A stretch of DNA of 64,000 nt from Clostridiales bacterium (GTDB lineage Bacteria; Bacillota; Clostridia; Christensenellales; Aristaeellaceae). Below the pieces are notes generated by a model that saw nothing but the letters and a program-made list of their open reading frames with translations, was not told where the DNA came from and did not search any database. The stretch covers positions 248,001-312,000 of the forward strand of contig SVGL01000001.1 in NCBI GenBank assembly GCA_015056325.1. The letters are read 5' to 3'. A program made the position numbers and the translations under genes. Positions 1 to 64,000 of the stretch are shown here, piece by piece (the first letter of the stretch is position 1; each line of letters begins with the position of its first letter).

Positions 1-162
1 CACACCGAGACCCCCGGCATCTCCGATGCTCCCATCGCCTCCGTGCCCGCTGCCATCGTCGCCGGCAACACCGTTGACGTTGACACCGTGGCTGGCGCGA
101 CTGTCACCTCCAACGCCATCATCGATGCCGTTGTGAAGTGCCTGGAGCAGGCTGCCAACTAA
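1..162 (+). CDS. FMN-binding domain protein, C-terminal fragment
   Basis: The window opens inside this gene; only the last 53 codons are present, in frame 1, ending at TAA. The visible tail holds VDTVAGATVTSNAIIDAV, which fits the C-terminal signature of FMN_bind domains (as in RnfG/NqrC and many secreted Firmicutes flavoproteins), where a threonine in the GAT-TS segment carries covalent FMN in studied members. The short helix after it ends the protein. The N-terminus, any signal peptide and other domains lie outside the window, so the full function (extracellular electron transfer is typical for the family) is inference. Confidence 0.75.
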   Translation, partial: HTETPGISDAPIASVPAAIVAGNTVDVDTVAGATVTSNAIIDAVVKCLEQAAN

Positions 163-185
163 TTCACAACTGAATTAGCCTTTCT

Positions 186-213
186 GGACTCCTCTGTGGA
201 AGCAGGGGAGTCC
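186..213 (+). terminator. weak hairpin after the FMN-binding gene
   Basis: GGACTCC pairs with GGAGTCC across a 14-base loop, 24 bases after the stop codon. The run of T that follows is poor (ATTTATG), so termination is plausible but weak. Confidence 0.5.
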
Positions 214-247
214 ATTTATGTTGAATTGTAAAATGTGCTGTGGATGA

Positions 248-276
248 TTGACGCAGGGGCATGTCTGTGATATTCT
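248..276 (+). promoter_or_regulatory. sigma-A promoter for the small membrane protein gene
   Basis: TTGACG and TATTCT are separated by exactly 17 bases; the start codon lies 22 bases downstream of the -10. Confidence 0.7.
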
Positions 277-297
277 GCCAACAAAGGAGTGATCGCG

Positions 298-795
298 ATG
301 AAACGACGCATGACAGCTTTGGCTGTTTTGATGATCTGTTTGCTGCCCATAACAGCTTCGGCGAATTCTTCCTGGCGGTGGCTGAGTGAAACCCGGCCTT
401 ACGATGTGCTGCCCTTTGTGGCAGTCATTACGATTGCCATTGAAACGGCGGCGATGTGGTATGTGCTGGGGAAGCAGCATCTGGTGAGAATCGCTGTCGC
501 TGTGGTGATTGCGAATTTGCTGTCTTTTGCGGCGCCGTATCTGTGGATGAATTTTGAAATGCATGTCGAGGCGCTGAAGTCCTTCTCCTGGTTGATGGAG
601 AACGGGCATTATTATACGGTCGGTTGTGTATATTTGTGCATGACGCTGATGATTGAAGTGCCAGTGGTATTTCTTACGCTGCGAAAACATACGGGTAACA
701 AGTGGCGGTTTCTGCTGACCGTTGTTGGCTCAAACGCATTGACCACCCTGATCACCGCAGCCGCGGAACGCATTTTCTGCTACGGACATGGATAA
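298..795 (+). CDS. small multi-pass membrane protein, unknown function
   Basis: A 165-residue protein that I do not recognise. It begins with a basic N-terminus and a hydrophobic stretch ending in SASA, like a cleavable signal peptide, followed by about four hydrophobic segments separated by short polar loops, with Cys residues near two of the later segments. The track starts at GTG 289, but that codon directly abuts the AAAGGAG ribosome binding site; ATG 298 has proper spacing and is preferred. It stands alone between its own promoter and a bidirectional terminator. Confidence 0.7.
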   Translation: MKRRMTALAVLMICLLPITASANSSWRWLSETRPYDVLPFVAVITIAIETAAMWYVLGKQHLVRIAVAVVIANLLSFAAPYLWMNFEMHVEALKSFSWLMENGHYYTVGCVYLCMTLMIEVPVVFLTLRKHTGNKWRFLLTVVGSNALTTLITAAAERIFCYGHG

Positions 796-808
796 AACAG
801 CATACCAA

Positions 809-835
809 AAGGCTCCTCCTTGTGGAGGAGCCTTC
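809..835. terminator. bidirectional intrinsic terminator
   Basis: GGCTCCTCC pairs with GGAGGAGCC across a 3-base loop and is flanked by A-rich and T-rich ends, so it can serve both converging genes. Confidence 0.85.
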
Positions 836-840
836 TTGCA

Positions 841-1386
841 TCACCGTTCACTTTTCAGCAGCGCATACCAGCAGGCGTCGCACACGCCCTGATTGTTCCA
901 GTCGGACTGTCGCAGCGTGCCCTCGTACTTCATGCCGCACTTTTTCATCACGTCGCCGGAATGCGGATTGCGGGGGTCGTGGCGGGCCTCGATGCGGTCA
1001 TAGCCGACCTCATCAAAGAGGCAGTCCATCACGGCCTTGAGGGCCTCGCTGACAATGCCCATGTGCCACCAGTTCCGTCCGATGCAGTAGCCAATGTGTG
1101 CCTTGCCAACCCGGTCATCATGCTCCACCACGGCCATGCTGCCGATGGGCTGGCCGTCATACACGATGGCCCACTGGTAATAGTCAGGCGCCGCATAGTG
1201 GCTGATCCAGTCGTTACACACCCATTGGCTCACCTCGACGCTCCTGTGCGTCGGCCACGTGAGGAACTTCGTCACCTCCGGGTCGCTGGCCCAGTTGGCG
1301 AACATGGCTGGCGCGTCGTCCACGGTAAAGGGACGCAGGGTCAGCCGCGGCGTTGTGAGGATATGTGTGCCTTTGTGATTCACCAT
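841..1386 (-). CDS. GNAT N-acetyltransferase, RimJ/RimL type
   Basis: A 181-residue protein with the TPRLTLRPFTVDDA opening and the later QPIGSMAVVEHDD and HIGYCIGRNWWHMGIVSEAL segments typical of Acetyltransf_3 enzymes, which use acetyl-CoA to acetylate N-terminal or side-chain amines. The acetyl-CoA loop region is degenerate relative to Q/RxxGxA. The substrate cannot be told from sequence. The track start at 1416 was rejected because ATG 1386 has AAGGAGGG at good spacing. It follows plsY in the same direction after a terminator-like hairpin, so it is probably expressed at a reduced level from the der-plsY unit. Confidence 0.85.
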   Translation of the reverse strand: MVNHKGTHILTTPRLTLRPFTVDDAPAMFANWASDPEVTKFLTWPTHRSVEVSQWVCNDWISHYAAPDYYQWAIVYDGQPIGSMAVVEHDDRVGKAHIGYCIGRNWWHMGIVSEALKAVMDCLFDEVGYDRIEARHDPRNPHSGDVMKKCGMKYEGTLRQSDWNNQGVCDACWYALLKSER

Positions 1387-1405
1387 GGAAATCCCTCCTT
1401 GTACA

Positions 1406-1433
1406 GAAAAGCGCACAGGTTTCCCCGTGCGCT
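1406..1433 (-). terminator. terminator or attenuator between plsY and the GNAT gene
   Basis: On the minus strand, AGCGCAC pairs with GTGCGCT and is followed by TTTT. It lies in the 54-base gap, so it may limit read-through into the acetyltransferase gene. Confidence 0.6.
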
Positions 1434-1440
1434 GTATGCA

Positions 1441-2037
1441 TTATTTCTTCTTGCTGCCGAGCTTGTTCTCGGTGCCCTTCAGCAGACGGCCGATGTTGGC
1501 ATGATGACGCCAGATCAGCAGCCCGGAGATAGCAATCACCCATACGATGACCAGCCAGTTTGCCCAGTTGGTGGCAATGACCATCACTGCGAACAGCGCC
1601 GCCAGAGTGATGGAACCCAAGGACACATACTTGGTGGTTGCGATTAGCGCGATGGCAACAACGTAACAGATGATCGCGGGGATGGGGAAGGTCATCAGCA
1701 TGACCGCCAGGGTAGAGGCTACGCCCTTGCCGCCCTTGAACTGGAAGAAGCAGGGCCAGTTGTGGCCGATGACGACCGCCAGACCAGCAACCATGGCGCC
1801 GTTGAGGTCCATCCAGACCCGGCCGATGATGCAGGCGATCAGTGCCTTCAGGATGTCCAGCACAAAGACGATCAGGCCGGTCTTCACGCCCATGACGCGC
1901 AGCACATTGGTAGCGCCGGTGTTCTTGCTGCCGACCTCGCGCAGATTCGGGCCGCCCTTGAGCTTGGCCACGATCATGCCGAAGGAGATGCTGCCCAGCA
2001 GATAGGCGATCACCGCGATAATGACGTAATTCATCAT
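1441..2037 (-). CDS. plsY: glycerol-3-phosphate acyltransferase PlsY
   Basis: A 198-residue integral membrane enzyme that transfers the acyl group of acyl-phosphate to glycerol-3-phosphate, the first step of phosphatidic acid synthesis in Firmicutes. Visible family motifs are GSISFGMIVAKL near the N-terminus, GSKNTGATNVLR, GHNWPCFFQFKGGKGVAS and a C-terminal RHHANIGRLLKGTENKL, with about five membrane segments between. The length is normal. The ORF track extends upstream; the start with AAGGAGG just before it is ATG 2037 (an ATG at 2034 is the alternative). It lies 10 bases after der, an adjacency common in Clostridia. Confidence 0.97.
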   Translation of the reverse strand: MMNYVIIAVIAYLLGSISFGMIVAKLKGGPNLREVGSKNTGATNVLRVMGVKTGLIVFVLDILKALIACIIGRVWMDLNGAMVAGLAVVIGHNWPCFFQFKGGKGVASTLAVMLMTFPIPAIICYVVAIALIATTKYVSLGSITLAALFAVMVIATNWANWLVIVWVIAISGLLIWRHHANIGRLLKGTENKLGSKKK

Positions 2038-2047
2038 GTTTGCCTCC

Positions 2048-3379
2048 TTACTTGTCCTTCTTCTTCTCACGCAGGAGGAAGCGGATGGGGGTGCCGGTGA
2101 AGTCGAAGGTCTTGCGGAAGTAGTTCTCCAGGTAGCGCTCGTAGGCGAAGTGCATGAGTGTCTCGTCGTTGACGAAGAGGATGAACAGGGGCGGGCAGGT
2201 AGACTGCTGGGTGACGTAGTAGATCTTCAGGCGGCGGCCATTGGTCGCCGGGGGCTGGAGATCGGCGGTAGCGTCGGTGAGGACGTCGTTGAGGATGCCG
2301 GTGGGGATGCGCTTGCTTGCCTGGGCCCAAACCTGATCCACCATGTCCATCACGGTGTGCACGCGCTGGCCGGTCTTGGCGGAGAGGAAGAGCACGGGCG
2401 CATAGTCCATGAACTTCAGGTCCTCCAGCACCTGCTTCTTGTAGGATTCGAGGGTGCCGGTTTCCTTTTCGATCGCGTCCCACTTGTTGATGACAACGAT
2501 GACAGCCTTGCCCTCCTCGCGGATGAGGCCGGCGATCTTGGTGTCCTGCTCGGTCACGCCGTCCTGGGCGTCGATGAGCAGAAGCGCCACGTCGCAGCGG
2601 CGGATAGCCGCAATGGAGCGCAGCACGCTGTAGCGCTCCAGGGACTCGTCCTCAATCTGGCTCTTGCGGCGGATGCCGGCGGTGTCGATGATGTTGTACT
2701 CCGTGCCGTTGACCTTGAACTTGGTGTCGATGGCGTCACGGGTGGTGCCGGCGATGTTGGAGACCATGGTGCGCTCCTGACCGAGCAGCTTGTTCACCAG
2801 GGAGGACTTGCCCACGTTGGGGCGGCCCACGACGGCCAGCTGCAGCACGTGATCTTCCTCGTCCAGTTCATCCTTGGTCTGGGGCGGCAGCTCCTTGCAG
2901 ATGGCCTCCAGCAGGTCGCCCAGGCCCATCATGTTCGCCGCGCTGATGGCGATTGGATCGCCGATGCCCAGCTCATAGAACTCGTAGATATTGTCCACCA
3001 TGGAGATGTGGTCGACCTTGTTGATCGCAAGAATCACGGGCTTCGAGGTCTTGCGCAGCATGTTGGCGACCTCGCGATCATCGTCGGTGAGGCCCGTGCG
3101 GCCATCGGCGAAGAAGCAGATCACATCCGCGGTATCCATGGCAATCTCCGCCTGGTGCCGCATCTGGGAGAGCAGCACGTCCTCGCTGCGGGGGTCAATA
3201 CCGCCGGTGTCGATCATGGTGAAGCGGCGGTTTTGCCACTCCACGTCGCAGTAGATGCGGTCGCGGGTGACACCGGGGGTATCTTCGACGATGGAGATGC
3301 GCTTGCCGGTGATGCGGTTGAAGAAAGTAGACTTGCCAACGTTGGGACGGCCGACGATGGCAACGAGGGGCTTAGCCAT
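2048..3379 (-). CDS. der: ribosome assembly GTPase Der (EngA)
   Basis: A 443-residue protein with the double GTPase layout unique to Der. The first domain has GRPNVGKST at residues 10-18, DTGGI and NKVD; the second has GRPNVGKSS near residue 185, DTAGI and NKWD; a basic KH-like domain closes the protein. Der acts in maturation of the 50S ribosomal subunit. The start at 3379 is supported by AGGAGG. It is preceded by the DUF512 radical SAM gene and followed closely by plsY, so the three are likely one transcript. Confidence 0.98.
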   Translation of the reverse strand: MAKPLVAIVGRPNVGKSTFFNRITGKRISIVEDTPGVTRDRIYCDVEWQNRRFTMIDTGGIDPRSEDVLLSQMRHQAEIAMDTADVICFFADGRTGLTDDDREVANMLRKTSKPVILAINKVDHISMVDNIYEFYELGIGDPIAISAANMMGLGDLLEAICKELPPQTKDELDEEDHVLQLAVVGRPNVGKSSLVNKLLGQERTMVSNIAGTTRDAIDTKFKVNGTEYNIIDTAGIRRKSQIEDESLERYSVLRSIAAIRRCDVALLLIDAQDGVTEQDTKIAGLIREEGKAVIVVINKWDAIEKETGTLESYKKQVLEDLKFMDYAPVLFLSAKTGQRVHTVMDMVDQVWAQASKRIPTGILNDVLTDATADLQPPATNGRRLKIYYVTQQSTCPPLFILFVNDETLMHFAYERYLENYFRKTFDFTGTPIRFLLREKKKDK

Positions 3380-3410
3380 ATTTGTGTCCTCCTAATGAAC
3401 GGCTGAGGAT

Positions 3411-4715
3411 TTACTCCTGATAGCCGGAGATCGCGCGCCAGAAGCCTTCACCGGTTGCTTCGGTGATTCGCAGGGGTGCGGGCAGCGCCTTGCGCACATC
3501 CTCGACGGACATATCGTCCAGGAAAAGATCGCCCTCTGCGCGGATCATGCTCCGCACGATGAGGATCTCGTCAGCATTTACGTCTTTGCATTGCTCCACC
3601 AGGTCGCCGCCGGTGATGAGCCCTGCCACGGTCACCGATTCGCCAAAGAATCGGTTTGTGATAGGGCGTACCTCCACGGTGGTACCTTTGGGGGCGTACT
3701 GATCCGCCAGCCGCTGCAGGAACGGTGCGATGGAAGTGCCTGTGGCGATACACAGCCTGCGGGGCGCGGTTTCTTCTACCGGGTAATCCTCGGCGGCGTA
3801 TTGCAGGTCAGTCTCGAACATCCTCAGCATGCCCACGCCGTTCTCAATCTGCGGGTAGTCCTCGTATTCCTCGTCCTCGGGGAGGGGGAGGCCGGACAGG
3901 CAGTAGAACTCGTCTGCCGGGAAGACGAAGCGGGTGCCCATTTCCGAAAAGAATTTCTTCTGCAGGGGCTTCATGGATTCGATCAGCTCGGTGGCCATCT
4001 GCTTGTCGTAGGGCTTGATGTAGGGCAGGCCGTCGCGGTGCTTGGTCAGGCCGATGGGCACCAGCGCGATGGACTGCGCCGCGGGAGCCAGCTCTGCCAG
4101 CTCGCGGATGGACTTCATCAGGATTTCGCCGTCGTTCCAGCCGGGGCAGAGCACGATCTGGCAATGGAAGCGGATGCCGTGCTTCTTCAGCAAGCGGAGA
4201 TTATCCATGATCTGCGCGGCCTTGGGGTTGCGCAGCATTTTCACGCGCATGTCCGGGTCGGTGCAATGCACGGAAATGTACAGCGGGGATACCTTACGGC
4301 GGATGATTCGGTCAAGCTCTGCGTCATCAATGTTGGTCATTGTGATGTAGTTGCCCATCATCAGCGACAACCGCCAGTCATCATCCTTGACATAGAGGGT
4401 TTTGCGCATGCCGGGGGGCATCTGGTCAATGAAGCAGAAGATGCAATGATTTTTGCAGGGGCGGGGAGAGGAAACGATGGTCTGATCGAGGGTTACGCCA
4501 AGTGGCTCCCAGTCCTGCTTACGGACGTGGAGCGTTTCTTCCCGACCATCGGCGCGGCGGATGACCATGTCAAACCGTCTATTCGCTGTCAGGGCTTGAT
4601 AATCGATCTGGTCGATGATGGGTTCTCCTGCGATGGAGACGAGCTGGTCGCCTTCCTGCAGGCCAAGCCTTTGGGCAATGGAGCCAGGCTGCACATGGGT
4701 GATTGCAGTAGCCAT
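3411..4715 (-). CDS. PDZ/radical SAM/DUF512 protein
   Basis: A 434-residue protein. An N-terminal PDZ-like domain (residues about 5-65) is followed by the radical SAM cluster motif CKNHCIFC (Cys 87, 91, 94) and a C-terminal DUF512 region. This architecture is that of the conserved Fe-S oxidoreductases usually found next to der in Clostridia; the reaction is unknown. The track start at 4772 was replaced by ATG 4715, which has AAGGAGG. It has its own promoter and heads the der-plsY unit, hinting at a role near translation or envelope biogenesis, but that is inference. Confidence 0.9.
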   Translation of the reverse strand: MATAITHVQPGSIAQRLGLQEGDQLVSIAGEPIIDQIDYQALTANRRFDMVIRRADGREETLHVRKQDWEPLGVTLDQTIVSSPRPCKNHCIFCFIDQMPPGMRKTLYVKDDDWRLSLMMGNYITMTNIDDAELDRIIRRKVSPLYISVHCTDPDMRVKMLRNPKAAQIMDNLRLLKKHGIRFHCQIVLCPGWNDGEILMKSIRELAELAPAAQSIALVPIGLTKHRDGLPYIKPYDKQMATELIESMKPLQKKFFSEMGTRFVFPADEFYCLSGLPLPEDEEYEDYPQIENGVGMLRMFETDLQYAAEDYPVEETAPRRLCIATGTSIAPFLQRLADQYAPKGTTVEVRPITNRFFGESVTVAGLITGGDLVEQCKDVNADEILIVRSMIRAEGDLFLDDMSVEDVRKALPAPLRITEATGEGFWRAISGYQE

Positions 4716-4783
4716 ACGCCGCCTCCTTCCTACAGTTTTGCACAACTTAAACAGGCGATGCGCATACTTCACGCATCATACCT

Positions 4784-4812
4784 ATTATGCGGCAGAATTG
4801 CCCAAAAGTCAA
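4784..4812 (-). promoter_or_regulatory. sigma-A promoter for the DUF512-der-plsY unit
   Basis: On the minus strand TTGACT and CATAAT are 17 bases apart. A perfect GGGAC/GTCCC inverted repeat with a 3-base centre (about 4813-4826) abuts the -35. Confidence 0.65.
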
Positions 4813-4932
4813 GGGGACTTCGTCCCACTTCCTTTCAAACAGCATCAATATGTCGTTGTGAATGCCATCTTTCGGCAGCGTGTATGAGGATCGAAGCATT
4901 GACCAAACTACTGTCCAAAGGGGGATGAAAGC

Positions 4933-6177
4933 ATGGCGACATACCGCATCAGGCATTGCGAGCAGCTTCGGGGAGAAGTGATTATCCATTCGGCGAAGAA
5001 TGCCGTGCTGCCGCTGATGTGCGCGTGTCTGCTGACGCGGGAGCCGCTGATATTGGAGCATGTGCCGAATCTGACGGATGTACAGACGCTCCTGGATATT
5101 CTGGCGGATTGCGGTGTTTCCATGCGCCGGGACGGAAACACGCTGACGCTTTGGGCAGAGGAGCCCAAATCGCCTGCGGTGACGGATTTGCTCAGCCGGA
5201 TGCGCGCATCGGTGCTGGTGATGGGCCCTCTGCTGGCACGCACCGGATATGCGCGCGTCAGTTTACCCGGCGGATGTGCCATCGGCCAGCGTCCCATCGA
5301 TCTACACTTAAAGGGCATGGAGGCCCTGGGTGCACAGGTGCAGCTGACACCGGGCTCGGTGACGCTGCAAGGGAAGCTCCGGGGAGGGAATATATACTTG
5401 GATTTCCCCTCTGTGGGCGCGACGGAGAACATCCTTCTGGCAGCAGCCCTTGCGGATGGCGTCACCCGCATCGAAAATGCCGCCAAGGAGCCGGAAATTG
5501 TTGATTTATGTGGCTGTCTTGTGCAGATGGGCGCAGGTATTACCGGCGCCGGGAGCGGCACCATCACGGTGGAAGGAAGGGAGAGCTTGCACGGCTGCAC
5601 CTGGCGGCCTATTCCGGACAGAATCGAGGCGGGGACGATCCTCTGCGCCTCCGCGATGACGGAAGGAAGCGTACTGCTGCGGGGGATCCGGGCAGATCAG
5701 ATGCAGGCGGTGCTCTTCAAGCTGGCAGAGACAGGCGTAACCCTGCGGGATTCGCCCGCTGGCCTGCGTCTGACGGGGCGCGGCAGCCAGCCCATCCAGG
5801 TGCGTACGCTGGCATATCCTGGTTTTCCCACGGATATGCAGGCCCCCATGATGGCGCTGGCGCTGCGGCTTCGTGGTACCTCCGTCTTCATGGAGACCAT
5901 CTTTGAAAATCGCTTCATGCATGCACGGGAGATGGTCCGTCTGGGGGCGAACATCCGCATTGAGGACCGCATCGCCTTGGTCAGCGGCGGCGGCATGCTC
6001 TCCGGCACAACCGTCTCCAGCACGGATCTGCGGGGCGGTGCAGCGATGATGCTGGCAGGTCTGGCTGCAGAGGGGGAGACCATCCTCCGCGATCCGGCGG
6101 GGCACATTGCCCGGGGTTATGAGGACTTGCCGGGAATGCTGGGCAGCCTTGGGGCGGACATCGTCATGGAAGTATAA
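4933..6177 (+). CDS. murA: UDP-N-acetylglucosamine 1-carboxyvinyltransferase
   Basis: A 414-residue EPSP-synthase-fold enzyme that transfers enolpyruvate from PEP to UDP-GlcNAc, the first committed step of peptidoglycan synthesis. Lys22 and Asn23 of the substrate loop are present (SAKNAVLP), and Cys115 lies in LPGGCAIGQRPIDLHLKG, the fosfomycin-sensitive active-site form. A GLAAEGETIL-type segment is present near the C-terminus. Fosfomycin-resistant Asp variants are excluded by the Cys. The start has GGGGG-type Shine-Dalgarno sequence 8 bases upstream. It is divergent from the DUF512 gene. Firmicutes often have two MurA paralogues; which one this is cannot be decided. Confidence 0.96.
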   Translation: MATYRIRHCEQLRGEVIIHSAKNAVLPLMCACLLTREPLILEHVPNLTDVQTLLDILADCGVSMRRDGNTLTLWAEEPKSPAVTDLLSRMRASVLVMGPLLARTGYARVSLPGGCAIGQRPIDLHLKGMEALGAQVQLTPGSVTLQGKLRGGNIYLDFPSVGATENILLAAALADGVTRIENAAKEPEIVDLCGCLVQMGAGITGAGSGTITVEGRESLHGCTWRPIPDRIEAGTILCASAMTEGSVLLRGIRADQMQAVLFKLAETGVTLRDSPAGLRLTGRGSQPIQVRTLAYPGFPTDMQAPMMALALRLRGTSVFMETIFENRFMHAREMVRLGANIRIEDRIALVSGGGMLSGTTVSSTDLRGGAAMMLAGLAAEGETILRDPAGHIARGYEDLPGMLGSLGADIVMEV

Positions 6178-6190
6178 CGTACGTTTTACT

Positions 6191-6236
6191 TTGACACAGC
6201 GGCCAAAACGTGCTATTCTATCTGTCATACGACAGA
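6191..6236 (+). promoter_or_regulatory. strong sigma-A promoter with downstream palindrome (MATE gene)
   Basis: TTGACA and TATTCT are 17 bases apart (6191-6219). Immediately after the -10, at the expected transcription start, lies TCTGTC-ATAC-GACAGA (6221-6236), a perfect 6-base inverted repeat suited to repressor binding. Confidence 0.75.
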
Positions 6237-6250
6237 AAGAAGGGATTATC

Positions 6251-7639
6251 ATGGCACGCAAGGACGTGGACATGACCCGCGGCAGTATTCTCAAACATTA
6301 TCTGGCCTTTGCAGCGCCATTGGCGGTTGGCCTGCTTTTCCAGCAGCTCTACAATGCGGTGGATGCAGCTATTATCGGTAACTTCGGCCCGCCAAATGCA
6401 CTTGGCGCAGTGACTTCCACCGGCAGCATTATCAACATGCTGATCGGCATCTTCAACGGTCTGTCCCTGGGCACTGGCGTGGTGCTGAGCCAGGCCTATG
6501 GCGCCCATGATGAGGAACGCATTGGCAAAGTTGTCCACACAACGATGCTCGCCACCCTCATCCTGTGTGTAATTGCCACAGTGCTGGGCTTGTTCATTGC
6601 CCGGCCTGCACTGGTGATGATGAACACACCGCCGGAGATCATGGAGATGTCTGTCACCTACCTGATGACCTACTTCGCTGGCATCAGCGGACTGCTGATC
6701 TACAACATGGGCTCGGCGATCCTGCGCGCGGTGGGGGATTCCAAACGTCCCTTGTACTTCCTGATCTTTTCCGCTGTGGTCAACACGGTGCTGGACCTGG
6801 TGTTCGTGATTCTGCTGGACATGAGTGTCTTCGGCGTGGCACTGGCCACGATTATTGCCCAGGGGTTGTCCGCGCTGCTGGTGGTGTATGTCCTGATGAA
6901 AGAAAAGAGCGCCTACGGCCTGCGTTTGCCCGCGCTGCGTATTGACAAGGCGGAGTGTAAGGAGATCTTCCGCCTGGGCCTGCCCTCCAGCATCCAGCAG
7001 GGCCTGACTAGCTTCTCCAACGTGTTCGTCATGGGCTATGTCAACGCCTTTGGCGCGGACTGCACCAGCGGCTGGGGCGCGTACAACAAGCTGGATATGT
7101 TCCTGATGGTGCCGGTGATGGCGCTGGCCCAGGCATCCACCACTTTTGTTGGGCAGAACTGGGGCGCGAAGCAGTATGCCCGCGCGAAAAAGGGCGTGCG
7201 CTCGGGCGTGATCATGTCTATGATCTGCCTGGTGACCATGGCTGCTGCGGTGCTCCTCTTCGCCAATCCGCTGTTGCACCTGATCACCAAGAACCCCGCA
7301 GAGATCGCCTATGGCGAGCGCTTCATCCGTATCATTACGCCCTTTTACATCACCATCTGTTTCAACCAGATGTACGCCGGCGCACTGCGGGGCATTGGCA
7401 GCGCCAAAACGCCGATGTTCATCTTCCTGGGCTCCTTCGTGGCCTTCCGCCAGGCGTTCCTGTTCCTGGTGAAGCTGCTGGTGGACTTCAATATCATCGG
7501 CAACCTCTCCGACGCACATTTCAACCTGATGTCCCTAGCGTTCCCCATGGGATGGATGATGGCAAGCGCGTTGCTGATCATCTTCTACCGGCGGTCGAAG
7601 CTGTTCCATGCGGAGGACGAAACGCCCATTGCGGCATAA
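6251..7639 (+). CDS. MATE family multidrug/cation exporter
   Basis: A 462-residue protein with about twelve hydrophobic segments in two similar halves. The N-terminal LAFAAPLAVGLLFQQLYNAVDAAIIGNF and the middle LPSSIQQGLTSFSNVFVMGYVNAFG are typical of the MATE DinF/NorM-like group, which exports cationic drugs or metabolites in exchange for Na+ or H+. The track start (6107) runs back into murA; ATG 6251 follows AGAAGGG. It is a single-gene unit with a strong promoter, a palindrome at +1 and a good terminator. The substrate is unknown. Confidence 0.93.
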   Translation: MARKDVDMTRGSILKHYLAFAAPLAVGLLFQQLYNAVDAAIIGNFGPPNALGAVTSTGSIINMLIGIFNGLSLGTGVVLSQAYGAHDEERIGKVVHTTMLATLILCVIATVLGLFIARPALVMMNTPPEIMEMSVTYLMTYFAGISGLLIYNMGSAILRAVGDSKRPLYFLIFSAVVNTVLDLVFVILLDMSVFGVALATIIAQGLSALLVVYVLMKEKSAYGLRLPALRIDKAECKEIFRLGLPSSIQQGLTSFSNVFVMGYVNAFGADCTSGWGAYNKLDMFLMVPVMALAQASTTFVGQNWGAKQYARAKKGVRSGVIMSMICLVTMAAAVLLFANPLLHLITKNPAEIAYGERFIRIITPFYITICFNQMYAGALRGIGSAKTPMFIFLGSFVAFRQAFLFLVKLLVDFNIIGNLSDAHFNLMSLAFPMGWMMASALLIIFYRRSKLFHAEDETPIAA

Positions 7640-7650
7640 TCGTATACACA

Positions 7651-7678
7651 AAGACCCGGGCCGGTTGGCTCGGGTCTT
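7651..7678. terminator. bidirectional intrinsic terminator
   Basis: AAGACCCG-GGCC pairs with GGCTCGGGTCTT (one G/T pair) between the converging MATE and ABC-F genes. Confidence 0.8.
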
Positions 7679-7684
7679 CGTGTG

Positions 7685-9490
7685 TTATCCGTTCTTCTGC
7701 GCCTGGATCTGCTCCCATTTTTCCTGCAGGAACAGCCAACGCTCGGTGGCCTCGTCCAGCTTGCGCTGGGTCTCCTCCTGTTCGGCCATGAGGGCCGCGA
7801 CCTTCACATAGTCCGCGGCGTTTGCGTCGATCTCTGCTGCAAGGGACTCGACCTTCTCCTCCAGCTGCATCACGGTATCCTCGATGGTTTCGAAGTCCCG
7901 CTGCTCCTTGAAGGAGAACCGCACTGCAGAGTGCTGGCGGCGCTGGGGCTCAGCAGGCTTGATTTCCGCTTTGATGGGGGAGGCGGCCTCTCGTTTCTCC
8001 TCCTGGGCGTCCAGGTAGCTCTGGTAGCCGCCGATATAGGGCACCATCTTGCCGTCCTCCACGGCGAAGAGGTGGGTGGTGATGCGGTCCAGGAAATAGC
8101 GGTCGTGGCTGACGGCAATAATCGCGCCCTGGAAGGAGTCCAGATAGTCCTCCAGGATGTTCAGCGTGTCCAGGTCGAGATCGTTGGTGGGCTCGTCCAG
8201 GATGAGCACGTTGGGCGCGGCCATCAGGATGCGCAGCAGGTACAGACGGCGCATTTCGCCGCCGGACAGGCTGGAAACCTTCTGGTACTGCATCTGGCTG
8301 GGGAAGAGGAAGGTTTCCGCCATCTGGGAGGCGGTGAGGTCACCGTCGGGGGTGTAGACCTTGACGGCCACGTCCTTCACGGCGTCGATGATGCGGGTGT
8401 CCGGATCCAGCGGTGGGCAGTGCTGGGCGAAGTAGCCGATCTTGACTGTGTCGCCCTTTTCGATCACGCCGGATGCAGGGGGCAGCTCACCGCACAGCGT
8501 ACGAAGAAGCGTAGTTTTGCCAGCGCCGTTGCCGCCCACAATGCCTACGCGGTCATCGCGCAGCAAAGTGTAGGAGAAGTCACGAACCAGCGTATTTCCG
8601 CCGATGGCCACGTCCAGGCGGTCCCAGCTGACGATCTTCTTGCCCAGGCGGCTGGCCACAGACTTCATCGTCAGCTCGGCCTCCGGCGGGGCCTCCTTGA
8701 TAGCTTCTGCCACTGCGTCAAAGCGCTGGATGCGGCCCTTAGCTTTGGTGGAGCGGGCGGGTGCGCCGCGGCGGATCCACGCCAGTTCCTTGCGGTAGAG
8801 GGACTTGTTCTTGCGCAGGGTTGCGGCCTGCATTTCTTCGCGCTGGGCGCGCTCCTCCAAATAGCCGGAGTAGGCGCAGTTGTACACGCCCACATCGCCG
8901 CCGCCAACATTGAAGATTCGGTTAAAGGCCCGCTCCAGCAGGTAACGGTCATGGGTGACGACAATCAGCGTCTTGCGCCACTTGAGGAGGCGATCCTCCA
9001 GCCACTGGGCCATGTCCAGGTCAATGTGGTTGGTGGGCTCGTCCAGGAGCAGTACGTCGCTGTCCCGGCAGAGCACGCCCGCCAATGCCACGCGCATTCG
9101 CTGCCCGCCGGAAAGCTGGCTGACGGGCTGCTGCAAATCGGTAAAGCCCAGCTGGGTGAGGAGTGTTGATGCCTCATAAGCGGCTGCAGCGGTATCCTCG
9201 CCGGGCCGGGCAGGAAGGTACTGCAGCGCTGCCTCGGTGATGGTGGCGTCTTCACGGAGCACGGGCGTCTGCGGCAGATAGGCGATGGACATGTTCCGCT
9301 GCACGGCAATGCTGCCGTTGTCGGGCTTCTCCAACCCTGCCAAAAGGCGCAGGAACGTCGATTTGCCGCTGCCGTTTTTGCCTACCACGCCGATGCGGTC
9401 TCCGTCGGAGATGGTAAGGGTCACATTGTTCATCAACATCTTCTCGGAGTAGAAGATGGTCACGTCATTGAAGGAAAATGCGCTTGCCAT
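7685..9490 (-). CDS. ABC-F ATPase, Uup/YdiF-like
   Basis: A 601-residue soluble protein with two ABC ATPase domains and no membrane segments. Domain 1 has GKNGSGKST near residue 36, LSGGQRMRVAL and LLDEPTNHIDL; domain 2 has GGNGAGKTT, LSGGEMRRLYL and ILDEPTNDLDL. The two DEPTN(H/D) boxes define ABC-F proteins, which act on the ribosome. A charged coiled-coil tail (about residues 520-595) resembles the C-terminal extension of Uup. The linker between the domains is of ordinary length, so antibiotic-resistance function is not suggested. The gene is divergent from the radical SAM gene, with its own promoter. Confidence 0.93.
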   Translation of the reverse strand: MASAFSFNDVTIFYSEKMLMNNVTLTISDGDRIGVVGKNGSGKSTFLRLLAGLEKPDNGSIAVQRNMSIAYLPQTPVLREDATITEAALQYLPARPGEDTAAAAYEASTLLTQLGFTDLQQPVSQLSGGQRMRVALAGVLCRDSDVLLLDEPTNHIDLDMAQWLEDRLLKWRKTLIVVTHDRYLLERAFNRIFNVGGGDVGVYNCAYSGYLEERAQREEMQAATLRKNKSLYRKELAWIRRGAPARSTKAKGRIQRFDAVAEAIKEAPPEAELTMKSVASRLGKKIVSWDRLDVAIGGNTLVRDFSYTLLRDDRVGIVGGNGAGKTTLLRTLCGELPPASGVIEKGDTVKIGYFAQHCPPLDPDTRIIDAVKDVAVKVYTPDGDLTASQMAETFLFPSQMQYQKVSSLSGGEMRRLYLLRILMAAPNVLILDEPTNDLDLDTLNILEDYLDSFQGAIIAVSHDRYFLDRITTHLFAVEDGKMVPYIGGYQSYLDAQEEKREAASPIKAEIKPAEPQRRQHSAVRFSFKEQRDFETIEDTVMQLEEKVESLAAEIDANAADYVKVAALMAEQEETQRKLDEATERWLFLQEKWEQIQAQKNG

Positions 9491-9517
9491 GGGATTACCC
9501 CTTTCTTTGTCGGGAGT

Positions 9518-9546
9518 ATTCTATCACATTTCCGTCGCGGACGCAA
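9518..9546 (-). promoter_or_regulatory. sigma-A promoter for the ABC-F gene
   Basis: On the minus strand TTGCGT and TAGAAT are 17 bases apart, close upstream of the gene. Confidence 0.6.
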
Positions 9547-9572
9547 GAAAATCGAAAATCACATAAAATGTA

Positions 9573-9629
9573 TTGACAAACGATAAATGGTGTGATATCC
9601 TGCATATATCGCAAAACAATAAATCGTGT
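9573..9629 (+). promoter_or_regulatory. promoter with two phased direct repeats (radical SAM gene)
   Basis: TTGACA and TATCCT are 17 bases apart (9573-9601). AAACGATAAATGGTGT (from 9578) fills the spacer and AAACAATAAATCGTGT (from 9614) lies after the start point; they match at 14 of 16 positions and are 36 bases apart, as expected for a regulator binding both sides of the promoter. Confidence 0.65.
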
Positions 9630-9656
9630 TTGAAATACGATGCGGGAGGAAATGCC

Positions 9657-11000
9657 ATGTATGTCAAGCTGATACAGCCCAGGATGATCAAGCGTCCCAT
9701 GGACACCGAGTTGAAAACCCGTATGTCGCCGCCGCTGGGGCTGCTGACGGTGATGAATGTGCTCAGGGACAAGCATCATGTACGGATTGAAAATGAGAAC
9801 ATCCGCCCGATTGAGTACTACGACGGTCCGGACATCGTGGGTATTTCCGTCACGGTGGATACGCTGCCCCGCGCTATTGAGATCGCCGCCCATTTCCGCA
9901 AGCGGGGCATCCCTGTGGTGGCAGGCGGCATTCATATCACCACCGCGCCGGATACCATCCCTGAGGATGCCTTCGACGCCTTGTGCATCGGCCCGGCAGA
10001 GTTGACCTGGCCTCGTATCGTCACGGACTATGAAAGGGGCCAGCTGCAGCCCGTCTATCGCTGTAAGGGAACTCTCACCGGTGCTGACATCGTTTCGCCC
10101 GCCTATGACGCCATTGACAAGCAGGACTACCTCTACTGCAACATCGTCCACACCAGCCGCGGATGCCCGTTCAGGTGCGATTTCTGCTACAACTCCTGCG
10201 GCAGTCATGCGTATGTGAAGCGTCCCATTGACGATGTACTGCGGGATATTCACACTGTGGGGCGAAAGCACATCATGTTCATCGATGATAACTTCGCCGG
10301 GGATTCCGCCTGGACAAAGAAGCTGCTGCATGCCATCACGCCGCTGGAGATCCGCTGGAATGCGGCTGTCTCGCTCAACGCTGCATTGGATGAGGAACTG
10401 CTGGACTTGATGAAGCGCAGCGGCTGTGAGGGCCTGTTCATCGGCCTGGAATCGGTCAACGAGGATTCCCTGCGGGACGTGCACAAGGGCCAGAACAGCC
10501 TTGACCGCGCGGAGCGGGCGGTGTACAATATTCATCAAAGGGGGATGATGGTCAATGCGTCCTTCGTATTCGGACTGGATGGCGATACATCGGATACCTT
10601 CCGCCGCACGCTGGATTGGATCATCCGCCACCGCATCGAGACCGTGACCTCCCACATCATGACGCCCTATCCAGGTACCGTACTGTATGAGCGGCTGAAG
10701 ACGGAGGGCCGTATCCTGACGGACGACCTTTCCCTGTATAATACAGCCAACGTGGTCTACCAGCCCAAACACATGTCGCCTGAGGAGCTGAAAGCCGGCT
10801 ACCTGTGGATGTACCGGCAAATCTATTCCTTCCGCAACATCCTGCGGCGCATGCCGAAAAAGCCTGACCAGCGGGCTGCGTACCTCATGTTCAATCTGCT
10901 GTACCGCAAGTTCGGGCGGTTCTCTGACTGGCTCTGCCGTCATGTGGGGTTTGGACGTATTGGCTGGCTGGGGGAGAAGCTGTCCCGTTATCTGCGATGA
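9657..11000 (+). CDS. B12-binding radical SAM protein
   Basis: A 447-residue protein. The N-terminal part (about 1-140) is a B12-binding Rossmann-like domain with MSPPLGLLTVMNVLRD and VVAGGIHITTAPD; the radical SAM domain has GCPFRCDFCY (CxxxCxxC) near residue 175 and an HIMFIDDNFAGD segment; the C-terminus resembles DUF4070 tails. Members of this broad class carry out methylations or rearrangements; the substrate is not predictable. ATG 9657 with GGGAGG is preferred to the track start, which precedes the promoter -10. The GNAT gene starts 11 bases downstream, so the two may act on one metabolite. Confidence 0.88.
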   Translation: MYVKLIQPRMIKRPMDTELKTRMSPPLGLLTVMNVLRDKHHVRIENENIRPIEYYDGPDIVGISVTVDTLPRAIEIAAHFRKRGIPVVAGGIHITTAPDTIPEDAFDALCIGPAELTWPRIVTDYERGQLQPVYRCKGTLTGADIVSPAYDAIDKQDYLYCNIVHTSRGCPFRCDFCYNSCGSHAYVKRPIDDVLRDIHTVGRKHIMFIDDNFAGDSAWTKKLLHAITPLEIRWNAAVSLNAALDEELLDLMKRSGCEGLFIGLESVNEDSLRDVHKGQNSLDRAERAVYNIHQRGMMVNASFVFGLDGDTSDTFRRTLDWIIRHRIETVTSHIMTPYPGTVLYERLKTEGRILTDDLSLYNTANVVYQPKHMSPEELKAGYLWMYRQIYSFRNILRRMPKKPDQRAAYLMFNLLYRKFGRFSDWLCRHVGFGRIGWLGEKLSRYLR

Positions 11001-11011
11001 AAGGAGTCACC

Positions 11012-11470
11012 ATGCACGTTACCATGATCGACAATCCGGAGCGCAAGCGGACCATCGCCCGCGAGGTGCTTCTCGACCTGCCGGAGTGGTTTGGTATCCC
11101 GGAATCCGCGGAGGAGTACATCCGCGAAAGCGGGAACATGCCCTTCTTCGCCGCCATAGAAGGTGCGGATGTACTTGGTTTTATGGCCTTGAAGGAAACC
11201 AGTCCCTACGCATGTGAGATCTACGTCACCGGCGTGAAAAAACGCGTCCACCGCTGCGGGGCGGGACGCGCGATGTTTAGTGTTTTTGAGGAATACGCCC
11301 GCGCACGCGGCTATCACTTCGTCCAGGTGAAGACGGTGGCTCCCGGACATTATCCGGAGTACGACGCCACCGTGGCCTTCTACCGCGGTGTGGGCTTCCT
11401 GCCCCTGGAGATTTTTCCGGCCCTGTGGGATGAGAACAATCCCTGTATGGTCCTGGTGAAGACGCTGTGA
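11012..11470 (+). CDS. GNAT N-acetyltransferase
   Basis: A 152-residue single-domain acetyltransferase. It shows the beta4 segment ACEIYVTGVKKRVHRCGAGRAMF, which aligns with the acetyl-CoA pyrophosphate loop (R/QxxGxG/A), and a C-terminal YRGVGFLPLEIFPALWDENNPCMVLVK typical of the family. The AAAGGAG site overlaps the end of the radical SAM gene, so ATG 11012 is chosen over 10997 and translation is probably coupled. It converges on the CwlJ-like gene with only 7 bases between stops. The substrate is unknown. Confidence 0.85.
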   Translation: MHVTMIDNPERKRTIAREVLLDLPEWFGIPESAEEYIRESGNMPFFAAIEGADVLGFMALKETSPYACEIYVTGVKKRVHRCGAGRAMFSVFEEYARARGYHFVQVKTVAPGHYPEYDATVAFYRGVGFLPLEIFPALWDENNPCMVLVKTL

Positions 11471-11477
11471 CGGCGCA

Positions 11478-11906
11478 TCAAGTGTTGGCGTAAGACGGCG
11501 CCGGGTTGTAGAAGCAGTGATCGCCGATGCGGATCTGGAAGTATCCCACGCTGGACGGGAAGTTGTTGCGGCAGGTAGGGCTGTAGGGATTGTAGAACCA
11601 CAGCGCCTCCCACAGGTTGCCCAGGCGGTTGCCGGCAATGGCCCAGTTCGCGATGTCGTAGTGGATCTGCTGGGGATTCATGTTGTAGATGTTCTGCAGG
11701 TTCTGCTGGCCGCCGAGTACGGTGCGGGCGCAGTTGAACTGCCCGGTCTGGAAGATCACATCCCGTAGGGTGTTGTAGCGTCCGTATTCGCCGACCCGTG
11801 TCCGAACCCGGTTCATGACGACCGAGGCCACTGCCCGCATACCGTTATCGCCCTCGCCGCCGGCTTCACATTGGATCAGCCTTGCAAAGAGCTCAAGCTC
11901 TGTCAT
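11478..11906 (-). CDS. cell wall hydrolase, CwlJ/SleB type
   Basis: A 142-residue Hydrolase_2 domain protein: ELELFARLIQCEAGGEGDNGMRAVASVVMNRV carries the conserved glutamates of the SleB/CwlJ catalytic domain, and FQTGQFNC and GHCFYNP-like segments (GDHCFYNP) follow. In Bacillus, SleB and CwlJ degrade spore cortex at germination. Like CwlJ, and unlike SleB, this one has no signal peptide or peptidoglycan-binding domain, and its length equals that of CwlJ. The start ATG 11906 follows GGAGGTGGG; the longer track ORF crosses the mreB terminator. No gerQ is next to it, so the germination role is inference. Confidence 0.85.
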   Translation of the reverse strand: MTELELFARLIQCEAGGEGDNGMRAVASVVMNRVRTRVGEYGRYNTLRDVIFQTGQFNCARTVLGGQQNLQNIYNMNPQQIHYDIANWAIAGNRLGNLWEALWFYNPYSPTCRNNFPSSVGYFQIRIGDHCFYNPAPSYANT

Positions 11907-11958
11907 TTGTCCCACCTCCATGCCAAGCAATATGCAGAAGAATGCCTGCATAGAATCA

Positions 11959-11996
11959 AAAGCGCGTACCTCCCGGAAATGGGAAGTACGCGCTTT
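11959..11996 (-). terminator. intrinsic terminator of mreB
   Basis: AAAGCGCGTAC pairs perfectly with GTACGCGCTTT, with an inner TCCC/GGGA pair; T-rich sequence follows on the minus strand. Confidence 0.88.
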
Positions 11997-12003
11997 CATG
12001 TTG

Positions 12004-13023
12004 TTAACGGAGGCGGCGGCTGTCGCTGAGGACGCTCTTGTAAGCGTTCAGGTTGTCCAGCGCGCGGCCGCAGCCCAGCACCACGCTGGTCTGGGGATCA
12101 TCCGCCACACCGCAGGGGATGTGCAGTTCGTTGTAGATGGCCTCGGGCAGACCTGCCAGGGAGGCAGCGCCGCCGGTGAGGACGATGCCGTCCTCGAAGA
12201 TGTCGCTGGCCAGCTGGGGCGGGGTGCGCTCGATGACGCCCTGGATGGACTCGATCAGGTCGGCTACGGCGTCCTTGACAGCTTCGTAGATCTCCATGGA
12301 AGAGACCGTGATGGTCTTGGGCAGGCCAGAGAGCAGATCGCGGCCGGTGACCTCATCAGTCAGGGAAGAAAGCGGCGGAACCGCAGTGCCCAGGGTGATC
12401 TTGACCTCCTCCGCAGAGCGCTCGCCGATGAGCAGGTTGTGCTTCTTACGCAGGTAGCGGATGATCGCGTCGTCGAAATAATCGCCGCCGTAGCACACGC
12501 TGGCAGCCTCGATTACCTGACCGGAGGCCAGCACGGCGATGTCTGTTACGCCGGCGCCCATATCCACCACCATGCAGCCGTAGGGTTTCTGGAAGTCCAT
12601 ACCTACGCCCATGGCGGCGGCGATGGGACGATCCAGCAGCTGGGTACGCTTGGCGCCCGCGTCAAAGAGGATGCTGATCAGGCTGCTTTTTTCCGCCTCG
12701 TTCACGCCAGAGGGGACGGACAGAACCACGCGGGGGCGGCCGAAGAATCGCTTGCCGATGACCATGCTCATGAAGTGGCGGAGCATCGTATTGGTCAGCT
12801 CAAAGTCGCTGACCACGCCCTGACGCAGCGGGCGCAGCGCCAGCACATTGCCGGGGGTGCGGCCGATCATGCGGTAGGCCTCGGTGCCCACAGCCAGCAC
12901 CTTCTTACTGGTACGTTCGATGGCGACCACTGCCGGCTGGCGCAGCACAATGCCCTTGCCTTTCTGATAAATCAGCACGTTGGACGTGCCCAGATCAATA
13001 CCCAGATCGCTTACCTGTGCCAT
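12004..13023 (-). CDS. mreB: rod shape-determining actin-like protein MreB/Mbl
   Basis: A 339-residue actin-fold ATPase. It begins DLGIDLGTSNVLIYQKGKGIVL (phosphate-1), has DMGAGVTDIAVL (phosphate-2) and GIVLTGGAASLAGLPEAI (adenosine), all canonical for MreB/Mbl/MreBH, which guide lateral wall synthesis. Length is normal. There is no mreC or mreD downstream, as for Firmicutes Mbl-type genes; it is monocistronic, with a promoter and a strong terminator. A GAGGTT site precedes the ATG. Which of the paralogues it represents cannot be settled by eye. Confidence 0.95.
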   Translation of the reverse strand: MAQVSDLGIDLGTSNVLIYQKGKGIVLRQPAVVAIERTSKKVLAVGTEAYRMIGRTPGNVLALRPLRQGVVSDFELTNTMLRHFMSMVIGKRFFGRPRVVLSVPSGVNEAEKSSLISILFDAGAKRTQLLDRPIAAAMGVGMDFQKPYGCMVVDMGAGVTDIAVLASGQVIEAASVCYGGDYFDDAIIRYLRKKHNLLIGERSAEEVKITLGTAVPPLSSLTDEVTGRDLLSGLPKTITVSSMEIYEAVKDAVADLIESIQGVIERTPPQLASDIFEDGIVLTGGAASLAGLPEAIYNELHIPCGVADDPQTSVVLGCGRALDNLNAYKSVLSDSRRLR

Positions 13024-13077
13024 ATTTCAAAACCTCAAATAACAAATCGTCGTGGATGCATACTACATCAATTTGAC

Positions 13078-13106
13078 ATTATAGCACGAATTCTGCCATC
13101 CGTAAA
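13078..13106 (-). promoter_or_regulatory. sigma-A promoter of mreB
   Basis: On the minus strand TTTACG and TATAAT are 17 bases apart. As at the DUF512-der promoter, a GGGAC...GTCCC inverted repeat sits directly upstream of the -35. Confidence 0.65.
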
Positions 13107-13197
13107 GGGACTTCGGGGCCTTCGTCCCATTTCTTTTTGTCTGTATAGTATGGAGCCCACTACGCACGGCATATATTCTCCCGAAAAGGATGGTGGT

Positions 13198-13458
13198 ATG
13201 ATGCAGCAGGGAATCTTTCCAAGGGAAGTGATATCCAATGTACCCCTCATTACCCTCTCTGGTCATGAGCAGCTGCACATTGAGCAGCACCTGGGTCTGG
13301 TGGATTATGAGCCGGAGAACATTATCATTCGAAGTGCATGCGGGCTGATCCGCATTGCTGGGGCAGGGATGGTATTCAAACTGTACACGACGGCAGAAGC
13401 GATCATTGCAGGACGGATCGACTGCGTGGAATTCGTTCAGCAGGGGGGCGCAAGATGA
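13198..13458 (+). CDS. yqfC: sporulation protein YqfC
   Basis: An 86-residue member of the YabP/YqfC family: GIFPREVISNVPLITLSGHEQLHIEQHLGLVDYEPENIIIRSACGLIRIAG matches the family pattern of a beta-rich small protein. YqfC is made in the mother cell under sigma-E in Bacillus; its molecular role is unknown. In the ORF track it is hidden as the tail of a long antisense frame starting at 11815; the real start is ATG 13198 after AAAGGA. It overlaps yqfD by ATGA. CATATATT at 13170-13177 resembles a sigma-E -10, but I see no convincing -35. Confidence 0.9.
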   Translation: MMQQGIFPREVISNVPLITLSGHEQLHIEQHLGLVDYEPENIIIRSACGLIRIAGAGMVFKLYTTAEAIIAGRIDCVEFVQQGGAR

Positions 13459-14651
13459 GACGGGCGCGGCTGTGGCAGATCAGCGTCACGGTGGAAGGAC
13501 TGAATATCGGGCGCTTTCTGCGGCAGGCGGGAGAAGCGGGTGTCCGTATGACGGGCCTGCGGCGGGTCACACCGAAGAAGGTCACGGCACTCCTGCGCGA
13601 GGATCAGCTGCCAGCATTGCAGGAGCTTGCCCTGCGCGGCGGCTGGACGCTGACCACCGGAAATCGGCAGGGAGCAGGCCGCGGCGCTGACTGGCTGCAA
13701 CGACGATGGATACTGGTGACTGCGGCGCTGTGTGCAGGCATTGCGCTGCTGGCTGCCTCCCGGGTGATGTGGCGTGTTGAGGTGGTTGATGGCGGCGCGT
13801 ACACTGCAGACATCAGTGCTGCTCTGACGGAGATGGGGGTGAAGGCGCCCATGCTGCGCAGCAGGGTGCATGTGGGCGAGATACGGGACGCGCTGGAGTG
13901 GCGGTATCCCCGCATCGCCTGGTTTGAGGCGGGCTGGCGGGGAACAACGCTTGTTGTTCGCGCGGTGGAGGGGGTGCTGCCCCGCCAAGAAACGATGGAA
14001 GGCCCATGTGATATTGTGGCTTCCCGTGATGCTGTCATTCAAAGCATCGTGACACGGGCGGGCACGCCGGTGGTGAAGCCGGGTGACATCGTTCGCCGGG
14101 GCGATGTGCTCATCAAGGGGGAGGAACGTACCAGCGATGACGGCGTCAAGCCTGTAGCAGCTCGGGGCAGCGTCACGGCAAGGGTGTGGGAGGCAGCTGT
14201 GATCAGCATGTCAGCGGTTGAGATGATAACTGCTTACTCGGGACAAGAACAGCGTGTTTTCACCGTTCGAACACCCTTCTTTGACCTGTGGGGGCTGCCG
14301 GATTGCGACTACGCCCAGTATGATACGGCTGTTTCTATAATGCCGCTGGGTGGTATATTTCTACCGGTGGTACTGCACAGGGAGACACGCATGGAGGCTG
14401 AAGTTGCCAGCAGCAATCGGGATATGAAGGAGCTTCAGGAAGAGGCAGCGGCTGCAGCCAGACGTAAGCTGCAGGAAAAGGCTGCACCAGGAGAATCTTT
14501 CATTGACATTTGGGGAAATTGTAGTATGATAGAGGATGAGAAAGTGCGGGCTTATGCCATAGGCGAAAAGCTGGTGGAGATCGGTCTGCGCGGTCCCGCG
14601 TCCGGCATGGCGGCTCCGGCGGCGGAGGATGTGCTCTATCAGCCGCGATAA
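13455..14651 (+). CDS. yqfD: sporulation protein YqfD
   Basis: A 398-residue YqfD family protein. The N-terminus VTVEGLNIGRFLRQAGEAGVRMTGLRRV is the family hallmark; one transmembrane segment lies at about residues 85-103, followed by an outer region with FEAGWRGTTLVVRAVEGVLP and the GTPVVKPGDIVRRGDVLIKG motif, then a C-terminal part rich in charged helices. In Bacillus it is needed at stage IV of sporulation; biochemistry is unknown. ATGA overlap with yqfC implies translational coupling. The order yqfC-yqfD-phoH-pgpH-ybeY is conserved in Firmicutes. Confidence 0.93.
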   Translation: MRRARLWQISVTVEGLNIGRFLRQAGEAGVRMTGLRRVTPKKVTALLREDQLPALQELALRGGWTLTTGNRQGAGRGADWLQRRWILVTAALCAGIALLAASRVMWRVEVVDGGAYTADISAALTEMGVKAPMLRSRVHVGEIRDALEWRYPRIAWFEAGWRGTTLVVRAVEGVLPRQETMEGPCDIVASRDAVIQSIVTRAGTPVVKPGDIVRRGDVLIKGEERTSDDGVKPVAARGSVTARVWEAAVISMSAVEMITAYSGQEQRVFTVRTPFFDLWGLPDCDYAQYDTAVSIMPLGGIFLPVVLHRETRMEAEVASSNRDMKELQEEAAAAARRKLQEKAAPGESFIDIWGNCSMIEDEKVRAYAIGEKLVEIGLRGPASGMAAPAAEDVLYQPR

Positions 14652-14688
14652 CGCTGGATACAACCAGCATGAAAGGAAGTATACCCAT

Positions 14689-15672
14689 TTGGCGATGACC
14701 CAAAAGCTTCTTCTGTCCGTGGACACCATGGACGCATACATGACCCTCTTTGGCTTCAATGACCAGAATGTGGCGCTCATCGAGCAGGAATGCTCTGTGA
14801 CCGTGGCCCTGCGCGGTGCCGAGCTGCACATCTCCGGTGAGGAGAATGACGTTCTCCTGGCCCAGAGCGTGATTGAAAAGCTCTGCGACATGATTCGCCG
14901 GGGCGATCTGGTGGACCGCAGCCGCATTCGCTATGCCATCGCGCTGGCGCGGGAGGGCAAGGTCGATATGATCGACGAGATCCTCCGCTCTGTGGTGGCG
15001 ATTACCCACCGCGGAAAGCAGATCCGCTGCAAGACCCTGGGTCAGCAGCAGTATGTGCAGGCCATCCGCGAGCATGACTTGACCTTTGCCGTAGGACCAG
15101 CCGGTACAGGCAAGACCTATCTGGCCATGGCCCTTGCGGTGGTGGCGCTGAAGAACAAGGAGATCGAGCGCATCGTGCTGACCCGCCCTGCTGTGGAGGC
15201 AGGCGAAAAACTGGGCTTCCTGCCCGGCGACATGACCCAGAAGGTGGATCCCTACCTGCGCCCGCTGTATGATGCGCTCTATGATTTCATGGGTGTGGAC
15301 AGCTACCAGAAGCTGGTGGAGCGCGGCGTGGTGGAGGTGGCTCCGCTGGCCTACATGCGCGGACGTACCCTGTCGGATTCCTTCATCATCCTGGATGAGG
15401 CGCAGAATACCACCTCCGAGCAGATGAAGATGTTCCTGACCCGCCTGGGCTTCAATTCGAAGGTGGTCGTCACCGGCGACGTGACCCAGACCGACCTGCC
15501 CTTCGGAAAGCGCTCCGGTCTGGCAGAGGCGCTTGATATTCTCGGGGACATCCCGGAGATCGGCATTGTCCGTCTGACCAGCAAGGATGTGGTTCGTCAC
15601 GAGCTGGTTCAGCGGATTGTGGACGCCTACGACACATATTTCACCGAGAAGAAGCAGGCTCCCAAGGCCTGA
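14689..15672 (+). CDS. phoH: PhoH family ATPase/RNA-binding protein
   Basis: A roughly 327-residue PhoH protein. Walker A is GPAGTGKTYLAMA and Walker B is FIILDEAQNTT, followed by VTGDVTQTDLP, the standard PhoH (PhoL) set; the role in RNA metabolism is implied by constant linkage to ybeY. The start is uncertain: TTG 14689 lies 10 bases after AAAGGAA, whereas ATG 14695 would be 16 bases away, so TTG is chosen. The gene lies 37 bases after yqfD and 57 before pgpH. Confidence 0.95.
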   Translation: MAMTQKLLLSVDTMDAYMTLFGFNDQNVALIEQECSVTVALRGAELHISGEENDVLLAQSVIEKLCDMIRRGDLVDRSRIRYAIALAREGKVDMIDEILRSVVAITHRGKQIRCKTLGQQQYVQAIREHDLTFAVGPAGTGKTYLAMALAVVALKNKEIERIVLTRPAVEAGEKLGFLPGDMTQKVDPYLRPLYDALYDFMGVDSYQKLVERGVVEVAPLAYMRGRTLSDSFIILDEAQNTTSEQMKMFLTRLGFNSKVVVTGDVTQTDLPFGKRSGLAEALDILGDIPEIGIVRLTSKDVVRHELVQRIVDAYDTYFTEKKQAPKA

Positions 15673-15729
15673 TGATCTGCTGCCGCATCAGATGTTACCC
15701 GATGGCAGCATGTTTAAGGAGATGAATCC

Positions 15730-18156
15730 ATGAAACGAAAGGAAGAGCGCCGCCGCAAGGGGATTCGCCTGGTGGTTGCCTGGTTCCATGGCAACAGCGC
15801 CAAATGTGCAGCGGTCATTATCCTGGGCACGGTGCTGCTTTACGGCCTGTTTGCACTGGCATGCGTTTCGGCGCGCTACAGCCTGCAGGCGGGCGATATT
15901 GCCCACCAGACCATCACCGCTACCAAGGACGTGGAGGATACCGTTACCACCGAGCAGTACCGAAAAGCTGCAGCTGCAGCGGTGGAGGCCTCGTATCATC
16001 TGCAGGAGGGCGCGACGGAAGAAGTGCTCATGGCGCTGGATGATCTCTTTGCAGAGCTGGCACAGGTGCAGCAGTACGGGCAGAATCTGCGCAATGCGGC
16101 AGAATCTCCGATGCTGTCCACCATGCGCAGCTATTCCACGGATGAGATCGGCTATGCCCAGTCCATGGTGCGGGGCATTACCCTGACCACCTACCAGACA
16201 CGGGTCCTTCTCAGCACGCAGACCGACGCCTTCAATACCATGGTGTCTGAAGTGCGAAATGCTGTGTCCAATGCGCTGAATACCACCATCCGCGAGGGCC
16301 AGGTGACCACCTCCATCAGCAATATCAATGCCATCTGCAAGTACCGTGTGGATGCGGATCTGACCAATTCAATCGTCCCTGTGGTGCTCAATGCAGTGAT
16401 CAAGCCCAACATGGTCATTGATGAGGCAGCCACTGAGGCCGCCCGTCAGGCAGCCAGGGACAGTGTGGAGCCTGTCATCTTCAAGCAGGGACAGAATATT
16501 GTCCGCGAGGGCGAGCGGATCAGCACATACCAGATTGCGATGCTTTCCGCCCTGGGCTTGCTGGATTCCGCCAGCATTGATATGACGGTCTACGGCGGCG
16601 CAGCGCTCATTGTGGTTACCACTGTGCTTCTGATGGTGCTCATGCTGCGCATGCTCAACCCGGACGTCCTCCAGGATCTTCGACAGGTGCTGGTGATGAT
16701 GCTGGTCATGGTGATCAGCGTCGGTTTGGGTGTGCTGTGCGTGAAGCTGATCAACATCTACCTGGTGCCTGTAGCGCTGGGTGCCATTCTGCTGACAGGC
16801 CTGCTGGGTGCACGCACGGGCCTGACTGCCGGCATTGCCCTGTCTGTCATTCTGGCGAGTCTTGCCGCCGGCAGCAACGGCGCGTACTCGGATGAGATGG
16901 TGCATCTGATGCTGACGGGCGTTGTTGGCAGCGTGGTGGCGGTTAAATTCCTGGCCGGCAAGCCTCAGCGTGTTCGCACGGTAATCTGCGGCGTACTGGT
17001 AGCGGCTGTGAATCTGGCAATGCTTCTGGCCCTGGGTCTGATGACGGCGTCTGACCTGAACAACACCCTGCGCAATGCGGTGTGGTCCATGGCCGGAGGC
17101 GTGATCAGTGGCCTGATCGCCGTGGGTTTCCAGCCGGTGTTTGAGGCAGCCTTCAACCTGGCTACCCCGTCCAAGCTCCTGGAGCTGGCCAATCCTAACC
17201 AGCCTTTGCTGCGCCGCTTGCTCCTGGAGGCGCCGGGCACCTATCATCACGCCATCATTGTGGCGAACCTCTCCGAGGCTGCGGCTGAAAAGATTGGCGC
17301 CAATCCGCTGCTGGCCCGTACCGGTGCTTATTTCCATGATATCGGTAAGCTCAAGCGCCCCCTGTACTTCAAGGAGAACCAGCGGGGAGAGAATCCCCAT
17401 GACCGCACTGACGCCTATGTTTCCGCGGCCATTGTGACAGCCCATACCTCCGATGGCCTGGCCCTGGCGCAGAAGCATCACCTGCCGCCGGAGATCCAGC
17501 GCATCATTGTAGAACATCATGGCGATACGCCGGTGATGTACTTCTACCACAAGGCCCTGCAGCAGGCGGACGGCAAGCCCGTGGACATCAAGGACTTCCG
17601 TTATGGCGGCAACCGTCCTTCCACGAAGGAGAGTGCCATCGTCATGTTGGCGGATACCATTGAGGCGGCTGTGCGTTCTATGCCCGATCCTACGCCCCAG
17701 GCGATCCAGCGCTTCATCGAGCGTCTCGTCCGCGGCAAGATCGAGGATGGTCAGCTGAGCAATTCCCCTTTGTCGCTGCTGGACATTGATGGCATTTGCG
17801 AGGCTTTCTCCTCCGTGCTGTCCGGCGTGTTCCATGAGAGAATCGAGTATCCTACTGTGCATGTCAACGCTGAAGGCAAGGCGGTTGCAGCGCCTGTGAA
17901 CAAACCGGCAGCGCAGACGCCAGTCAACACGGCACCGGTCAAAACTGTTGCGCAGACAACCGCACCCACGCCCGCGGTGAAGCCTGTGCCGCAGACGACG
18001 GCTCCTACCAAGCCGGTCAACCCCAATACGGCGCCCATACCGGTGGCAAAGGCTGTGCCGCAGACCACTGCGCCGGTGCCGACTGTGGGGTTGCCTGATG
18101 CAGCGGAGACGGCGAAGGACGCTGTGACGGCTGAAAAGGAGGAGAGTAAGGAATGA
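15730..18156 (+). CDS. pgpH: 7TM-HD cyclic di-AMP phosphodiesterase, PgpH type
   Basis: An 808-residue membrane protein in the YqfF/PgpH family, which hydrolyses cyclic di-AMP. Order: one N-terminal membrane segment, an extracellular 7TMR-HDED domain (about 50-280), seven membrane segments (about 285-480) and a cytosolic HD domain with TYHHA near 505 and FHDIGKLKRP near 535. The domain is complete, with no lost metal ligands visible. The last about 90 residues are an unusual low-complexity tail with repeated QTTAP and Pro/Val/Lys stretches, beyond the family's normal end. It overlaps ybeY-cdd by ATGA. Confidence 0.95.
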   Translation: MKRKEERRRKGIRLVVAWFHGNSAKCAAVIILGTVLLYGLFALACVSARYSLQAGDIAHQTITATKDVEDTVTTEQYRKAAAAAVEASYHLQEGATEEVLMALDDLFAELAQVQQYGQNLRNAAESPMLSTMRSYSTDEIGYAQSMVRGITLTTYQTRVLLSTQTDAFNTMVSEVRNAVSNALNTTIREGQVTTSISNINAICKYRVDADLTNSIVPVVLNAVIKPNMVIDEAATEAARQAARDSVEPVIFKQGQNIVREGERISTYQIAMLSALGLLDSASIDMTVYGGAALIVVTTVLLMVLMLRMLNPDVLQDLRQVLVMMLVMVISVGLGVLCVKLINIYLVPVALGAILLTGLLGARTGLTAGIALSVILASLAAGSNGAYSDEMVHLMLTGVVGSVVAVKFLAGKPQRVRTVICGVLVAAVNLAMLLALGLMTASDLNNTLRNAVWSMAGGVISGLIAVGFQPVFEAAFNLATPSKLLELANPNQPLLRRLLLEAPGTYHHAIIVANLSEAAAEKIGANPLLARTGAYFHDIGKLKRPLYFKENQRGENPHDRTDAYVSAAIVTAHTSDGLALAQKHHLPPEIQRIIVEHHGDTPVMYFYHKALQQADGKPVDIKDFRYGGNRPSTKESAIVMLADTIEAAVRSMPDPTPQAIQRFIERLVRGKIEDGQLSNSPLSLLDIDGICEAFSSVLSGVFHERIEYPTVHVNAEGKAVAAPVNKPAAQTPVNTAPVKTVAQTTAPTPAVKPVPQTTAPTKPVNPNTAPIPVAKAVPQTTAPVPTVGLPDAAETAKDAVTAEKEESKE

Positions 18157-19043
18157 TCCTCCTATGGCAGATTGATACCGAGGTGGCCCCTTCCTGGCTG
18201 AGTCTGATGCAGACGGCGGCAGACTGTGCGCTGCTGACCGAGGGCGTTACCCGGGAATGTGCGGTCAGCATCCGTCTGTGCGATGACGATGCCATCCATG
18301 AGATCAACCGGGAATATCGGGACGTGGACCGTGCAACGGACGTGCTGTCCTTTCCGACGGTGAATTATCCGGCTGGCATAACTGCTGGTCAGGCGGATAA
18401 GTACCTGCGCCGGGAGCTGGATGATGAGCTGAACGCCTGCATGCTGGGCGATCTGATCCTCTCCGTGCCCCACGTGCTGGCACAGGCGGAGGAGTATGGG
18501 CATTCCCCAGAGCGGGAGTGCGCATACCTGCTGGTGCATGGCATGTGCCACCTGATGGGGTACGATCACATTGAAGAATACGACAAAAGGAGGATGCGCG
18601 CGATGGAAGAGAAGATCCTCACGGCCATCGGCCAGACCCGTGATGGGGAAGGGGCTGTCACTGACGAGGCGCTGCTTTCCCTTGCCCGCGAGGCCATGAA
18701 GCGTTCCTATTCACCCTATTCGGGCTATCCTGTGGGTGCAGCGTTGCTGTGTGCGGACGGCCGCATCTTCCAGGGCTGCAACATCGAGAATGCTTCTTTT
18801 GGCCTGACCAACTGCGCCGAGCGCACGGCGATGTTCAAGGCCGTCAGCGAGGGCGCGACGGAGTTCACTGCCATCGCGATTGCCTCCAAGGTGAGCGCGC
18901 CCTGGCCCTGCGGCGCCTGCCGTCAGGTGCTCAACGAGTTTGCCCCCGGTATCCGCGTGCTGGTCACCTGGGACGGCGGTCAGGATGAAATGTCCCTGAA
19001 AGAGCTGCTGCCCCATGGATTTGGGCCGAAAGATCTGGCCTGA
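18153..19043 (+). CDS. fused endoribonuclease YbeY - cytidine deaminase
   Basis: A single 296-codon frame joins two enzymes. Residues 1-155 are YbeY, the metal-dependent RNase for 16S rRNA 3' maturation, with zinc ligands in HGMCHLMGYDH (His129, 133, 139). Residues about 168-296 are cytidine deaminase of the homotetramer type, with CAERTAMFKA (Cys221, catalytic Glu223) and PCGACRQVL (Cys253, Cys256) and SPYSGYPVGAAL at the start. The 12-residue linker is GQTRDGEGAVTD. In Bacillus the order is ybeY-dgkA-cdd-era as separate genes; here dgkA is missing and the flanking genes are fused. Both active sites appear intact. Start ATG overlaps the pgpH stop. Confidence 0.95.
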   Translation: MILLWQIDTEVAPSWLSLMQTAADCALLTEGVTRECAVSIRLCDDDAIHEINREYRDVDRATDVLSFPTVNYPAGITAGQADKYLRRELDDELNACMLGDLILSVPHVLAQAEEYGHSPERECAYLLVHGMCHLMGYDHIEEYDKRRMRAMEEKILTAIGQTRDGEGAVTDEALLSLAREAMKRSYSPYSGYPVGAALLCADGRIFQGCNIENASFGLTNCAERTAMFKAVSEGATEFTAIAIASKVSAPWPCGACRQVLNEFAPGIRVLVTWDGGQDEMSLKELLPHGFGPKDLA

Positions 19044-19085
19044 TTTACAAGAAATAAAAATGTCCTGATAAGGAGATCATCTAAA

Positions 19086-19982
19086 ATGACTGAAGCAAAG
19101 AAGTTCCGTTCCGGTTTTGTGACCATTGTGGGCCGTCCCAATGTGGGCAAATCCACGCTGATGAATGCCCTGGTGGGCGAGAAGGTCGCCATCGTGTCCA
19201 ACCGTCCCCAGACCACCCGCAATCGAATCATGGGTGTGATGACCCGTGATGACTGGCAGATGGTGTTCCTGGATACTCCTGGTATCCATACGCCCCGAAC
19301 CAAGCTGGGCAACTATATGATGCAGTCCGTCCGTGAGGCGATGGACGGCATGGACGGCATGATGGTGCTGGTGGATGCCACGGCAGTCGGCGAGCATGAC
19401 CGCTCCATTGTGAAGGAGATGGCCTCCAAGAAGGTGCCGAAGGTGCTGCTGCTGAACAAGATCGACCTGCTGCAGCCGGAAAAGCTGCTGGCGCTGATTG
19501 CGTCCTTCGCGGACTGCGGCTACGACGCCATCATCCCCATCAGCGCCAAGACCGGCGATGGCCTGGAGCAGCTGACCACGACCATGGCCGAGAAGCTGCC
19601 CGAAGGCCCCAAGTACTTCCCGGATGACATGATGACCGATCAGCCGGAGCGTCTCATCGTGGCGGAGATGATCCGTGAGAAGGCGCTGCTGCATCTGCGG
19701 GACGAAGTTCCCCATGGCATCGGCGTGGAGATCATGGGCATGATCAAGGAGTCCGATGACTTCATGGAGATCCATGCCACCATCTACTGCGAACGCGACG
19801 CCCACAAGGGCATCATCATCGGCAAGCGCGGCGCGATGCTGCAGCAGATTGGCACCGAGGCCCGCCATGACATCGAGAACCTTCTTGACCTGCACGTTAA
19901 CCTGAAGCTGTGGGTCAAGGTGCGTCCTGACTGGCGCAACCGCATGGACGACCTGCGCACACTGGGCTACGAGAGCAAGTAA
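19086..19982 (+). CDS. era: ribosome-associated GTPase Era
   Basis: A 298-residue protein with GRPNVGKSTLMNAL (G1), DTPGIHTP (G3) and LNKIDLL (G4), then a KH domain with the segment GIIIGKRGAMLQQIGTEAR. Era binds the 3' end of 16S rRNA and helps 30S assembly, which ties it to YbeY just upstream. Length and start (AAGGAG before ATG) are normal. It is the last gene of the yqfC-to-era unit, which ends at an intrinsic terminator. Confidence 0.98.
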   Translation: MTEAKKFRSGFVTIVGRPNVGKSTLMNALVGEKVAIVSNRPQTTRNRIMGVMTRDDWQMVFLDTPGIHTPRTKLGNYMMQSVREAMDGMDGMMVLVDATAVGEHDRSIVKEMASKKVPKVLLLNKIDLLQPEKLLALIASFADCGYDAIIPISAKTGDGLEQLTTTMAEKLPEGPKYFPDDMMTDQPERLIVAEMIREKALLHLRDEVPHGIGVEIMGMIKESDDFMEIHATIYCERDAHKGIIIGKRGAMLQQIGTEARHDIENLLDLHVNLKLWVKVRPDWRNRMDDLRTLGYESK

Positions 19983-19987
19983 TACAC

Positions 19988-20023
19988 AAGGGATACACTG
20001 CACTGCGCGGCGTATCCCTTTTT
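19988..20023 (+). terminator. intrinsic terminator after era
   Basis: AAGGGATAC pairs with GTATCCCTT, followed by TTT. The loop contains CTGCACTGCGCGG, which recurs in the glgA terminator. Confidence 0.9.
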
Positions 20024-20028
20024 CCTTG

Positions 20029-20057
20029 TTGACAGACAGAGCGGGAAAGGGTATACT
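20029..20057 (+). promoter_or_regulatory. near-consensus sigma-A promoter of glmM
   Basis: TTGACA and TATACT are 17 bases apart, starting only six bases after the terminator's T run; the leader is about 60 bases. Confidence 0.85.
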
Positions 20058-20126
20058 TAAGTTGTATGGCATTGTATTATGTCATCTTCTTTTGAATGAC
20101 ACATATCACCATCAAAGGAGTATATT

Positions 20127-21512
20127 ATGGGCAAGTATTTTGGTACCGATGGCTTCCGCGGCGAAGCCAACATCAATTTGACGGCTGATCACGCCTACAA
20201 GGTGGGCCGGTTCCTGGGCTGGTACTTCGGGGAGAAAAAGCGCCGTGAGGGCAGCAGCGAGGAAGCGCGCATTGTCATCGGCAAGGACACTCGACGTTCT
20301 TCCTACATGTTTGAGTACTCACTGATCGCAGGCCTGGTGGCTTCCGGCGCTGATGCCTACATGCTGCACGTTACGACGACCCCCTCGGTGGCCTATGTTG
20401 CCCGTGTGGATGAGTTCGACTGCGGCATCATGATCTCCGCCAGCCATAATCCCTATTTTGACAATGGCATCAAGCTGATCAACGGCCAGGGCGAGAAGAT
20501 GGACGAAGAGACCATCGACCTTGTTGAGCAGTATATCGACGGCAGCGTAACAGTCTTCGGCGAAACGCTGACCGAGGTGCCCTTTGCCACCCGCGACCGC
20601 ATTGGCCGTACGGTGGACTATGTTTCCGGCCGTAACCGTTACATCGGCTACCTGATCTCCCTGGGCCTGTATTCCTTCAAGAACAAGCGCGTGGCCCTGG
20701 ACTGCGCCAATGGTGCGGCCTGGAACATTGCCAAGGCTGTCTTTGACGCTCTGGGCGCCCACACCTATGTCATCAACGCTGATCCCGACGGATTCAACAT
20801 CAACACCGACTGCGGCTCCACGCACATCGAAGGCCTGCAGAAGTATGTTGTTGAGCACAACTGCGATGTGGGCTTTGCCTACGATGGCGACACTGACCGC
20901 TGCCTGTGCGTGGACGAGACCGGTGCGGTGGTGGATGGCGACCACATCATGTACATCTACGGCAAGCACATGCACGACAAGGGCCAGCTGATGTCCAACA
21001 CGGTGGTCACGACCATCATGTCCAACTTCGGTCTGTTCCGCGCGCTGGAGGAGGCGGGCATCAACTACGCCAAAACGGCTGTGGGCGACAAGTATGTCTA
21101 CGAGTACATGGTGGAGAACAACTGTGCCTTTGGCGGCGAGCAGTCCGGCCACATCATCTTCCGCAACTATGCCTCTACGGGCGATGGCATCCTGACCAGC
21201 CTGAAGATGATGGAGGTCATGTGCGCGAAGAAGAAGACCCTGCACCAGCTGGCCAGCGAGCTGACCATCTACCCGCAGACGCTGATGAATGTTCGCGTGC
21301 ATGACAAGGCTGCCGCACGCGGCGATGCAGATGTCCAGGCCGCCGTGCAGGCTGTTGCTGACAAGCTTGGCGATACGGGCCGCGTCATCGTGCGCGAAAG
21401 CGGCACGGAGCCGGTTATCCGCGTGATGGTGGAAGCCGAGAGCCAGGCGGAGTGCAACGAGCTGTGCCAGAGCATTGTCAAGGTCATCCGCGAGAAGGGA
21501 CATGCGGTGTAA
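20127..21512 (+). CDS. glmM: phosphoglucosamine mutase
   Basis: A 461-residue alpha-D-phosphohexomutase that converts glucosamine-6-phosphate to glucosamine-1-phosphate for UDP-GlcNAc and wall synthesis. It begins GKYFGTDGFRGEAN, has the phosphoserine loop ISASHNPYFDNGIK (catalytic Ser about 106), the metal loop YDGDTDRCL, the sugar loop GGEQSGHI and the phosphate loop RESGTEPVIRVM, in the right order and spacing; the GFRG start and length favour GlmM over phosphoglucomutase. AAAGGAG precedes the ATG. The deacetylase gene follows at 24 bases. Confidence 0.96.
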   Translation: MGKYFGTDGFRGEANINLTADHAYKVGRFLGWYFGEKKRREGSSEEARIVIGKDTRRSSYMFEYSLIAGLVASGADAYMLHVTTTPSVAYVARVDEFDCGIMISASHNPYFDNGIKLINGQGEKMDEETIDLVEQYIDGSVTVFGETLTEVPFATRDRIGRTVDYVSGRNRYIGYLISLGLYSFKNKRVALDCANGAAWNIAKAVFDALGAHTYVINADPDGFNINTDCGSTHIEGLQKYVVEHNCDVGFAYDGDTDRCLCVDETGAVVDGDHIMYIYGKHMHDKGQLMSNTVVTTIMSNFGLFRALEEAGINYAKTAVGDKYVYEYMVENNCAFGGEQSGHIIFRNYASTGDGILTSLKMMEVMCAKKKTLHQLASELTIYPQTLMNVRVHDKAAARGDADVQAAVQAVADKLGDTGRVIVRESGTEPVIRVMVEAESQAECNELCQSIVKVIREKGHAV

Positions 21513-21536
21513 GTCACCGACAATGAGGCGACGCAA

Positions 21537-22238
21537 ATGAATACCGTGCTGTTTACGATTGATGACGTCTCCTCACAGAATACGCCTGCCATCGTGGATG
21601 CTCTGTGTGCCAGAGGCATTACGGCTGTCATGTTTGCCGTGGGCATGAATGTGGAGCGTTTCTGGAACGAGGCGATCTATGCGGTGCAGAAGGGCATGAT
21701 CGTGGGCAACCACAGCTATTCTCATCCGGCGTTTTCTTCTCTGAAGGAGGAGGAATGCATCACGGAGATCGAGAGGTGCGAGGAAGTGCTTGAACAGCTG
21801 TATCAGGCTGCCGGCGTGGAACGTAGGTATCGGCCCTTCCGTTTTCCTTACGGTGACAAGGGCGGGGAGAACAAGGACGCGCTGCAGAAGTATCTGGCAG
21901 AGCATCATTTCGATAAAGTGGATGACCGGCACATCCCGTATGCCTGGTGGCGCGAGCATGAACTGGACAAGGACATTGACACCCTCTGGACCTTTGATTT
22001 TGAAGAGTACAGGATTCAGTATGATCCCGCGTTCACCCAGGAATCTATCTGGGCAAAGGTGAACGATTCCAACCCACAGCGTGGTGCGGCGCTGTTTGGC
22101 GAGAATCAGCGGCATATTCTTTTGATGCACGCATTCGACGAAACCGACGCTGTCTGGCCGGGTTACTATCGCCATCTGCTGGATTATCTCCAGGAGAATG
22201 GCGTGAAGTTTGACGAACCTGCATTTATCAGGCTGTAA
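21537..22238 (+). CDS. polysaccharide deacetylase (NodB homology) family protein
   Basis: A 233-residue protein of the carbohydrate esterase 4 fold. TIDDVSS supplies the catalytic/metal aspartates and GNHSYSHPAFS the HxxxH metal ligands; RPFRFPYGDKGG matches motif 3 and ILLMHAFD motif 5. There is no signal peptide, so it is probably cytosolic or acts on a cytosolic or unusual substrate; the group includes enzymes annotated as chitin or peptidoglycan deacetylases. The Shine-Dalgarno sequence is weak (GAGGCG), suggesting coupling to glmM upstream. Substrate unknown. Confidence 0.85.
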   Translation: MNTVLFTIDDVSSQNTPAIVDALCARGITAVMFAVGMNVERFWNEAIYAVQKGMIVGNHSYSHPAFSSLKEEECITEIERCEEVLEQLYQAAGVERRYRPFRFPYGDKGGENKDALQKYLAEHHFDKVDDRHIPYAWWREHELDKDIDTLWTFDFEEYRIQYDPAFTQESIWAKVNDSNPQRGAALFGENQRHILLMHAFDETDAVWPGYYRHLLDYLQENGVKFDEPAFIRL

Positions 22239-22245
22239 CTGCAAT

Positions 22246-22285
22246 GAAAGAGACAGGATGCTTTGCAGCATCCTGTCTCTCTTTT
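22246..22285. terminator. strong intrinsic terminator
   Basis: AGAGACAGGATGC pairs with GCATCCTGTCTCT and is followed by CTTTT; it separates the converging deacetylase and M23 genes. Confidence 0.92.
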
Positions 22286-22334
22286 CTGTGTATTGCGGAC
22301 GATGATATGCGTTGAAAAGGCCGTCATAAACGGA

Positions 22335-22988
22335 TTAATGCAACCACAGCGCAACAGGATCGATGGGTATTCCATTCTGCGTGGCGCGCAGATGCAAATG
22401 GGGAGGAAGATCAGACTCCTCCAATGGGCCTTTGCCCGCATAACCGATGGTTGACCCGGCTTTCACATCATCACCTGCGATGTATGCAGCATTCATGGCC
22501 ATGCCAGCATACAGCACTTCAATCCCATCCCCATGTTCAATGAGCAGCCATGCTCCGTTGAGGTCATCCTCACCGTTATCAAGGATGGATCCATCCGCTA
22601 TCGCACGTACCGGGTCGCCAAGCTCGCATTTCAGGTCGGCTGCATCATGAATCTGCCACAGGCCGGTCGCATTGCCCTGTTTGAAACTATCTGTGGAGAA
22701 ACCGTAAAGAATTTCTGTGTGTTCCAGGGGAGAAAGCCAGGTACGGGCTGTGCTTGTGGGAGACGGGGTGGATGTTGATGCTTGCAGGAGAGATTGCTGC
22801 ACCAATTGCGCTGCGGAGATACTCTGCCCGACCGGTGGGGTGGGTGCGATGAACTCAGGCTCAGAACGACCCGTCCAGAGTGCTGTAGCGGTGATGACTG
22901 CAACGCAGACTGTCACAATGATCGGAAAGCCATGATGATCAACAAAGTGTACATACCGTTTTAAGATGCGGCGTAAACCTTCTTTCAT
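22335..22988 (-). CDS. membrane-anchored M23 peptidase-like protein, SpoIIQ-like
   Basis: A 217-residue protein with a short basic N-terminus, one membrane segment (about 18-37), a Ser/Thr/Pro linker and a LytM/M23 domain. HDAAD fits the HxxxD metal motif and PPHLHL the HxH motif, so zinc binding looks possible. Small size, topology and the SPLEH...YGFSTDSF opening resemble SpoIIQ, the forespore anchor for the SpoIIIA complex, more than secreted M23 enzymes; this assignment is tentative. The track start was cut to ATG 22988. Upstream on the minus strand GCATA-15-GGCAGAATAA is a partial match to a sigma-F promoter. Confidence 0.75.
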   Translation of the reverse strand: MKEGLRRILKRYVHFVDHHGFPIIVTVCVAVITATALWTGRSEPEFIAPTPPVGQSISAAQLVQQSLLQASTSTPSPTSTARTWLSPLEHTEILYGFSTDSFKQGNATGLWQIHDAADLKCELGDPVRAIADGSILDNGEDDLNGAWLLIEHGDGIEVLYAGMAMNAAYIAGDDVKAGSTIGYAGKGPLEESDLPPHLHLRATQNGIPIDPVALWLH

Positions 22989-23326
22989 GGGTAGGACCTG
23001 CTTTCTTCTTTTATCTTTATTCTGCCGCGCTGAAACGGCTTTATGCATATGAATGTTCATGTGACAGAACATGTACATGTGAGAAAGCACCATGTGAGAA
23101 AATATTGTTGGATTTTGTCACGGGCGGAAGAATAGTAACCAAATAAAATATATAAAAGACGTGAATAGGCAAAAAAATAGCGTCAAATTCAGCAAATTTA
23201 CCTTGACTAGGATGGTGAAATGTGGTTCAATAGTATATGGGAAAATACATGGTTGATCGAATAGATTGTCCGCAATGAATGCGGAGCAGTTTACATGCAA
23301 AAATCTTGATGAAAGAGGGTTGGCCT
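22989..23326. other. 338-base intergenic region between the M23 gene and glgB
   Basis: No gene is visible here. It is much more AT-rich than its neighbours. It holds a possible sigma-F site for the leftward M23 gene (23017-23046), three CATGTGA copies and the perfect palindrome ACATGTACATGT at about 23058-23101, and for glgB a moderate promoter TTGACT-17-TTCAAT (23203-23231), followed by a roughly 90-base leader without clear secondary structure. Confidence 0.5.
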
Positions 23327-25510
23327 ATGCGCTACATTGGCCCGACTGAAGAAGTCAGGCAATCGTTTCATCAGGGCACGAACAGGCGCGCATACGAGAT
23401 GCTCGGCGCCCATCCTGTGGAGCAGGGCGGCAAGGAGTACTGGCATTTCGCGGTGTGGGCGCCCAACGCTCGTGCGGTTTCCCTGATCGGTGAGTTCAAT
23501 TACTGGAACCGTGAAGCGACCCCTATGATCAAGCAGCATGACGGCACTTGGGAGGTTCGCCTGCCCGCTGAGACCTTTGATGTCAGCAGCGACCCTGCCC
23601 GCTTCAATTATCCTGATGCAGCAGAGCGGCTGAAGACCTACAAGTATTGCGTCTGTGATTGCGACGGTAACTGGCATGACAAGTCCGACCCCTATGGATT
23701 TGCGATGCAGCTGCGCCCCAACACCGGTTCTAAGCTTTGCGACCTGACCAAGTACGAGTGGCATGACGCGGCGTGGATGGAGAAGCGCAGTACCCGTGAC
23801 ATGTTCCGCACGCCCATGAACATCTACGAGCTCCATCTGGGCTCCTGGAAGCGCCGCGCAGACGGTACGTTCATGTCCTACAGTGAGATCGCTGATGAGC
23901 TGATTCCTTACATCCTGGACATGAATTATACCCACGTGGAGTTCCTCCCGGTGATGGAGCATCCGCTGGATATGTCCTGGGGCTATCAGGTCAGCGGCTA
24001 TTATGCGGCGACATCCCGCTACGGCAAGCCCCATGAGCTGATGAACCTGATCGACCGTCTGCACCAGGCCGGCATCGGTGTGATCATCGACTGGGTCCCT
24101 GCCCATTTCCCCAAGGATGATTCTGGCCTGCGCCGCTTTGACGGCACGGCTTGCTACGAGCATCCCGATCCCCGCCGCGGCGATATGCCCCAGTGGGGTA
24201 CCCATGTGTTCGACTTCGCAAGGGGCGAGGTCAAGTCCTTCCTGATGTCCAATGCCTGCTTCTGGCTGGAGTGGTATCATGCGGACGGCCTGCGCGTTGA
24301 TGCAGTGTCCTCTATGCTCTACTATGACTTCTGCCGCGAGGAAGGGCAGTGGATCCCCAACCAGTACGGCGGTCATGAGAACCTGGACGCCATTGAGTTC
24401 CTCCGCAACCTGAACATCACCGTTGGCCGTGATTTCCCCGGGGCGATGATGATTGCTGAGGAGAGCCATGCGTTCCCCATGGTGACCAAACCGGTCTACC
24501 TGGGCGGTCTGGGTTTCCATTTCAAGTGGAACATGGGCTGGATGAACGACATGCTGGCCTACATCGAGAAGGATCCCATCTACCGCAAGTATCATCACAA
24601 CAAGCTGACCTTCTCGCTGATGTACGCCTTCAACGACAATTTCGTCCTGCCCTTCAGCCATGACGAGGTTGTGCATGGCAAGCATTCCATGCTGGATAAG
24701 CAGCCCGGCGACCTGTGGAAGAAATTCGCGGGCCTGCGCATGCTCTACGGCTACACCATGGCCCATCCCGGCAAGAAACTGCTGTTCATGGGTGGCGAGT
24801 TCGGCCACTTCATCGAGTGGAAGTACGACGACCAGCTGGACTGGTTCCTGCTGCAGTACGAACGGCACCCTGAGGTGCTGAAGTGCGTCCGTCGGCTGAA
24901 TGAGATCTACCGCAACAATCCCTGCTTCTACGAGATCGACGACAGCTGGGACGGCTTCCAGTGGATCCAGGCCAACGACAGCGACCATTCTATTGTGGCC
25001 TTTACCCGTACGGATAAGTCGGGCAAGTCGATCCTGGCGGTGACCAACTTCACCCCCACCTTCTACCCGGAATACCGCATCGGTCTGCCCTACGGCGGCA
25101 CGCTGACGGAGGTCTTCAACACTGACAGCGCGGAGTTTGGCGGCTCGAACCAGTTCAATGCCTGGCCTATCAAGGCTGAGGAAGTGCAGATGCAGGAATT
25201 CCCCTTCAGCTGCAACATCTGCGTGCCGCCGATGTCGACGGTGTACTTCCGCTATGACAAGGTGATTCCGGCGCAGCAGCCGAAGGAGACCAGCGTCATT
25301 GCTGCTACCGGCCATGCTGCGAAAGCGCCTGTGGTGATCGAGGTTCCCGTCGAGAAGCCCAAGCGCACCCGCAAGAAGGCAGAGGCCCCTGCGGAGGACG
25401 CACCGGCCGACAAGCCCAAGCGTACCCGCAAGAAGGCGGAGAACCCTGCAGAAGCAGCACCGGCCGAGAAGCCCAAGCGAACCCGCAAGAAGAAAGAGCC
25501 CACAAGCTAA
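23327..25510 (+). CDS. glgB: 1,4-alpha-glucan branching enzyme with basic repeat tail
   Basis: A 727-residue protein. Residues about 15-130 form a CBM48 domain, and the GH13 domain has DGLRVDAVSSMLY (nucleophile Asp), MMIAEESHAFP (acid/base Glu) and LPFSHDEVVHGK; a beta domain ends near residue 640. It makes alpha-1,6 branches in glycogen. The last about 80 residues are foreign to GlgB: a Pro/Ala linker with three copies of KPKRTRKK (677-684, 696-703, 715-722) at 19-residue spacing. ATG 23327 follows GAGGG and fits the family start; the track ORF begins earlier. First gene of glgBCDA. Confidence 0.95.
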   Translation: MRYIGPTEEVRQSFHQGTNRRAYEMLGAHPVEQGGKEYWHFAVWAPNARAVSLIGEFNYWNREATPMIKQHDGTWEVRLPAETFDVSSDPARFNYPDAAERLKTYKYCVCDCDGNWHDKSDPYGFAMQLRPNTGSKLCDLTKYEWHDAAWMEKRSTRDMFRTPMNIYELHLGSWKRRADGTFMSYSEIADELIPYILDMNYTHVEFLPVMEHPLDMSWGYQVSGYYAATSRYGKPHELMNLIDRLHQAGIGVIIDWVPAHFPKDDSGLRRFDGTACYEHPDPRRGDMPQWGTHVFDFARGEVKSFLMSNACFWLEWYHADGLRVDAVSSMLYYDFCREEGQWIPNQYGGHENLDAIEFLRNLNITVGRDFPGAMMIAEESHAFPMVTKPVYLGGLGFHFKWNMGWMNDMLAYIEKDPIYRKYHHNKLTFSLMYAFNDNFVLPFSHDEVVHGKHSMLDKQPGDLWKKFAGLRMLYGYTMAHPGKKLLFMGGEFGHFIEWKYDDQLDWFLLQYERHPEVLKCVRRLNEIYRNNPCFYEIDDSWDGFQWIQANDSDHSIVAFTRTDKSGKSILAVTNFTPTFYPEYRIGLPYGGTLTEVFNTDSAEFGGSNQFNAWPIKAEEVQMQEFPFSCNICVPPMSTVYFRYDKVIPAQQPKETSVIAATGHAAKAPVVIEVPVEKPKRTRKKAEAPAEDAPADKPKRTRKKAENPAEAAPAEKPKRTRKKKEPTS

Positions 25511-25616
25511 ATTCCTAATTCCCTTCGGTACATCCGCCCAAAAGGGCGATGCACATATATCAGGTCATCCAAGGTAACCCAATCCCTCAAGATAAAGGAT
25601 TAAGGAGCGTGTTCCC

Positions 25617-26798
25617 ATGAAGAAGAAGACTTGTGTCGCCATGCTGCTGGCTGGCGGCCAGGGCACCCGTCTGGGCGTCCTGACCAAGAAGGTTGCCAAG
25701 CCTGCCGTTCCCTATGGCGGCAAGTACCGCATCATCGACTTCCCGCTGTCCAACTGCACCAACAGCGGTATTGACACCGTGGGCGTGCTGACCCAGTTTA
25801 TGCCCCTGGAGCTGAATAGTTACATTGGCTCCGGCGCTCCGTGGGACCTTGACCTGTCCAACGGCGGCGTGTTCGTCCTGCCCCCCTACCAGACCGGCAA
25901 GACCGGCGACTGGTACCGCGGCACCGCCAACGCCATCTACCAGAACATGGCCTTCATCGAGCAGTACGATCCTGATTACGTGCTGATCCTGTCCGGCGAT
26001 CACATCTACAAGATGGATTACAACGCCATGCTGAACTACCACATTCAGAAGGGCGCTGACGCTACAATCGCCGTCCGTCCCGTGCCGTGGGAGGAAGCCA
26101 GCCGCTTCGGCATCATGAACACCGACGCCGAGGATAACATCGTCGAATTCGAAGAGAAGCCCAAGAACCCCAAGTCCAACAAGGCTTCCATGGGCATCTA
26201 CATCTTCACCTGGTCCAAGCTGCGCGCTTACCTGACCGCTGACGAGGCCGACAAGACCTCCTCCAACGACTTCGGCAAGAACATCATTCCTTCCATGCTG
26301 AACGACGACCAGAAGATGGTTGCCTACAACTTCGAAGGCTACTGGAAGGACGTGGGTACCATCGAGTCCCTGTGGGAAGCGAACATGGACCTGCTGGCAC
26401 AGCCCATGCCCATCGATCTGCATGACAAGAAGTGGCGCATCTACGCCAAGAACCCCGGTCTGCCCCCGCACTGCATCGCCAAGGGCGCTGTAGTGAAGGA
26501 CTCTCTGATCACCGAGGGCGGCGAGATCTTCGGTAAAGTCGAGCACTCCGTCGTGTTCGCCGGCGTTACCGTTGAGGAAGGCGCTTCCGTGATCGACGCT
26601 GTCGTCATGCCCGGCGCTGTCATCAAGCGCGGCGCTGTTGTCCGTCGCTGCATCATCGCTGAGAACGCTGTTGTCGGCGCTGGCGCGCTGGTGGGCGAGG
26701 AGACCGGCGATATCGCTGTGGTCGGCAACAATGTGCATCTGCCCGCGGGCGTGACCGTGAAGGCCGGCGTCCAGGTGGACGAAACCACCACCTTCTGA
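25617..26798 (+). CDS. glgC: glucose-1-phosphate adenylyltransferase catalytic subunit
   Basis: A 393-residue enzyme that makes ADP-glucose, the glycosyl donor for GlgA. It shows [34 protein letters not shown] (nucleotide loop), [12 protein letters not shown]-like [11 protein letters not shown], and [19 protein letters not shown] near the sugar site, then a left-handed beta-helix of hexapeptide repeats (about 285-390). Length matches Firmicutes GlgC. It lies 106 bases after glgB with its own AAGGAG and is followed by glgD, the usual regulatory partner in Firmicutes. Confidence 0.97.
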
Positions 26799-26861
26799 TG
26801 CGTTACAGATCCTGAAAACTTCTGAATCTGCTTCTTTACAGCAGCGAAAGGATTGAATACA

Positions 26862-27983
26862 ATGAAGAACGTTATGGGTGTTATCTACACCGGCGAAAAC
26901 GACGCCCGCCTGCGCGAGCTTACGCTGATCCGCGCCATCGCCGCGCTGCCCGTGGCTGGCCGCTATCGCGTGATTGACTTCCTGGTGTCCTCCATGGTGA
27001 ACTCCGGCATGAAGAACGTCGGCGTCATCACTCAGAAGAACTACCACTCCCTGATGGACCATCTGGGCTCCGGCAAGGAATGGGATCTGCACGGCAAGAA
27101 GGACGGCCTGCACATTCTGCCTCCCTTCCTGACCCGCGAGAACATCGGCGTCTACTCCGGTACCCTGGACGCGCTGCGCTCCAATACCGACTATCTGATT
27201 CGCTCCAAGCAGGAGTATGTTGTTTTCTCCGGCAGCGAGATCATCTACAATGCCAAGCTGGACGAGATGGTCAAGTACCACAAGGAGACCGGTGCTGACG
27301 TGACCGTCATGTACACCCGCGATCCCGCCATGCAGCGCGACGAGCACGGCGTGTATCTGACCGTGGGCGAGAACGGCTCCGTGGAAGACGTGGAAGTCGA
27401 GCCCACCCATCCTTCCCTCGAGTGCACCTACATGGAAGTTGTCGTCATGAAGCGCGAGCTGCTCCGCTTCCTGGTGGATAAGGCTGTTGCCCATGGCCTG
27501 CATGACTTCCGCCGTGATATCCTGCTGCCCATGATCCAGGAAGGCAAGTCCACCGTCAATGCCTGGGAATACACCGGTCCCTGCTGGCGCCTGGATTCCG
27601 TGCAGAGCTTCTTCAAGTTCAACATGGACGTCCTGGAAGCTGATGTCCGTGCCAACCTGTTCGACAAGGAGCGTCCCGTTTACACCAAGGTCCGTGACGA
27701 CATGCCCACCCGCTACGGCGAGAATGCCAATGTCATCAACTCCCTGGTGGCTGACGGCTGCGTGATCGAAGGCACCGTTGAGAACTCCATCCTGGCCCGC
27801 GGCGTGTGCGTTGCTCCCGACGCCCATGTGAAGAACTGCATCGTCATGCAGGATGGCCAGATCCACTCCGGCGCCTACATCGAGAACTGCATCCTGGACA
27901 AGCAGGCGATCATCAAGCGCAACGCCCGCCTCATCGGCCCCGCTGCCTACCCGATCGTCATTGCCAAGAATGTTGTGATCTAA
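26862..27983 (+). CDS. glgD: ADP-glucose pyrophosphorylase regulatory-type subunit GlgD
   Basis: A 373-residue GlgC paralogue. The nucleotide loop is altered to GVIYTGENDARLRELTLIRAIAALPVAGRYRVIDFLVS, lacking the GGxGTRL motif, which marks GlgD, the non-catalytic partner that activates GlgC in Firmicutes. The C-terminal hexapeptide beta-helix is kept (VENSILARGVCVAPDAHVKNCIV). The track starts at TTG 26853; ATG 26862, with AAAGGA 9 bases upstream, fits better. A hairpin follows the gene before glgA. Confidence 0.95.
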   Translation: MKNVMGVIYTGENDARLRELTLIRAIAALPVAGRYRVIDFLVSSMVNSGMKNVGVITQKNYHSLMDHLGSGKEWDLHGKKDGLHILPPFLTRENIGVYSGTLDALRSNTDYLIRSKQEYVVFSGSEIIYNAKLDEMVKYHKETGADVTVMYTRDPAMQRDEHGVYLTVGENGSVEDVEVEPTHPSLECTYMEVVVMKRELLRFLVDKAVAHGLHDFRRDILLPMIQEGKSTVNAWEYTGPCWRLDSVQSFFKFNMDVLEADVRANLFDKERPVYTKVRDDMPTRYGENANVINSLVADGCVIEGTVENSILARGVCVAPDAHVKNCIVMQDGQIHSGAYIENCILDKQAIIKRNARLIGPAAYPIVIAKNVVI

Positions 27984-27995
27984 TAACAGTTGCAA

Positions 27996-28036
27996 GCCGC
28001 GCCAAAATGTGTTAAACTTTCTGGCGCGGCCTTTTG
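27996..28036 (+). terminator. terminator-like hairpin between glgD and glgA
   Basis: GCCGCGCCA pairs with TGGCGCGGC over a 17-base loop, followed by CTTTT, and the flanks TTGCAA also pair. It may lower glgA expression relative to glgBCD or protect the 3' end of the upstream message. Confidence 0.65.
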
Positions 28037-28083
28037 CAATGTTATGCCGCAAAACTCAAATTCAACTTGGAGGTTGAACCTAT

Positions 28084-29856
28084 ATGAAGATCCTGTTTAC
28101 TGCCAGCGAATGCGTCCCCTTTGTAAAGACCGGCGGTCTGGCGGACGTGGTGGGCGCGCTTGCTCCCGTGCTGGCCAAGGAAGGTCATGACGTTCGCGTC
28201 ATTATGCCCCTGTACGCGTCCATCCCTGAGAAGTGGACCAGCCAGATGACCCATGTGTGCGACTTTGAGGTCGAGCTGGGCTGGCGCCGTCAGTATTGCG
28301 GCATTGAGATGATCGAGCAGAATGGTGTGAAGTGGTACTTCATGGACAACAAGTTCTACTTCGGCCGTCCCTACATCTACGGCATGGGCGGCGACGAGTA
28401 CGAGCGCTTCGGCTTCTTCTGCCGTGCATCCCTGAACTGCCTGCCCATCATCGACTTCCAGCCTGACGTGATCCACGCCCACGACTGGCAGTCTGGTATG
28501 GTGCCCGCTCTGCTGCGCATCCAGTACGATCATCTGCCCTTCTTCTCCAACATCAAGACCATGTACACCATCCACAACCTGCAGTACCAGGGCGTATTTG
28601 GCATCAACCAGGTCAAGGAGATCCTGGGCCTGAGCGACAACAGCCTGTGGACCGATGATAAGCTGGAGTGCTACGGCTGCGCCAACTTCATGAAGGCCGC
28701 GCTGGTGTATGCTGACCTGATCACCACTGTCAGCCCCTCTTACTCCGAGGAAATCCAGACAGCCTACTACGGCGAGCGCCTGGACGGCCTGCTCCGTGCC
28801 CGCAAGCACCAGGTCTTTGGCGTTCTGAACGGCATCGACATGGTGGATTACGATCCCGCCATCGACAGCCGCATTGCTGCCACCTACTCTCTGGACAACA
28901 TGGAAGGCAAGGCCATCTGTAAGGCTGACCTGCAGGCAAAGCTTGGCCTGGAAGTCAATCCCAACGTGCCGATTATCGGCATGGTGGGCCGTCTGAGCAA
29001 CCAGAAGGGCCTGGACCTGGTGGACTACGTCATCGGCGACCTGCTCAAGCAGGACGTCCAGCTGGTCGTGCTGGGTATGGGCGAGAGCCGCTATGTCAAC
29101 CTGTTCTCCTGGGCTGAAGGCGAGTACAAGGGCAAGGTGGCCGCGCGCTTCGCGATGGATCACGCCCTGGCCCATCAGATTTATGCCGGCTGTGACATGT
29201 TCCTCATGCCCAGCCAGTTCGAGCCCTGCGGCCTGAGCCAGCTGATCGCCCTGCGCTATGGCACCATCCCGATCGTCCGCGAGACCGGCGGCCTGCGCGA
29301 CACCGTGCTGAGCTACAACGAGTACACCGGCGACGGCAACGGCTTCTCCTTCTTCAACTACAACGCCCACGACATGCTGCATGTCATCGAGCGCGCCTGC
29401 GACTACTACCACAACCACAAGGACGTGTGGGCCCTGCTGCAGCAGCGCGGCATGAGCGGCGACTACAGCTGGACCAACTCCGCTGGCAAGTACATGGATC
29501 TGTACAAGAGCCTGATGGTTGACGCTGTGGAAGTGGCCGCGGAAGCTCCCGCCGAGCCCAACCCTGTGGTGGTTGAGATCGTCGTGGAGGAAGCTCCCAA
29601 GCCCAAGAAGCCCCGCGCTCCCCGCAAGAAGAAGGTCGAAGAGGCCCCTGCTGAGGTGACTGAGGCTCCCGTTGAGAAGCCCAAGCGTACCCGTAAGAAG
29701 GCTGAGGCTGCTCCTGCGGAAGGTGCTGAGGCGCCCGCTGAGAAGCCCAAGCGCACCCGCAAGAAGGCTGAGGCTGCTCCTGTGGAAGGCGCAGAGGTGC
29801 CCGCTAAGCCTAAGCGCACCCGCTCCAAGAAGGCAGAAGAGCCCAAGGCTGAATAA
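28084..29856 (+). CDS. glgA: glycogen synthase with basic repeat tail
   Basis: A 590-residue GT5 enzyme that extends alpha-1,4-glucan from ADP-glucose. N-terminal KTGGLADVVGALAPVL binds the donor phosphates; GRLSNQKGLDLVDYV and PSQFEPCGLSQLIALRYGTIPIVRETGGLRDTV complete the GT-B site. The catalytic part ends near residue 480. The following 108 residues are absent from normal GlgA: an acidic/Pro/Ala linker with KPKKPRAPRKKK, two KPKRTRKK copies (532-539, 554-561) and KPKRTRSKK (575-583). The tail matches that of GlgB. Last gene of the glycogen unit. Confidence 0.96.
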   Translation: MKILFTASECVPFVKTGGLADVVGALAPVLAKEGHDVRVIMPLYASIPEKWTSQMTHVCDFEVELGWRRQYCGIEMIEQNGVKWYFMDNKFYFGRPYIYGMGGDEYERFGFFCRASLNCLPIIDFQPDVIHAHDWQSGMVPALLRIQYDHLPFFSNIKTMYTIHNLQYQGVFGINQVKEILGLSDNSLWTDDKLECYGCANFMKAALVYADLITTVSPSYSEEIQTAYYGERLDGLLRARKHQVFGVLNGIDMVDYDPAIDSRIAATYSLDNMEGKAICKADLQAKLGLEVNPNVPIIGMVGRLSNQKGLDLVDYVIGDLLKQDVQLVVLGMGESRYVNLFSWAEGEYKGKVAARFAMDHALAHQIYAGCDMFLMPSQFEPCGLSQLIALRYGTIPIVRETGGLRDTVLSYNEYTGDGNGFSFFNYNAHDMLHVIERACDYYHNHKDVWALLQQRGMSGDYSWTNSAGKYMDLYKSLMVDAVEVAAEAPAEPNPVVVEIVVEEAPKPKKPRAPRKKKVEEAPAEVTEAPVEKPKRTRKKAEAAPAEGAEAPAEKPKRTRKKAEAAPVEGAEVPAKPKRTRSKKAEEPKAE

Positions 29857-29867
29857 TTGATCCCTAT

Positions 29868-29900
29868 GCAGACGCTGCACTGCGCGGCGTCTGCTTTTTT
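29868..29900 (+). terminator. intrinsic terminator after glgA
   Basis: GCAGACG pairs with CGTCTGC and is followed by TTTTTT. The loop shares CTGCACTGCGCGG with the terminator of era. Confidence 0.93.
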
Positions 29901-29923
29901 GATGGGAATTGTTACAACTGGTC

Positions 29924-29952
29924 GTGACAGACAGGGAAGAATGTGATACAAT
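29924..29952 (+). promoter_or_regulatory. sigma-A promoter of the SpoIID/SH3 gene
   Basis: GTGACA and TACAAT are 17 bases apart, with the start codon 39 bases downstream of the -10. Confidence 0.65.
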
Positions 29953-29990
29953 AAACTGAATCATTCTAACCATGTGAAGGAGGAACGCTC

Positions 29991-32900
29991 ATGAACATCA
30001 AACGGCTGGCATGTGTATTGGCCGCCCTTGTCATGACTGCGCTTCTGTTTATTTCTGTTTCGGCTGAGTCCCTGGATGATGTGGTTGTTCTCAGCGCACC
30101 CCTGGTTCGCTCTTCTACCGCGAAGAACGGCATGGTGCGCGTGTGGCTCAAGGAGATGGGGGATCTCAGCCATCTGGATGTGACTGTCACCGGCAGCTAT
30201 TCCATCAACGGAAACACTGCTATGAAGATCAACGATGGTGAAACCATCGCCATTGATTTTAACAAATCCACCGGTGCGATCACATTTACCCTTCGCGGAA
30301 CGACCTACGCAGTCAGCGGCTTGGAAATGCGTCTGCGCCGCCATCAAGCGGATGGCGAAAGTGCCGTCTCCATTGCGCAGGCGTCGCGCCCCAGCAACTT
30401 TTATCCTGGTGATCTGCAGCTGCTGGCGGTGCAGAACAGCAATGGCACCTATCGGCTGTATCCCATTATGCATGTGTACCTGGAGTACTACCTGAAGGGT
30501 GTTGTTCCCAATGAGATGAGCGCCTCCTATCCCATTGAAGCGCTCAAGGCACAGGCTGTCGCTGCCCGTACCTACGTCCTGCGTGAGGTGGATGTGCGCG
30601 GTTCGTACAATTACGATGTGAGCGATACTTCTTCCTCGCAGGTATACAGGGGTCATTCTGCGACAGAAAACAATGCCACCAAGGCGGTGGATGAGACCAA
30701 GGGCATCGTTGCCATGAATGGCAGCGCGTTTACCGGCACCTACTATACTGCTTCCAACGGCGGACAGACTGAGTCGGTCAAAAATGCCTGGGGCAGTTCT
30801 GGATATTCTTACCTGAAGGTTAAGGATGATCCCTTTGATGCGTCCAATGCCTCCAGCAATCGTCGTCGGCTGACCATCTACAAGGATTTTGATCATGCCA
30901 GCCAAAATGCAACGCTTGCCAGCATTCTGACTGCAGCAGCACGCAAGCAGTGCGGTGCATCTGCGGTGATTGAGAGCATCGACAGCGTGATTCCGCATAC
31001 ACCCAAGTATGCAGCACCCAGCCGTCTCTACACCCGAATGGACTTTGGCGTGACGGTGCTCACCAATACGACGGTTCAGTATGCAACACTGTCCTTTGGT
31101 ATCTTTGAGGATCTGGAAACGCAGCTGGGCTTGAGCATCCAGAGCACCCAAAATGAGCTGTGGTCTGTGGAGACAGTGGCGGATGGCTATAAGATCACCG
31201 TCGGCCGTTGGGGTCATGGAATTGGCATGAGCCAGCGCGGCGCCCAGAAGATGGCCCAGATGGGATATACTTACGATCAGATTCTGGGGTTCTACTACGA
31301 AGGCTGCCAGCGTGTGCAGTATACCTTTACCCATACCATCCTGCCAGCAGGCGGCAGCGGCGACATCGTCAGCGCGGAGCCGCCGGCAGCAATCAGCCCT
31401 GCGGTACAGAATCAGGCTACGGTGACGCTGGCATCGGCGACGGATGCCATCCCGCTGCGCTATACTGCGTCCGAGAGCGGAGCCACATTGACTGGCGTGC
31501 CCAATGGCGCGGCAGTGACGGTGCTTGCTAAGGGGATGGACTGGTCGCTGGTCAGGTATGGACAGATCAATGGCTACCTGCCCACAGGTCTGCTGATCTT
31601 TACTGATACCCCGCCGACGACAACCAACCAGTCTGCAACCTATATCAGCCAGTGGGCGACCGTCACTGGCACCAATTCCCTCAACTTCCGTACGGGCCCT
31701 GGCTTTGACTATAACGTGCAGGCGTCCCTGTCTGAAGGTATGGTGCTGTGTGTGCTTGGCACGCAGGGCGAGTGGATCAAGGTGCAAAGCGGCGGCATGG
31801 TGGGCTACGTTTCCGTGGATTTCCTGACCATGCATAGAGCGTATCCCGAAGCCATCAGCAGTGATACTTCTGCCATGGTCAGTCTGGGTGCTGAGGATTT
31901 GTCCATCTCCTTGCTGTCTTCGCCATCCATGACCGCAACGCCCATTATGGATATTGCCCATGGTACCCAGGTCACCGTGCTGCACAATGATGGGTCCTGG
32001 TGCCGCGTGAAGGTGGCCGGTGTGGAGGGCTACCTGCTGACCAGCCAGCTTGATTTTGATGCGACTGGCGTGACGCCCACGGATGTTCCCGGCACCCAGG
32101 GATTGACCGCCATTGTCAACTCCGAAGCCAATACCCTGAACCTGCGCGAAGGTCCGTCCAAGAATTACAATGTGAAAGCACAGATCCCCAAGGGGACGTC
32201 CATTATCGTTACGGAGCGTGGAGACACTTGGTGCGCGGTGCGCTGGGGTGATCTGGATGGCTATGTAATGACCGAATACCTGCTGTTCCCGGATGATCCT
32301 ACCCAAACGCCCACTTCTGAACCTACCGACAGTCCTTCGCCTTCACCCACTGACGAACCGCTGCCTGACATTACCGGCGCACCGGAGGAATACAAGGCGT
32401 GGGTGATGGGGACGGTCAACTATGTCAATCTGCGTGTTTCGCCCAGCACGGGGGCGGAGGTGATTGCCCGCATTCCCAGCGGTGATGAAGTGGCTGTGAT
32501 CGAGGTGCTGGGCACTTTCACCCATGTTCGTCACGGTGTGGGCACAGGCTATGTACTGTCCAGGCATCTGACCTATACCAAGCCTATGGAATCCATCGGT
32601 GTGATGTATGTCAATACCGATGTGGATCCCCTGGCCCTGCGTGATGAGGCTGACCTGTATGACTCTACGGTGTTGGTGCGCATTCCCAGAGGCGAAAAGC
32701 TCATGCTCTATGGCCATGTGGGCGATTGGAGCCATGTGCAGTGGGGCGATTATGTTGGTTACTGCGCCACAGCTTATCTGAGCTGGAAGAAGCCGACTGA
32801 TTATGCGCCCGATGATACCCCCATCTATGACCCGACGATGGAACCTGTGGAAGGCTGGACTGTCCTGACCAACAACGATGGCATGGCCTTGGGGCTGCGC

Positions 32901-33056
32901 AAATGGTGCTCCATGGAAGCGCCTGAGCTGACCAGCATCCCCGCCGGCGCCTCGCCAAGGCTGCTGGAGATGGGTGATATCTGGTGCAAGATTACGTATG
33001 AAGGAGAAACAGGATATTGCTTGACGAACAAGCTGCTCTTCTTTGCCCCGAACTGA
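29991..33056 (+). CDS. secreted SpoIID/LytB-domain protein with seven SH3-like repeats
   Basis: A 1021-residue exported protein: signal peptide (1-25, ending SVSAES), an N-terminal beta region, a SpoIID/LytB domain (about 160-440) with YLKGVVPNEMSASYPIEALKAQAVAARTYVL and WGHGIGMSQRGAQKMA, then seven bacterial SH3-like modules, several with the NLR.GPS..Y.V signature (NFRTGPGFDYNV, NLREGPSKNYNV), and a Thr/Pro/Ser linker before module five. SpoIID is a lytic transglycosylase that trims denuded glycan; LytB-type homologues stimulate amidases. The long SH3 array suggests wall anchoring. No spoIIIA or spoIIR genes are near, so a vegetative wall role is as likely as sporulation. Confidence 0.9.
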   Translation: MNIKRLACVLAALVMTALLFISVSAESLDDVVVLSAPLVRSSTAKNGMVRVWLKEMGDLSHLDVTVTGSYSINGNTAMKINDGETIAIDFNKSTGAITFTLRGTTYAVSGLEMRLRRHQADGESAVSIAQASRPSNFYPGDLQLLAVQNSNGTYRLYPIMHVYLEYYLKGVVPNEMSASYPIEALKAQAVAARTYVLREVDVRGSYNYDVSDTSSSQVYRGHSATENNATKAVDETKGIVAMNGSAFTGTYYTASNGGQTESVKNAWGSSGYSYLKVKDDPFDASNASSNRRRLTIYKDFDHASQNATLASILTAAARKQCGASAVIESIDSVIPHTPKYAAPSRLYTRMDFGVTVLTNTTVQYATLSFGIFEDLETQLGLSIQSTQNELWSVETVADGYKITVGRWGHGIGMSQRGAQKMAQMGYTYDQILGFYYEGCQRVQYTFTHTILPAGGSGDIVSAEPPAAISPAVQNQATVTLASATDAIPLRYTASESGATLTGVPNGAAVTVLAKGMDWSLVRYGQINGYLPTGLLIFTDTPPTTTNQSATYISQWATVTGTNSLNFRTGPGFDYNVQASLSEGMVLCVLGTQGEWIKVQSGGMVGYVSVDFLTMHRAYPEAISSDTSAMVSLGAEDLSISLLSSPSMTATPIMDIAHGTQVTVLHNDGSWCRVKVAGVEGYLLTSQLDFDATGVTPTDVPGTQGLTAIVNSEANTLNLREGPSKNYNVKAQIPKGTSIIVTERGDTWCAVRWGDLDGYVMTEYLLFPDDPTQTPTSEPTDSPSPSPTDEPLPDITGAPEEYKAWVMGTVNYVNLRVSPSTGAEVIARIPSGDEVAVIEVLGTFTHVRHGVGTGYVLSRHLTYTKPMESIGVMYVNTDVDPLALRDEADLYDSTVLVRIPRGEKLMLYGHVGDWSHVQWGDYVGYCATAYLSWKKPTDYAPDDTPIYDPTMEPVEGWTVLTNNDGMALGLRKWCSMEAPELTSIPAGASPRLLEMGDIWCKITYEGETGYCLTNKLLFFAPN

Positions 33057-33790
33057 TAATTGAAGAGAATGAGCGGATCGACGACCTTCAGCTGGCTGGG
33101 CTCCGCATCCTGCAAAAGAGGAATGGCTTCCGCTTCGGTATGGATGCAGTGCTGCTGGCAGACTTTGCCCGTGTGGAGGAGCGGGACCGTGCGGCGGACT
33201 TTGGGACCGGCACGGGGATATTGCCGCTTCTGCTTGCTGGACGGGGGCGTGGCGCGCACTTTGACGCTGTAGAGATCCAGGCTGAGATGGCGGACATGGC
33301 AAAACGCTCCGTCAGCCTCAATGGGCTGACGGAGCGCATCACGGTGCATCATATACCCGTGGAAAAGGCTGATACTGTGATTACTCCCGGTACACTCGAT
33401 GTGATTGTCTGCAATCCGCCATATGGCATCCCGGGTGCTACATTGCTCAACCCGGAGATAACAAGATCCACAGCCCGGCATCAAGGCGAAGAAGGGCTGA
33501 CAGCCTGGTATCGCATGGCTTACAAGCTCCTGCGGGGTAAAGGACGCTTCTACATGATTTATCCAGCCCCGCGTATGTTAGAGGCTATGCAGGCGCTCTC
33601 CAAAGCACGGCTGGAACCCAAACGCTTCCGTTTGATTTACCCTTATGCGGACAAACCTGCGAACCTGGTGCTCATAGAAGCAATGAAGGACGCCAAGCCC
33701 ATGCTGCATCCCGAGTCTCCGCTGATTGTCTATCAGCAGGACGGAACCATGACGTCCGAGCTGCGGCGTATTTACCACATCAAGGATTGA
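33017..33790 (+). CDS. tRNA1(Val) (adenine(37)-N6)-methyltransferase-like protein
   Basis: A 257-residue class I SAM methyltransferase of the YfiC/TrmN6 (YabB) group. Conserved features are ENERIDDLQLAGLRILQKRNGFRFGMDAVLLADFA, the SAM loop ADFGTGTGILPLLLA and the NPPYG catalytic motif of N6-adenine methylases. The start appears to be TTG 33017, 10 bases after AAGGAG, and overlaps the preceding gene by 40 bases in another frame, so it is probably translated from the same message. Its 3' end overlaps the convergent tspO gene by 11 bases. Confidence 0.9.
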   Translation: MLDEQAALLCPELIIEENERIDDLQLAGLRILQKRNGFRFGMDAVLLADFARVEERDRAADFGTGTGILPLLLAGRGRGAHFDAVEIQAEMADMAKRSVSLNGLTERITVHHIPVEKADTVITPGTLDVIVCNPPYGIPGATLLNPEITRSTARHQGEEGLTAWYRMAYKLLRGKGRFYMIYPAPRMLEAMQALSKARLEPKRFRLIYPYADKPANLVLIEAMKDAKPMLHPESPLIVYQQDGTMTSELRRIYHIKD

Positions 33791-34268
33791 GCCGGGCAAT
33801 GCTGAAGTTCAGCACTGCCGCAAACGTCAGCCATAGCTGATAGGGGACCAGCAGCCATCCGGCAACTTTGCTCTCCCGGAAGAATTGATATAGCATGATG
33901 GCAGCCAGCATCCACAAAAGAAGCAGCCAGAAGAAGCTCAAACCAAGTGCCTGCTGCACAAAGAACAGGTACGGCCAAAGTAAATTCACAGCCAGCTGCG
34001 CGATGTAAAGTCCGAGCAGGATAAAGCGATCCTGACCCATTTCCCGCAGGACAAACCACATGGAAACTGCCATGGCGGTGTACAGGAGTGTCCATGCGAT
34101 CGGGAAAAGCCATCCCGGCGGTGCAAAGACGGGCTTAGTCAGTTCCTCGTAGAATGAGGAATCCCGTTGGGTCAGGAAGCCTACGGCGGCACCTGCGCCA
34201 AGTGTCCCGACAATAAGGGCAACCAATGATCTCCATGTGTATGTCTTGGTCAGTTGGTTCTCGGACAT
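33780..34268 (-). CDS. tspO: TspO/MBR family membrane protein
   Basis: A 162-residue five-helix membrane protein with the family marks FYEELTKPVFAPPGWLFPIAWTLLYTAMAVS and NLLWPYLFF, ending with WLTFAAVLNFSIARLNP. TspO proteins bind tetrapyrroles and related ligands; in bacteria they are linked to stress and porphyrin handling. ATG 34268 with GAGGTG is chosen over the longer track start. It stands alone on this strand. No tetrapyrrole genes are near. Confidence 0.95.
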   Translation of the reverse strand: MSENQLTKTYTWRSLVALIVGTLGAGAAVGFLTQRDSSFYEELTKPVFAPPGWLFPIAWTLLYTAMAVSMWFVLREMGQDRFILLGLYIAQLAVNLLWPYLFFVQQALGLSFFWLLLLWMLAAIMLYQFFRESKVAGWLLVPYQLWLTFAAVLNFSIARLNP

Positions 34269-34320
34269 ACATATCACCTCTTTGACATGGTATGCGGTTT
34301 GGCATCCATTGATACCGGCA

Positions 34321-34348
34321 AAAGCTGCTGCATTTGCGGCAGCTTTTT
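34321..34348. terminator. terminator-like hairpin upstream of tspO
   Basis: AAAGCTGC pairs with GCAGCTTT over a 10-base loop, with T runs on both strands. It could stop rightward read-through antisense to tspO before the next promoter, or act as an attenuator in the tspO leader. Confidence 0.55.
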
Positions 34349-34360
34349 CAGTGAGGGACA

Positions 34361-34389
34361 TTGCGAAATACCGCTAAAAAGGGTATAAT
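34361..34389 (+). promoter_or_regulatory. sigma-A promoter of the FAD enzyme gene
   Basis: TTGCGA and TATAAT are 17 bases apart, 30 bases before the start codon. Confidence 0.7.
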
Positions 34390-34418
34390 GAGACGAATGA
34401 ACGGCTGGAGGGCATGGC

Positions 34419-35636
34419 ATGGGGACTGTAATCATCATTGGCGGAGGCGCGGCAGGTCTTGCGGCAGCCATTGCGGCTGCTGAATGCGGCGATGGAGTGA
34501 CGATTCTGGAGCGCATGGATCGGGTCGGCAAGAAAATCCTTGCGACTGGCAATGGCCGCTGCAACCTGATGAACACCGGTGAATGGCGTTTCCCTGGCGG
34601 TAGTGCGCTCGCGTGTGCAGTGCTTGATCGTTGCGGCGTGGTGGAACAAACCCGGTTCTGGGAGCATATCGGCCTTCGTATGCGACAGGAGGATGGCGGA
34701 CGGGTGTATCCCGTCAGCGGCATGGCCTCCACTGTACTGGATGCACTGCGCTTTTCCGCGGAAGCTCTCGGCGTGGAGATCCTGACCGGCGTGCATGTCA
34801 GCGGTGTATTCAAGGCGCGGCATGGCTGGACGGTCATGGCGGGTGAGGACAAGTGGAAGGCCGATCGAGTGATTGTGGCGGGTGGCGGCTGTGCCCAGCC
34901 TAAGCTCGGCAGCGATGGCAGTGCTTGGTCGTTGCTGACGACACTGGGACACAAAATGGTAGAGGCAAGGCCTGCGTTAACGCAGATTGTTACAGATACA
35001 GCGCCCATCAAGGGCTTGAGCGGCGTACGCGCGCGGACGAGCGTTACGATCACCAATGGGCACATGGAAAAGTATGCTGAATCCGGGGAGCTGCTCTTTG
35101 CGGATTACGGTGTAACAGGCGTATGCGTGATGCAGTGCGCCCGTTATGCAGCGCCGGAGGATACGCTCCATATCAACCTGATCCGGGCAATGGGGATTGA
35201 TTCTGCGGACGAGATGCGTAAAGAACTGGATCGGCGACGTGGCGAATGGGGGATGCGCCCCCAGAGTGACCTGTTCACGGGGCTGTGTGTGCCTAAGCTT
35301 GCTCAGGCAATCTTTCAGGCGGCTGGATTGCAATGCAGTCAACGCTTTACTTGTGGGGAACTATCTTCTGCTGCGATTGATCGGTTGGTAGCGGCGGCAG
35401 AGGATTTCAAGCTGAATATCCGCGGTGTCAAAGGCTTCGACAGTGCACAGGTGACGGCAGGCGGCATTTCGACAGGAGCGTTCAAGCCTGAAACGATGGA
35501 ATCGCTGTTGGCACCGGGTGTACATGCTGCTGGTGAGGTATTGGACGTGGATGGAGATTGCGGCGGTTTCAACCTGATGTTTGCCTTCGGAAGCGGCATT
35601 CTTGCCGGCCTGAATGGCAGAGAGACGCCTTGGTAA
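34419..35636 (+). CDS. HI0933-like FAD-binding protein (aminoacetone oxidase family)
   Basis: A 405-residue flavoprotein. VIIIGGGAAGLAAAIAAAECG is the dinucleotide-binding loop, GKKILATGNGRCNLMN is the second conserved block of the HI0933/YhiN family, and the C-terminal TAGGISTGAF and GEVLDVDGDCGGFNLMFAFGSG complete the FAD site. Length fits. The family includes enzymes proposed to oxidise aminoacetone, but its physiological reaction is not settled. Single-gene unit with promoter and terminator. Confidence 0.92.
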   Translation: MGTVIIIGGGAAGLAAAIAAAECGDGVTILERMDRVGKKILATGNGRCNLMNTGEWRFPGGSALACAVLDRCGVVEQTRFWEHIGLRMRQEDGGRVYPVSGMASTVLDALRFSAEALGVEILTGVHVSGVFKARHGWTVMAGEDKWKADRVIVAGGGCAQPKLGSDGSAWSLLTTLGHKMVEARPALTQIVTDTAPIKGLSGVRARTSVTITNGHMEKYAESGELLFADYGVTGVCVMQCARYAAPEDTLHINLIRAMGIDSADEMRKELDRRRGEWGMRPQSDLFTGLCVPKLAQAIFQAAGLQCSQRFTCGELSSAAIDRLVAAAEDFKLNIRGVKGFDSAQVTAGGISTGAFKPETMESLLAPGVHAAGEVLDVDGDCGGFNLMFAFGSGILAGLNGRETPW

Positions 35637-35640
35637 TATC

Positions 35641-35681
35641 GAACCCGATTGATACGTGTGTCAATCGGGTTCTTGCTTTTT
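35641..35681 (+). terminator. strong intrinsic terminator
   Basis: GAACCCGATTGA pairs perfectly with TCAATCGGGTTC over an 8-base loop, followed by TTGCTTTTT. Confidence 0.95.
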
Positions 35682-35701
35682 CAGGCAGAGCGTGCTATAA
35701 T
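35673..35701 (+). promoter_or_regulatory. sigma-A promoter of the CNNM gene
   Basis: TTGCTT, which overlaps the T tail of the previous terminator, and TATAAT are 17 bases apart. It predicts a leader of about 180 bases. Confidence 0.7.
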
Positions 35702-35707
35702 ATAGTT

Positions 35708-35880
35708 TGTGTAAATCTATGTATGTGGAAGGAGTGACGGCTTCGTGGATCAGCCCCCTTGTAGTCCTGTGCCTGCGACGGCCGTGATGTGCTTCCGCAG
35801 GCGATGAAAGCACCGGGTGATGCCCGGGAAAGCAGCTGGTTCTGCCACTGTGCCGGGACCGGCTGACTATGAAAGGACTG
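35708..35880 (+). promoter_or_regulatory. structured leader RNA of the CNNM gene, riboswitch or attenuator candidate
   Basis: AGTCCT (35763-35768) pairs with AGGACT (35874-35879) and encloses three hairpins: GCCTGCG/CGCAGGC (35771-35802), CCGGG/CCCGG (35813-35827) and a 10-base-pair helix (35833-35842 with 35856-35865), forming a four-way junction. ATGAAAG occurs twice at junction strands. The closing helix contains the AAAGGA ribosome binding site. A further hairpin can form at 35729-35760. I cannot match it to a known riboswitch class by eye. Confidence 0.6.
35745..35807 (+). CDS. possible 20-codon leader peptide, proline-rich
   Basis: GTG 35745 lies 10 bases after AAGGAG (35729-35734) and opens a 20-codon frame ending at TGA 35805. 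The peptide reads MDQPPCSPVPATAVMCFRRR, with four prolines including a PP pair and three terminal arginines. A ribosome on it would melt the closing helix and first hairpin of the structured leader. Short Pro-rich leader peptides control some Mg2+ transport genes in other bacteria; that this is one is inference. Confidence 0.4.
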   Translation: MDQPPCSPVPATAVMCFRRR

Positions 35881-35890
35881 CTTGATTTCC

Positions 35891-37171
35891 ATGACGCCCG
35901 ATTTATGGATCCTTGTTGCCATACTCTTTGTGTGTGTGGCGCTCTCAGCTTTCTTCTCTGCTTCTGAGACGGCTTTCACCTCCGTCAACCGCGTTAAGCT
36001 CAAAACGCTGATGCAGAATGGCAGCAAGCGTGCCAAGCTTGCTCTGACCCTGACCGACGACTATGATCGGCTGATCACCACCATCCTGATTGGCAACAAT
36101 ATTGTGAACATTGCGGCTTCGTCGCTCGCGACGAGCCTGTTTCTTGTGTTGTTGAACAACCAGGCGAATCTGGCTACGACAGTCTCCACGGTGGTGATGA
36201 CGGTCGTGATTCTGATCTTTGGCGAAGTCTCTCCCAAGGCGATTGCAAAGGAATCGCCCGAGAGCCTGGCGATGACCTTTTCGCCGGTGTTGCGGATGCT
36301 GTGCACCATCTTCACGCCCTTTGCGGTTCTGTTTACCCTGCTCAAAAAGATGCTTACCAAGGTCATTAAAACCAGCGAAGAAGAGGAGTCCTTCATTGAG
36401 GAAGAGCTGATGACCATGGTGGACGAGGCGCAGTCTGAGGGTGATATGGACGCCCACGAGGGTGAGCTGATTCGTTCTGCCATCGAGTTTAACGATGACC
36501 GTGATGTGATTTCCATTTTGACCCCTCGTGTGGATGTCACTGCGATTGAAGATACGGCCACCATGGAGGAGGCGGCTGAACTTTTCCGGGCCAGCGGATA
36601 CTCCCGTGTGCCTGTTTACCATGAGGACATGGATCACATTGTCGGCATCTTGAATGAGAAGGACTTCTACCTGCAGAAGCACCACGGGTGTACGGATATT
36701 ACCGAGATTATGAAGCCTCCGGTATACGCACCGACCACGCTGAAGCTGTCCAAGCTGCTCAAGCTCATTCAGGCACAGAAGACGCATTTGATCATCGTGC
36801 TTGACGAATTCGGCGGTACGGAAGGCATCGTCACCATGGAGGATGTGCTGGAAGAACTGGTGGGCGAAATCTACGACGAGCACGACGATGTGGAGCAGGA
36901 CACTGTCGAAATGGACGATGGTTCCCGCCTGGTGGACGGCAGCATGCAGCTGTCTGAGCTTCTGGATATGTTCGGTGTAGAGGATATCTACAATGCTGAA
37001 ACAGTTGGCGGCTTTGCGGCTGAGGTTCTGGGGATTATTCCCTTTGTTGGTTCTGTCTTTGAGACAGACGAGATTCGCGGCCTGGTTACCCAGATGGATA
37101 AACGCCGGGTGATGCAGGTTCGAGTATGGAAGAAGGAAGCGCCGATGAGCGGTGCATCTGAAGATGCTTAA
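35891..37171 (+). CDS. CNNM/CorC-type transporter with CBS domains
   Basis: A 426-residue membrane protein of the hemolysin C/YrkA/YugS group. A DUF21 (CNNM) membrane domain (about 1-190) with SAFFSASETAFTSVNR and GNNIVNIAAS is followed by a CBS pair (about 210-335, TPRVDVTAIED and VLDEFGGTEGIVTMEDVLEELVGEI) and a CorC_HlyC domain to the end. CNNM/CorC proteins move Mg2+ or related cations. ATG 35891 is 13 bases from AAAGGA, a little long; TTG 35882 is too close. The ribosome binding site is inside the leader's closing helix. Confidence 0.9.
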   Translation: MTPDLWILVAILFVCVALSAFFSASETAFTSVNRVKLKTLMQNGSKRAKLALTLTDDYDRLITTILIGNNIVNIAASSLATSLFLVLLNNQANLATTVSTVVMTVVILIFGEVSPKAIAKESPESLAMTFSPVLRMLCTIFTPFAVLFTLLKKMLTKVIKTSEEEESFIEEELMTMVDEAQSEGDMDAHEGELIRSAIEFNDDRDVISILTPRVDVTAIEDTATMEEAAELFRASGYSRVPVYHEDMDHIVGILNEKDFYLQKHHGCTDITEIMKPPVYAPTTLKLSKLLKLIQAQKTHLIIVLDEFGGTEGIVTMEDVLEELVGEIYDEHDDVEQDTVEMDDGSRLVDGSMQLSELLDMFGVEDIYNAETVGGFAAEVLGIIPFVGSVFETDEIRGLVTQMDKRRVMQVRVWKKEAPMSGASEDA

Positions 37172-37192
37172 TGTAAACAACAGGAGGTCTTT

Positions 37193-37471
37193 ATGACAAA
37201 AGTAACAACTAAGCACAATAAGAAGGAAGAACAGAAAAAGATGGCGGTTCGCATCATCTGCCTTGTGCTGGTAGTGATGCTCGCGCTAGGTTCCCTCATC
37301 GGCATTACTGGCTTGTTCCAGGGGGGACAGATCGATCCTCAGCTTCAGGCGATGATCGATGCCGGCTTGGTTTATCTGGCGGAGGACGGTAATTACTATT
37401 ATACCGAGGAATACATCAACCTCCTGACGGAAATGTCCACAGTGGAGGAAGAGGAACACACCCACGAATAA
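37193..37471 (+). CDS. small single-pass membrane protein, unknown
   Basis: A 92-residue protein with a Lys-rich cytosolic start (about 1-16), one membrane segment (about 18-42) and an acidic outer tail with LVYLAEDGNYYYTEEYINLL and EEEEHTHE. AGGAGG lies 5 bases before the ATG. It sits 21 bases after the CNNM gene and 27 before the CapA gene, so the three are probably one operon. I do not recognise a family; the His/Glu tail could bind metal, which is speculation. Confidence 0.8.
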   Translation: MTKVTTKHNKKEEQKKMAVRIICLVLVVMLALGSLIGITGLFQGGQIDPQLQAMIDAGLVYLAEDGNYYYTEEYINLLTEMSTVEEEEHTHE

Positions 37472-37498
37472 AGCGTATGCAGAAGGGGAGCGAGTAGC

Positions 37499-38842
37499 GT
37501 GAAGCAACCACCGCGCGGGGTCTCTTTTGGCACAATCTTTATGCTGGCTGTGGCGTTTGTGGTGGTTGGACTCTCGGCAGTGACGCTGCCCCGCTTGTTG
37601 GGTACTGCAAACTTCAATATGGATGTCAGCGGTGCTATTTCTGCCTTGACGCTGGACGGCGCGCTGCCCAGGCTTAATCTGACGGAAATCCCGATTTCAG
37701 ATGCCACCGCGGCACCCGAGAATGAAGAAGATTCTGTTCAAGACACAGCTACGCCGACTCCTGCGCCAACCCCGGCGCCGACCAGTACGCCTATCCCCGG
37801 CGGAACGGTGACGTTAACCCTGGGCGGCAGCATCAACATTGATGATGCAATTCGTAAGTCCGCATATTACAGTGATTCCGGGAAATACGATTTTTCGGAT
37901 ATCATGGTGTTCCTCCGGGATGAGATGCGTGCTGACTTAAACTTTCTAACACTGGAAAACATCACCTATGAGGACGCCAAAGTCTCCAGCTTGAATGCTC
38001 CCTGTGAAGTGATGGATGCCCTTGCGGGCGCCGGCGTGGAAATTGTGGCCCTGGGTCATCCAAAGGCAGCTGAAAAAGGCGTAGAAGGCATCAGGGCTAC
38101 CATTGATGCCGCCAAGGAGCAGGGGATGGCTACGCTGGGTATTTATGCCAACCAGGAGGAAGCAGCGCGGTATCGGCTGTTCACGGTGGATAACGTAGAT
38201 GTGGCATTTCTGCATTATACGGAGTCTGTCACAAGCAGCGGGAAGAAAAACCTGCAGAATGCTGGCGCCGTCTATGCCCTGTCTACCATCAAAGTCAATG
38301 GGACGACCGACGCTATGCTCGCCGACATCCGCGACGCAAAGGCCGCTGGTGCGGATGTGGTGATTGTATCCCTGAATTGGGGAAAGGTGAGCGCATCAAA
38401 GCCAACTGCTGAGCAGAAGACCATTGCTCAGCAGCTGGCAGACGCTGGTGCAGATGCCATCATCGGCGCTGGCAGCCGCGTTGTTCAGCCGATCACATGG
38501 CTTGCCTCCAAAGACGAAAATGGCGAAACAAGGCATGTCCTATGTGCCTGGAGCCTCGGCAGCCTTCTCAATGAGAGCCGGAAGGATGGCAACGTGTTCG
38601 GCATGCTTCTGCAGCTGCAGATCTATTTTGATGGGCAGGACATCAGCTTTCAGAAGGTCTGCTATACGCCAACGTACATATGGCGTTACAAACAGGACAG
38701 CCAGTATTACTACCGTGTGGTGATCAGTGATCAGCCAGCCCCGGACGGCATGGGGGAGGATCAGATCGGCTACATGGAAAAGGCGCTTCGAAACCTTCAG
38801 AAATATCTGGATGACTCTCCGGTAACACTTCGAACCAAGTGA
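37499..38842 (+). CDS. CapA family (PGA_cap) membrane-anchored protein
   Basis: A 447-residue protein with one N-terminal membrane anchor (about 12-32), a Thr/Pro/Ala spacer (ATPTPAPTPAPTSTP) and a CapA-like metallophosphatase-fold domain (about 100-400) with TLTLGGSINID, EIVALGHPKAAEKG, ADVVIVSLNWG and ADAIIGAGSRVVQP. The canonical GDTM, NLE and GxHPH/H residues are partly changed (GGSI, TLENI, GSRVVQP), so metal binding may be lost. Family members act in poly-gamma-glutamate capsule production. GTG start with AAGGGGAG. No capB/C is present. Confidence 0.8.
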   Translation: MKQPPRGVSFGTIFMLAVAFVVVGLSAVTLPRLLGTANFNMDVSGAISALTLDGALPRLNLTEIPISDATAAPENEEDSVQDTATPTPAPTPAPTSTPIPGGTVTLTLGGSINIDDAIRKSAYYSDSGKYDFSDIMVFLRDEMRADLNFLTLENITYEDAKVSSLNAPCEVMDALAGAGVEIVALGHPKAAEKGVEGIRATIDAAKEQGMATLGIYANQEEAARYRLFTVDNVDVAFLHYTESVTSSGKKNLQNAGAVYALSTIKVNGTTDAMLADIRDAKAAGADVVIVSLNWGKVSASKPTAEQKTIAQQLADAGADAIIGAGSRVVQPITWLASKDENGETRHVLCAWSLGSLLNESRKDGNVFGMLLQLQIYFDGQDISFQKVCYTPTYIWRYKQDSQYYYRVVISDQPAPDGMGEDQIGYMEKALRNLQKYLDDSPVTLRTK

Positions 38843-38847
38843 AACAT

Positions 38848-38872
38848 GGCTGCCGAAAAGGCAGCCTTTTTT
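38848..38872 (+). terminator. intrinsic terminator after the CapA gene
   Basis: GGCTGCC pairs with GGCAGCC over a 5-base loop and is followed by TTTTTT. Confidence 0.95.
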
Positions 38873-38900
38873 GCACCAGGGATGTAAACTTTACGGCAGG

Positions 38901-38932
38901 GGATTGCAATCCTGCCATCAACCGTGTACAAT
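38901..38932 (+). promoter_or_regulatory. promoter with palindrome over the -35
   Basis: TTGCAA and TACAAT are 17 bases apart (38904-38932). The -35 lies in the middle of GGATTGCAATCC (38901-38912), a perfect 12-base palindrome flanked by GGCAG/CTGCC-like arms, so a repressor site is likely. Confidence 0.65.
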
Positions 38933-38959
38933 GAATGTGAGAACGAAAGAGGTGACTGT

Positions 38960-39754
38960 ATGAAACGATTGCTCGCGCTCCTGATCATGCTGATGATGGT
39001 TCTCCCTGTTTTCGCTGAGGAAGAGGACGAATGGTCCATCTGGGATGTGATCGACATCGATACAGAAGAAATCACTGAGGCTGCCCCCATAGAGACACCT
39101 GCTCCCGAGACGGCCGAACTGACTGCCCGGGAGGACTTCATCAACCGGATCATTACCCTGGGTGAACAGCTCTACATCGGCGCCAATGGCAAATCTCAGC
39201 GGGCTCATTACAAGGAGGACATCTACGTCTGCAAGAATTTTACGGTGTACCTCTTCAACAAGAACCGTGACGATTTCTGCATGGCGGAGTACCCCGACGT
39301 AAAGCTGCGCGTGCCTAACAATCTGCCCAGTGCCAAATGCAAACCCTACTATTACGGCTTCTACTGGGAGGACATTGACGCGGAGGACGGCAATCCATTC
39401 TATGAGGCGGCAGCCTTCCGTTATGACACCAAGCTCAGTAAGGAAGAAAACATGGCCCTCGCGATGGACTTCATGCGTCAGGTGCAGCGGGGCGACTATT
39501 TCCAGATGAGCGCCAAGTACGAGTATGGCACCGGTGCCCACAGCGCCATCATGATGGGCTATGATGCAGAGAAGGACGAAATCCACTGGCTGGACTCCAA
39601 CATGCGGGGTGGAAAGCGCAATGGCATTCGCTACGGCCTGGTGCAGTATGACGAGGTGAAAAGCGTGGAATGGTGGGCCTCCACCTTCTGCGTGAAGGGG
39701 CGCGGCGCGACCCTATTCCGTCTGCGTGATGACATCGCCTACCGGGAGGACTAA
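38960..39754 (+). CDS. secreted protein, possible papain-like (CHAP/NlpC-P60-like) fold
   Basis: A 264-residue exported protein with a signal peptide (1-19, ending VFAEE) and an acidic Thr/Pro linker. The mature part has DIYVCKNFTVYLFNK, later GAHSAIMMGYDAEKDEIHWLDSNM. A Cys followed by a His and then a polar residue in this spacing resembles the Cys-His-Asn/Glu arrangement of CHAP and NlpC/P60 amidases, but I cannot confirm the family. ATG 38960 with AAAGAGGTG was preferred to the track start at 38924, which lies in the promoter. The isomerase gene begins 1 base after its stop. Confidence 0.7.
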   Translation: MKRLLALLIMLMMVLPVFAEEEDEWSIWDVIDIDTEEITEAAPIETPAPETAELTAREDFINRIITLGEQLYIGANGKSQRAHYKEDIYVCKNFTVYLFNKNRDDFCMAEYPDVKLRVPNNLPSAKCKPYYYGFYWEDIDAEDGNPFYEAAAFRYDTKLSKEENMALAMDFMRQVQRGDYFQMSAKYEYGTGAHSAIMMGYDAEKDEIHWLDSNMRGGKRNGIRYGLVQYDEVKSVEWWASTFCVKGRGATLFRLRDDIAYRED

Positions 39755-39755
39755 T

Positions 39756-40538
39756 ATGGACTTCGGCATGCCCTATCTGCTGGAGATGCAATCCATTGAG
39801 GAATGCTGTGCCCTTGCAAAAGAGCTGGGGCTGGATTTTGTGGAGCTGAATGCGGGGTTTCCGGCTTGCTTGGTGGAAACACTTGATCCGGCAGAGTTGT
39901 ATCGCCTCGGCCTCAAATATGGGGTGTATTTTACGCTCCATATAGAAGAGGAATTCAACCCGTTTGCGTTCAACACAACCATTCGAAACGCTTGGCTGAA
40001 GTCCTGTCGCCATGCACTGAGTATTGCCGTTGCACTGAAGATGCCAATTGTCAATATGCATTTTCCACGCGGGGATTATATCACGCTGCCGGACCGACGT
40101 GTTTGTATGTATGAGTGCTATGCGGAGGCGTTTCATGCAGGGGTCGTTGCGTTCCGGCAAATGTGCGAGGAAGCGCTGGCAGGTACTGCAACGTGTATTT
40201 CAATCGAAAACACCAACGGCTGGAAGACGCATGAGCGACATGCAATCGAGTATCTGCTGGCGTCTCCTGTATTTGGCCTTACAATGGATCTTGGGCACTC
40301 TCATGGTGTGGAAGATGCGGACGAGCCTTTCTTCCGCCAGCATGAGGAGAAGCTCATCCACATGCATGGTCACGATGCTGTGGGAAAGAAGCATCATTTG
40401 CCGCTTGGCGATGGTGAAATCGACCTGGCGGGTCGTTTTGCTTGGGCGAAGCGATGCGGAGCCCGTGTTGTCCTGGAGACAAAAACCATTGAGGCCCTGC
40501 GCCTCAGCATTAGCCGTCTGCCGAAATTTCTTGTATAA
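39756..40538 (+). CDS. sugar phosphate isomerase/epimerase-like TIM barrel protein
   Basis: A 260-residue protein of the xylose isomerase-like (AP endonuclease 2) fold. Metal-site segments ISIENTNGW, TMDLGHSHGVED, IHMHGHDAVGKKHHLPLGDGEIDL and VLETKTIEAL follow the family order, with Glu, Asp/His, His and Glu ligands apparently intact. There is no signal peptide. Substrate unknown; relatives include inosose dehydratases, epimerases and endonuclease IV. It is coupled to the secreted protein upstream (1-base gap, GGGAGG). Confidence 0.85.
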   Translation: MDFGMPYLLEMQSIEECCALAKELGLDFVELNAGFPACLVETLDPAELYRLGLKYGVYFTLHIEEEFNPFAFNTTIRNAWLKSCRHALSIAVALKMPIVNMHFPRGDYITLPDRRVCMYECYAEAFHAGVVAFRQMCEEALAGTATCISIENTNGWKTHERHAIEYLLASPVFGLTMDLGHSHGVEDADEPFFRQHEEKLIHMHGHDAVGKKHHLPLGDGEIDLAGRFAWAKRCGARVVLETKTIEALRLSISRLPKFLV

Positions 40539-40565
40539 AATTTGCAGAAAAATGTGCGAACCCCC

Positions 40566-40595
40566 TTGCAAATACAGGGATACCTGTGCTATAAT
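40566..40595 (+). promoter_or_regulatory. sigma-A promoter and leader of rplS
   Basis: TTGCAA and TATAAT are 18 bases apart. The roughly 85-base leader has a GGACGGTCC hairpin and CACTG/CAGTG pairing, which could be an L19-type autoregulatory leader; I cannot confirm this by eye. Confidence 0.7.
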
Positions 40596-40685
40596 AATAG
40601 GCGTGCATACGGACGGTCCGCTTTCTGGAACACTGACCTCATGCAGTGCCGGATATGAACGTCTATGATGGAAGGAGGAACCAAC

Positions 40686-41036
<351 letters not shown>

Positions 41037-41042
41037 TTTGTC

Positions 41043-41125
41043 GGCCATCACACGACTTAGATCGTGCGCTGGCTACGCTCGGCGATTGCGAGCAATCGCT
41101 GTCGCTCGTCGAGCTAAAGCTCGAC
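41043..41125 (+). repeat. cluster of three perfect or near-perfect hairpins after rplS
   Basis: GGCCA...CACGA/TCGTG...TGGC (41043-41073), GCGATTGC-GA-GCAATCGC (41082-41099) and GTCGAGC-TAAA-GCTCGAC (41108-41125) follow each other before the terminator. They have no T tracts, so they are not terminators themselves; they may be a REP-like repeat, an mRNA 3' stabiliser or a small RNA. Confidence 0.6.
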
Positions 41126-41158
41126 CCACGCATTTCCGATCTGTGGAACAGCGAAATC

Positions 41159-41187
41159 GAGAGAGCTTCGGCTCTCTCTTTTGTTTT
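41159..41187 (+). terminator. intrinsic terminator of rplS
   Basis: GAGAGAGC pairs with GCTCTCTC around a UUCG loop, followed by TTTTGTTTT. Confidence 0.95.
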
Positions 41188-41216
41188 GCATAAAAAGAAA
41201 GACACCCCCATATCCA
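41188..41216 (+). promoter_or_regulatory. candidate sigma-E promoter of spoIVA
   Basis: GCATAAA (41188-41194) and CATATCCA (41209-41216) are 14 bases apart and resemble the sigma-E -35 and -10 (CATACAHT, 6 of 8). No sigma-A promoter is visible; spoIVA is sigma-E controlled in Bacillus. Confidence 0.5.
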
Positions 41217-41249
41217 TTGGACAGACAGTAGACCAATGGAGGGATGACG

Positions 41250-42737
41250 ATGACGGAGACGCGCGAGTTTAATCTCTACCGCGATATTGCTGAACGAACT
41301 GATGGGGACGTGTATATTGGCGTCGTGGGGCCGGTGCGGACAGGGAAGAGCACTTTCATCAGCCGATTTATGGAGCAGTTGGTACTGCCCAAATTGGCGG
41401 AGAGCCCGAAGAAGACTCGCATTGCTGACGAGCTGCCCCAGTCCGGATCCGGTCGTACGATCATGACCACTCAGCCTCAATTCGTCCCAGGTGAGGCTGT
41501 GTCGGTTTCCCTGGGGGAGAATACGCCGGTGCGTGTGCGCTTGGTGGATAGTGTGGGCTACCTGGTGCGGGGCGCGTTGGGGGTGTCCAGCGAGGATGGC
41601 ACCCGGATGGTGCATACACCTTGGTTTGATCATGACATCCCCTTTGAACAGGCCGCTGAGATCGGCACGCGCAAGGTGATCGCCGACCACGCGACCATCG
41701 GGATGGTTGTCACCACAGATGGCACCATTGCGGATTTGCCCCGTAGCGCCTATGTGGATGCGGAGGAGCGAGTCATCAGCGAGCTTAAGGCGTTGGGGAA
41801 ACCCTTTGTGATCGTGCTGAACTCCGCTACACCCCGAAGTGCCGAAACGCTGACTCTTCGTGATGCACTGGAGGACCGGTACTCCGTGCCGGTGATGCTG
41901 CTGAATGTGAAGGAGATGCAGACGGCAGATATCCAGCGGGTGCTGGAATCCGTGCTGCTGGAGTTTCCGCTGCGGGAGGCACGGCTGGCTGTACCGGCAT
42001 GGCTGGCAGCGCTGGACACAGATCATTGGCTGGTGCAGCATGTTCTGGAGGGCGTGCGGCGAAGCGGAGACAATACCCGAGTCATGCGGGAAGAGGATGT
42101 GTTTGACGCGGCTTTTGCAGATTCGGAGTACACAGGGGCGATTCGTCGCGAAGGCATCGAGCTGGGTCAGGGCTGCATGGCGTTCTCAATGCCGCTGCAG
42201 GAGGGCTTGTTCAACCGTGTCCTCGGCGAGGAATGCGGCACGGAAATTCGCGGTGATGCGCATCTTCTCAGTCTGATGAAAGAGCTCGTCAATGCAAAAA
42301 CGGAGTACGACAGGGTGTCGGAGGCCTTGTCCGCAATGCGTGCCACGGGATATGGCGTGGTTCCGCCATCGATGGATGAAGTGGCGCTGGAGGAGCCGGA
42401 GATTGTCCGCCAGGGAAGCCAGTATGGCGTAAAGTTGAAGGCTGCAGCGCCATCGCTGCATCTGATTCGCGTGGATGTGGAGACGGTTGTCAGCCCTGTG
42501 GTCGGCAGCGAAGAGCAGGCGGAGGCTTTTGCCAAGCAGCTGCAATCAGACTTCGATAACGACCCTCAAAAGGCCTGGGACACCAGCTTCTTCGGACGCA
42601 GCTTGGATTCCATGGTGCGGGAAGGACTCAGCGGAAAAGTGTTGCAGATGCCCCAGGATGCCCAGGAGAAGGTGCGTGAGACGCTATCCAAGATGGTCAA
42701 TGAAGGCGATGGCGGGATGATCTGCATTCTGCTATGA
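41250..42737 (+). CDS. spoIVA: stage IV sporulation protein A, coat basement ATPase
   Basis: A 495-residue SpoIVA. The N-terminal P-loop domain opens NLYRDIAERTDGDVYIGVVGPVRTGKSTFISRF, with the conserved DSVGYLV loop; a middle domain follows, and the C-terminus ends GGMICILL, the conserved tip needed for forespore surface targeting via SpoVM in Bacillus. ATP hydrolysis drives polymerisation of the coat base. The GGAGGG site directly abuts ATG 41244, so ATG 41250 is preferred. This gene is diagnostic for endospore formation. Confidence 0.98.
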   Translation: MTETREFNLYRDIAERTDGDVYIGVVGPVRTGKSTFISRFMEQLVLPKLAESPKKTRIADELPQSGSGRTIMTTQPQFVPGEAVSVSLGENTPVRVRLVDSVGYLVRGALGVSSEDGTRMVHTPWFDHDIPFEQAAEIGTRKVIADHATIGMVVTTDGTIADLPRSAYVDAEERVISELKALGKPFVIVLNSATPRSAETLTLRDALEDRYSVPVMLLNVKEMQTADIQRVLESVLLEFPLREARLAVPAWLAALDTDHWLVQHVLEGVRRSGDNTRVMREEDVFDAAFADSEYTGAIRREGIELGQGCMAFSMPLQEGLFNRVLGEECGTEIRGDAHLLSLMKELVNAKTEYDRVSEALSAMRATGYGVVPPSMDEVALEEPEIVRQGSQYGVKLKAAAPSLHLIRVDVETVVSPVVGSEEQAEAFAKQLQSDFDNDPQKAWDTSFFGRSLDSMVREGLSGKVLQMPQDAQEKVRETLSKMVNEGDGGMICILL

Positions 42738-42744
42738 GCATGAA

Positions 42745-42777
42745 AAAGCGAACCGGCATAAGCGCCGGTTCGCTTTT
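42745..42777. terminator. bidirectional intrinsic terminator
   Basis: AAAGCGAACCGGC pairs with GCCGGTTCGCTTT between the converging spoIVA and CofE-like genes. Confidence 0.93.
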
Positions 42778-42783
42778 CGCTGC

Positions 42784-43980
42784 TTATTCAGCGGTATAGT
42801 TGTCGAAGTAACCCTGGATGTAGACAATGGGGGTGCCCTTGTCACCAGAGCCGGAGGTCAGGTCACACAGGGAGCCGATCAGGTCGGTGATGCGGCGGGG
42901 AGTGGTACCCTGGGCAGCCATCTGACCCACGAGGGAGGAGCCATCCTTCTGGCTGATCTTGGCCTTGATGGCGTCCTGCAGCTCCTTGCCGGTGAGGCCG
43001 GCGAAGTCGTTATCTGCAAGGTACTTGAGCTTCAGCTCGTTGGGGGTACCTTCCAGGCCAGCGGTGTAGGCGGGGGAGACGACCGGGTCGGCCAGCTCCC
43101 AGATCTTGCCCACGGGATCCTTGAAGGCGCCGTCGCCGTAGACCATGACTTCCACGTGCTTGCCGGTCATCTCCAGCATTTTTGCCTGAATGTCCTCCAC
43201 GAGGCCCTGGCAATCACGGGGGAAGAGCTTAATGGTGTTCTCGGTCGCCTTGTTGGAGCCCAGCAGGCCGTAGCGCTCGTTGCAGCCGCTGCCATTCACA
43301 GGAGAGGTCATAATCTCGTCCAGACCGAAGACCCGCTCGGCGCCGGCAGCCTTGAGCAGGCGCTTGGTGCGGGCACGGGTGTGAATGTCGCAGTTCAGGA
43401 CATTCTTGGTGAAGGGCAGGATCGCGCGGGGATCATTGGCGAAGATGACCTCAACCTCGGCGCCCATCTCGCGGATCAGCTCGGAGTAGTATTCCACATA
43501 ATCAACGCCAGTGAAGGGATGCTTGACATAGCCGAAGTACTCGCGGTACTGCTGCTCGCTGAGCACGTCGCGGTAGGGATCAACGCCGTGCTTGTCCATC
43601 ACATCCCAGTCGATGAGGTGGTTGCCCACTTCGTCAGAGGGATAGGAGAGCATCAGCACAACTTTCTTGCAGCCCTTGGCGATGCCGCGCAGGCAGATGG
43701 CGAAGCGGTTGCGGCTCAGGATAGGGAAGATGACGCCGACGGTTTCGCCGCCCAGCTTTGCACGGACGTCGTCGGCAATATTGTCAACGGATGCATAGTT
43801 ACCCTGGGCACGGGCGACGATGGCTTCGGTCATGCAGACGACGTCACGGTCACGTACGACGATCTCGCCGGTCTTGATCGCGTCGGCCACACAGCCAACC
43901 ACGATCTGCGCCAGGTCGTCACCCTCGCGGATGATCGGCGCACGCACGCCCATAGAAACAGTACCAAGCATACGGCTCAT
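42784..43980 (-). CDS. CofE-like (F420-0:gamma-glutamyl ligase family) protein
   Basis: A 398-residue protein with the CofE pattern: an N-terminal RAPIIREGDDLAQIVVGCV segment, DRDVVCMTEAIVARAQGN, PILSRNRFAICLRGIAKG and a long insertion, then VMVYGDGAFKDPVGKIWELADPV. True CofE adds glutamate to coenzyme F420. No other F420 genes are in the window and Clostridia normally lack F420, so the substrate here is probably a different carboxylate or cofactor; unknown. ATG 43980 is preferred to the track start. Single-gene unit with its own promoter. Confidence 0.82.
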   Translation of the reverse strand: MSRMLGTVSMGVRAPIIREGDDLAQIVVGCVADAIKTGEIVVRDRDVVCMTEAIVARAQGNYASVDNIADDVRAKLGGETVGVIFPILSRNRFAICLRGIAKGCKKVVLMLSYPSDEVGNHLIDWDVMDKHGVDPYRDVLSEQQYREYFGYVKHPFTGVDYVEYYSELIREMGAEVEVIFANDPRAILPFTKNVLNCDIHTRARTKRLLKAAGAERVFGLDEIMTSPVNGSGCNERYGLLGSNKATENTIKLFPRDCQGLVEDIQAKMLEMTGKHVEVMVYGDGAFKDPVGKIWELADPVVSPAYTAGLEGTPNELKLKYLADNDFAGLTGKELQDAIKAKISQKDGSSLVGQMAAQGTTPRRITDLIGSLCDLTSGSGDKGTPIVYIQGYFDNYTAE

Positions 43981-44058
43981 ATGATACACTCCCAATCTGC
44001 ATAGTGCAGTGACATAGCAAACGAAATACGGCAAACGCCGAAGTCCATTTACTTCAAT

Positions 44059-44087
44059 ATTATAATACTATCTTGCCAATTTGGAAA
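44059..44087 (-). promoter_or_regulatory. sigma-A promoter of the CofE-like gene
   Basis: On the minus strand TTTCCA and TATAAT are 17 bases apart in a very AT-rich region. Confidence 0.55.
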
Positions 44088-44168
44088 GAGATAAATTTGA
44101 ATTTCTAAAGATTTTTTTCTGGTTTCTCTCGTTTTTAAGTGGAAGATATTGTATACGGGGTTTCCGTG

Positions 44169-44197
44169 TTGTCATTTGGGATGAAATCTGCTATAAT
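44169..44197 (+). promoter_or_regulatory. sigma-A promoter of the nrnA-nrnA-surE unit
   Basis: TTGTCA and TATAAT are 17 bases apart, 30 bases before the first start codon. Confidence 0.75.
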
Positions 44198-44227
44198 ATT
44201 CGCATTATAGCCAAAGAGGTGTAATCC

Positions 44228-45169
44228 ATGTACGAGCAGGTTTTCAAGGCCATCAAGGACTATCCGGTGATCATCATCCACCGTCATAACAATCCTGACG
44301 GTGATGCGTTGGGCAGCCAGATCGGGCTGAAGCATATTATCAAGGCAAATTTCCCGGAAAAGACGGTCTTTACCGTGGGTGACGAGGCGGGACGCTATGC
44401 CTTTATGGCGGACTCTGTTATGGATGTCATCCCGGACGAAGTCTACGAGGGCGCGTTGGCCATTATTCTGGACACCTCTGCCCGCAAGCTCATCAGCGAT
44501 GACCGTTACGCCAAGGCGGCCATGACGGTACGGATGGATCATCACCTGTTCTGCGAGAAGATTGCAGACGTTGAGGTAGTGGACAGCTCTTGTGAGAGCT
44601 GCTGTGGCCTGATTGCTGATTTCTGCATGTCCTGCGGCCTGAAGCTGCCTGAAGAAGCTGCCGTGGCGCTCTATACCGGCATGGTGACCGATTCCGGGCG
44701 CTTCCGCTATGACTCAGTGAATGGCCGCACCTTCAAAGCGGCGGCCTTCCTGATGCAGCATCCCATCGACACGAATGAACTATACCGCAATCTCTATGCC
44801 AGCGACTATGAGCAAATGAGGCTGCGGGCACAGTTCGTGCTGAAGATCCAGTTTACGGAGAAGAACGTGGCCTATATCTATACCACAAAGGAGGAAATCG
44901 AGCGGTATCCCTCTGACCTTTTTGGTATCAGCCGTGGCATGGTCAGCACCATGTCCGATATCAAGGGTGTGGACATCTGGGTCAACTTCACCGAGACGGA
45001 GAAGGGCGTACTGTGCGAGCTGCGCTCCAGTCGCTTCAACATCAACCCCATTGCTGTCAAGTACGGCGGCGGCGGACATGCCAAGGCCAGTGGCGCGACT
45101 GTCCGTGACCGCGAGGAGGCTATGGCCATGCTGGCTGACCTGGACACCTTGATGGAGGCATCACTATGA
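44228..45169 (+). CDS. DHH/DHHA1 phosphoesterase, NrnA-like (paralogue 1)
   Basis: A 313-residue protein of the nanoRNase/pAp phosphatase family. DHH domain motifs: HNNPDGDALGSQ (motif I), IILDTSA (II), MDHH (III) and GMVTDSGRFRYDS (IV); the DHHA1 domain ends with GGGGHAKASGATV. NrnA degrades 2-5 nt RNA to mononucleotides and removes the 3' phosphate of pAp. All metal ligands appear intact. It overlaps the next paralogue by ATGA. Confidence 0.92.
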   Translation: MYEQVFKAIKDYPVIIIHRHNNPDGDALGSQIGLKHIIKANFPEKTVFTVGDEAGRYAFMADSVMDVIPDEVYEGALAIILDTSARKLISDDRYAKAAMTVRMDHHLFCEKIADVEVVDSSCESCCGLIADFCMSCGLKLPEEAAVALYTGMVTDSGRFRYDSVNGRTFKAAAFLMQHPIDTNELYRNLYASDYEQMRLRAQFVLKIQFTEKNVAYIYTTKEEIERYPSDLFGISRGMVSTMSDIKGVDIWVNFTETEKGVLCELRSSRFNINPIAVKYGGGGHAKASGATVRDREEAMAMLADLDTLMEASL

Positions 45170-46152
45170 ACACGAGCGTCAAGCAGGAGATTCTCGCCAA
45201 AATCAAGGAATATGACCGTATTCTGATCTTCCGCCACAAGCGCGTAGATGGCGACTGCGTGGGCGCCTCCAAGGGCCTCAAGGAGCTGCTGAAGGCCTCC
45301 TTCCCGGAGAAGGATGTGCGCATTATCGACGATGAGCGCAGCGATTATCTGGCCTTCCTGGGCCCGGATGACGAAGCTGTGCCGGACGACTTCTATGCCT
45401 CCGCCTTGGCCATCGTGGTGGACGTGGCGGACACAGAGCGCATCTCCAACCAGAAATTCAGCCTGTGCAAGGAGATCGTCAAGATCGACCATCACATCGA
45501 TCGGACGCCCTATGGGGTCATTAGCTGGGTGGAAGAAGGACGTTCCGCGGCCTGTGAAATGATCGCGGATTTCTACGCCACTTTCCAGGATGAGCTGACC
45601 CTGACCCAGTGGGGCGCCACCTGCATCTACACCGGTATGGTGACCGATTCTGGCCGTTTCATGTATGAGGGTGTGAGCGGCGATTCCATGCGCCTGGCTG
45701 GCCTGATCCTTGATAAGGGCGTCAAGACGGACTGGCTGTACGCTAACCTCTATCTCAAGACCTTCGAGAGTCTCAAGTTCACCGCCTATGTTTACGAGCA
45801 TATGAAGGTGACTGAGAACGGTGTGTGCTGGCTGCTGGTGGACAAGGCCATGCAGCAGAAGTTTGGCCTGAACATGGAGAGTGCCAGCGCAGCCATCAGC
45901 AGTCTGAGCGGCATCCGCGGATGCCTGTGCTGGATCGCTTTCATTGAGACCGGCGATGAGGAGCATGCCATCCGTGTGCGACTGCGCAGCCGCTTTGCAG
46001 CCATCAACCATATCGCGGAAAAGTACCATGGTGGTGGGCATGCCTGCGCCAGCGGAGCTACGGTCTATAGCGTCAGGGAGATGCACGATTTGCTGCGTGA
46101 CGCCGATACATACATCAAGGAGTACAAGGAGAACAACGAAGGATGGCTATGA
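45166..46152 (+). CDS. DHH/DHHA1 phosphoesterase, NrnA-like (paralogue 2)
   Basis: A 328-residue second copy, clearly diverged. Motif I is changed to HKRVDGDCVGAS but keeps H, D and D; motif II is VVDVADTER; IDHH, GMVTDSGRFMYEG and HGGGHACASGATV are kept. So both copies look active, perhaps with different substrates (short RNA versus pAp or a cyclic-dinucleotide product such as pApA). It overlaps paralogue 1 and surE by ATGA at both ends, so the three proteins should be made in step. Confidence 0.92.
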   Translation: MNTSVKQEILAKIKEYDRILIFRHKRVDGDCVGASKGLKELLKASFPEKDVRIIDDERSDYLAFLGPDDEAVPDDFYASALAIVVDVADTERISNQKFSLCKEIVKIDHHIDRTPYGVISWVEEGRSAACEMIADFYATFQDELTLTQWGATCIYTGMVTDSGRFMYEGVSGDSMRLAGLILDKGVKTDWLYANLYLKTFESLKFTAYVYEHMKVTENGVCWLLVDKAMQQKFGLNMESASAAISSLSGIRGCLCWIAFIETGDEEHAIRVRLRSRFAAINHIAEKYHGGGHACASGATVYSVREMHDLLRDADTYIKEYKENNEGWL

Positions 46153-46868
46153 GAATCTGTATCACCAACGATGACGGCATCTGCAGCGAGGGCTTGCTGC
46201 GCCTGGCAGAATGGGCAACAGCGCTGGGCGAGGTATATGTGTATGCCCCCAAGGTGGAGCAGAGCGCCAAATCCCACGCGGTGGAGATTCACAAGCCTTT
46301 TGAGGCAAAGCAGGTGAAAATGGATGGTGTGGTTCGCGCCTGGGCGGTAGATTCCACGCCGGCAGACTGCGTACGCTTTGCCGTGCTGGGTCGGCATGAG
46401 CAGTTTGACCTGGTGATCAGCGGTGTTAACCGGGGGCTGAACATTGGTCAGGACATCATGTACTCCGGTACCTGCAGCGCTGCCATGGAGGCTGTTGGCC
46501 TGGGAATCAATGCACTGGCGCTGTCCACCGAGCCGGAAACCTTTGATGAAGCCTTTGCACACCTGGACAGGATCTGGACATATATTCAGGCGAACGACCT
46601 GTACGGCAAGGCACGCCTTTGGAATGTGAATATCCCACTGCATACCACGGGGGAAATCCGTATTACCCGTCAGGGCGGGCCCTACTACTCAGACGACTTC
46701 CACCCTGAAGCGAACGATAGGTACCGCCCCATGGGTAAGGAAGTGTTCGCGCCAACGGCAGGTTCCGATTATGATACGGACTGCGTGCTGAAACACAGCT
46801 GCATTTCCCTGACCCCTCTGACCATCGACCGTACGGATATGACCGCATTCCAGCTGCTCAAAAAGTGA
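46149..46868 (+). CDS. surE: 5'-nucleotidase SurE
   Basis: A 239-residue SurE: MRICITNDDGI supplies the metal aspartates, then APKVEQSAKSHAV and DLVISGVNRGLNIGQDIMYSGTCSAAMEA, all typical. SurE removes phosphate from 5' and 3' nucleoside monophosphates. ATG 46149, overlapping the previous stop as ATGA with AAGGA upstream, is preferred to ATG 46143. Linked to two NrnA-like enzymes, it could complete a path from short RNA to nucleosides. A bidirectional terminator follows. Confidence 0.95.
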   Translation: MRICITNDDGICSEGLLRLAEWATALGEVYVYAPKVEQSAKSHAVEIHKPFEAKQVKMDGVVRAWAVDSTPADCVRFAVLGRHEQFDLVISGVNRGLNIGQDIMYSGTCSAAMEAVGLGINALALSTEPETFDEAFAHLDRIWTYIQANDLYGKARLWNVNIPLHTTGEIRITRQGGPYYSDDFHPEANDRYRPMGKEVFAPTAGSDYDTDCVLKHSCISLTPLTIDRTDMTAFQLLKK

Positions 46869-46881
46869 TGCAAACAAAAGG

Positions 46882-46914
46882 GGAGCCGCATCCATCAGGA
46901 TGCGGCTCCTTCAT
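46882..46914. terminator. bidirectional intrinsic terminator
   Basis: GGAGCCGCATCC pairs perfectly with GGATGCGGCTCC over a 4-base loop, flanked by A- and T-rich ends. Confidence 0.92.
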
Positions 46915-46929
46915 TGTGTGAGTTCTTGG

Positions 46930-48702
46930 TTACTCAGCCTTGACGACAGCGTCCAGGGTGCAGCCCTTGTCGAACTCGATGGTGCCTTTGTAGTTCTTGA
47001 TGATACCGGTGACGGTGATGGTATCGCCGATGGCCAGGCCTTCAGCGCCTTCGCCAGCCAAACGGTAGCACTGGATCACATGATCAGCCATGCCGGCCAC
47101 GACCATATCAACGGTGATGTTCTGGTAGTCGGGGCTGTAAGCGGTGGGGATCTTAACGATCACGCCGGTCAGGGTGGCAGACTTATCCATGGCCATGCCA
47201 TCTTCCAGGGTGTAGGCATTCAGCAGGGTACGAACCTGGGCAGCAGTGCCGTAGGGGATCAGCTGGCAGCCAGCGTCGAATTCGATGGTGCCCTTGTAGT
47301 TCTTGATGGTGCCCCACACGGCGATCTTGTCGCCAACAGCCAGGGCCTCAGCGCCCTCGCCAGCCAGGCGGTAGCACATGATGGGCTGCTCGGTCTTGCC
47401 GTCGCAAACGATGGTCACGGTGATGTTCTTGTAGTCGGGGGACCAGGGGGTATCGATCTTGATGATCTCGCCTTCCAGAGCGGTGGGGGCGGTCATGGCA
47501 GCGCCCTCTTCCAGCGCATAAGCAGCATCCAGGTAGCCCTGCTGGGAGATGATCTCGCCCATGCCGACCAGCTGGCAGCCAGCGTCGAACTCGATGGTGC
47601 CCTTATAGTTCTTCAGGATGCCCTCGACGGTGATCTTGTCGCCGACCTGCAGGTTAGCAACGCCCTCGCCAGCCAGGCGGTAGCACTGGATGGGCTGATC
47701 GGCCAGATCGCCGATCTGGATGTCAACGGTGATGTTGCCATACTGCTCGGAGTAGGGAGTGGGGATCTTGATGATGGTACCAAAGAGGCGCTGGGGCTCT
47801 TCCATGGCCAGGCCATCTTCCAGGGTGTAGGCGGCAGCCACGATCTCTTCGTAGGACAGGCCTTCCAGGATCATAGCAGCGGGCACCTTGTGGTTGAAGG
47901 AAACCGCAACAGTCTCGCCGGTGACGGGGGAGGTGATGGTAGCGGTCAGGACGTAGAAGATTTCTTCAGGATTCTTCTCATCCACATCAACGGTCACCAT
48001 GCCATCCTTTTCGACGAACTTCACGGTATCGCTGTCAGCAGTCCAGGCGATGGGGTAGGCAACGCCGTCGATCACAACAGCAGAGATCACATCGTAGTCA
48101 GCCATGGTGGTTTCAGGGCTGTTCTTGTACATCATGCGCACGTAGGAACGAGCGTCAGCCAGCACGGGATCGGTGTCCACGGCAGGAGTCTCGACAACTT
48201 CTTCTACCACAGCGGCAGCCTTGGCGGCTTCCAGCTCAGCGGTCAGGGTCTCGACCTGAGCCTGAGCGGCAGTCAGCGCTTCGTTGGCAGCGGCAACGTC
48301 GGCAGTCAGCCTTTCGACCTCAGCCTTGGCGGCGGCCAGCTCAGCAGCGGCAGTCTCGGCCTGGGCGGCAGCGGCAGCTTCCAGCTCGGCAGCCTTGGCC
48401 TCGGCGGCAGCCAGGGCATCGTTGGCAGCAGCGACTTCGCCGTTCAGCTTCTCAACGTCAGCCTGAGCAGCAGCCAGAGTCTCGTTGGCAGCGGCAAGAT
48501 CAGCGGCGGTGGCGTCGGCCTTGGCGGTCAGGTCAGCCACAGAAGCTTCCAGCTCGGTGACCTTGGCCTGGGAAGCGGTCAGGTCAGCCTTGAGCTGATC
48601 AGCTTCCTTGGTAACGTCATTCTTCTGGGAGACGGTCACGCCGGAAAAGACGAGAGCGGCAACCAGAAGCAGGGAAAGAATGATCGATACGGGCTTCTTC
48701 AT
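46930..48702 (-). CDS. exported coiled-coil protein with three OB-fold repeats
   Basis: A 590-residue exported protein. Order: signal peptide or anchor (1-25), a long Ala/Leu/Glu/Lys coiled coil with heptad pattern (about 27-170), an Ig-like or bacterial immunoglobulin-type domain (about 180-285), then three near-identical about 90-residue repeats (291-378, 394-482, 495-584). Each repeat has AYTLEDG...AM, NITVDI, CYRLAGEG, VGD.I.V.G.IKNYKGTIEFD.GC, consistent with an OB fold as in nucleic-acid-binding domains. No catalytic motif is visible. Strong GAGGAGG site. It follows the SNase-like gene by 25 bases. Function unknown; binding or scaffolding is inferred. Confidence 0.8.
   Translation of the reverse strand: MKKPVSIILSLLLVAALVFSGVTVSQKNDVTKEADQLKADLTASQAKVTELEASVADLTAKADATAADLAAANETLAAAQADVEKLNGEVAAANDALAAAEAKAAELEAAAAAQAETAAAELAAAKAEVERLTADVAAANEALTAAQAQVETLTAELEAAKAAAVVEEVVETPAVDTDPVLADARSYVRMMYKNSPETTMADYDVISAVVIDGVAYPIAWTADSDTVKFVEKDGMVTVDVDEKNPEEIFYVLTATITSPVTGETVAVSFNHKVPAAMILEGLSYEEIVAAAYTLEDGLAMEEPQRLFGTIIKIPTPYSEQYGNITVDIQIGDLADQPIQCYRLAGEGVANLQVGDKITVEGILKNYKGTIEFDAGCQLVGMGEIISQQGYLDAAYALEEGAAMTAPTALEGEIIKIDTPWSPDYKNITVTIVCDGKTEQPIMCYRLAGEGAEALAVGDKIAVWGTIKNYKGTIEFDAGCQLIPYGTAAQVRTLLNAYTLEDGMAMDKSATLTGVIVKIPTAYSPDYQNITVDMVVAGMADHVIQCYRLAGEGAEGLAIGDTITVTGIIKNYKGTIEFDKGCTLDAVVKAE
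46951..47832 (-). repeat. three tandem coding repeats (OB-fold modules)
   Basis: Copies at 47569-47832, 47257-47523 and 46951-47220 encode the same module, with spacers of about 35-50 bases. The segment CYRLAGEG...KNYKGTIEFD is nearly identical in all three, with high nucleotide similarity, pointing to recent duplication or gene conversion. Confidence 0.85.
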
Positions 48703-48727
48703 GGGAAACCTCCTCTATTATCGTTCG

Positions 48728-50020
48728 TCAGTTGTGAATGATTACGCTGGGGAGTGTGAAAACCTTGATTTGGTATTGACCTTCGTAGTAGTCCACGATG
48801 CCCTTGACGTCAATGGTCTTGCCAAGGAAGAAATCCTCCGTGACGGGGACATTGCCATCGTAGAGGGGAACCGTACGGACGAGGATGGTCTGGCCCTCTG
48901 CCTCACAGGTCAGGGTCATCGCGCCATAGGAGGAGGATTCCTCGTCCATGGTGGTGTAGACGTCCTTGACGGACAGGCCGTGCATCTCAATGGAGGTGCC
49001 AAGGGCAAGCATTGCGTAGTCGAAAGCCTGTTCAGCTTCTCCCACGGGGATGCTGATGGAGCTCAGGAAGGTTTCGGGCGCAGTCAGCACCCAGGCGGGC
49101 GAATGCCCATCGGAGAGTTTCTGAATGTTGCCGGGATCCTTGGGCTTCATCATGCGGTAGGTGAGGCCGGAAACCTGCCAGGTACCGCCGGCTTCGTAGT
49201 ACTGAACGGTACCCACGATGCGAGCTTCATTGCCCACAGACAGGATATTGAGACCTGCCCCTGAGAGACCGTGGCCGTAATACACGGACATGCCGTAGTA
49301 CAGTCCGGTCTCCTCATCGAAGCTTTCAACAAAGACAGACTGACCGCTGTTCATGGTGATGATGCCATTGAACGCAACTTTAATGCCGTTGTAGTTCTCG
49401 ATGTTGCTGCGGAGCTCCTTGAGAGTCAGCTCCACCGCGTCGCCGTAGTAGAAGTCAGGATCCTTCTGGCCGGAATGTACGTTCAGTTTGAGGCTTCGGG
49501 CCTGATTCAGCGCGGACATGCAGATGCTGCCATAGCGGTTATTCGCCGTCGAATTGGCGATGCAAAGGCCATTCTGCAGAATTTCCAGGTTAAGGTTGCG
49601 GTACTCAGTTGCGCCGGGCAATCTGTACCATACCCATACCAGGTAACGTCCGCCGGTGGAGTCCACGTTCCACTTGCCATCGTCGGATTCCACAATGATG
49701 GATTCCGCCAGGCTGAGCTTCTCGCGGGTGAAGGCGGCGGCCTTCTTGCCGTATTCCTCAATCTTGCCGGTGCATTCCGGGGTGTTGATGGCCAGGAAAC
49801 GTGCTTTGAGCACGCCGTTCTCCATGATCTGTTCGTCCACATAGAAATGGACGGTGTCGCCGTCAACGTAGGTCTTGACGGTGACCTCAGCCTTCACGGT
49901 TTCGGAGCCCCGGTTGAAGGGGAGTGCCCCTGCGTAGTCAACAGGCTCCGCAGGGGACTCGGCCAACGCAAAGGAACACATCATGAGAAGGCTGAGCAGG
50001 AAACAGATGATTTTGCGCAT
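48728..50020 (-). CDS. secreted SNase-like (thermonuclease) protein with OB-fold domains
   Basis: A 430-residue exported protein. After a signal peptide (1-20, ending ALAE) comes a staphylococcal nuclease domain (about 45-165): YVDGDTVHFYV (Ca2+ ligand), ARFLAINTPE (Arg and catalytic Glu) and GGRYLVWVW (second Arg), so catalysis looks possible on DNA and RNA. Two more OB-like regions follow (about 190-290 and 335-425), as in YhcR-type nucleases. No Shine-Dalgarno sequence is visible; it starts 6 bases after the solute-binding gene, so translation is probably coupled to it. Confidence 0.88.
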   Translation of the reverse strand: MRKIICFLLSLLMMCSFALAESPAEPVDYAGALPFNRGSETVKAEVTVKTYVDGDTVHFYVDEQIMENGVLKARFLAINTPECTGKIEEYGKKAAAFTREKLSLAESIIVESDDGKWNVDSTGGRYLVWVWYRLPGATEYRNLNLEILQNGLCIANSTANNRYGSICMSALNQARSLKLNVHSGQKDPDFYYGDAVELTLKELRSNIENYNGIKVAFNGIITMNSGQSVFVESFDEETGLYYGMSVYYGHGLSGAGLNILSVGNEARIVGTVQYYEAGGTWQVSGLTYRMMKPKDPGNIQKLSDGHSPAWVLTAPETFLSSISIPVGEAEQAFDYAMLALGTSIEMHGLSVKDVYTTMDEESSSYGAMTLTCEAEGQTILVRTVPLYDGNVPVTEDFFLGKTIDVKGIVDYYEGQYQIKVFTLPSVIIHN

Positions 50021-50026
50021 GATAGA

Positions 50027-51415
50027 TTAGAAGTCGGACTCGCAGGCCTTGATGGCAGCTTCGAAGTTCTTCAGAATCATGGCTTCCAGATCGGAGGCAG
50101 AATCCACCAGGCACTTGGTCAGCAGGGCGCCGACTTCGTCACGGGCGGTGGAAGAGCCATTGAAGGCGGGAGAGGTGTAGTAGGCGTCCTGCTGCTCCAG
50201 ACAGACCTTTGCAGACAGGGCGGCAATGAAGTCACCGCCATCAGCGCTGGCCAGGAACTCGGCATACACAGGATGCTCGGCAACGCTCTTCAGGACGGGC
50301 ACATAGCCGGAAGCCATGGAGAACTCAGCCTGGAACTCAACAGTGGTGGTCAGATACTTGACGAACAGCCAGGAAGCAGCAACCTCCTGGGGGTTGGCCT
50401 TCTTGAAGATGCACAGGGAGGGACCCTGGGAAATGACCTTCTTGTTGTCGGCGTTCATCTGAGGAATGGTGGCAATGCCAACCTCGAAGGGGTAGGAGCC
50501 GTCAGCAGCCTTGGCGGGACGCTGGTAGGTAGCGCCAGCGGAGGAGCCGATGGACATGTAGCTCTCCAGACCGTCGGTGGAGGTGAACAGGCCGGAAGTG
50601 TAGCCGCCCAGCAGGGTCTGGGTGGTGATGTAGCCGGCGTCATACCACTCGCGGAAGCGCTTGATGAAGGCGCGGTTCTGCTCGTTGTTGAACAGGAAGT
50701 GGGGAGCCTTGGCGCTGGTGTAGGGAGACTGCTGCTGCTCGCACATGGTGATGAACCAGTTGGCCTCAGAGTCGTAGCCCAGCGGGATGGACATGGGATC
50801 GACAGCCAGGATCTGCTGAGCAGCGATTTCAACCTCGTCCCAGGTGGTGGGCACGATGATGTTGTTGGCGTCAAAGAAGGTCTTGTTGTAGTACAGAACT
50901 TCGGTGGACTTGGACATGGGCAGGGTGTACATCTTGCCATCGGCAAAGGCAGCGCCCTCAGCGTAGTAGCCGGGGATGAAGTCGGCCTTCTGCTCAGCGG
51001 TCAGACCCATCACGGTGGTGGTGCCATCGGCCAGGGTCACGGTGGCAGTGGAGTCGATGTAAGCATCCAGGGGCTGCACCGCACGGGCCAGGTTGTACAG
51101 GGCAACGTGGTCCTGGTAGCAGTAGGCGATGTTGGGCTGTGCGCCAACGGTGATCTCGGTGGCAACCTGATCACGCACATCGTCATAGCCGCCAACGGAG
51201 GTGTACTCAACCTTGATGTTGGGGTACAGGGTGTTGAACTCAGCGATGTAGGCGTCCAGCACGGTGGTCAGGTTGGAGCCCATGGTGTGGTAGAAGGTGA
51301 TGGTCACCTCGCTGCCGTCATAGGCGACAACATCCTCAGCGGATGCAGTCATCAGACCGGTCATGCAGGAAATCAGCATGATCAGTGCCAGGAGGGTGGA
51401 GAAGAATTTCTTCAT
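50027..51415 (-). CDS. ABC importer solute-binding lipoprotein (family 1, UgpB/MalE-like)
   Basis: A 462-residue extracellular binding protein. The signal peptide contains LISC (Cys17), a valid lipobox, so it is probably membrane-tethered. EVTITFYHTMGSNLTTVLDAYIAEFNTLYPNIKVEYTSVGGYDD is a typical cluster start, closest in style to UgpB (glycerol-3-phosphate or oligosaccharide binders). Ligand not predictable. AAGGAAGG precedes the ATG. It lies between the permease and nuclease genes of one leftward unit. Confidence 0.93.
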   Translation of the reverse strand: MKKFFSTLLALIMLISCMTGLMTASAEDVVAYDGSEVTITFYHTMGSNLTTVLDAYIAEFNTLYPNIKVEYTSVGGYDDVRDQVATEITVGAQPNIAYCYQDHVALYNLARAVQPLDAYIDSTATVTLADGTTTVMGLTAEQKADFIPGYYAEGAAFADGKMYTLPMSKSTEVLYYNKTFFDANNIIVPTTWDEVEIAAQQILAVDPMSIPLGYDSEANWFITMCEQQQSPYTSAKAPHFLFNNEQNRAFIKRFREWYDAGYITTQTLLGGYTSGLFTSTDGLESYMSIGSSAGATYQRPAKAADGSYPFEVGIATIPQMNADNKKVISQGPSLCIFKKANPQEVAASWLFVKYLTTTVEFQAEFSMASGYVPVLKSVAEHPVYAEFLASADGGDFIAALSAKVCLEQQDAYYTSPAFNGSSTARDEVGALLTKCLVDSASDLEAMILKNFEAAIKACESDF

Positions 51416-51478
51416 GAGTGGTTCCTTCCTTCCGTGTAGTGTAGTGGAGAAAATATGTAAAAGACGTTTGAGCGTCCT

Positions 51479-52378
51479 TTAACCCTTGATGCCGCTGCGG
51501 CTCACGCCGGACATGATGTACTTGCGCAAGAAGATGAACACCAGGAACAAAGGCGCAGACACCATGGCGACAGCCGCCATCTGTACGGGGTAGTTGGTTT
51601 GACCGGAGGTATCGTTGAAGGCGTTGCGCAGACCGTTGGTGATCAGGCGCATTTCTTCTTTCTTGGTCACCAGGTTCGGCCAGACGTAGGAGTTCCACGC
51701 GCCCATCATCTTCAGGATGGTGATGGAGATCAGCGTAGGCAGCGCCAGGGGAACCATGACCTTCCACAGGTACTTGAAGTCGGATGTGCCATCCACCTTT
51801 GCAGCCAGGTACAGCTCATTGGGAATCTGCAGGAAATTCTGGCGCAGGAGGTAAATGTAGAACACGCTGACCAGGAAGGGGACGATCAGCACCGTGTAGG
51901 TGTTCATCCAATTAAAGGTGTTGACCGTCTGGTAGTTGGTGATGGTAAAAAGCTCGCCGGGGATCATCATGGTGGCCAGCAGACCCGCGAAGAGCGCGTT
52001 CTTGCCCTTGAACTCCAGTCGGGCCAGGGCAAAGGCGGTCAGGATGGTGATCACCAGGGACAGGATGGTGGACACGATGCCCACGTAAGCGGTGTTGAAG
52101 AACAAACGGCCCAGGTTGCCGGTGGAGAAGGCGTCGGTATAGTTGGAAAGAATGATCTCTGTAGGCCAGAAGGTGGGGGTGTTCAGTTTATACTCGGCAA
52201 GGGTCTTCAGGGAGGAGATGACCATCCAGTAGAAGGGGAAGAGGACGATCAGCGCCATCACGGACAGAAAGAGGTAAGTTCCGGCGAGGACCAGCGGCTT
52301 GAAGATGCGCTGCGTCATCGTCATCTGCTGCATGTTGCGGTCATGCATGACCTTGATTCGCTTGTTATTCTCAGACAT
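51479..52378 (-). CDS. ABC sugar-type permease, MalG/UgpE-like
   Basis: A 299-residue permease with six hydrophobic segments and the coupling-helix motif LYLAAKVDGTSDFKYLWKVMVPLALPTL (EAA loop). The N-terminal WMVISSLKTLAEYK and C-terminal RKYIMSGVSRSGIKG end are hallmarks of the MalG/UgpE branch. GAGGTG precedes the ATG, 10 bases after the other permease gene. Confidence 0.95.
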   Translation of the reverse strand: MSENNKRIKVMHDRNMQQMTMTQRIFKPLVLAGTYLFLSVMALIVLFPFYWMVISSLKTLAEYKLNTPTFWPTEIILSNYTDAFSTGNLGRLFFNTAYVGIVSTILSLVITILTAFALARLEFKGKNALFAGLLATMMIPGELFTITNYQTVNTFNWMNTYTVLIVPFLVSVFYIYLLRQNFLQIPNELYLAAKVDGTSDFKYLWKVMVPLALPTLISITILKMMGAWNSYVWPNLVTKKEEMRLITNGLRNAFNDTSGQTNYPVQMAAVAMVSAPLFLVFIFLRKYIMSGVSRSGIKG

Positions 52379-52388
52379 ACAGCACCTC

Positions 52389-53327
52389 TTAATAATGCAC
52401 GCGCTTCTTGCTGACCTGCATGTTGATCATCGTCACGACGAAGATGATCGCGAACAGAACCAGTGCTGCAGCGCTTGCAAGACCATAATCCTGCTTGGGG
52501 AGCACATCGTAGATCATACCGACGATGGTGTTCAGCGAACCCTTGGCGCCAGGAGGTCCCATCTGGTCGCCGAAGATACCGACGATGCTGCTGTATTCCT
52601 TGAAGCCACCGATGAAGCCGGTAATGACGACATAAGCGATCATGGGGGAGAGCAGCGGCACGGTAATCTTGGTGAACACGCGCCAGCGGGGCGTGGAGTC
52701 CACCTTCGCGGCCTCGTAGTACTGTTTGTTGACGCTCTGCAGACCGCCCAGCAGCACCAGAATCTTGAAGGGGAGTGCGTTCCAGATGATGTAGATGATC
52801 AGCACGATCATGTTGGGCACCAGGCCGGAGCCGGCATTGATCCAGTTGATAGATTCGCCGCCGAAGAACATGATGATGTTGTTCACAATACCGTGGGAGG
52901 AAATCAGTCTGCCCACGCCGACGCGATTGAACATGGCGGCGAACACCATGCCGATGGCAATGGAGTTGGTCACATAGGGCAGGAAGAAGATGGTCTGGAA
53001 GAACTTCTGCAGGGGCTTGATAGAGTTGAGGGCAACGGCGATCAGCAACGCCAGCAGGGTGGAGACCGGAACGGTCACGACCGTCAGAATGGCGGTGTTG
53101 CGCAGTGCGATGATGAAGCCGTCATAGTTGAAGACGGATTTGAAGTTATCAATACCGATGGAGAAGGTGATGGCTTCTTCTTGATTCACAGCGGCAAGGC
53201 TGTTATAGTTGTTCAGGAAGGCCAGGCGCACGGTGTTGACGATGGGCCACACCGTGAAAACCAGCAGCAGTACGATCGCCGGGGCGAGGTACAGCCAGGC
53301 TTTCCATTGATGCTTGCTGTCTACCAT
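52389..53327 (-). CDS. ABC sugar-type permease, MalF/UgpA-like
   Basis: A 312-residue permease with six hydrophobic segments and the EAA loop YYEAAKVDSTPRWRVFTKITVPLLSPM. The start AWLYLAPAIVLLLVFTVWPIVNTVRLAF is typical of UgpA/LacF-like subunits. ATG 53327 lies 1 base after the ATPase stop, with GAGGTG inside the previous gene, so the two are coupled. Confidence 0.95.
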   Translation of the reverse strand: MVDSKHQWKAWLYLAPAIVLLLVFTVWPIVNTVRLAFLNNYNSLAAVNQEEAITFSIGIDNFKSVFNYDGFIIALRNTAILTVVTVPVSTLLALLIAVALNSIKPLQKFFQTIFFLPYVTNSIAIGMVFAAMFNRVGVGRLISSHGIVNNIIMFFGGESINWINAGSGLVPNMIVLIIYIIWNALPFKILVLLGGLQSVNKQYYEAAKVDSTPRWRVFTKITVPLLSPMIAYVVITGFIGGFKEYSSIVGIFGDQMGPPGAKGSLNTIVGMIYDVLPKQDYGLASAAALVLFAIIFVVTMINMQVSKKRVHY

Positions 53328-53328
53328 A

Positions 53329-54438
<1,110 letters not shown>

Positions 54439-54468
54439 AGTGCATCCCTTTCCTTTTTATGAAGGATA

Positions 54469-55230
54469 TTAGTAACTCTGCTGGGCGGCCTTTTCAGCAG
54501 CGATCTTCTGCTTGTAGGCGATCAGGTATTCCTCGGTGTCGAAAATCATCTGGCTAGCCAGATCCACGGTGACGGTATTGGCCAGCTTATCATGAATCAG
54601 GCTGTGCTCCTTCGTTGAGATCAGCAGCAGGAACTGTACCAGGATAATGCCGCCGCCAATCAGCAAGCCCGGCAACCCAATGGCGCCGAAGAACAGCATC
54701 ATCAGCATCATGACGGGGATCATCGTTTCGATGGCGAACTTGCCGAGCACAGTGCGGATGAACATGCACACACCGTTTACGCGAATGCCGCTCTGACGCA
54801 TCACACCGATGCCGAAGACCTTCTTGCCGACCGTTTGGCCGTTGCTGAAGATCAGGGGAACGAAGAACTCCAGCAGCAGATAGGACAGCAGGATGCTGAT
54901 GGAGACCATGGTGATGATCATGTAGATCATCATGTTCCAGGCGTAGATTGCTTCGGGATCTGCGGCGAAAGCGTCAGAGGCAGCCTGAAGATTGGCAAGC
55001 TGCTCAGGGGACATGGCATCTACTTCGGCCTGCGTTACGTTTCGACTGACGCCATATACTGTCTCATAGTGAGTATAACGGGCGTCAAATTGCTGTTGAT
55101 AGCTGTCGTAGTTCAGCGCCAGGGAAAGCATCCAGGCCATCATTGTAGCAACGATACAAAGCAGGATGGTGTCCAGCAGCCAGGCAGACACGCGCTTGAG
55201 CATGCTGGCCCGCTGCAAATCGTAAATCAT
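54469..55230 (-). CDS. RDD family membrane protein
   Basis: A 253-residue protein with the RDD opening SMLKRVSAWLLDTILLCIVATMMAWML, followed by a polar loop of about 70 residues and three more membrane segments, including GQTVGKKVFGIGVM, the second conserved RDD block. Some RDD proteins act in Na+ or proton exchange or in membrane stress; the role here is unknown. ATG 55230 with AAGGAAGG is chosen over the track start. It lies just upstream of the ABC operon and may share its transcript. Confidence 0.85.
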   Translation of the reverse strand: MIYDLQRASMLKRVSAWLLDTILLCIVATMMAWMLSLALNYDSYQQQFDARYTHYETVYGVSRNVTQAEVDAMSPEQLANLQAASDAFAADPEAIYAWNMMIYMIITMVSISILLSYLLLEFFVPLIFSNGQTVGKKVFGIGVMRQSGIRVNGVCMFIRTVLGKFAIETMIPVMMLMMLFFGAIGLPGLLIGGGIILVQFLLLISTKEHSLIHDKLANTVTVDLASQMIFDTEEYLIAYKQKIAAEKAAQQSY

Positions 55231-55279
55231 GGGTATACCTTCCTTGATGGTATTTGCCAAAGGATTGGCGGCTCTAATC

Positions 55280-55308
55280 ATTATACTACAGATATCGGCC
55301 AAAATCCA
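55280..55308 (-). promoter_or_regulatory. sigma-A promoter for the RDD-ABC-nuclease unit
   Basis: On the minus strand TGGATT and TATAAT are 17 bases apart. I see no other good promoter within the unit down to 46930. Confidence 0.5.
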
Positions 55309-55356
55309 GCGAAATTCATGTATTTTTGGTTTGATAGACTGTATACTTTCTGAGTA

Positions 55357-56118
55357 TCACAGCAGACAGAGGGCATCTGCCAGATGCTGCCAGTCATACC
55401 CCTCAAACTCATAATGCCGACGGTTGGCGCTGGGCTCAAGGCGCAGGCTGGGGTCGGCGGCTGCCTGCTGGGAAGGGGTCAAATTGGTGTGCATGTACAG
55501 TGTGGCAAGGCCAGCGGCCTGAGCGCCGGCGATATCGGTTTCACGATCATTGCCGATCATCAGGCACCGGGCGGGATCAAGCTTTTGCTCATGCAGAAGT
55601 GCCTGGAAGAATCGCTGATCCGGCTTGCGGCAGTGATAATCAGACGAGAGATAGATACGATCGAACTGATCCTCAAGCGTCAGCGCGCGAAGCTCATAAG
55701 CAGTAAAAGCCCGCTGCGCATTGCTGAGCAGCCATAAACGATAACCGTGCTTACGCAGCTTGGAGAGAGCGTCCGTAACGCCGTCATAGAGGCGAAGATA
55801 TTCTGTCGATGCGATGCGGAATACCTGGGCAGCATTCAAACCGAGCGCGTCAGCATGTGCGGTGATGCCCTTTGCGCGGAATAGATCTGCCAGTACTTCA
55901 TGAAAAGGAATGTCAGGATACATTTCATACCCCTGTCCAGCAACAGACTCTCGGCTTGCGATGACAGACTCGTAGTCGGTTTTCAGGGCTGAACCAGTGT
56001 AGTGTACACCATAATAGCTGAAATAGAGCGCAGTCTTTTCCCAGGTGAGCTCGTTTTCCTCCGTATGGATATCCACCAGCGTTCCGTAAAGGTCAAATAT
56101 CAGATCTGTGTATTGCAT
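55357..56118 (-). CDS. HAD superfamily hydrolase, YjjG/YfnB-like
   Basis: A 253-residue phosphatase of HAD subfamily I. Motif I is FDLYGTLVD (nucleophile and acid Asp), motif II LLSNA, motif III Lys in HCRKPDQRFF, motif IV IGNDRETDIAGA. Phe-Asp-Leu in motif I and an Asn-Asp motif IV are seen in YjjG-like nucleotidases; the substrate may be a nucleotide or small sugar phosphate. GGAGG lies 7 bases before the ATG. Monocistronic. Confidence 0.9.
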   Translation of the reverse strand: MQYTDLIFDLYGTLVDIHTEENELTWEKTALYFSYYGVHYTGSALKTDYESVIASRESVAGQGYEMYPDIPFHEVLADLFRAKGITAHADALGLNAAQVFRIASTEYLRLYDGVTDALSKLRKHGYRLWLLSNAQRAFTAYELRALTLEDQFDRIYLSSDYHCRKPDQRFFQALLHEQKLDPARCLMIGNDRETDIAGAQAAGLATLYMHTNLTPSQQAAADPSLRLEPSANRRHYEFEGYDWQHLADALCLL

Positions 56119-56146
56119 GCTGTATCCTCCGTAAAGATTCGGATAG

Positions 56147-56175
56147 ATTATAGCATAGATTTTCTCGCCTGTATA
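56147..56175 (-). promoter_or_regulatory. sigma-A promoter of the HAD gene
   Basis: On the minus strand TATACA and TATAAT are 17 bases apart, close upstream of the gene. Confidence 0.5.
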
Positions 56176-56218
56176 TCAGGATTCTTAGCGAAGTTTTTTA
56201 CTTTCTTGCCTGTAACGG

Positions 56219-56247
56219 TAGACAATGGGAGAATTAAGTGTTATAAT
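56219..56247 (+). promoter_or_regulatory. sigma-A promoter of the signal peptidase gene
   Basis: TAGACA and TATAAT are 17 bases apart, 68 bases before the start codon. Confidence 0.6.
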
Positions 56248-56314
56248 AATTTGGCTATTCTGCAGATTGATATCTGCGGATGGATATAAGATTGATTCAA
56301 GGAATGATGCTGCT

Positions 56315-56977
56315 ATGAAGAAGTTTGCAAAGGTATGGAACATTGTTACGACTACCTTGGTTATTGCGGTGATGCTGCTGGCTGTTGTGCTGGTTGGTGT
56401 CCGCCTGATTGGTTTTCAGCCCCTGTATGTGATGTCTGGCTCCATGGAACCTGCATTCCATGTCGGCTCTCTGATTTTTGTTCAGAAGACTGATCCGGCC
56501 AAGATCGAGGTAGGCGACCCCATCACCTATACTATCAATGAAGCGGGTGATTATTCTACCCACCGCGTCATCGAGATTGCTACCTTCGAGACCGGTACCC
56601 GCGAGGTTCTGGACGAGAATGGACAGCCCATGCTAGACGAAGACGGCGACATCATTTATGAGGAGTTCCCTCTGGAGGAGACCTGCTACTACTATTACAC
56701 CAAGGGCGACGCCAATGAATCTCCTGACGGCACGCCTGTGTACTACAAGAATGTGGTGGGCGTACCTCGCATGACCATCCCTTATCTGGGTTACCTGGCG
56801 CATTGGCTGCAGACCCCCAAGGGCCGCATCATGGGCATCTCCATTGCGCTGGTGATCGTGATCCTGACCTTCCTGCCTGACTTGCTCAAGTGGGTGGACG
56901 ACGGTGACAAGAAGAAGGAAACGCAGGTGAAGGCTGCTGAGGAAGAAGCTGCCGAGGCAGAGGACAACGAAAACTAA
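56315..56977 (+). CDS. signal peptidase I, SipW/ER type
   Basis: A 220-residue membrane protein with one N-terminal segment, a catalytic domain with SGSMEP (Ser43) and STHRVIEI (His83), then a second membrane segment and an acidic/Lys tail. Use of His instead of Lys as general base marks the SipW/archaeal/ER branch of S26 peptidases, which in Bacillus processes TasA and TapA. An acidic insertion (EVLDENGQPMLDEDGDIIYEEF) lies between the catalytic blocks. ATG 56315 with AAGGA is preferred. No TasA-like gene is next to it. Confidence 0.92.
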   Translation: MKKFAKVWNIVTTTLVIAVMLLAVVLVGVRLIGFQPLYVMSGSMEPAFHVGSLIFVQKTDPAKIEVGDPITYTINEAGDYSTHRVIEIATFETGTREVLDENGQPMLDEDGDIIYEEFPLEETCYYYYTKGDANESPDGTPVYYKNVVGVPRMTIPYLGYLAHWLQTPKGRIMGISIALVIVILTFLPDLLKWVDDGDKKKETQVKAAEEEAAEAEDNEN

Positions 56978-56988
56978 GCCGAGTACCT

Positions 56989-57022
56989 ATCCCGGATGGC
57001 ATGACGTCATCCGGGATTTTTT
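56989..57022 (+). terminator. intrinsic terminator after the signal peptidase gene
   Basis: ATCCCGGATG pairs with CATCCGGGAT and is followed by TTTTTT. Confidence 0.95.
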
Positions 57023-57023
57023 G

Positions 57024-57090
57024 ACATTGCAAAATATGAGTGAAACATTGCATAATCTGTATTGTCCAATACCAGCAGTCGTGTTATAAT
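57024..57090 (+). promoter_or_regulatory. promoter with upstream direct repeats (GH10 gene)
   Basis: TTGTCC and TATAAT are 17 bases apart (57062-57090). Just upstream, ACATTGCAAAAT and ACATTGCATAAT start 21 bases apart, about two helical turns, as for an activator or repressor dimer pair. Confidence 0.6.
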
Positions 57091-57129
57091 CAAATCGCAA
57101 ACTAGGAACCGTTGATTGGAGGTATACAT

Positions 57130-58350
57130 ATGGATCGCTATGCCCATCGTAAGTCTGCCTGTACGCTGACCTTCCTGGACAAGCAGGGCAATCCTATGCC
57201 TGGACGCAAGGTACATGCCCGCCTGGGCAAGCATGAGTTTAAGTTTGGCTGTAACATCTTCTGGCTGCCCGCCATGTTCGACGAGCGGGTGCCTGCGGAA
57301 CGCCGTGCGCTGATTCAGAAGATGTGGGAATCCTGGTCTGCGCTGTTCAACTTCGGCACGCTGCCCTTCTACCAGGGACGTTATGAGCCCAAAGAGGGCG
57401 TGACGATGCAGGAAAGCACTCTGCGCACTGCGAAATTTCTGGACGAGCATGGCGTTGCTTTGAAGGGACATCCGCTGTGCTGGCACACTGTGTCCGCCAA
57501 GTGGCTGATGGACAAGACCGATGAGGAAGTGCTGGAGAACCAGCTGTTCCGTATTCGCCGCGAGATCGGCGCCTTCAAGGATTACATCCACATGTGGGAT
57601 GTGATCAACGAGGTTGTCATCATGCCCATCTTTACTGCGGAGGAGAACGCCATCACCCGCCTGTGTGCCAAGATCGGCCGTGTGAATATGGTTAAGGCTG
57701 TTTTTGACATGGCCCGCCAGTGCGATCCCAACGCGACGCTGCTGCTCAATGATTTCAACACCAGCGAAAAGTACAAGGAGCTGATTGCGGACTGCCTGGC
57801 CGCTGGCGTGGATATTGACGTCATCGGCATTCAGAGCCATCAGCATCAGGGCTTCTGGGGCTTGGAAAAGCTGCAGGAGGTGCTGGCCCGCTTTGAAACC
57901 TTCGGCAAGCCCATTCACTTCACCGAGAACACCTTCGTATCCGGCGACCTGATGCCGCCCCACATCGTTGACCTTAACGACTGGAAGGTCCCCGAATGGC
58001 CCACCACGCCCGAAGGAGAGGACCGTCAGGCCCGCGATTTCCTGGCGATGATTGATGAACTCTTCGCCCATCCTCAGGTGGAAGCCTTCACCAACTGGGA
58101 TTTCTGCGATGGCGCCTGGCTGGGCGCTCCCGCCGGCCTGGTTCGCCTGGACGGCAGCCATAAGCCTTCCTATGATGCGATGAAGCAGCGCATCTGGCAG
58201 GAATGGCACACGGATGTCACGCTCATGACTGACGAGAACGGTCAGTGCACCCTGGAGGGCTTCCGCGGTGAATATGCTATCGAGGTGGACGGCGAAGGCG
58301 CGTCTCTCACCCTGGGAAAGAACACTCCCGAACAGACCATCCAACTGTAA
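57130..58350 (+). CDS. intracellular GH10 xylanase-like glycoside hydrolase
   Basis: A 406-residue GH10 protein without signal peptide. An N-terminal beta segment (CTLTFLDKQGNPMPGRKVHARLGKHEFKFGCNIF) precedes a TIM barrel with WHTVSAKWLM, the acid/base in WDVINEV and the nucleophile in IHFTENTF; AFTNWDFCDGAWLGAPAGLVRLDGSHKPSY closes the barrel. A short beta domain ends the protein. Cytosolic GH10 enzymes typically cleave imported xylo-oligosaccharides. ATG 57130 has GGAGG; the TTG start in the track lies before the site. Substrate by family, not proven. Confidence 0.9.
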   Translation: MDRYAHRKSACTLTFLDKQGNPMPGRKVHARLGKHEFKFGCNIFWLPAMFDERVPAERRALIQKMWESWSALFNFGTLPFYQGRYEPKEGVTMQESTLRTAKFLDEHGVALKGHPLCWHTVSAKWLMDKTDEEVLENQLFRIRREIGAFKDYIHMWDVINEVVIMPIFTAEENAITRLCAKIGRVNMVKAVFDMARQCDPNATLLLNDFNTSEKYKELIADCLAAGVDIDVIGIQSHQHQGFWGLEKLQEVLARFETFGKPIHFTENTFVSGDLMPPHIVDLNDWKVPEWPTTPEGEDRQARDFLAMIDELFAHPQVEAFTNWDFCDGAWLGAPAGLVRLDGSHKPSYDAMKQRIWQEWHTDVTLMTDENGQCTLEGFRGEYAIEVDGEGASLTLGKNTPEQTIQL

Positions 58351-58359
58351 TACAATTCC

Positions 58360-58390
58360 GGCCCGGACAAATGCGTCCGGGCCTTTCTTG
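58360..58390 (+). terminator. intrinsic terminator after the GH10 gene
   Basis: GGCCCGGAC pairs perfectly with GTCCGGGCC over a 6-base loop, followed by TTTCTT. Confidence 0.93.
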
Positions 58391-58416
58391 TGTTCTGGTG
58401 AAGAATGTGATATGAT
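58388..58416 (+). promoter_or_regulatory. sigma-A promoter of the Dus gene
   Basis: TTGTGT, overlapping the preceding terminator tail, and TATGAT are 17 bases apart, 31 bases before the start codon. Confidence 0.55.
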
Positions 58417-58447
58417 GGTGACATTCCACTTGTGAAGGAGCGTCCGC

Positions 58448-59407
58448 ATGGATATCCGCTTTGCCCCCATGGAGGGCTTAACTGACACCATTTACCGTCG
58501 CATGCATTATCAGCATTTCGGCGGTGTGAGCAAATACTACATTCCATTTGTTAGCCCTACGCAGCATCATGTGTTCACGCCAAAGGAGCTGCGCGCCATT
58601 GGTCCGGAGCACAATGCAGGCATTCCAACCGTGCCGCAGATTCTTGCAAAGGACGCGGAGCATTTCCTATGGGCAGCAGGTGAGATGGCGGCCATGGGCT
58701 ACGAGGAAGTCAATCTGAATATTGGATGTCCGTCAGGCACTGTGACGGCGAAGAGCAAAGGCTCCGGCATGCTGCGGGATTTGTATGCGCTGGATGCGTT
58801 TCTGAATGAAGTGTGTGCGAAGAGCCCCATCGCTGTGTCTGTCAAGACACGTATCGGATTTGAATCTCCAGATGAATGGCCGGAGATCCTCAATGTGCTG
58901 GATGAATTCCCGCTCAGGGAGATTATCATCCATCCCAGAACCCGCGCAGGCTTCTATAAAGTTGGCACGCTGCACCCTGAAACGTTCCGCATGGCGGCGG
59001 AAAAAGGCTTGCCCGTGGTGTACAACGGAGATTTGTTCACCGCTGCGGATGCTGCGGCGCTTCAGGTGGAGTACCCGAACGCACCTGTTATGATGGGCCG
59101 CGGGCTGGTGTGCAATCCGGCATTGGCCCAGGAAGTATGCGGCGGAACTCCGCTGGAGAAGACGGCGTTCCGCGCCTTCCACGACGCATTATGGGACGCC
59201 TACCGCCAGGAGCGTCCCTTGGATCAGGCCCACAGCCGCATGCGGGAATTGATGATCTATATGTCCTGCTGTTTTGCGAATGCGGACAAGGCAGCCAAGA
59301 ACGTCCGCAAATCAAATCCGAAGAACTATGAGGTGGCTGTCAGCCATCTCTTTGAACATGACCTGGATGTCCCGCCCTGCTTCTCCCAGCAGGGGATCGG
59401 GATGTGA
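58448..59407 (+). CDS. tRNA-dihydrouridine synthase family protein
   Basis: A 319-residue FMN-dependent TIM-barrel enzyme that reduces uridines in tRNA D loops. FAPMEGLTDTIYRRM, the catalytic Cys in NLNIGCPSGTVTAKSKGSGML, VSVKTRIGF, IIIHPRTRAGFY and VVYNGDLFTAADAAAL are all family blocks, but the last part differs from DusB, so the target position is uncertain. AAGGAG lies 8 bases before the ATG. Monocistronic. Confidence 0.93.
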   Translation: MDIRFAPMEGLTDTIYRRMHYQHFGGVSKYYIPFVSPTQHHVFTPKELRAIGPEHNAGIPTVPQILAKDAEHFLWAAGEMAAMGYEEVNLNIGCPSGTVTAKSKGSGMLRDLYALDAFLNEVCAKSPIAVSVKTRIGFESPDEWPEILNVLDEFPLREIIIHPRTRAGFYKVGTLHPETFRMAAEKGLPVVYNGDLFTAADAAALQVEYPNAPVMMGRGLVCNPALAQEVCGGTPLEKTAFRAFHDALWDAYRQERPLDQAHSRMRELMIYMSCCFANADKAAKNVRKSNPKNYEVAVSHLFEHDLDVPPCFSQQGIGM

Positions 59408-59449
59408 AATGCTGAATTGTAAATTATGCTGCGACAGATGGTTGCCGTC

Positions 59450-59487
59450 TTGAATTGAACGCTTGTTTGTGGTACACTACAAACAAG
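59450..59487 (+). promoter_or_regulatory. promoter with perfect inverted repeat over the -10 (SPFH gene)
   Basis: TTGAAT and TACACT are 17 bases apart (59450-59478). CTTGTTTGT (59462-59470) and ACAAACAAG (59479-59487) form a perfect 9-base inverted repeat with an 8-base centre that covers the -10, a classic repressor layout. Confidence 0.7.
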
Positions 59488-59513
59488 TAACAACAAAAGA
59501 AAGAGGTGCGCTT

Positions 59514-60461
59514 ATGTTTTTGTTTATCATCGGTATCCTCGTACTGCTTGTGGCTATTGGTCTTACGATCTTTGCCATTACCGAAAAGAAGATTAAGTTG
59601 ATTGCCGCGAGTGCTGCGGCAGGCGTATTTGCCGTTGTGCTGATCGTATGTTCCTGCTTGTCGACGGTGCCTACCGGCCATACCGGCATTCTGATCACCT
59701 TTGGCAAGGTAGAGGATTTGTCCCTGCCTAACGGAGTGAACGTGCATGCCCCTTGGCAGAATGTCATCACCATGTCCAATAAGGAGCAGAAGGACAGCGG
59801 CATGGGCCTGGCCTTTTCCAAGGATATTCAGGAGGTTTCCTACAGCTACACCATTCAGCATATGCTGCAGCCGGGTTCGGCGCCTACGCTGTACAAAAAT
59901 GTCGGTACGGATTATTTTGACATTGTCATCAGCCCGGCTATCAATGCCATCATCAAGACCTACATCGGCAAGGCCAATGCTGAGAGCCTGATCATCAACC
60001 GTGAAGCCATCACCACGGATGTCAACCGGGAAGCTGCCCTGATCGGCGAGCGCTACGGCCTGAGCCTGACGGTGATTATCGACAACTTTGACTTTACCGA
60101 CGTGTTCACCAACGCTGTCGAAGCCAAGCAGGTAGCCGAGCAGGAGAAGCTCCGTGCCCAGACCGAGCAGGAGAAGCTGACCATGGAGGCAGAGCAGAAG
60201 GCGGCCCGTGACAAGATTGAAGCGGAAGCTGCTGCGGCTATCGCAAAGATCAACGCTGAGGCAGATCTGGAAGTGCAGAAAATCAACGCTGACGCTGCCG
60301 AGTATGCCGGCCAGAAAGAAGCGGCCGTTAACCAGGCCATCGCTGCGTCCCTGACGCCTGAGCTGGTGGCCTACTACGAGATCATGCAGTGGAATGGTCA
60401 GCTGCCCACGACCTACATGGGGGATGGCGAAGGAATTCCGGTGCTGGATGTAACCGAATAA
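59514..60461 (+). CDS. SPFH/Band 7 (prohibitin-like) membrane protein
   Basis: A 315-residue protein with two N-terminal membrane segments (about 2-22, 28-48), an SPFH domain starting STVPTGHTGILITFGKVED (about 50-215) and an Ala/Glu/Lys coiled coil (about 205-275, EQEKLRAQTEQEKLTMEAEQKA) before a short tail. SPFH proteins form oligomeric rings or cages in membranes, often with proteases. ATG 59514 with AGAGGTG is chosen; the track start lies in the operator. No NfeD or protease gene is adjacent. Confidence 0.9.
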   Translation: MFLFIIGILVLLVAIGLTIFAITEKKIKLIAASAAAGVFAVVLIVCSCLSTVPTGHTGILITFGKVEDLSLPNGVNVHAPWQNVITMSNKEQKDSGMGLAFSKDIQEVSYSYTIQHMLQPGSAPTLYKNVGTDYFDIVISPAINAIIKTYIGKANAESLIINREAITTDVNREAALIGERYGLSLTVIIDNFDFTDVFTNAVEAKQVAEQEKLRAQTEQEKLTMEAEQKAARDKIEAEAAAAIAKINAEADLEVQKINADAAEYAGQKEAAVNQAIAASLTPELVAYYEIMQWNGQLPTTYMGDGEGIPVLDVTE

Positions 60462-60468
60462 AGAATGT

Positions 60469-60500
60469 GCCCGGAGCAGACATAGCTGCTCCGGGCTTTT
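60469..60500 (+). terminator. intrinsic terminator after the SPFH gene
   Basis: GCCCGGAGCA pairs perfectly with TGCTCCGGGC over an 8-base loop, followed by TTTT. Confidence 0.93.
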
Positions 60501-60529
60501 GAAGCTGAAACAGGGGAAGTTGCTGTGGT

Positions 60530-60561
60530 AAAAGAAAAACCAGCATCCTTTCGGATACTGG
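60530..60561 (-). terminator. intrinsic terminator of the tRNA-Ser gene
   Basis: On the minus strand CCAGTATCC pairs with GGATGCTGG (one G/T pair) around GAAA, followed by TTTTTCTTTT. Confidence 0.9.
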
Positions 60562-60564
60562 TTC

Positions 60565-60655
60565 TGGCGCAGAGTCTGGGATTTGAACCCAGGGTGGGGT
60601 ATCAGCCCACACACGATTTCCAGTCGTGCGCCTTAGACCACTCAGCCAACTCTGC
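60565..60655 (-). tRNA. tRNA-Ser, anticodon GGA
   Basis: A class II tRNA on the minus strand. The acceptor GCAGAGT pairs with ACTCTGC with discriminator G and an encoded CCA. The anticodon stem CACGA/TCGTG holds CTGGAAA, giving anticodon GGA for UCC/UCU. A long variable arm (TGTGGGCTGATACCCAC) and GGTTCAAATCC in the T arm are typical of serine tRNAs. It has its own promoter and terminator. Confidence 0.97.
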
Positions 60656-60698
60656 ATCTTTGGTTGTGCGCCGCGGTGGGTCAACCGCAACGATGATT

Positions 60699-60727
60699 AT
60701 TATAGCAAAGCTGTATATGGATGTCAA
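60699..60727 (-). promoter_or_regulatory. consensus sigma-A promoter of tRNA-Ser
   Basis: On the minus strand TTGACA and TATAAT, both perfect consensus, are 17 bases apart. Confidence 0.9.
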
Positions 60728-60792
60728 GGGGGATTTTCAACTTTTTTGCGAAAAATTTTGAAATATGCAAGAAGGAATATGATGCTTTATCG

Positions 60793-60821
60793 TTGACCTT
60801 CGGACGAAAATCCTGTAAAAT
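60793..60821 (+). promoter_or_regulatory. sigma-A promoter of sdaAB-comF-sdaAA
   Basis: TTGACC and TAAAAT are 17 bases apart, 31 bases before sdaAB, with 65 bases between this -35 and that of the divergent tRNA promoter. Confidence 0.75.
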
Positions 60822-60852
60822 AGTAAGCAGAAAACGCGGCGAAAGGCGGCGA

Positions 60853-61527
60853 ATGTTTATGGATTTGTTTGACCTGATCGGACCGGTGATGATCGGTCCC
60901 AGCAGCTCCCATACGGCAGGTGCAGCCCGTATTGGTTTGACGGCCCGCAGGCTTATGGGCGAGGAACTGATCCGGGCAGATATTGGCCTGCATGGGTCCT
61001 TTGCCAAAACCTACCGCGGACACGGTACGGATCGTGCGCTGGTGGGTGGCCTGATGGGCATGGATGTGGACGACGAGCGTCTGCGCGATTCGCTCAATAT
61101 TGCCCGCGAAGCAGGTATGGTAATTCATTTCCAGCATATGAACATCCGTGGCGCACATCCCAATACTGTGCGCCTGACGGTGACCGGCGTGTCCGGACGC
61201 GTGCTGGAGGTGGAGGCTGCATCTGTGGGCGGCGGCAATATCGAGGTTCACAAGATTGATGGGTTGAGTGTCAATTTCACCGGCAAGGAAAATACAATTA
61301 TTATCCGCCACATGGATACTCCCGGCGCGATTGCCGCTGTGACAGGTATTCTGGCCAGCAAGAGCGTAAACATCGCAAATGTGCAGGGATATCGCCGACA
61401 GCAGGGCGGCGACGCCATGATTGTCATGGAGCTGGACGGCGTACCGCAACAGGAAGTGCTGGATGCCATCAATGCCCTCCCAGGGGTGCAGGGAAGTACC
61501 TTCCTGGCACGCAGGAGTGATCTGTGA
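60853..61527 (+). CDS. sdaAB: L-serine dehydratase, iron-sulfur-dependent, beta subunit
   Basis: A 224-residue subunit of the two-chain serine dehydratase that converts L-serine to pyruvate and ammonia. MDLFDLIGPVMIGPSSSHTAGAARIGL and FHGSFAKTYRGHGTD-like LHGSFAKTYRGHGTDRAL belong to the beta domain; a C-terminal ACT domain (about 148-224, IIIRHMDTPGAIAAVTGILASKSVNIANVQGYR) likely binds serine. ATG 60853 follows AAAGGCGG; ATG 60859 is possible. It overlaps comF by GTGA. Confidence 0.95.
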   Translation: MFMDLFDLIGPVMIGPSSSHTAGAARIGLTARRLMGEELIRADIGLHGSFAKTYRGHGTDRALVGGLMGMDVDDERLRDSLNIAREAGMVIHFQHMNIRGAHPNTVRLTVTGVSGRVLEVEAASVGGGNIEVHKIDGLSVNFTGKENTIIIRHMDTPGAIAAVTGILASKSVNIANVQGYRRQQGGDAMIVMELDGVPQQEVLDAINALPGVQGSTFLARRSDL

Positions 61528-62216
61528 GGCGCCTGCTCAGGCTAATGGATGACCTGATTGCTCCGCGGGGTGTGAAATGCCTGTGCTGTGAAGCGCGCAG
61601 TGATGGTGAACTCCTTTGTCCTGACTGTAAAATGGCGTTGAAAGCCATGCGGCTTGACTCGATGGAAGAAAGCAGCGTTGATTTGCGCTGTGCGTACCGG
61701 TATGATGGCGCGGCAAGACAGCTCGTGATCAGTCTGAAGGATCGATGCGTCGAGGATGCGGCAATCGTGCTGGCAGATGGGATGTATGATCTGGTGCGGC
61801 AAATGCAGCTGCCGACGAATACGGTTCTGACCTGGGTGACGATGCCTGAGCGGCGGCGTAAACGTCGCGCCATAGATCATGGTCATGTCCTTTGCAAGGC
61901 GCTGAGCGACCTTTGCGGGCTGCCTGTGAAGCAGCTGCTGTCCCGCAAGGGAAATCCTCATACGCAACGCGGCCTGAATCGGGAACGACGGCTGCGCAAT
62001 CTGGAGGGAACCTTCCTGTGCGATGAGAAGCTGACGGGTCCGGTATTGCTGGTGGACGATGTGATGACCACCGGTTCCACGGCTGCTTTGTGCACGGAGG
62101 CACTGATGAAGGCGGGCGCTGATCGGGTCTATGTTATTACCGCAGCGAAAGCAAACCTTGCCGATATGAGATTTGACTTCAGAAAGGTTGATTTGAATGG
62201 ATTATACGCTCCGTGA
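61524..62216 (+). CDS. comF: ComF family phosphoribosyltransferase-like protein
   Basis: A 230-residue ComF-type protein. A zinc-finger-like start has CLCC and CPDC (about 19-36), and the PRTase fold has RRRKRRAIDHGHVLCKAL, RKGNPHTQRGLNRERR and the PRPP loop VLLVDDVMTTGSTA. In naturally competent bacteria ComF acts with ComFA in DNA uptake; the biochemical role is unclear. No comFA is here. The gene starts with GTG overlapping the sdaAB stop and ends inside sdaAA, so it is embedded between the two serine dehydratase subunits. Confidence 0.92.
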   Translation: MRRLLRLMDDLIAPRGVKCLCCEARSDGELLCPDCKMALKAMRLDSMEESSVDLRCAYRYDGAARQLVISLKDRCVEDAAIVLADGMYDLVRQMQLPTNTVLTWVTMPERRRKRRAIDHGHVLCKALSDLCGLPVKQLLSRKGNPHTQRGLNRERRLRNLEGTFLCDEKLTGPVLLVDDVMTTGSTAALCTEALMKAGADRVYVITAAKANLADMRFDFRKVDLNGLYAP

Positions 62217-63054
62217 ATGGGTCAGAATGGCCCGGCAGTACGGTTCTCTTGCGGAAGCAGCAGTCTGTGTACAAGCGCAGGAAAGCGGCGTTTCCAAGGA
62301 GAAGGTGCGTGGGATTATGAAGCATCACCTTCAGTGTATGCAGGAGGCCGTGCAGAACGGCATGGATGCGAAGCTGCGTTCTGTTTCCGGGCTGACCGGC
62401 GGACAGGCAGCCCTGCTGATGGCTTATTACCAGAAGGGACGTTCCTTGTGCGGTTCCATCCTGGGAAAGGCGGAGGCGTATGCCTTGGCCACGGCTGAGT
62501 GCAACGCATGCATGGGCAAGATTGTTGCTGCTCCCACAGCGGGCGCCTGTGGTATTCTGCCGGGTGCGATCATTGCCATGATGGAGGAGAAGGGCGTCAC
62601 CGAAGAACAGGCTGTGGAGGCGCTCTTTGTGGCTGCGGTTGTGGGCCAGTCCATTGCGACGCAGTCCAGCATCTCCGGTGCGGAGGGCGGCTGTCAGGCC
62701 GAGTGCGGCTCCGCTGCTGCCATGGCTGCTGCTGCGCTGACTTATCTCCAGGGCGGAAATGAGCAGCAGTGTGCCGATGCGGCAGCCTTTGCGCTGATGA
62801 ACCTTCTTGGTTTGGTCTGCGATCCCGTGGGCGGCCTGGTAGAGGTTCCCTGTGTATATCGAAATGTTGGCTCCTCCGGTGTGGCCTTTACTGCGGCTGA
62901 CATGGTTCTTTCCGGAATCTGCTGCCCGATCGACCCGGATGAGGTCATCCTGGCCATGAAGGAAGTGGGAGATGCGCTGCCTGCATCCTTGCGTGAGACT
63001 GGGGAGGGCGGCTGCGCGGCATGCGGGAGCATCTGCGCACGCCTTGGAATGTAA
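62197..63054 (+). CDS. sdaAA: L-serine dehydratase, iron-sulfur-dependent, alpha subunit
   Basis: A 285-residue catalytic subunit. GGQAALLMAYYQKG, KIVAAPTAGACGILPGAIIAM, SGAEGGCQAECGSAAAMAAAAL, LVCDPVGGLVEVPCVYRN (cluster cysteines) and a C-terminal GEGGCAACGSICARL are the typical blocks of SdaAA, which holds the [4Fe-4S] centre that dehydrates serine. AGAAAGG lies upstream and the start overlaps comF by 20 bases, suggesting coupled translation. Length normal. Confidence 0.96.
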   Translation: MDYTLREWVRMARQYGSLAEAAVCVQAQESGVSKEKVRGIMKHHLQCMQEAVQNGMDAKLRSVSGLTGGQAALLMAYYQKGRSLCGSILGKAEAYALATAECNACMGKIVAAPTAGACGILPGAIIAMMEEKGVTEEQAVEALFVAAVVGQSIATQSSISGAEGGCQAECGSAAAMAAAALTYLQGGNEQQCADAAAFALMNLLGLVCDPVGGLVEVPCVYRNVGSSGVAFTAADMVLSGICCPIDPDEVILAMKEVGDALPASLRETGEGGCAACGSICARLGM

Positions 63055-63076
63055 AACGTCGCAAGGAGATGAGTTT

Positions 63077-64000
63077 ATGAATCTGAAGAAGTTCAAGGTG
63101 GCCTTTATTGGCGCGGGATCCATCGGGTTTACCCGTGGTCTGCTGGCGGACTTGCTGGCTGTGCCGGAGTTCAGGGAAATCGAAATTGCCTTTATGGATA
63201 TCAATCCCCGCAATCTGGACATGGTGTATCAGCTGTGCCAGCGGGATATTGAGGCCAATGGGCTGAACATCAAGATCTACGCGACCCTTGATCGCCGCGA
63301 GGCCCTCAAGGGAGCCAAGTATGTCATCGACTGCGCCCGCATCGGCCTCCTGGACGCCTTCGAGCTGGACGTCAACATCCCCCTCAAATACGGCGTGGAT
63401 CAGTGCGTGGGTGACACCTTGTGCGCGGGCGGCATCATGTATGCCCAGCGTGACATTGCCATGCTGGAGTGCATGTGCCGTGACATTCATGAGGTGGCTG
63501 CTCCGGGCTGCATGCTGCTCAACTACACCAACCCCAATGCCATGGTTACCTGGTATTGCAACAAGTACGGAAAAGTACCGACGGTCGGTCTGTGCCACGG
63601 TGTGCAGGGCGGCCATGCGCTGATTGCCAAGGCGCTTGGATACAAGCAGGATGAGATTGACATTGTCTGCGCGGGTATCAACCACATGACGTGGTACCTG
63701 TCTGTCAAGCACAATGGCGAGGAATTGAATGGCAAGCTGCTGGCAGCTCTCCAGGCTGATGAAGAGATCGCCAAGACGGAGAAGGTCCGCATTGACATGA
63801 TGAAGCGCTTCGGTTACTTCTCCACCGAGTCCAACGGCCACCTCTCTGAATATGTGGCCTGGTACCGCAAGCGTCCGGATGAGATCCGCCGCTGGATCGA
63901 CCTGGGCGTGTGGATCAACGGCGAAACCGGCGGCTACCTGCGCGTCTGCACCGAAGGCCGCAACTGGTTCGAGACGGACTTCCCCAACTGGCTCAAGGAG
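63077..64000 (+). CDS. GH4 family glycosidase, N-terminal part
   Basis: At least 308 codons, running off the window and therefore absent from the ORF track. The NAD+ loop is VAFIGAGSIGFTRGL; MDINPRNLD follows; the metal ligands are Cys in GLCHGVQ and His in GINHMTWYL. GH4 enzymes use NAD+ and Mn2+ in a redox-elimination mechanism. CHGVQ and INHM favour the alpha-galactosidase/alpha-galacturonidase (MelA/LplD) branch over 6-phospho-glucosidases; the final call needs the C-terminus. AAGGAG lies before ATG 63077, 22 bases after sdaAA. Confidence 0.9.
   Translation, partial: MNLKKFKVAFIGAGSIGFTRGLLADLLAVPEFREIEIAFMDINPRNLDMVYQLCQRDIEANGLNIKIYATLDRREALKGAKYVIDCARIGLLDAFELDVNIPLKYGVDQCVGDTLCAGGIMYAQRDIAMLECMCRDIHEVAAPGCMLLNYTNPNAMVTWYCNKYGKVPTVGLCHGVQGGHALIAKALGYKQDEIDIVCAGINHMTWYLSVKHNGEELNGKLLAALQADEEIAKTEKVRIDMMKRFGYFSTESNGHLSEYVAWYRKRPDEIRRWIDLGVWINGETGGYLRVCTEGRNWFETDFPNWLKE

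Follow-up and report, generated by a model that had tools for sequence, protein, structure and literature searches.

A short leader ORF before CNNM-type transporter genes of Clostridia: a candidate ribosome-based switch for magnesium export

Acidic or proline-rich N-termini destabilize translating ribosomes, more so at low Mg2+, and this is how the leader peptide MgtL, with its EPDP motif (E2, P3, D4, P5), raises the expression of mgtA (PMC11282234). MgtL of E. coli and Salmonella is encoded by a short ORF with an acidic/proline start ahead of a Mg2+ transport gene, and the fate of the ribosome on it decides expression (PMC11282234). The gene in that case encodes an importer, the terminator is Rho-dependent, and ribosome drop-off turns mgtA on. 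A second Salmonella leader, MgtQ, is a small ORF that needs its acidic residues Asp2 and Glu5 to control mgtB, with stem-loops controlling translation of the Mg2+ transporter (PMC8092293). CorC-domain proteins work against an excess of Mg2+: in Salmonella the expression of corC and mgpA goes up at high Mg2+ by a regulatory mechanism that has been called unclear. CorC (YbeX) itself has a ribosome-destabilizing start, and this start, or the upstream leader YoaL in the case of mgpA/yoaE, is the proposed mediator (PMC12421838).

Here we analysed a 64,000-nucleotide stretch of the genome of an uncultured Clostridiales bacterium (the window), in which a short ORF that is kept in relatives and has a separate ribosome-binding site lies directly upstream of a CNNM/CorC-type cation transport gene. 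Leaders of this kind share with MgtL and MgtQ the small ORF, the acidic or proline residues and the Mg2+ transport gene downstream. They differ from MgtL in preceding putative exporter genes, in ending at an intrinsic terminator or possibly masking a start region, in a predicted sign that is opposite, and in having no sequence homology to it beyond composition; MgtQ is set apart by its importer target, intergenic position and induction at low Mg2+. YoaL, with 52 amino acids, a 13-nt overlap with yoaE and the start MDRHRRHF, has no acidic or Pro-Pro run, and for CorC and YoaL no terminator type is described, unlike the acidic CNNM leaders. The acidic-type relatives resemble trp/his-type attenuators in that the leader ORF ends at an intrinsic terminator. 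However, they contain no codon run for one product amino acid, the window leader has no terminator, and translation to the end of the ORF is predicted to switch the gene on. The M-box Mg2+ riboswitch (RF00380) likewise acts from a 5' leader in Mg2+ homeostasis, but has no match in the window. RAPP-type arrest peptides, which carry Arg-Ala/Gly-Pro-Pro near the C-terminus and lie upstream of protein-localisation genes (PMC12992588), were considered and set aside, the Pro-Pro of the window leader being at residues 4-5, after Asp-Gln and before a CNNM gene. We think it fairly likely that a leader-peptide switch, rather than a ligand-binding riboswitch, controls the CNNM gene.

The leader ORF of the window

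The leader follows a flavoprotein gene of the TIGR00275 family (34419-35636), whose 3' end is directly followed by an intrinsic terminator (35641-35672) and then by a promoter (table 1). The TTGCATTTT..TATAAT segment of this promoter is kept at the same place in the leaders of relatives, and the promoter call bears out the leader of about 180 bases that the sequence-only reading had predicted. The downstream gene, which had been read as a putative Mg2+/cation transporter, indeed matches the Pfam CNNM (2.4e-52), CBS and CorC_HlyC domains. Comparison of relatives placed its conserved start at the ATG; the TTG at 35882, in frame in the window, falls in another frame in several of them. The gap between the AAAGGA ribosome-binding site and the ATG (35877-35891) is unusually long at 13 nt, and stays at about 13-15 nt in relatives.

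Table 1. Features of the CNNM leader region in the window, and two relatives with terminators.
Feature	Position	Strand	Remarks
Promoter	35673..35701	+	-35 TTGCTT 35673-35678, 17 nt, extended -10 TGCTATAAT, -10 hexamer 35696-35701; scan
Ribosome-binding site AAGGAG of leader ORF	35729..35734	+	AAGGAGTG invariant in 14 homologous leaders
CGTGGA around leader start codon, 5' arm of consensus start-start helix	35744..35749	+	RNAalifold consensus of 14 leaders
Leader ORF MDQPPCSPVPATAVMCFRRR	35745..35807	+	GTG start, TGA stop 35805-35807
GTAGTCCT, 5' arm of helix over CNNM ribosome-binding site	35761..35768	+	Leader codons 6-8; fold; in 6/14 leaders
AGGACTGC, 3' arm of the same helix	35874..35881	+	Overlaps AAAGGA 35872-35877; fold
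TCCATG, 3' arm of start-start helix	35888..35893	+	Includes CNNM ATG 35891-35893; RNAalifold consensus
CNNM/CorC-type membrane protein gene	35891..37171	+	CNNM, CBS pair, CorC_HlyC domain
L242 leader MDSDECDSNTNTELFFYYLLL			Acidic type with terminator
L175			Acidic type with terminator

The sequence-only reading had missed a conserved short ORF inside the leader, of which the AGTCCT strand of its proposed helix forms codons 7-8. We compared the leaders that precede this CNNM gene across the genus and in one sister genus. Apart from the promoter, only two blocks of them align: AAAGGAGTG..TTC-RTG-GAT-CAR-CCY-CCY and, further on, GAAAGGA..TG.TTGAT.TCCATG. The former consists of a ribosome-binding site and the start of an ORF of 20-34 codons beginning Met-Asp-Gln-Pro-Pro, as in the window. 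Within the genus the variable bases of codons 2-5 are third positions (CAR, CCY, CCY), with the exception of one leader (L002) in which the codons GAG TAT give Met-Glu-Tyr-Pro-Pro. The start codon is GTG or ATG among relatives, and the ORF from RTG is still open in the two leaders (L056, L057) whose spacer before the start is one base shorter. In other genera the leader starts M-[DE]-x(0,1)-P-P, written with other codons. The MDEPP leaders of genus g25 (L087, L089, L092) also all end in RYRS* (AGG TCC TGA), which may be an anti-ribosome-binding-site stretch or a functional C-terminus of the peptide.

In 8 of the 14 same-genus relatives the ORF crosses the CNNM ribosome-binding site (e.g. GAA AGG ACT GCT TGA), and its stop codon lies immediately ahead of the CNNM start or overlaps it. 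The window ORF ends 84 nt short of that start, so stop-start coupling does not apply there. Its own start, D2-Q3-P4-P5, combines Pro-Pro with one acidic residue only and is therefore not a textbook destabilizing sequence.

Acidic and Pro-Pro leaders before CNNM genes

When one genome from each of 85,462 species was scanned for the exact pattern, 30 matches were returned. Each of the 14 from Clostridia, Clostridiales or Christensenellaceae records is a short ORF ahead of a CNNM gene; for one of them (L127) the stored stretch stops short of that gene, which is present at the same place in G004:C18. The remaining matches, mostly from Streptomyces, have no CNNM nearby. A short MDQPP ORF in another family (L035), also with no CNNM nearby, was counted as chance.

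Protein searches at family, order, class and phylum level then yielded 174 CNNM upstream regions, in which we counted as a leader any ORF that starts Met-[Asp/Glu] and has a second acidic residue or Pro-Pro. Such ORFs were present in 55 of the 174 regions, against about 3 expected in shuffled sequence, and were not detected in the other 119. The excess was seen at genus/family level (36/84 regions, shuffle mean 1.6), in the order (7/33 versus 0.2) and in the class (10/29 versus 0.3); at phylum level it was not significant (2/28 versus 0.7). Only 2 of 117 antisense-strand controls and about 5 of 251 upstream regions of other genes (about 2%; 13 of 259 before eight CNNM genes were taken out) carried an ORF of this type. 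The acidic starts include MDSDSSD, MDSDECD, MDSEDGD, MDSDDSD, MDEDGYPAE, MEADTAGD, MDGDSC and MDEDIGDE, and most other CNNM leaders have two or more acidic residues.

A pattern chosen independently of CNNM, MD-[SG]-D-[SC], had four matches in 248 genomes of the order. Three lie before CNNM genes, one of which (at L219) is a different CNNM paralogue; at the fourth, a lipoprotein gene seems to begin in another reading frame. A looser class-level pattern was only partly specific, with 3 of 17 matches being CNNM leaders and most others the starts of long proteins. The acidic leader MDSDSNNDPANDNRPYFSYPLLL (L219 in G114:C81, from locus position ~995 onward) is followed by a strong intrinsic terminator and a different, TlyC-like long-form CNNM paralogue, so the arrangement extends beyond the orthologues of the window gene. 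On these comparisons, the leader ORF and its linkage to CNNM are well supported. In six loci without a detected leader (L226, L230, L231, L241, L086, L204) the CNNM protein has an acidic N-terminus of its own (MDSDSIT, MDSDSMG, MDSSDVL, MDTGDLS, MDDSHSS), a feature also reported for CorC of E. coli. The idea that leaderless CNNM proteins compensate in this way (MDSDS..., MDTGDLS...) was dropped, the difference from CNNM genes that have a leader not being significant (p = 0.12).

The two kinds of leader differ in what lies behind them. An intrinsic terminator precedes CNNM in 23 of 32 loci with acidic-type leaders, against 2.7 in shuffles, and in only 1 of 23 with Pro-Pro leaders. The window leader belongs to the Pro-Pro group and has no intrinsic terminator between leader ORF and CNNM, hence not the layout of a transcription attenuator. 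In all 23 terminator-type acidic leaders the stop codon of the ORF is found within or past the hairpin, or no more than 15 nt ahead of it, so that a ribosome completing the ORF should keep the terminator from folding. Where such ORFs run into the 5' arm of the terminator they often encode Ala-Tyr-[Leu/Pro] (GCATATC/GCATACC; L114, L175, L199, L207, L210, L234, L237, L240, L247), which makes the arm itself coding. In the open-access literature searched (subscription papers and preprints not covered) we came across no account of these leaders, and Rfam lists no family for them. The CNNM leader peptides of Clostridia are a large and apparently undescribed set; the principle of ribosome-based leader control is already known.

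Through its Pro-Pro codons the leader could instead respond to some other translational cue (for example the activity of EF-P, the supply of proline, or polyamines), with stalling rather than drop-off setting the output. Polyproline translation depends on EF-P (PMC11282234), and the CNNM protein of the window also scores against the model of the polyamine exporter PaeA, below that model's cut-off. Further, a ribosome held at codons 4-5 would presumably cover the codons that can pair with the CNNM ribosome-binding site. We nevertheless consider this reading unlikely. Most acidic-type leaders have no N-terminal Pro-Pro and yet precede the same gene family, and CNNM/CorC proteins have been tied to Mg2+ efflux (PMC12421838).

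Folding and pairing of the leader RNA

The sequence-only reading had described a four-way junction, in which a helix over the CNNM ribosome-binding site encloses three hairpins. The helix can form: AGTCCT (35763-35768) can pair with AGGACT (35874-35879), the pairing extends to 8 bp (35761-35768/35874-35881), and its 3' strand overlaps the AAAGGA site. The three hairpins appear in the fold of 35725-35902 (MFE -75.0 kcal/mol, z -3.0, a stability reached by 1 of 200 shuffles), but the interval to which they had been assigned, 35708-35890, has a different MFE structure without the junction (z -2.2). Conservation did not bear the junction out either. The hairpins 35813-35827 and 35831-35868 lie in columns missing from 10-12 of the 14 homologous leaders, the AGTCCT/AGGACT helix is restricted to one subgroup, and the inner hairpins fail the covariation check among the 14.

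The only helix to keep covariation support among these leaders, and that weak, joins the two start regions. In the RNAalifold consensus CGTGGA, codon 3 and CCT of the leader start pair with TCCATG and AGG of CNNM, with one compensating position (G-C in five leaders, A-U in five of the 14); covariation over the whole structure was only modestly above shuffles. When the two start regions were given swapped partners these bound about equally, and the low specificity lends a specific, co-evolved duplex only weak support. We regard pairing of the leader start with the CNNM start region as plausible from the alignment. Such pairing constrains the same bases as the ORF, so that coding and pairing constraints are not fully separable within the genus alone.

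The conserved CGTGGA/TCCATG and CCT/AGG pairing would suit a control by RNA alone, in which GTGGATCA..CCYCC is kept for pairing with the CNNM start, as a masking helix or thermosensor, and the peptide is incidental. This appears improbable to us because the changes in codons 2-5 within the genus are mostly in third positions, because M-[DE]-x-P-P persists with other codons in other genera, and because the acidic leaders with terminators precede the same gene family and need no such pairing. The outcome of the partner swap also counts against it.

The sequence-only reading had further suggested a new class of riboswitch, in which a metal or metabolite would stabilize the junction and so hide the ribosome-binding site. 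We judge this very improbable, even though the window sequence taken alone folds stably with the site paired. Two of the three hairpins are missing from most homologues, no unpaired, aptamer-like core is kept, and the conserved bases fall in the ORF. The sequence-only reading had seen no cobalamin B12 box, M-box core or yybP-ykoY motif; in a search against all Rfam 15 families at gathering and relaxed thresholds, none matched. An Rfam scan of 20 related loci found only a tRNA, and the M-box was absent from all 12 genomes of the genus (G000 and 11 others); it is present in G090, from another family of the order. With neither junction nor aptamer core conserved, and a conserved block that consists of ribosome-binding site, GTG/ATG and Asp-Gln-Pro-Pro with synonymous changes, a new ligand-binding class is unsupported. 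Of the earlier proposal, what stands is that the 5' leader is structured, can conceal the ribosome-binding site of CNNM and probably controls expression of the gene.

A candidate leader-peptide switch for magnesium export

In the leader-peptide switch that we favour, translation of the leader ORF probably switches on the magnesium-exporter gene, as judged from sequence comparison. The ribosome would be the sensor, initiating at GTG 35745. In untranslated RNA, leader codons 1-3, together with codons 6-8 in the subgroup of the window, would pair with the ribosome-binding site and start of CNNM and keep the gene off, and a ribosome on the first leader codons would open the masking helix. In the 8 of 14 same-genus relatives whose ORF runs to the CNNM start, the two genes could in addition be coupled. 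Asp-Gln-Pro-Pro, or the Asp/Glu-rich starts found elsewhere, would make leader translation fragile. At low Mg2+ ribosomes would leave early, the helix (window) or the terminator (acidic-type relatives) would form, and no exporter would be made. At high Mg2+ the leader ORF would be translated and the exporter expressed. The sequences themselves show the ORF with its conserved start, the association with CNNM, the potential for pairing and, in relatives, the placing of the terminators; what we infer is translation of the ORF, its control over CNNM, and the role of Mg2+ as the signal. Ribosomes stalled at codons 4-5 would likewise open the helix, in which case the sign would be the reverse, and the direction is therefore less sure for the Pro-Pro type of the window than for the terminator type.

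A constitutive coupling, in which the leader merely raises CNNM translation and senses nothing, would fit the ORFs that end just before or over the CNNM start, but is hardly probable, as it leaves both the acidic or Pro-Pro N-terminus and the terminators at the ORF end of relatives unexplained.

Beyond the window, we lean slightly towards a class-wide system of Clostridia in which the ribosome senses Mg2+ for Mg2+ export, through interchangeable acidic or Pro-Pro leaders that are wired to an intrinsic terminator or to the gene start. Taken together, the MgtL, MgtQ and CorC/mgpA precedents suggest a mirror image of MgtL, opposite to it in sign. How bacteria sense excess Mg2+ and induce exporters is largely open, and the CNNM leaders offer a concrete, testable candidate present in dozens of genera, as well as many natural sequences for the study of fragile translation starts. 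If the proposed switch is true, ribosome-based Mg2+ sensing would extend from the import genes of enterobacteria to the export genes of Clostridia.

Follow-up and report, generated by a model that had tools for sequence, protein, structure and literature searches.

The leader of a CNNM/CorC family gene carries a short upstream open reading frame (uORF) that begins Met-[Asp/Glu]-x-Pro-Pro. It lies upstream of CNNM in 20 leaders (one per genome) of uncultured gut bacteria from five genera of a single family, among them the leader in the window, meaning the entire 64,000-nucleotide stretch of Clostridiales DNA that was analysed. Judged by comparison of these sequences, the uORF is real and conserved rather than a chance ORF, because 20 leaders carry it, codons 1–5 show an exact coding pattern, and both the length of the ORF and the placement of its stop exceed what shuffled sequences produce. 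It is very probably translated, and the geometry of the leader suggests that it rather likely serves in cis as a positive gate on CNNM translation. The complete picture, in which a translated uORF gates CNNM positively and Mg2+ is the leading but not exclusive signal, is plausible, if somewhat short of probable.

All features of the locus lie on the forward strand. The upstream gene, encoding an HI0933-like flavoprotein, is followed by an intrinsic terminator (35641–35672) that sets it apart from the CNNM leader, and then by an extended -10 element (TGCTATAAT, 35693–35701) that would be the leader's own promoter; TATAAT or a near variant was present at the matching place in the leaders of relatives. 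Since both elements precede it, the leader is probably part of a transcript of its own, with an RNA 5' end predicted near 35708, and the uORF is probably its first ORF. The initial annotation had described AAGGAG, ten bases and a GTG opening a 20-codon ORF in the CNNM leader, and this was confirmed: the Shine-Dalgarno sequence (SD) occupies 35729–35734, 10 nt ahead of the GTG at 35745–35747, and the frame, MDQPPCSPVPATAVMCFRRR, extends across 35745–35807 to a TGA stop at 35805–35807. The conserved core codons span 35745–35759. A first hairpin lies within the uORF (35771–35802; GCCTGCG at 35771–35777 against CGCAGGC at 35796–35802), and the description of the ORF as ending exactly at the junction after this hairpin was roughly right, as the hairpin ends at 35802 and the stop codon 5 nt later. 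Between the uORF stop and the CNNM SD, the window species has a G+C-rich stretch with two strong hairpins (35811–35868), which is part of a long, variable middle; at this place the leaders of relatives vary in length and sequence, and the middles are much shorter where the uORF stop abuts the CNNM start.

The CNNM SD, GAAAGGA, lies at 35871–35877 and the gene itself at 35891–37171, its ATG being 83 nt past the uORF stop. A TTG at 35882, which a mechanical list of ORFs gave as the CNNM start, was rejected in favour of the ATG at 35891 because the sequence MTPDLWI is conserved from that ATG. An alternative GTG within AAGGAGTG, in frame +1, was also rejected; an SD does not fit ahead of it, and its frame is broken by 1-nt indels in the spacers of G008, G013 and G006. 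Directly 3' of CNNM is a 92-codon ORF on the same strand (37193–37471, +) that has no Pfam match and is possibly co-transcribed.

Part of the evidence that the uORF is coding came from codons 1–5. Variation was seen in seven of their fifteen columns: at the first base of the start codon (G, A or T), at every base of codon 3, and at the third base of codons 2, 4 and 5. This set coincides precisely with the columns at which start-[D/E]-x-P-P tolerates change, a match with a chance of 1 in 6435 when columns are taken as independent and relatedness is ignored, and the same seven columns varied when G087 and G140 were left out. The uORF start codon itself was exchanged among leaders (GTG, ATG or TTG). 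M-[DE]-x-P-P was kept in all 20 leaders, always with a single acidic residue and with codon 3 absent in G087, the Pro-Pro core of G087 and G140 being partly a selection effect, as these two leaders were recognised by reading upstream regions. G087 has an upstream region unlike the others and lacks the whole of codon 3, yet it has MEPP in frame; for G140 the start may be, in place of the TTG, a GTG that lies two codons farther upstream in the same frame. The initial annotation had called the peptide proline-rich and proposed that orthologues be compared for PP and CPxP codons; the adjacent prolines at positions 4 and 5, present in 20/20 leaders, were all to which 'proline-rich' applied, the CSPVP stretch proved to be confined to the subclade of the window species, and conservation of CPxP codons was not supported.

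The gap between SD and start was 8–10 nt in all leaders (10 nt in most, 9 nt in G008, G013 and G006, and 8 nt in G087), while the sequence of the spacer changed between genera. In most of the genus the spacer at 35735–35744 (TG[A/G]CGG[C/T]TTC) is nearly invariant, and it is different in other genera; its conservation goes beyond the need of an SD-start pair, and pairing with CNNM codons 2–4 explains only part of it. The length of the uORF was also constrained, all 20 being 20–34 codons long, which was matched by none of 5000 sets with a shuffled middle. No amino-acid constraint was found in the middle of the uORF, where changes past codon 5 were mainly non-synonymous and frame +1 was about as open as the uORF frame. 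Visible constraint was thus restricted to codons 1–5, the reading frame and the position of the stop. These observations bear on the proposition that the leader is an RNA element alone, with bases kept for pairing (GUGGA with UCCAU, and CCY-CCY-U with the CNNM SD) and a frame that is incidental or lightly translated. This is improbable, given that the variable columns of codons 1–5 are exactly coding-neutral, that the SD distance is near-constant, and that ORF length and stop placement both beat shuffles.

Structural predictions gave this proposition some of its attraction. The minimum-energy fold predicted for the window leader joins 35744–35753 and 35761–35768 to 35874–35893, where the SD and start of CNNM lie, and so places the GTG of the uORF opposite the ATG of CNNM. 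The 5' arm of this predicted start-to-start helix (35744–35768) comprises the uORF start region plus GTAGTCCT, and the 3' arm (35874–35893) runs from the CNNM SD to the ATG. RNAalifold, applied to 18 leaders, picked out CGUGGA:UCCAUG and CCU:AGG unaided; the duplex had an energy of -21.9 kcal/mol compared with -17.2 kcal/mol for shuffled sequences (equalled by 0/100), and pairing in register occurred in 72% of cells, compared with 30–52% when the arms were slid. However, covariation was not above that of shuffles, and pairing within species was not clearly better than pairing across species (1310/20000 permutations). The helix was also absent from the predicted ensemble of about six leaders that keep the uORF (G087, G140, G074, G003, G011 and G014), the most divergent leaders being among them, which argues against pairing as the sole reason for conservation. 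The annotation had put forward conservation of the fold without the frame as a refutation of its leader peptide; across leaders the reverse was seen, the frame persisting where the fold does not. Its suggestion that ribosomes on the uORF would open a helix hiding the CNNM ribosome binding site found agreement in the predicted pairing of the uORF start region with both that site and the start codon, a pairing backed by energy but not by covariation. The helix is therefore best regarded as a reasonable prediction and not as an established feature. A ribosome placed as a block on the uORF start raised the mean accessibility predicted for the CNNM start codon from 0.17 to 0.36, but in the static fold of the window species the block did little to open the CNNM start. 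Concealment of the CNNM SD by the middle sequence was no different from that in shuffles (p = 0.20).

The conserved proline codons were CCT or CCC in 40/40 cases, whereas neighbouring genes use these codons for about 60% of prolines. As CCY-CCY is complementary to an SD, this invariable third-position pyrimidine hints at an added role in RNA and is a point for an RNA element. There is a precedent in Salmonella mgtQ, where the conserved Pro4 codon acted via base pairing, a synonymous change to CCG being equivalent in effect to replacing the amino acid (PMC8092293). The proline codons may act as an anti-SD RNA rather than as peptide, or constraints on peptide and RNA may both apply to them here. 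The peptide motif itself, one acidic residue plus Pro-Pro, is weaker than those shown to destabilise ribosomes. The 3' tail of 16S rRNA is GGATCACCTCCTTT; in relatives, the sequence GTGGATCAACCTCC at 35745–35760 is similar to this tail, i.e., an anti-SD-like stretch at the uORF start. Searches of the leader against Rfam families, both at the gathering threshold and at E ≤ 10, returned nothing meaningful, which also speaks against a purely structural element; a cobalamin-type riboswitch was briefly considered and dropped.

The uORF stop was often close to the CNNM start. In 11 of the 20 leaders the stop fell between -4 and +6 nt from the CNNM ATG, compared with 4.3 expected, and this was reached by 3/5000 shuffled sets, a figure inflated by relatedness because leaders were treated as independent. 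In all 11, the CNNM SD is read as Glu-Arg with the stop shortly after, and the uORF stop and CNNM start overlap as ATGA in G248 and G251, and also in G015 if its second ATG is taken. A stop at or near the downstream start is what defines a coupled uORF, and its placement in these 11 leaders favours coupling. The stop lies farther upstream of CNNM, by 42–83 nt, in the window species (83 nt) and some close relatives (G011, G004 and G009). No intrinsic terminator was found between uORF and CNNM, the sole terminator-like site being that at 35641–35672, upstream of the promoter; a transcription attenuator with a leader peptide was discarded on this basis.

These positions also bear on the sign of regulation. 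If the uORF acted negatively, in the manner of MgtL and CorL, its efficient translation would repress CNNM, through site occlusion or exposure of a Rho site, and drop-off would relieve it. The inverse relation of mgtL and corL translation to mgtA and corA expression (PMC11552253) lends this some support, as do the distant stop and intervening hairpins of the window species, but it is unlikely by a wide measure, considering the 11/20 stops at -4 to +6 nt, the predicted concealment of the CNNM start codon in the ribosome-free fold, and a sign that would turn the exporter on at low Mg2+. The sign implied by the analogy with MgtL in the initial annotation was not supported: importers are what translation of MgtL and CorL represses, regulation of an exporter calls for the reverse, and the sign of the uORF is probably opposite to that of MgtL.

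DNA similarity detected the leader in 11 of the 18 genomes of the genus. A model built from sequence alone on the start block of the uORF gave a match ahead of CNNM in 15 genomes of this genus, in a single genome from a second genus and, weakly, in two genomes from a third. Searched across the order at E ≤ 5e-4, the leader had no match beyond the genus. Leaders without this uORF precede many other CNNM genes that were examined in the family; among the leaders of more distant CNNM genes, there were few uORFs with a strong SD and none with an early Pro-Pro. When whole genomes were scanned for such a uORF ahead of genes other than CNNM, counts were at or below the reversed-pattern control. Sequences resembling GGAGG...TTGGAACCTCCTCC were noted away from CNNM in three genomes (G006:C2:27948-27971, G010:C17:16231-16254 and G014:C66:12730-12754). 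On the CNNM protein tree, the distribution of the uORF required about four changes, at least three of them forced by well-supported branches, and the uORF was present in deep branches. It is either an old feature that was lost several times or one that was gained more than once.

The downstream protein has all of the expected parts, i.e., the CNNM transmembrane domain, the CBS pair and the CorC_HlyC domain, and it aligned with the solved structure of MtCorB (7m1t, 1.4e-62) and with CorC; by homology, it is a probable Mg2+ exporter. MpfA of S. aureus, a bacterial CNNM relative, protects against high Mg2+ and lowers internal Mg2+, although direct transport by such relatives is debated (PMC6711546). 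MgtE was found in 1/18 genomes of the genus, and CorA in 11/18, with none in the incomplete genome of the window species. The M-box (RF00380) is comparable as a leader RNA of Mg2+ transporters in Bacillota, but it had no match in the window or in the 18 genomes of the genus.

Control of Mg2+ transporter genes by leader peptides is known, and several systems share elements with the present uORF. MgtL, upstream of mgtA in Salmonella and E. coli, is also a short leader ORF ahead of an Mg2+ transporter gene, with an acidic residue at position 2 and prolines within the first five codons (PMC11282234), although sequence homology is not expected; in that a short ORF equipped with an SD occupies the 5' leader of an Mg2+ transporter gene, the present uORF is of the MgtL type. 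Its N-terminal acid plus Pro-Pro resembles both MgtL (EPDP), the type to which the annotation had compared the peptide, and MgtQ (Asp2, Pro4, Glu5). However, MgtL has EPDP where the uORF has only one acidic residue plus adjacent prolines, and its translation represses an importer through Rho termination, whereas the gene here is of the CNNM exporter type and the geometry indicates positive coupling. MgtQ, upstream of Salmonella mgtB, has Asp2 and Pro4 at matching positions and uORF RNA that overlaps a helix affecting the downstream ribosome binding site, as is predicted here; mutation of its start codon lowers the downstream gene (PMC8092293), which is the sign proposed for the present case. 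It differs in having 8 codons, in being intergenic within an operon, in having Glu5 for Pro5, and in that drop-off raises expression of an importer. YoaL (mgpA/yoaE; Salmonella and E. coli) is a leader ORF that supports a CorC-domain protein protecting against excess Mg2+, again with the same sign as that proposed here (PMC12421838), but it overlaps the region upstream of mgpA, which encodes a TerC-domain protein and not a CNNM protein, and no M-[DE]-x-P-P core has been described for it. CorC of the same organisms carries an N-terminal IRD sequence (PMC12421838), which differs in lying inside the gene itself. CorL, upstream of corA, is a uORF in an Mg2+ transporter leader that responds to intracellular Mg2+ (PMC11552253), but its translation represses corA, it has one proline only and it is Rho-based. 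No leader peptide for a CNNM gene and no such motif was found in a search of the open-access literature, and the CNNM leader uORF is undescribed in that literature.

In the preferred mechanism, the untranslated RNA would fold so that the SD and the start codon of CNNM are both masked by the uORF start region (SD, GTG and proline codons). A ribosome starting on the uORF as the RNA emerges would hold the start-to-start helix open and, in most relatives, would terminate at or just before the CNNM ATG, allowing hand-over or reinitiation there. The Met-[Asp/Glu]-x-Pro-Pro start would render the first peptide bonds fragile, such that a weakened ribosome, most plausibly one at low Mg2+, would drop off at codons 4–5, the helix would close and the exporter would be off; with ample Mg2+ the uORF would be completed and the exporter made. 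Ribosome drop-off is known on the EPDP of MgtL (PMC11282234), Asp2 and Glu5 of MgtQ are likewise of a ribosome-destabilising kind (PMC8092293), and short nascent chains with consecutive prolines favour drop-off, which at an N-terminal Pro-Pro is EF-P-sensitive (PMC8934632). CorC-domain genes are induced by high Mg2+, and loss of the YoaL start codon lowers MgpA (PMC12421838). By analogy with these systems, Mg2+-dependent early drop-off on the uORF is offered tentatively; a positive gate combined with drop-off at low Mg2+ would keep the exporter off, which is the useful direction and agrees with the direction proposed for CorC and YoaL-MgpA in Salmonella (PMC12421838). The initial annotation thus largely holds for the anatomy of the leader, while the Mg2+ or proline sensing that it put forward is a candidate function.

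The uORF could also be translated and coupled to CNNM without sensing Mg2+, either as a constitutive activator or with Pro4-Pro5 reporting EF-P status, charging of prolyl-tRNA or general ribosome fitness. The EF-P sensitivity of N-terminal Pro-Pro drop-off (PMC8934632) would suit such a role, as would the response of proline-codon leaders such as mgtP to charged tRNA-Pro (PMC8092293), and stop-start geometry of -4 to +6 nt is sufficient for coupling by itself. This is nonetheless somewhat unlikely: the downstream gene was an Mg2+-type transporter in 20/20 cases, such a uORF was not above background elsewhere, and a pure proline sensor has no need of the acidic codon 2 that is kept in 20/20 leaders. 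The Mg2+ reading in its most specific form is itself rather unlikely to hold in every part. In this form, bacteria other than Proteobacteria would have a Mg2+ switch of their own: early drop-off on a Met-acid-x-Pro-Pro peptide would turn a CNNM exporter off at low Mg2+, and the proline codons of that peptide would double as the exporter's anti-Shine-Dalgarno, six bases thus carrying a peptide code and an RNA code at once.

The switching of CNNM/CorC-type Mg2+ export is little understood, and a 2025 study called the mechanism by which Salmonella CorC-domain proteins are switched on unclear (PMC12421838); a conserved leader peptide in Clostridia offers a small element that is open to direct test. 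Should the Mg2+ reading hold, the stability of the ribosome would set both import, as in MgtL, where drop-off turns the importer on, and export, where drop-off would keep the exporter off, and drop-off would be wired in opposite ways in distant phyla.
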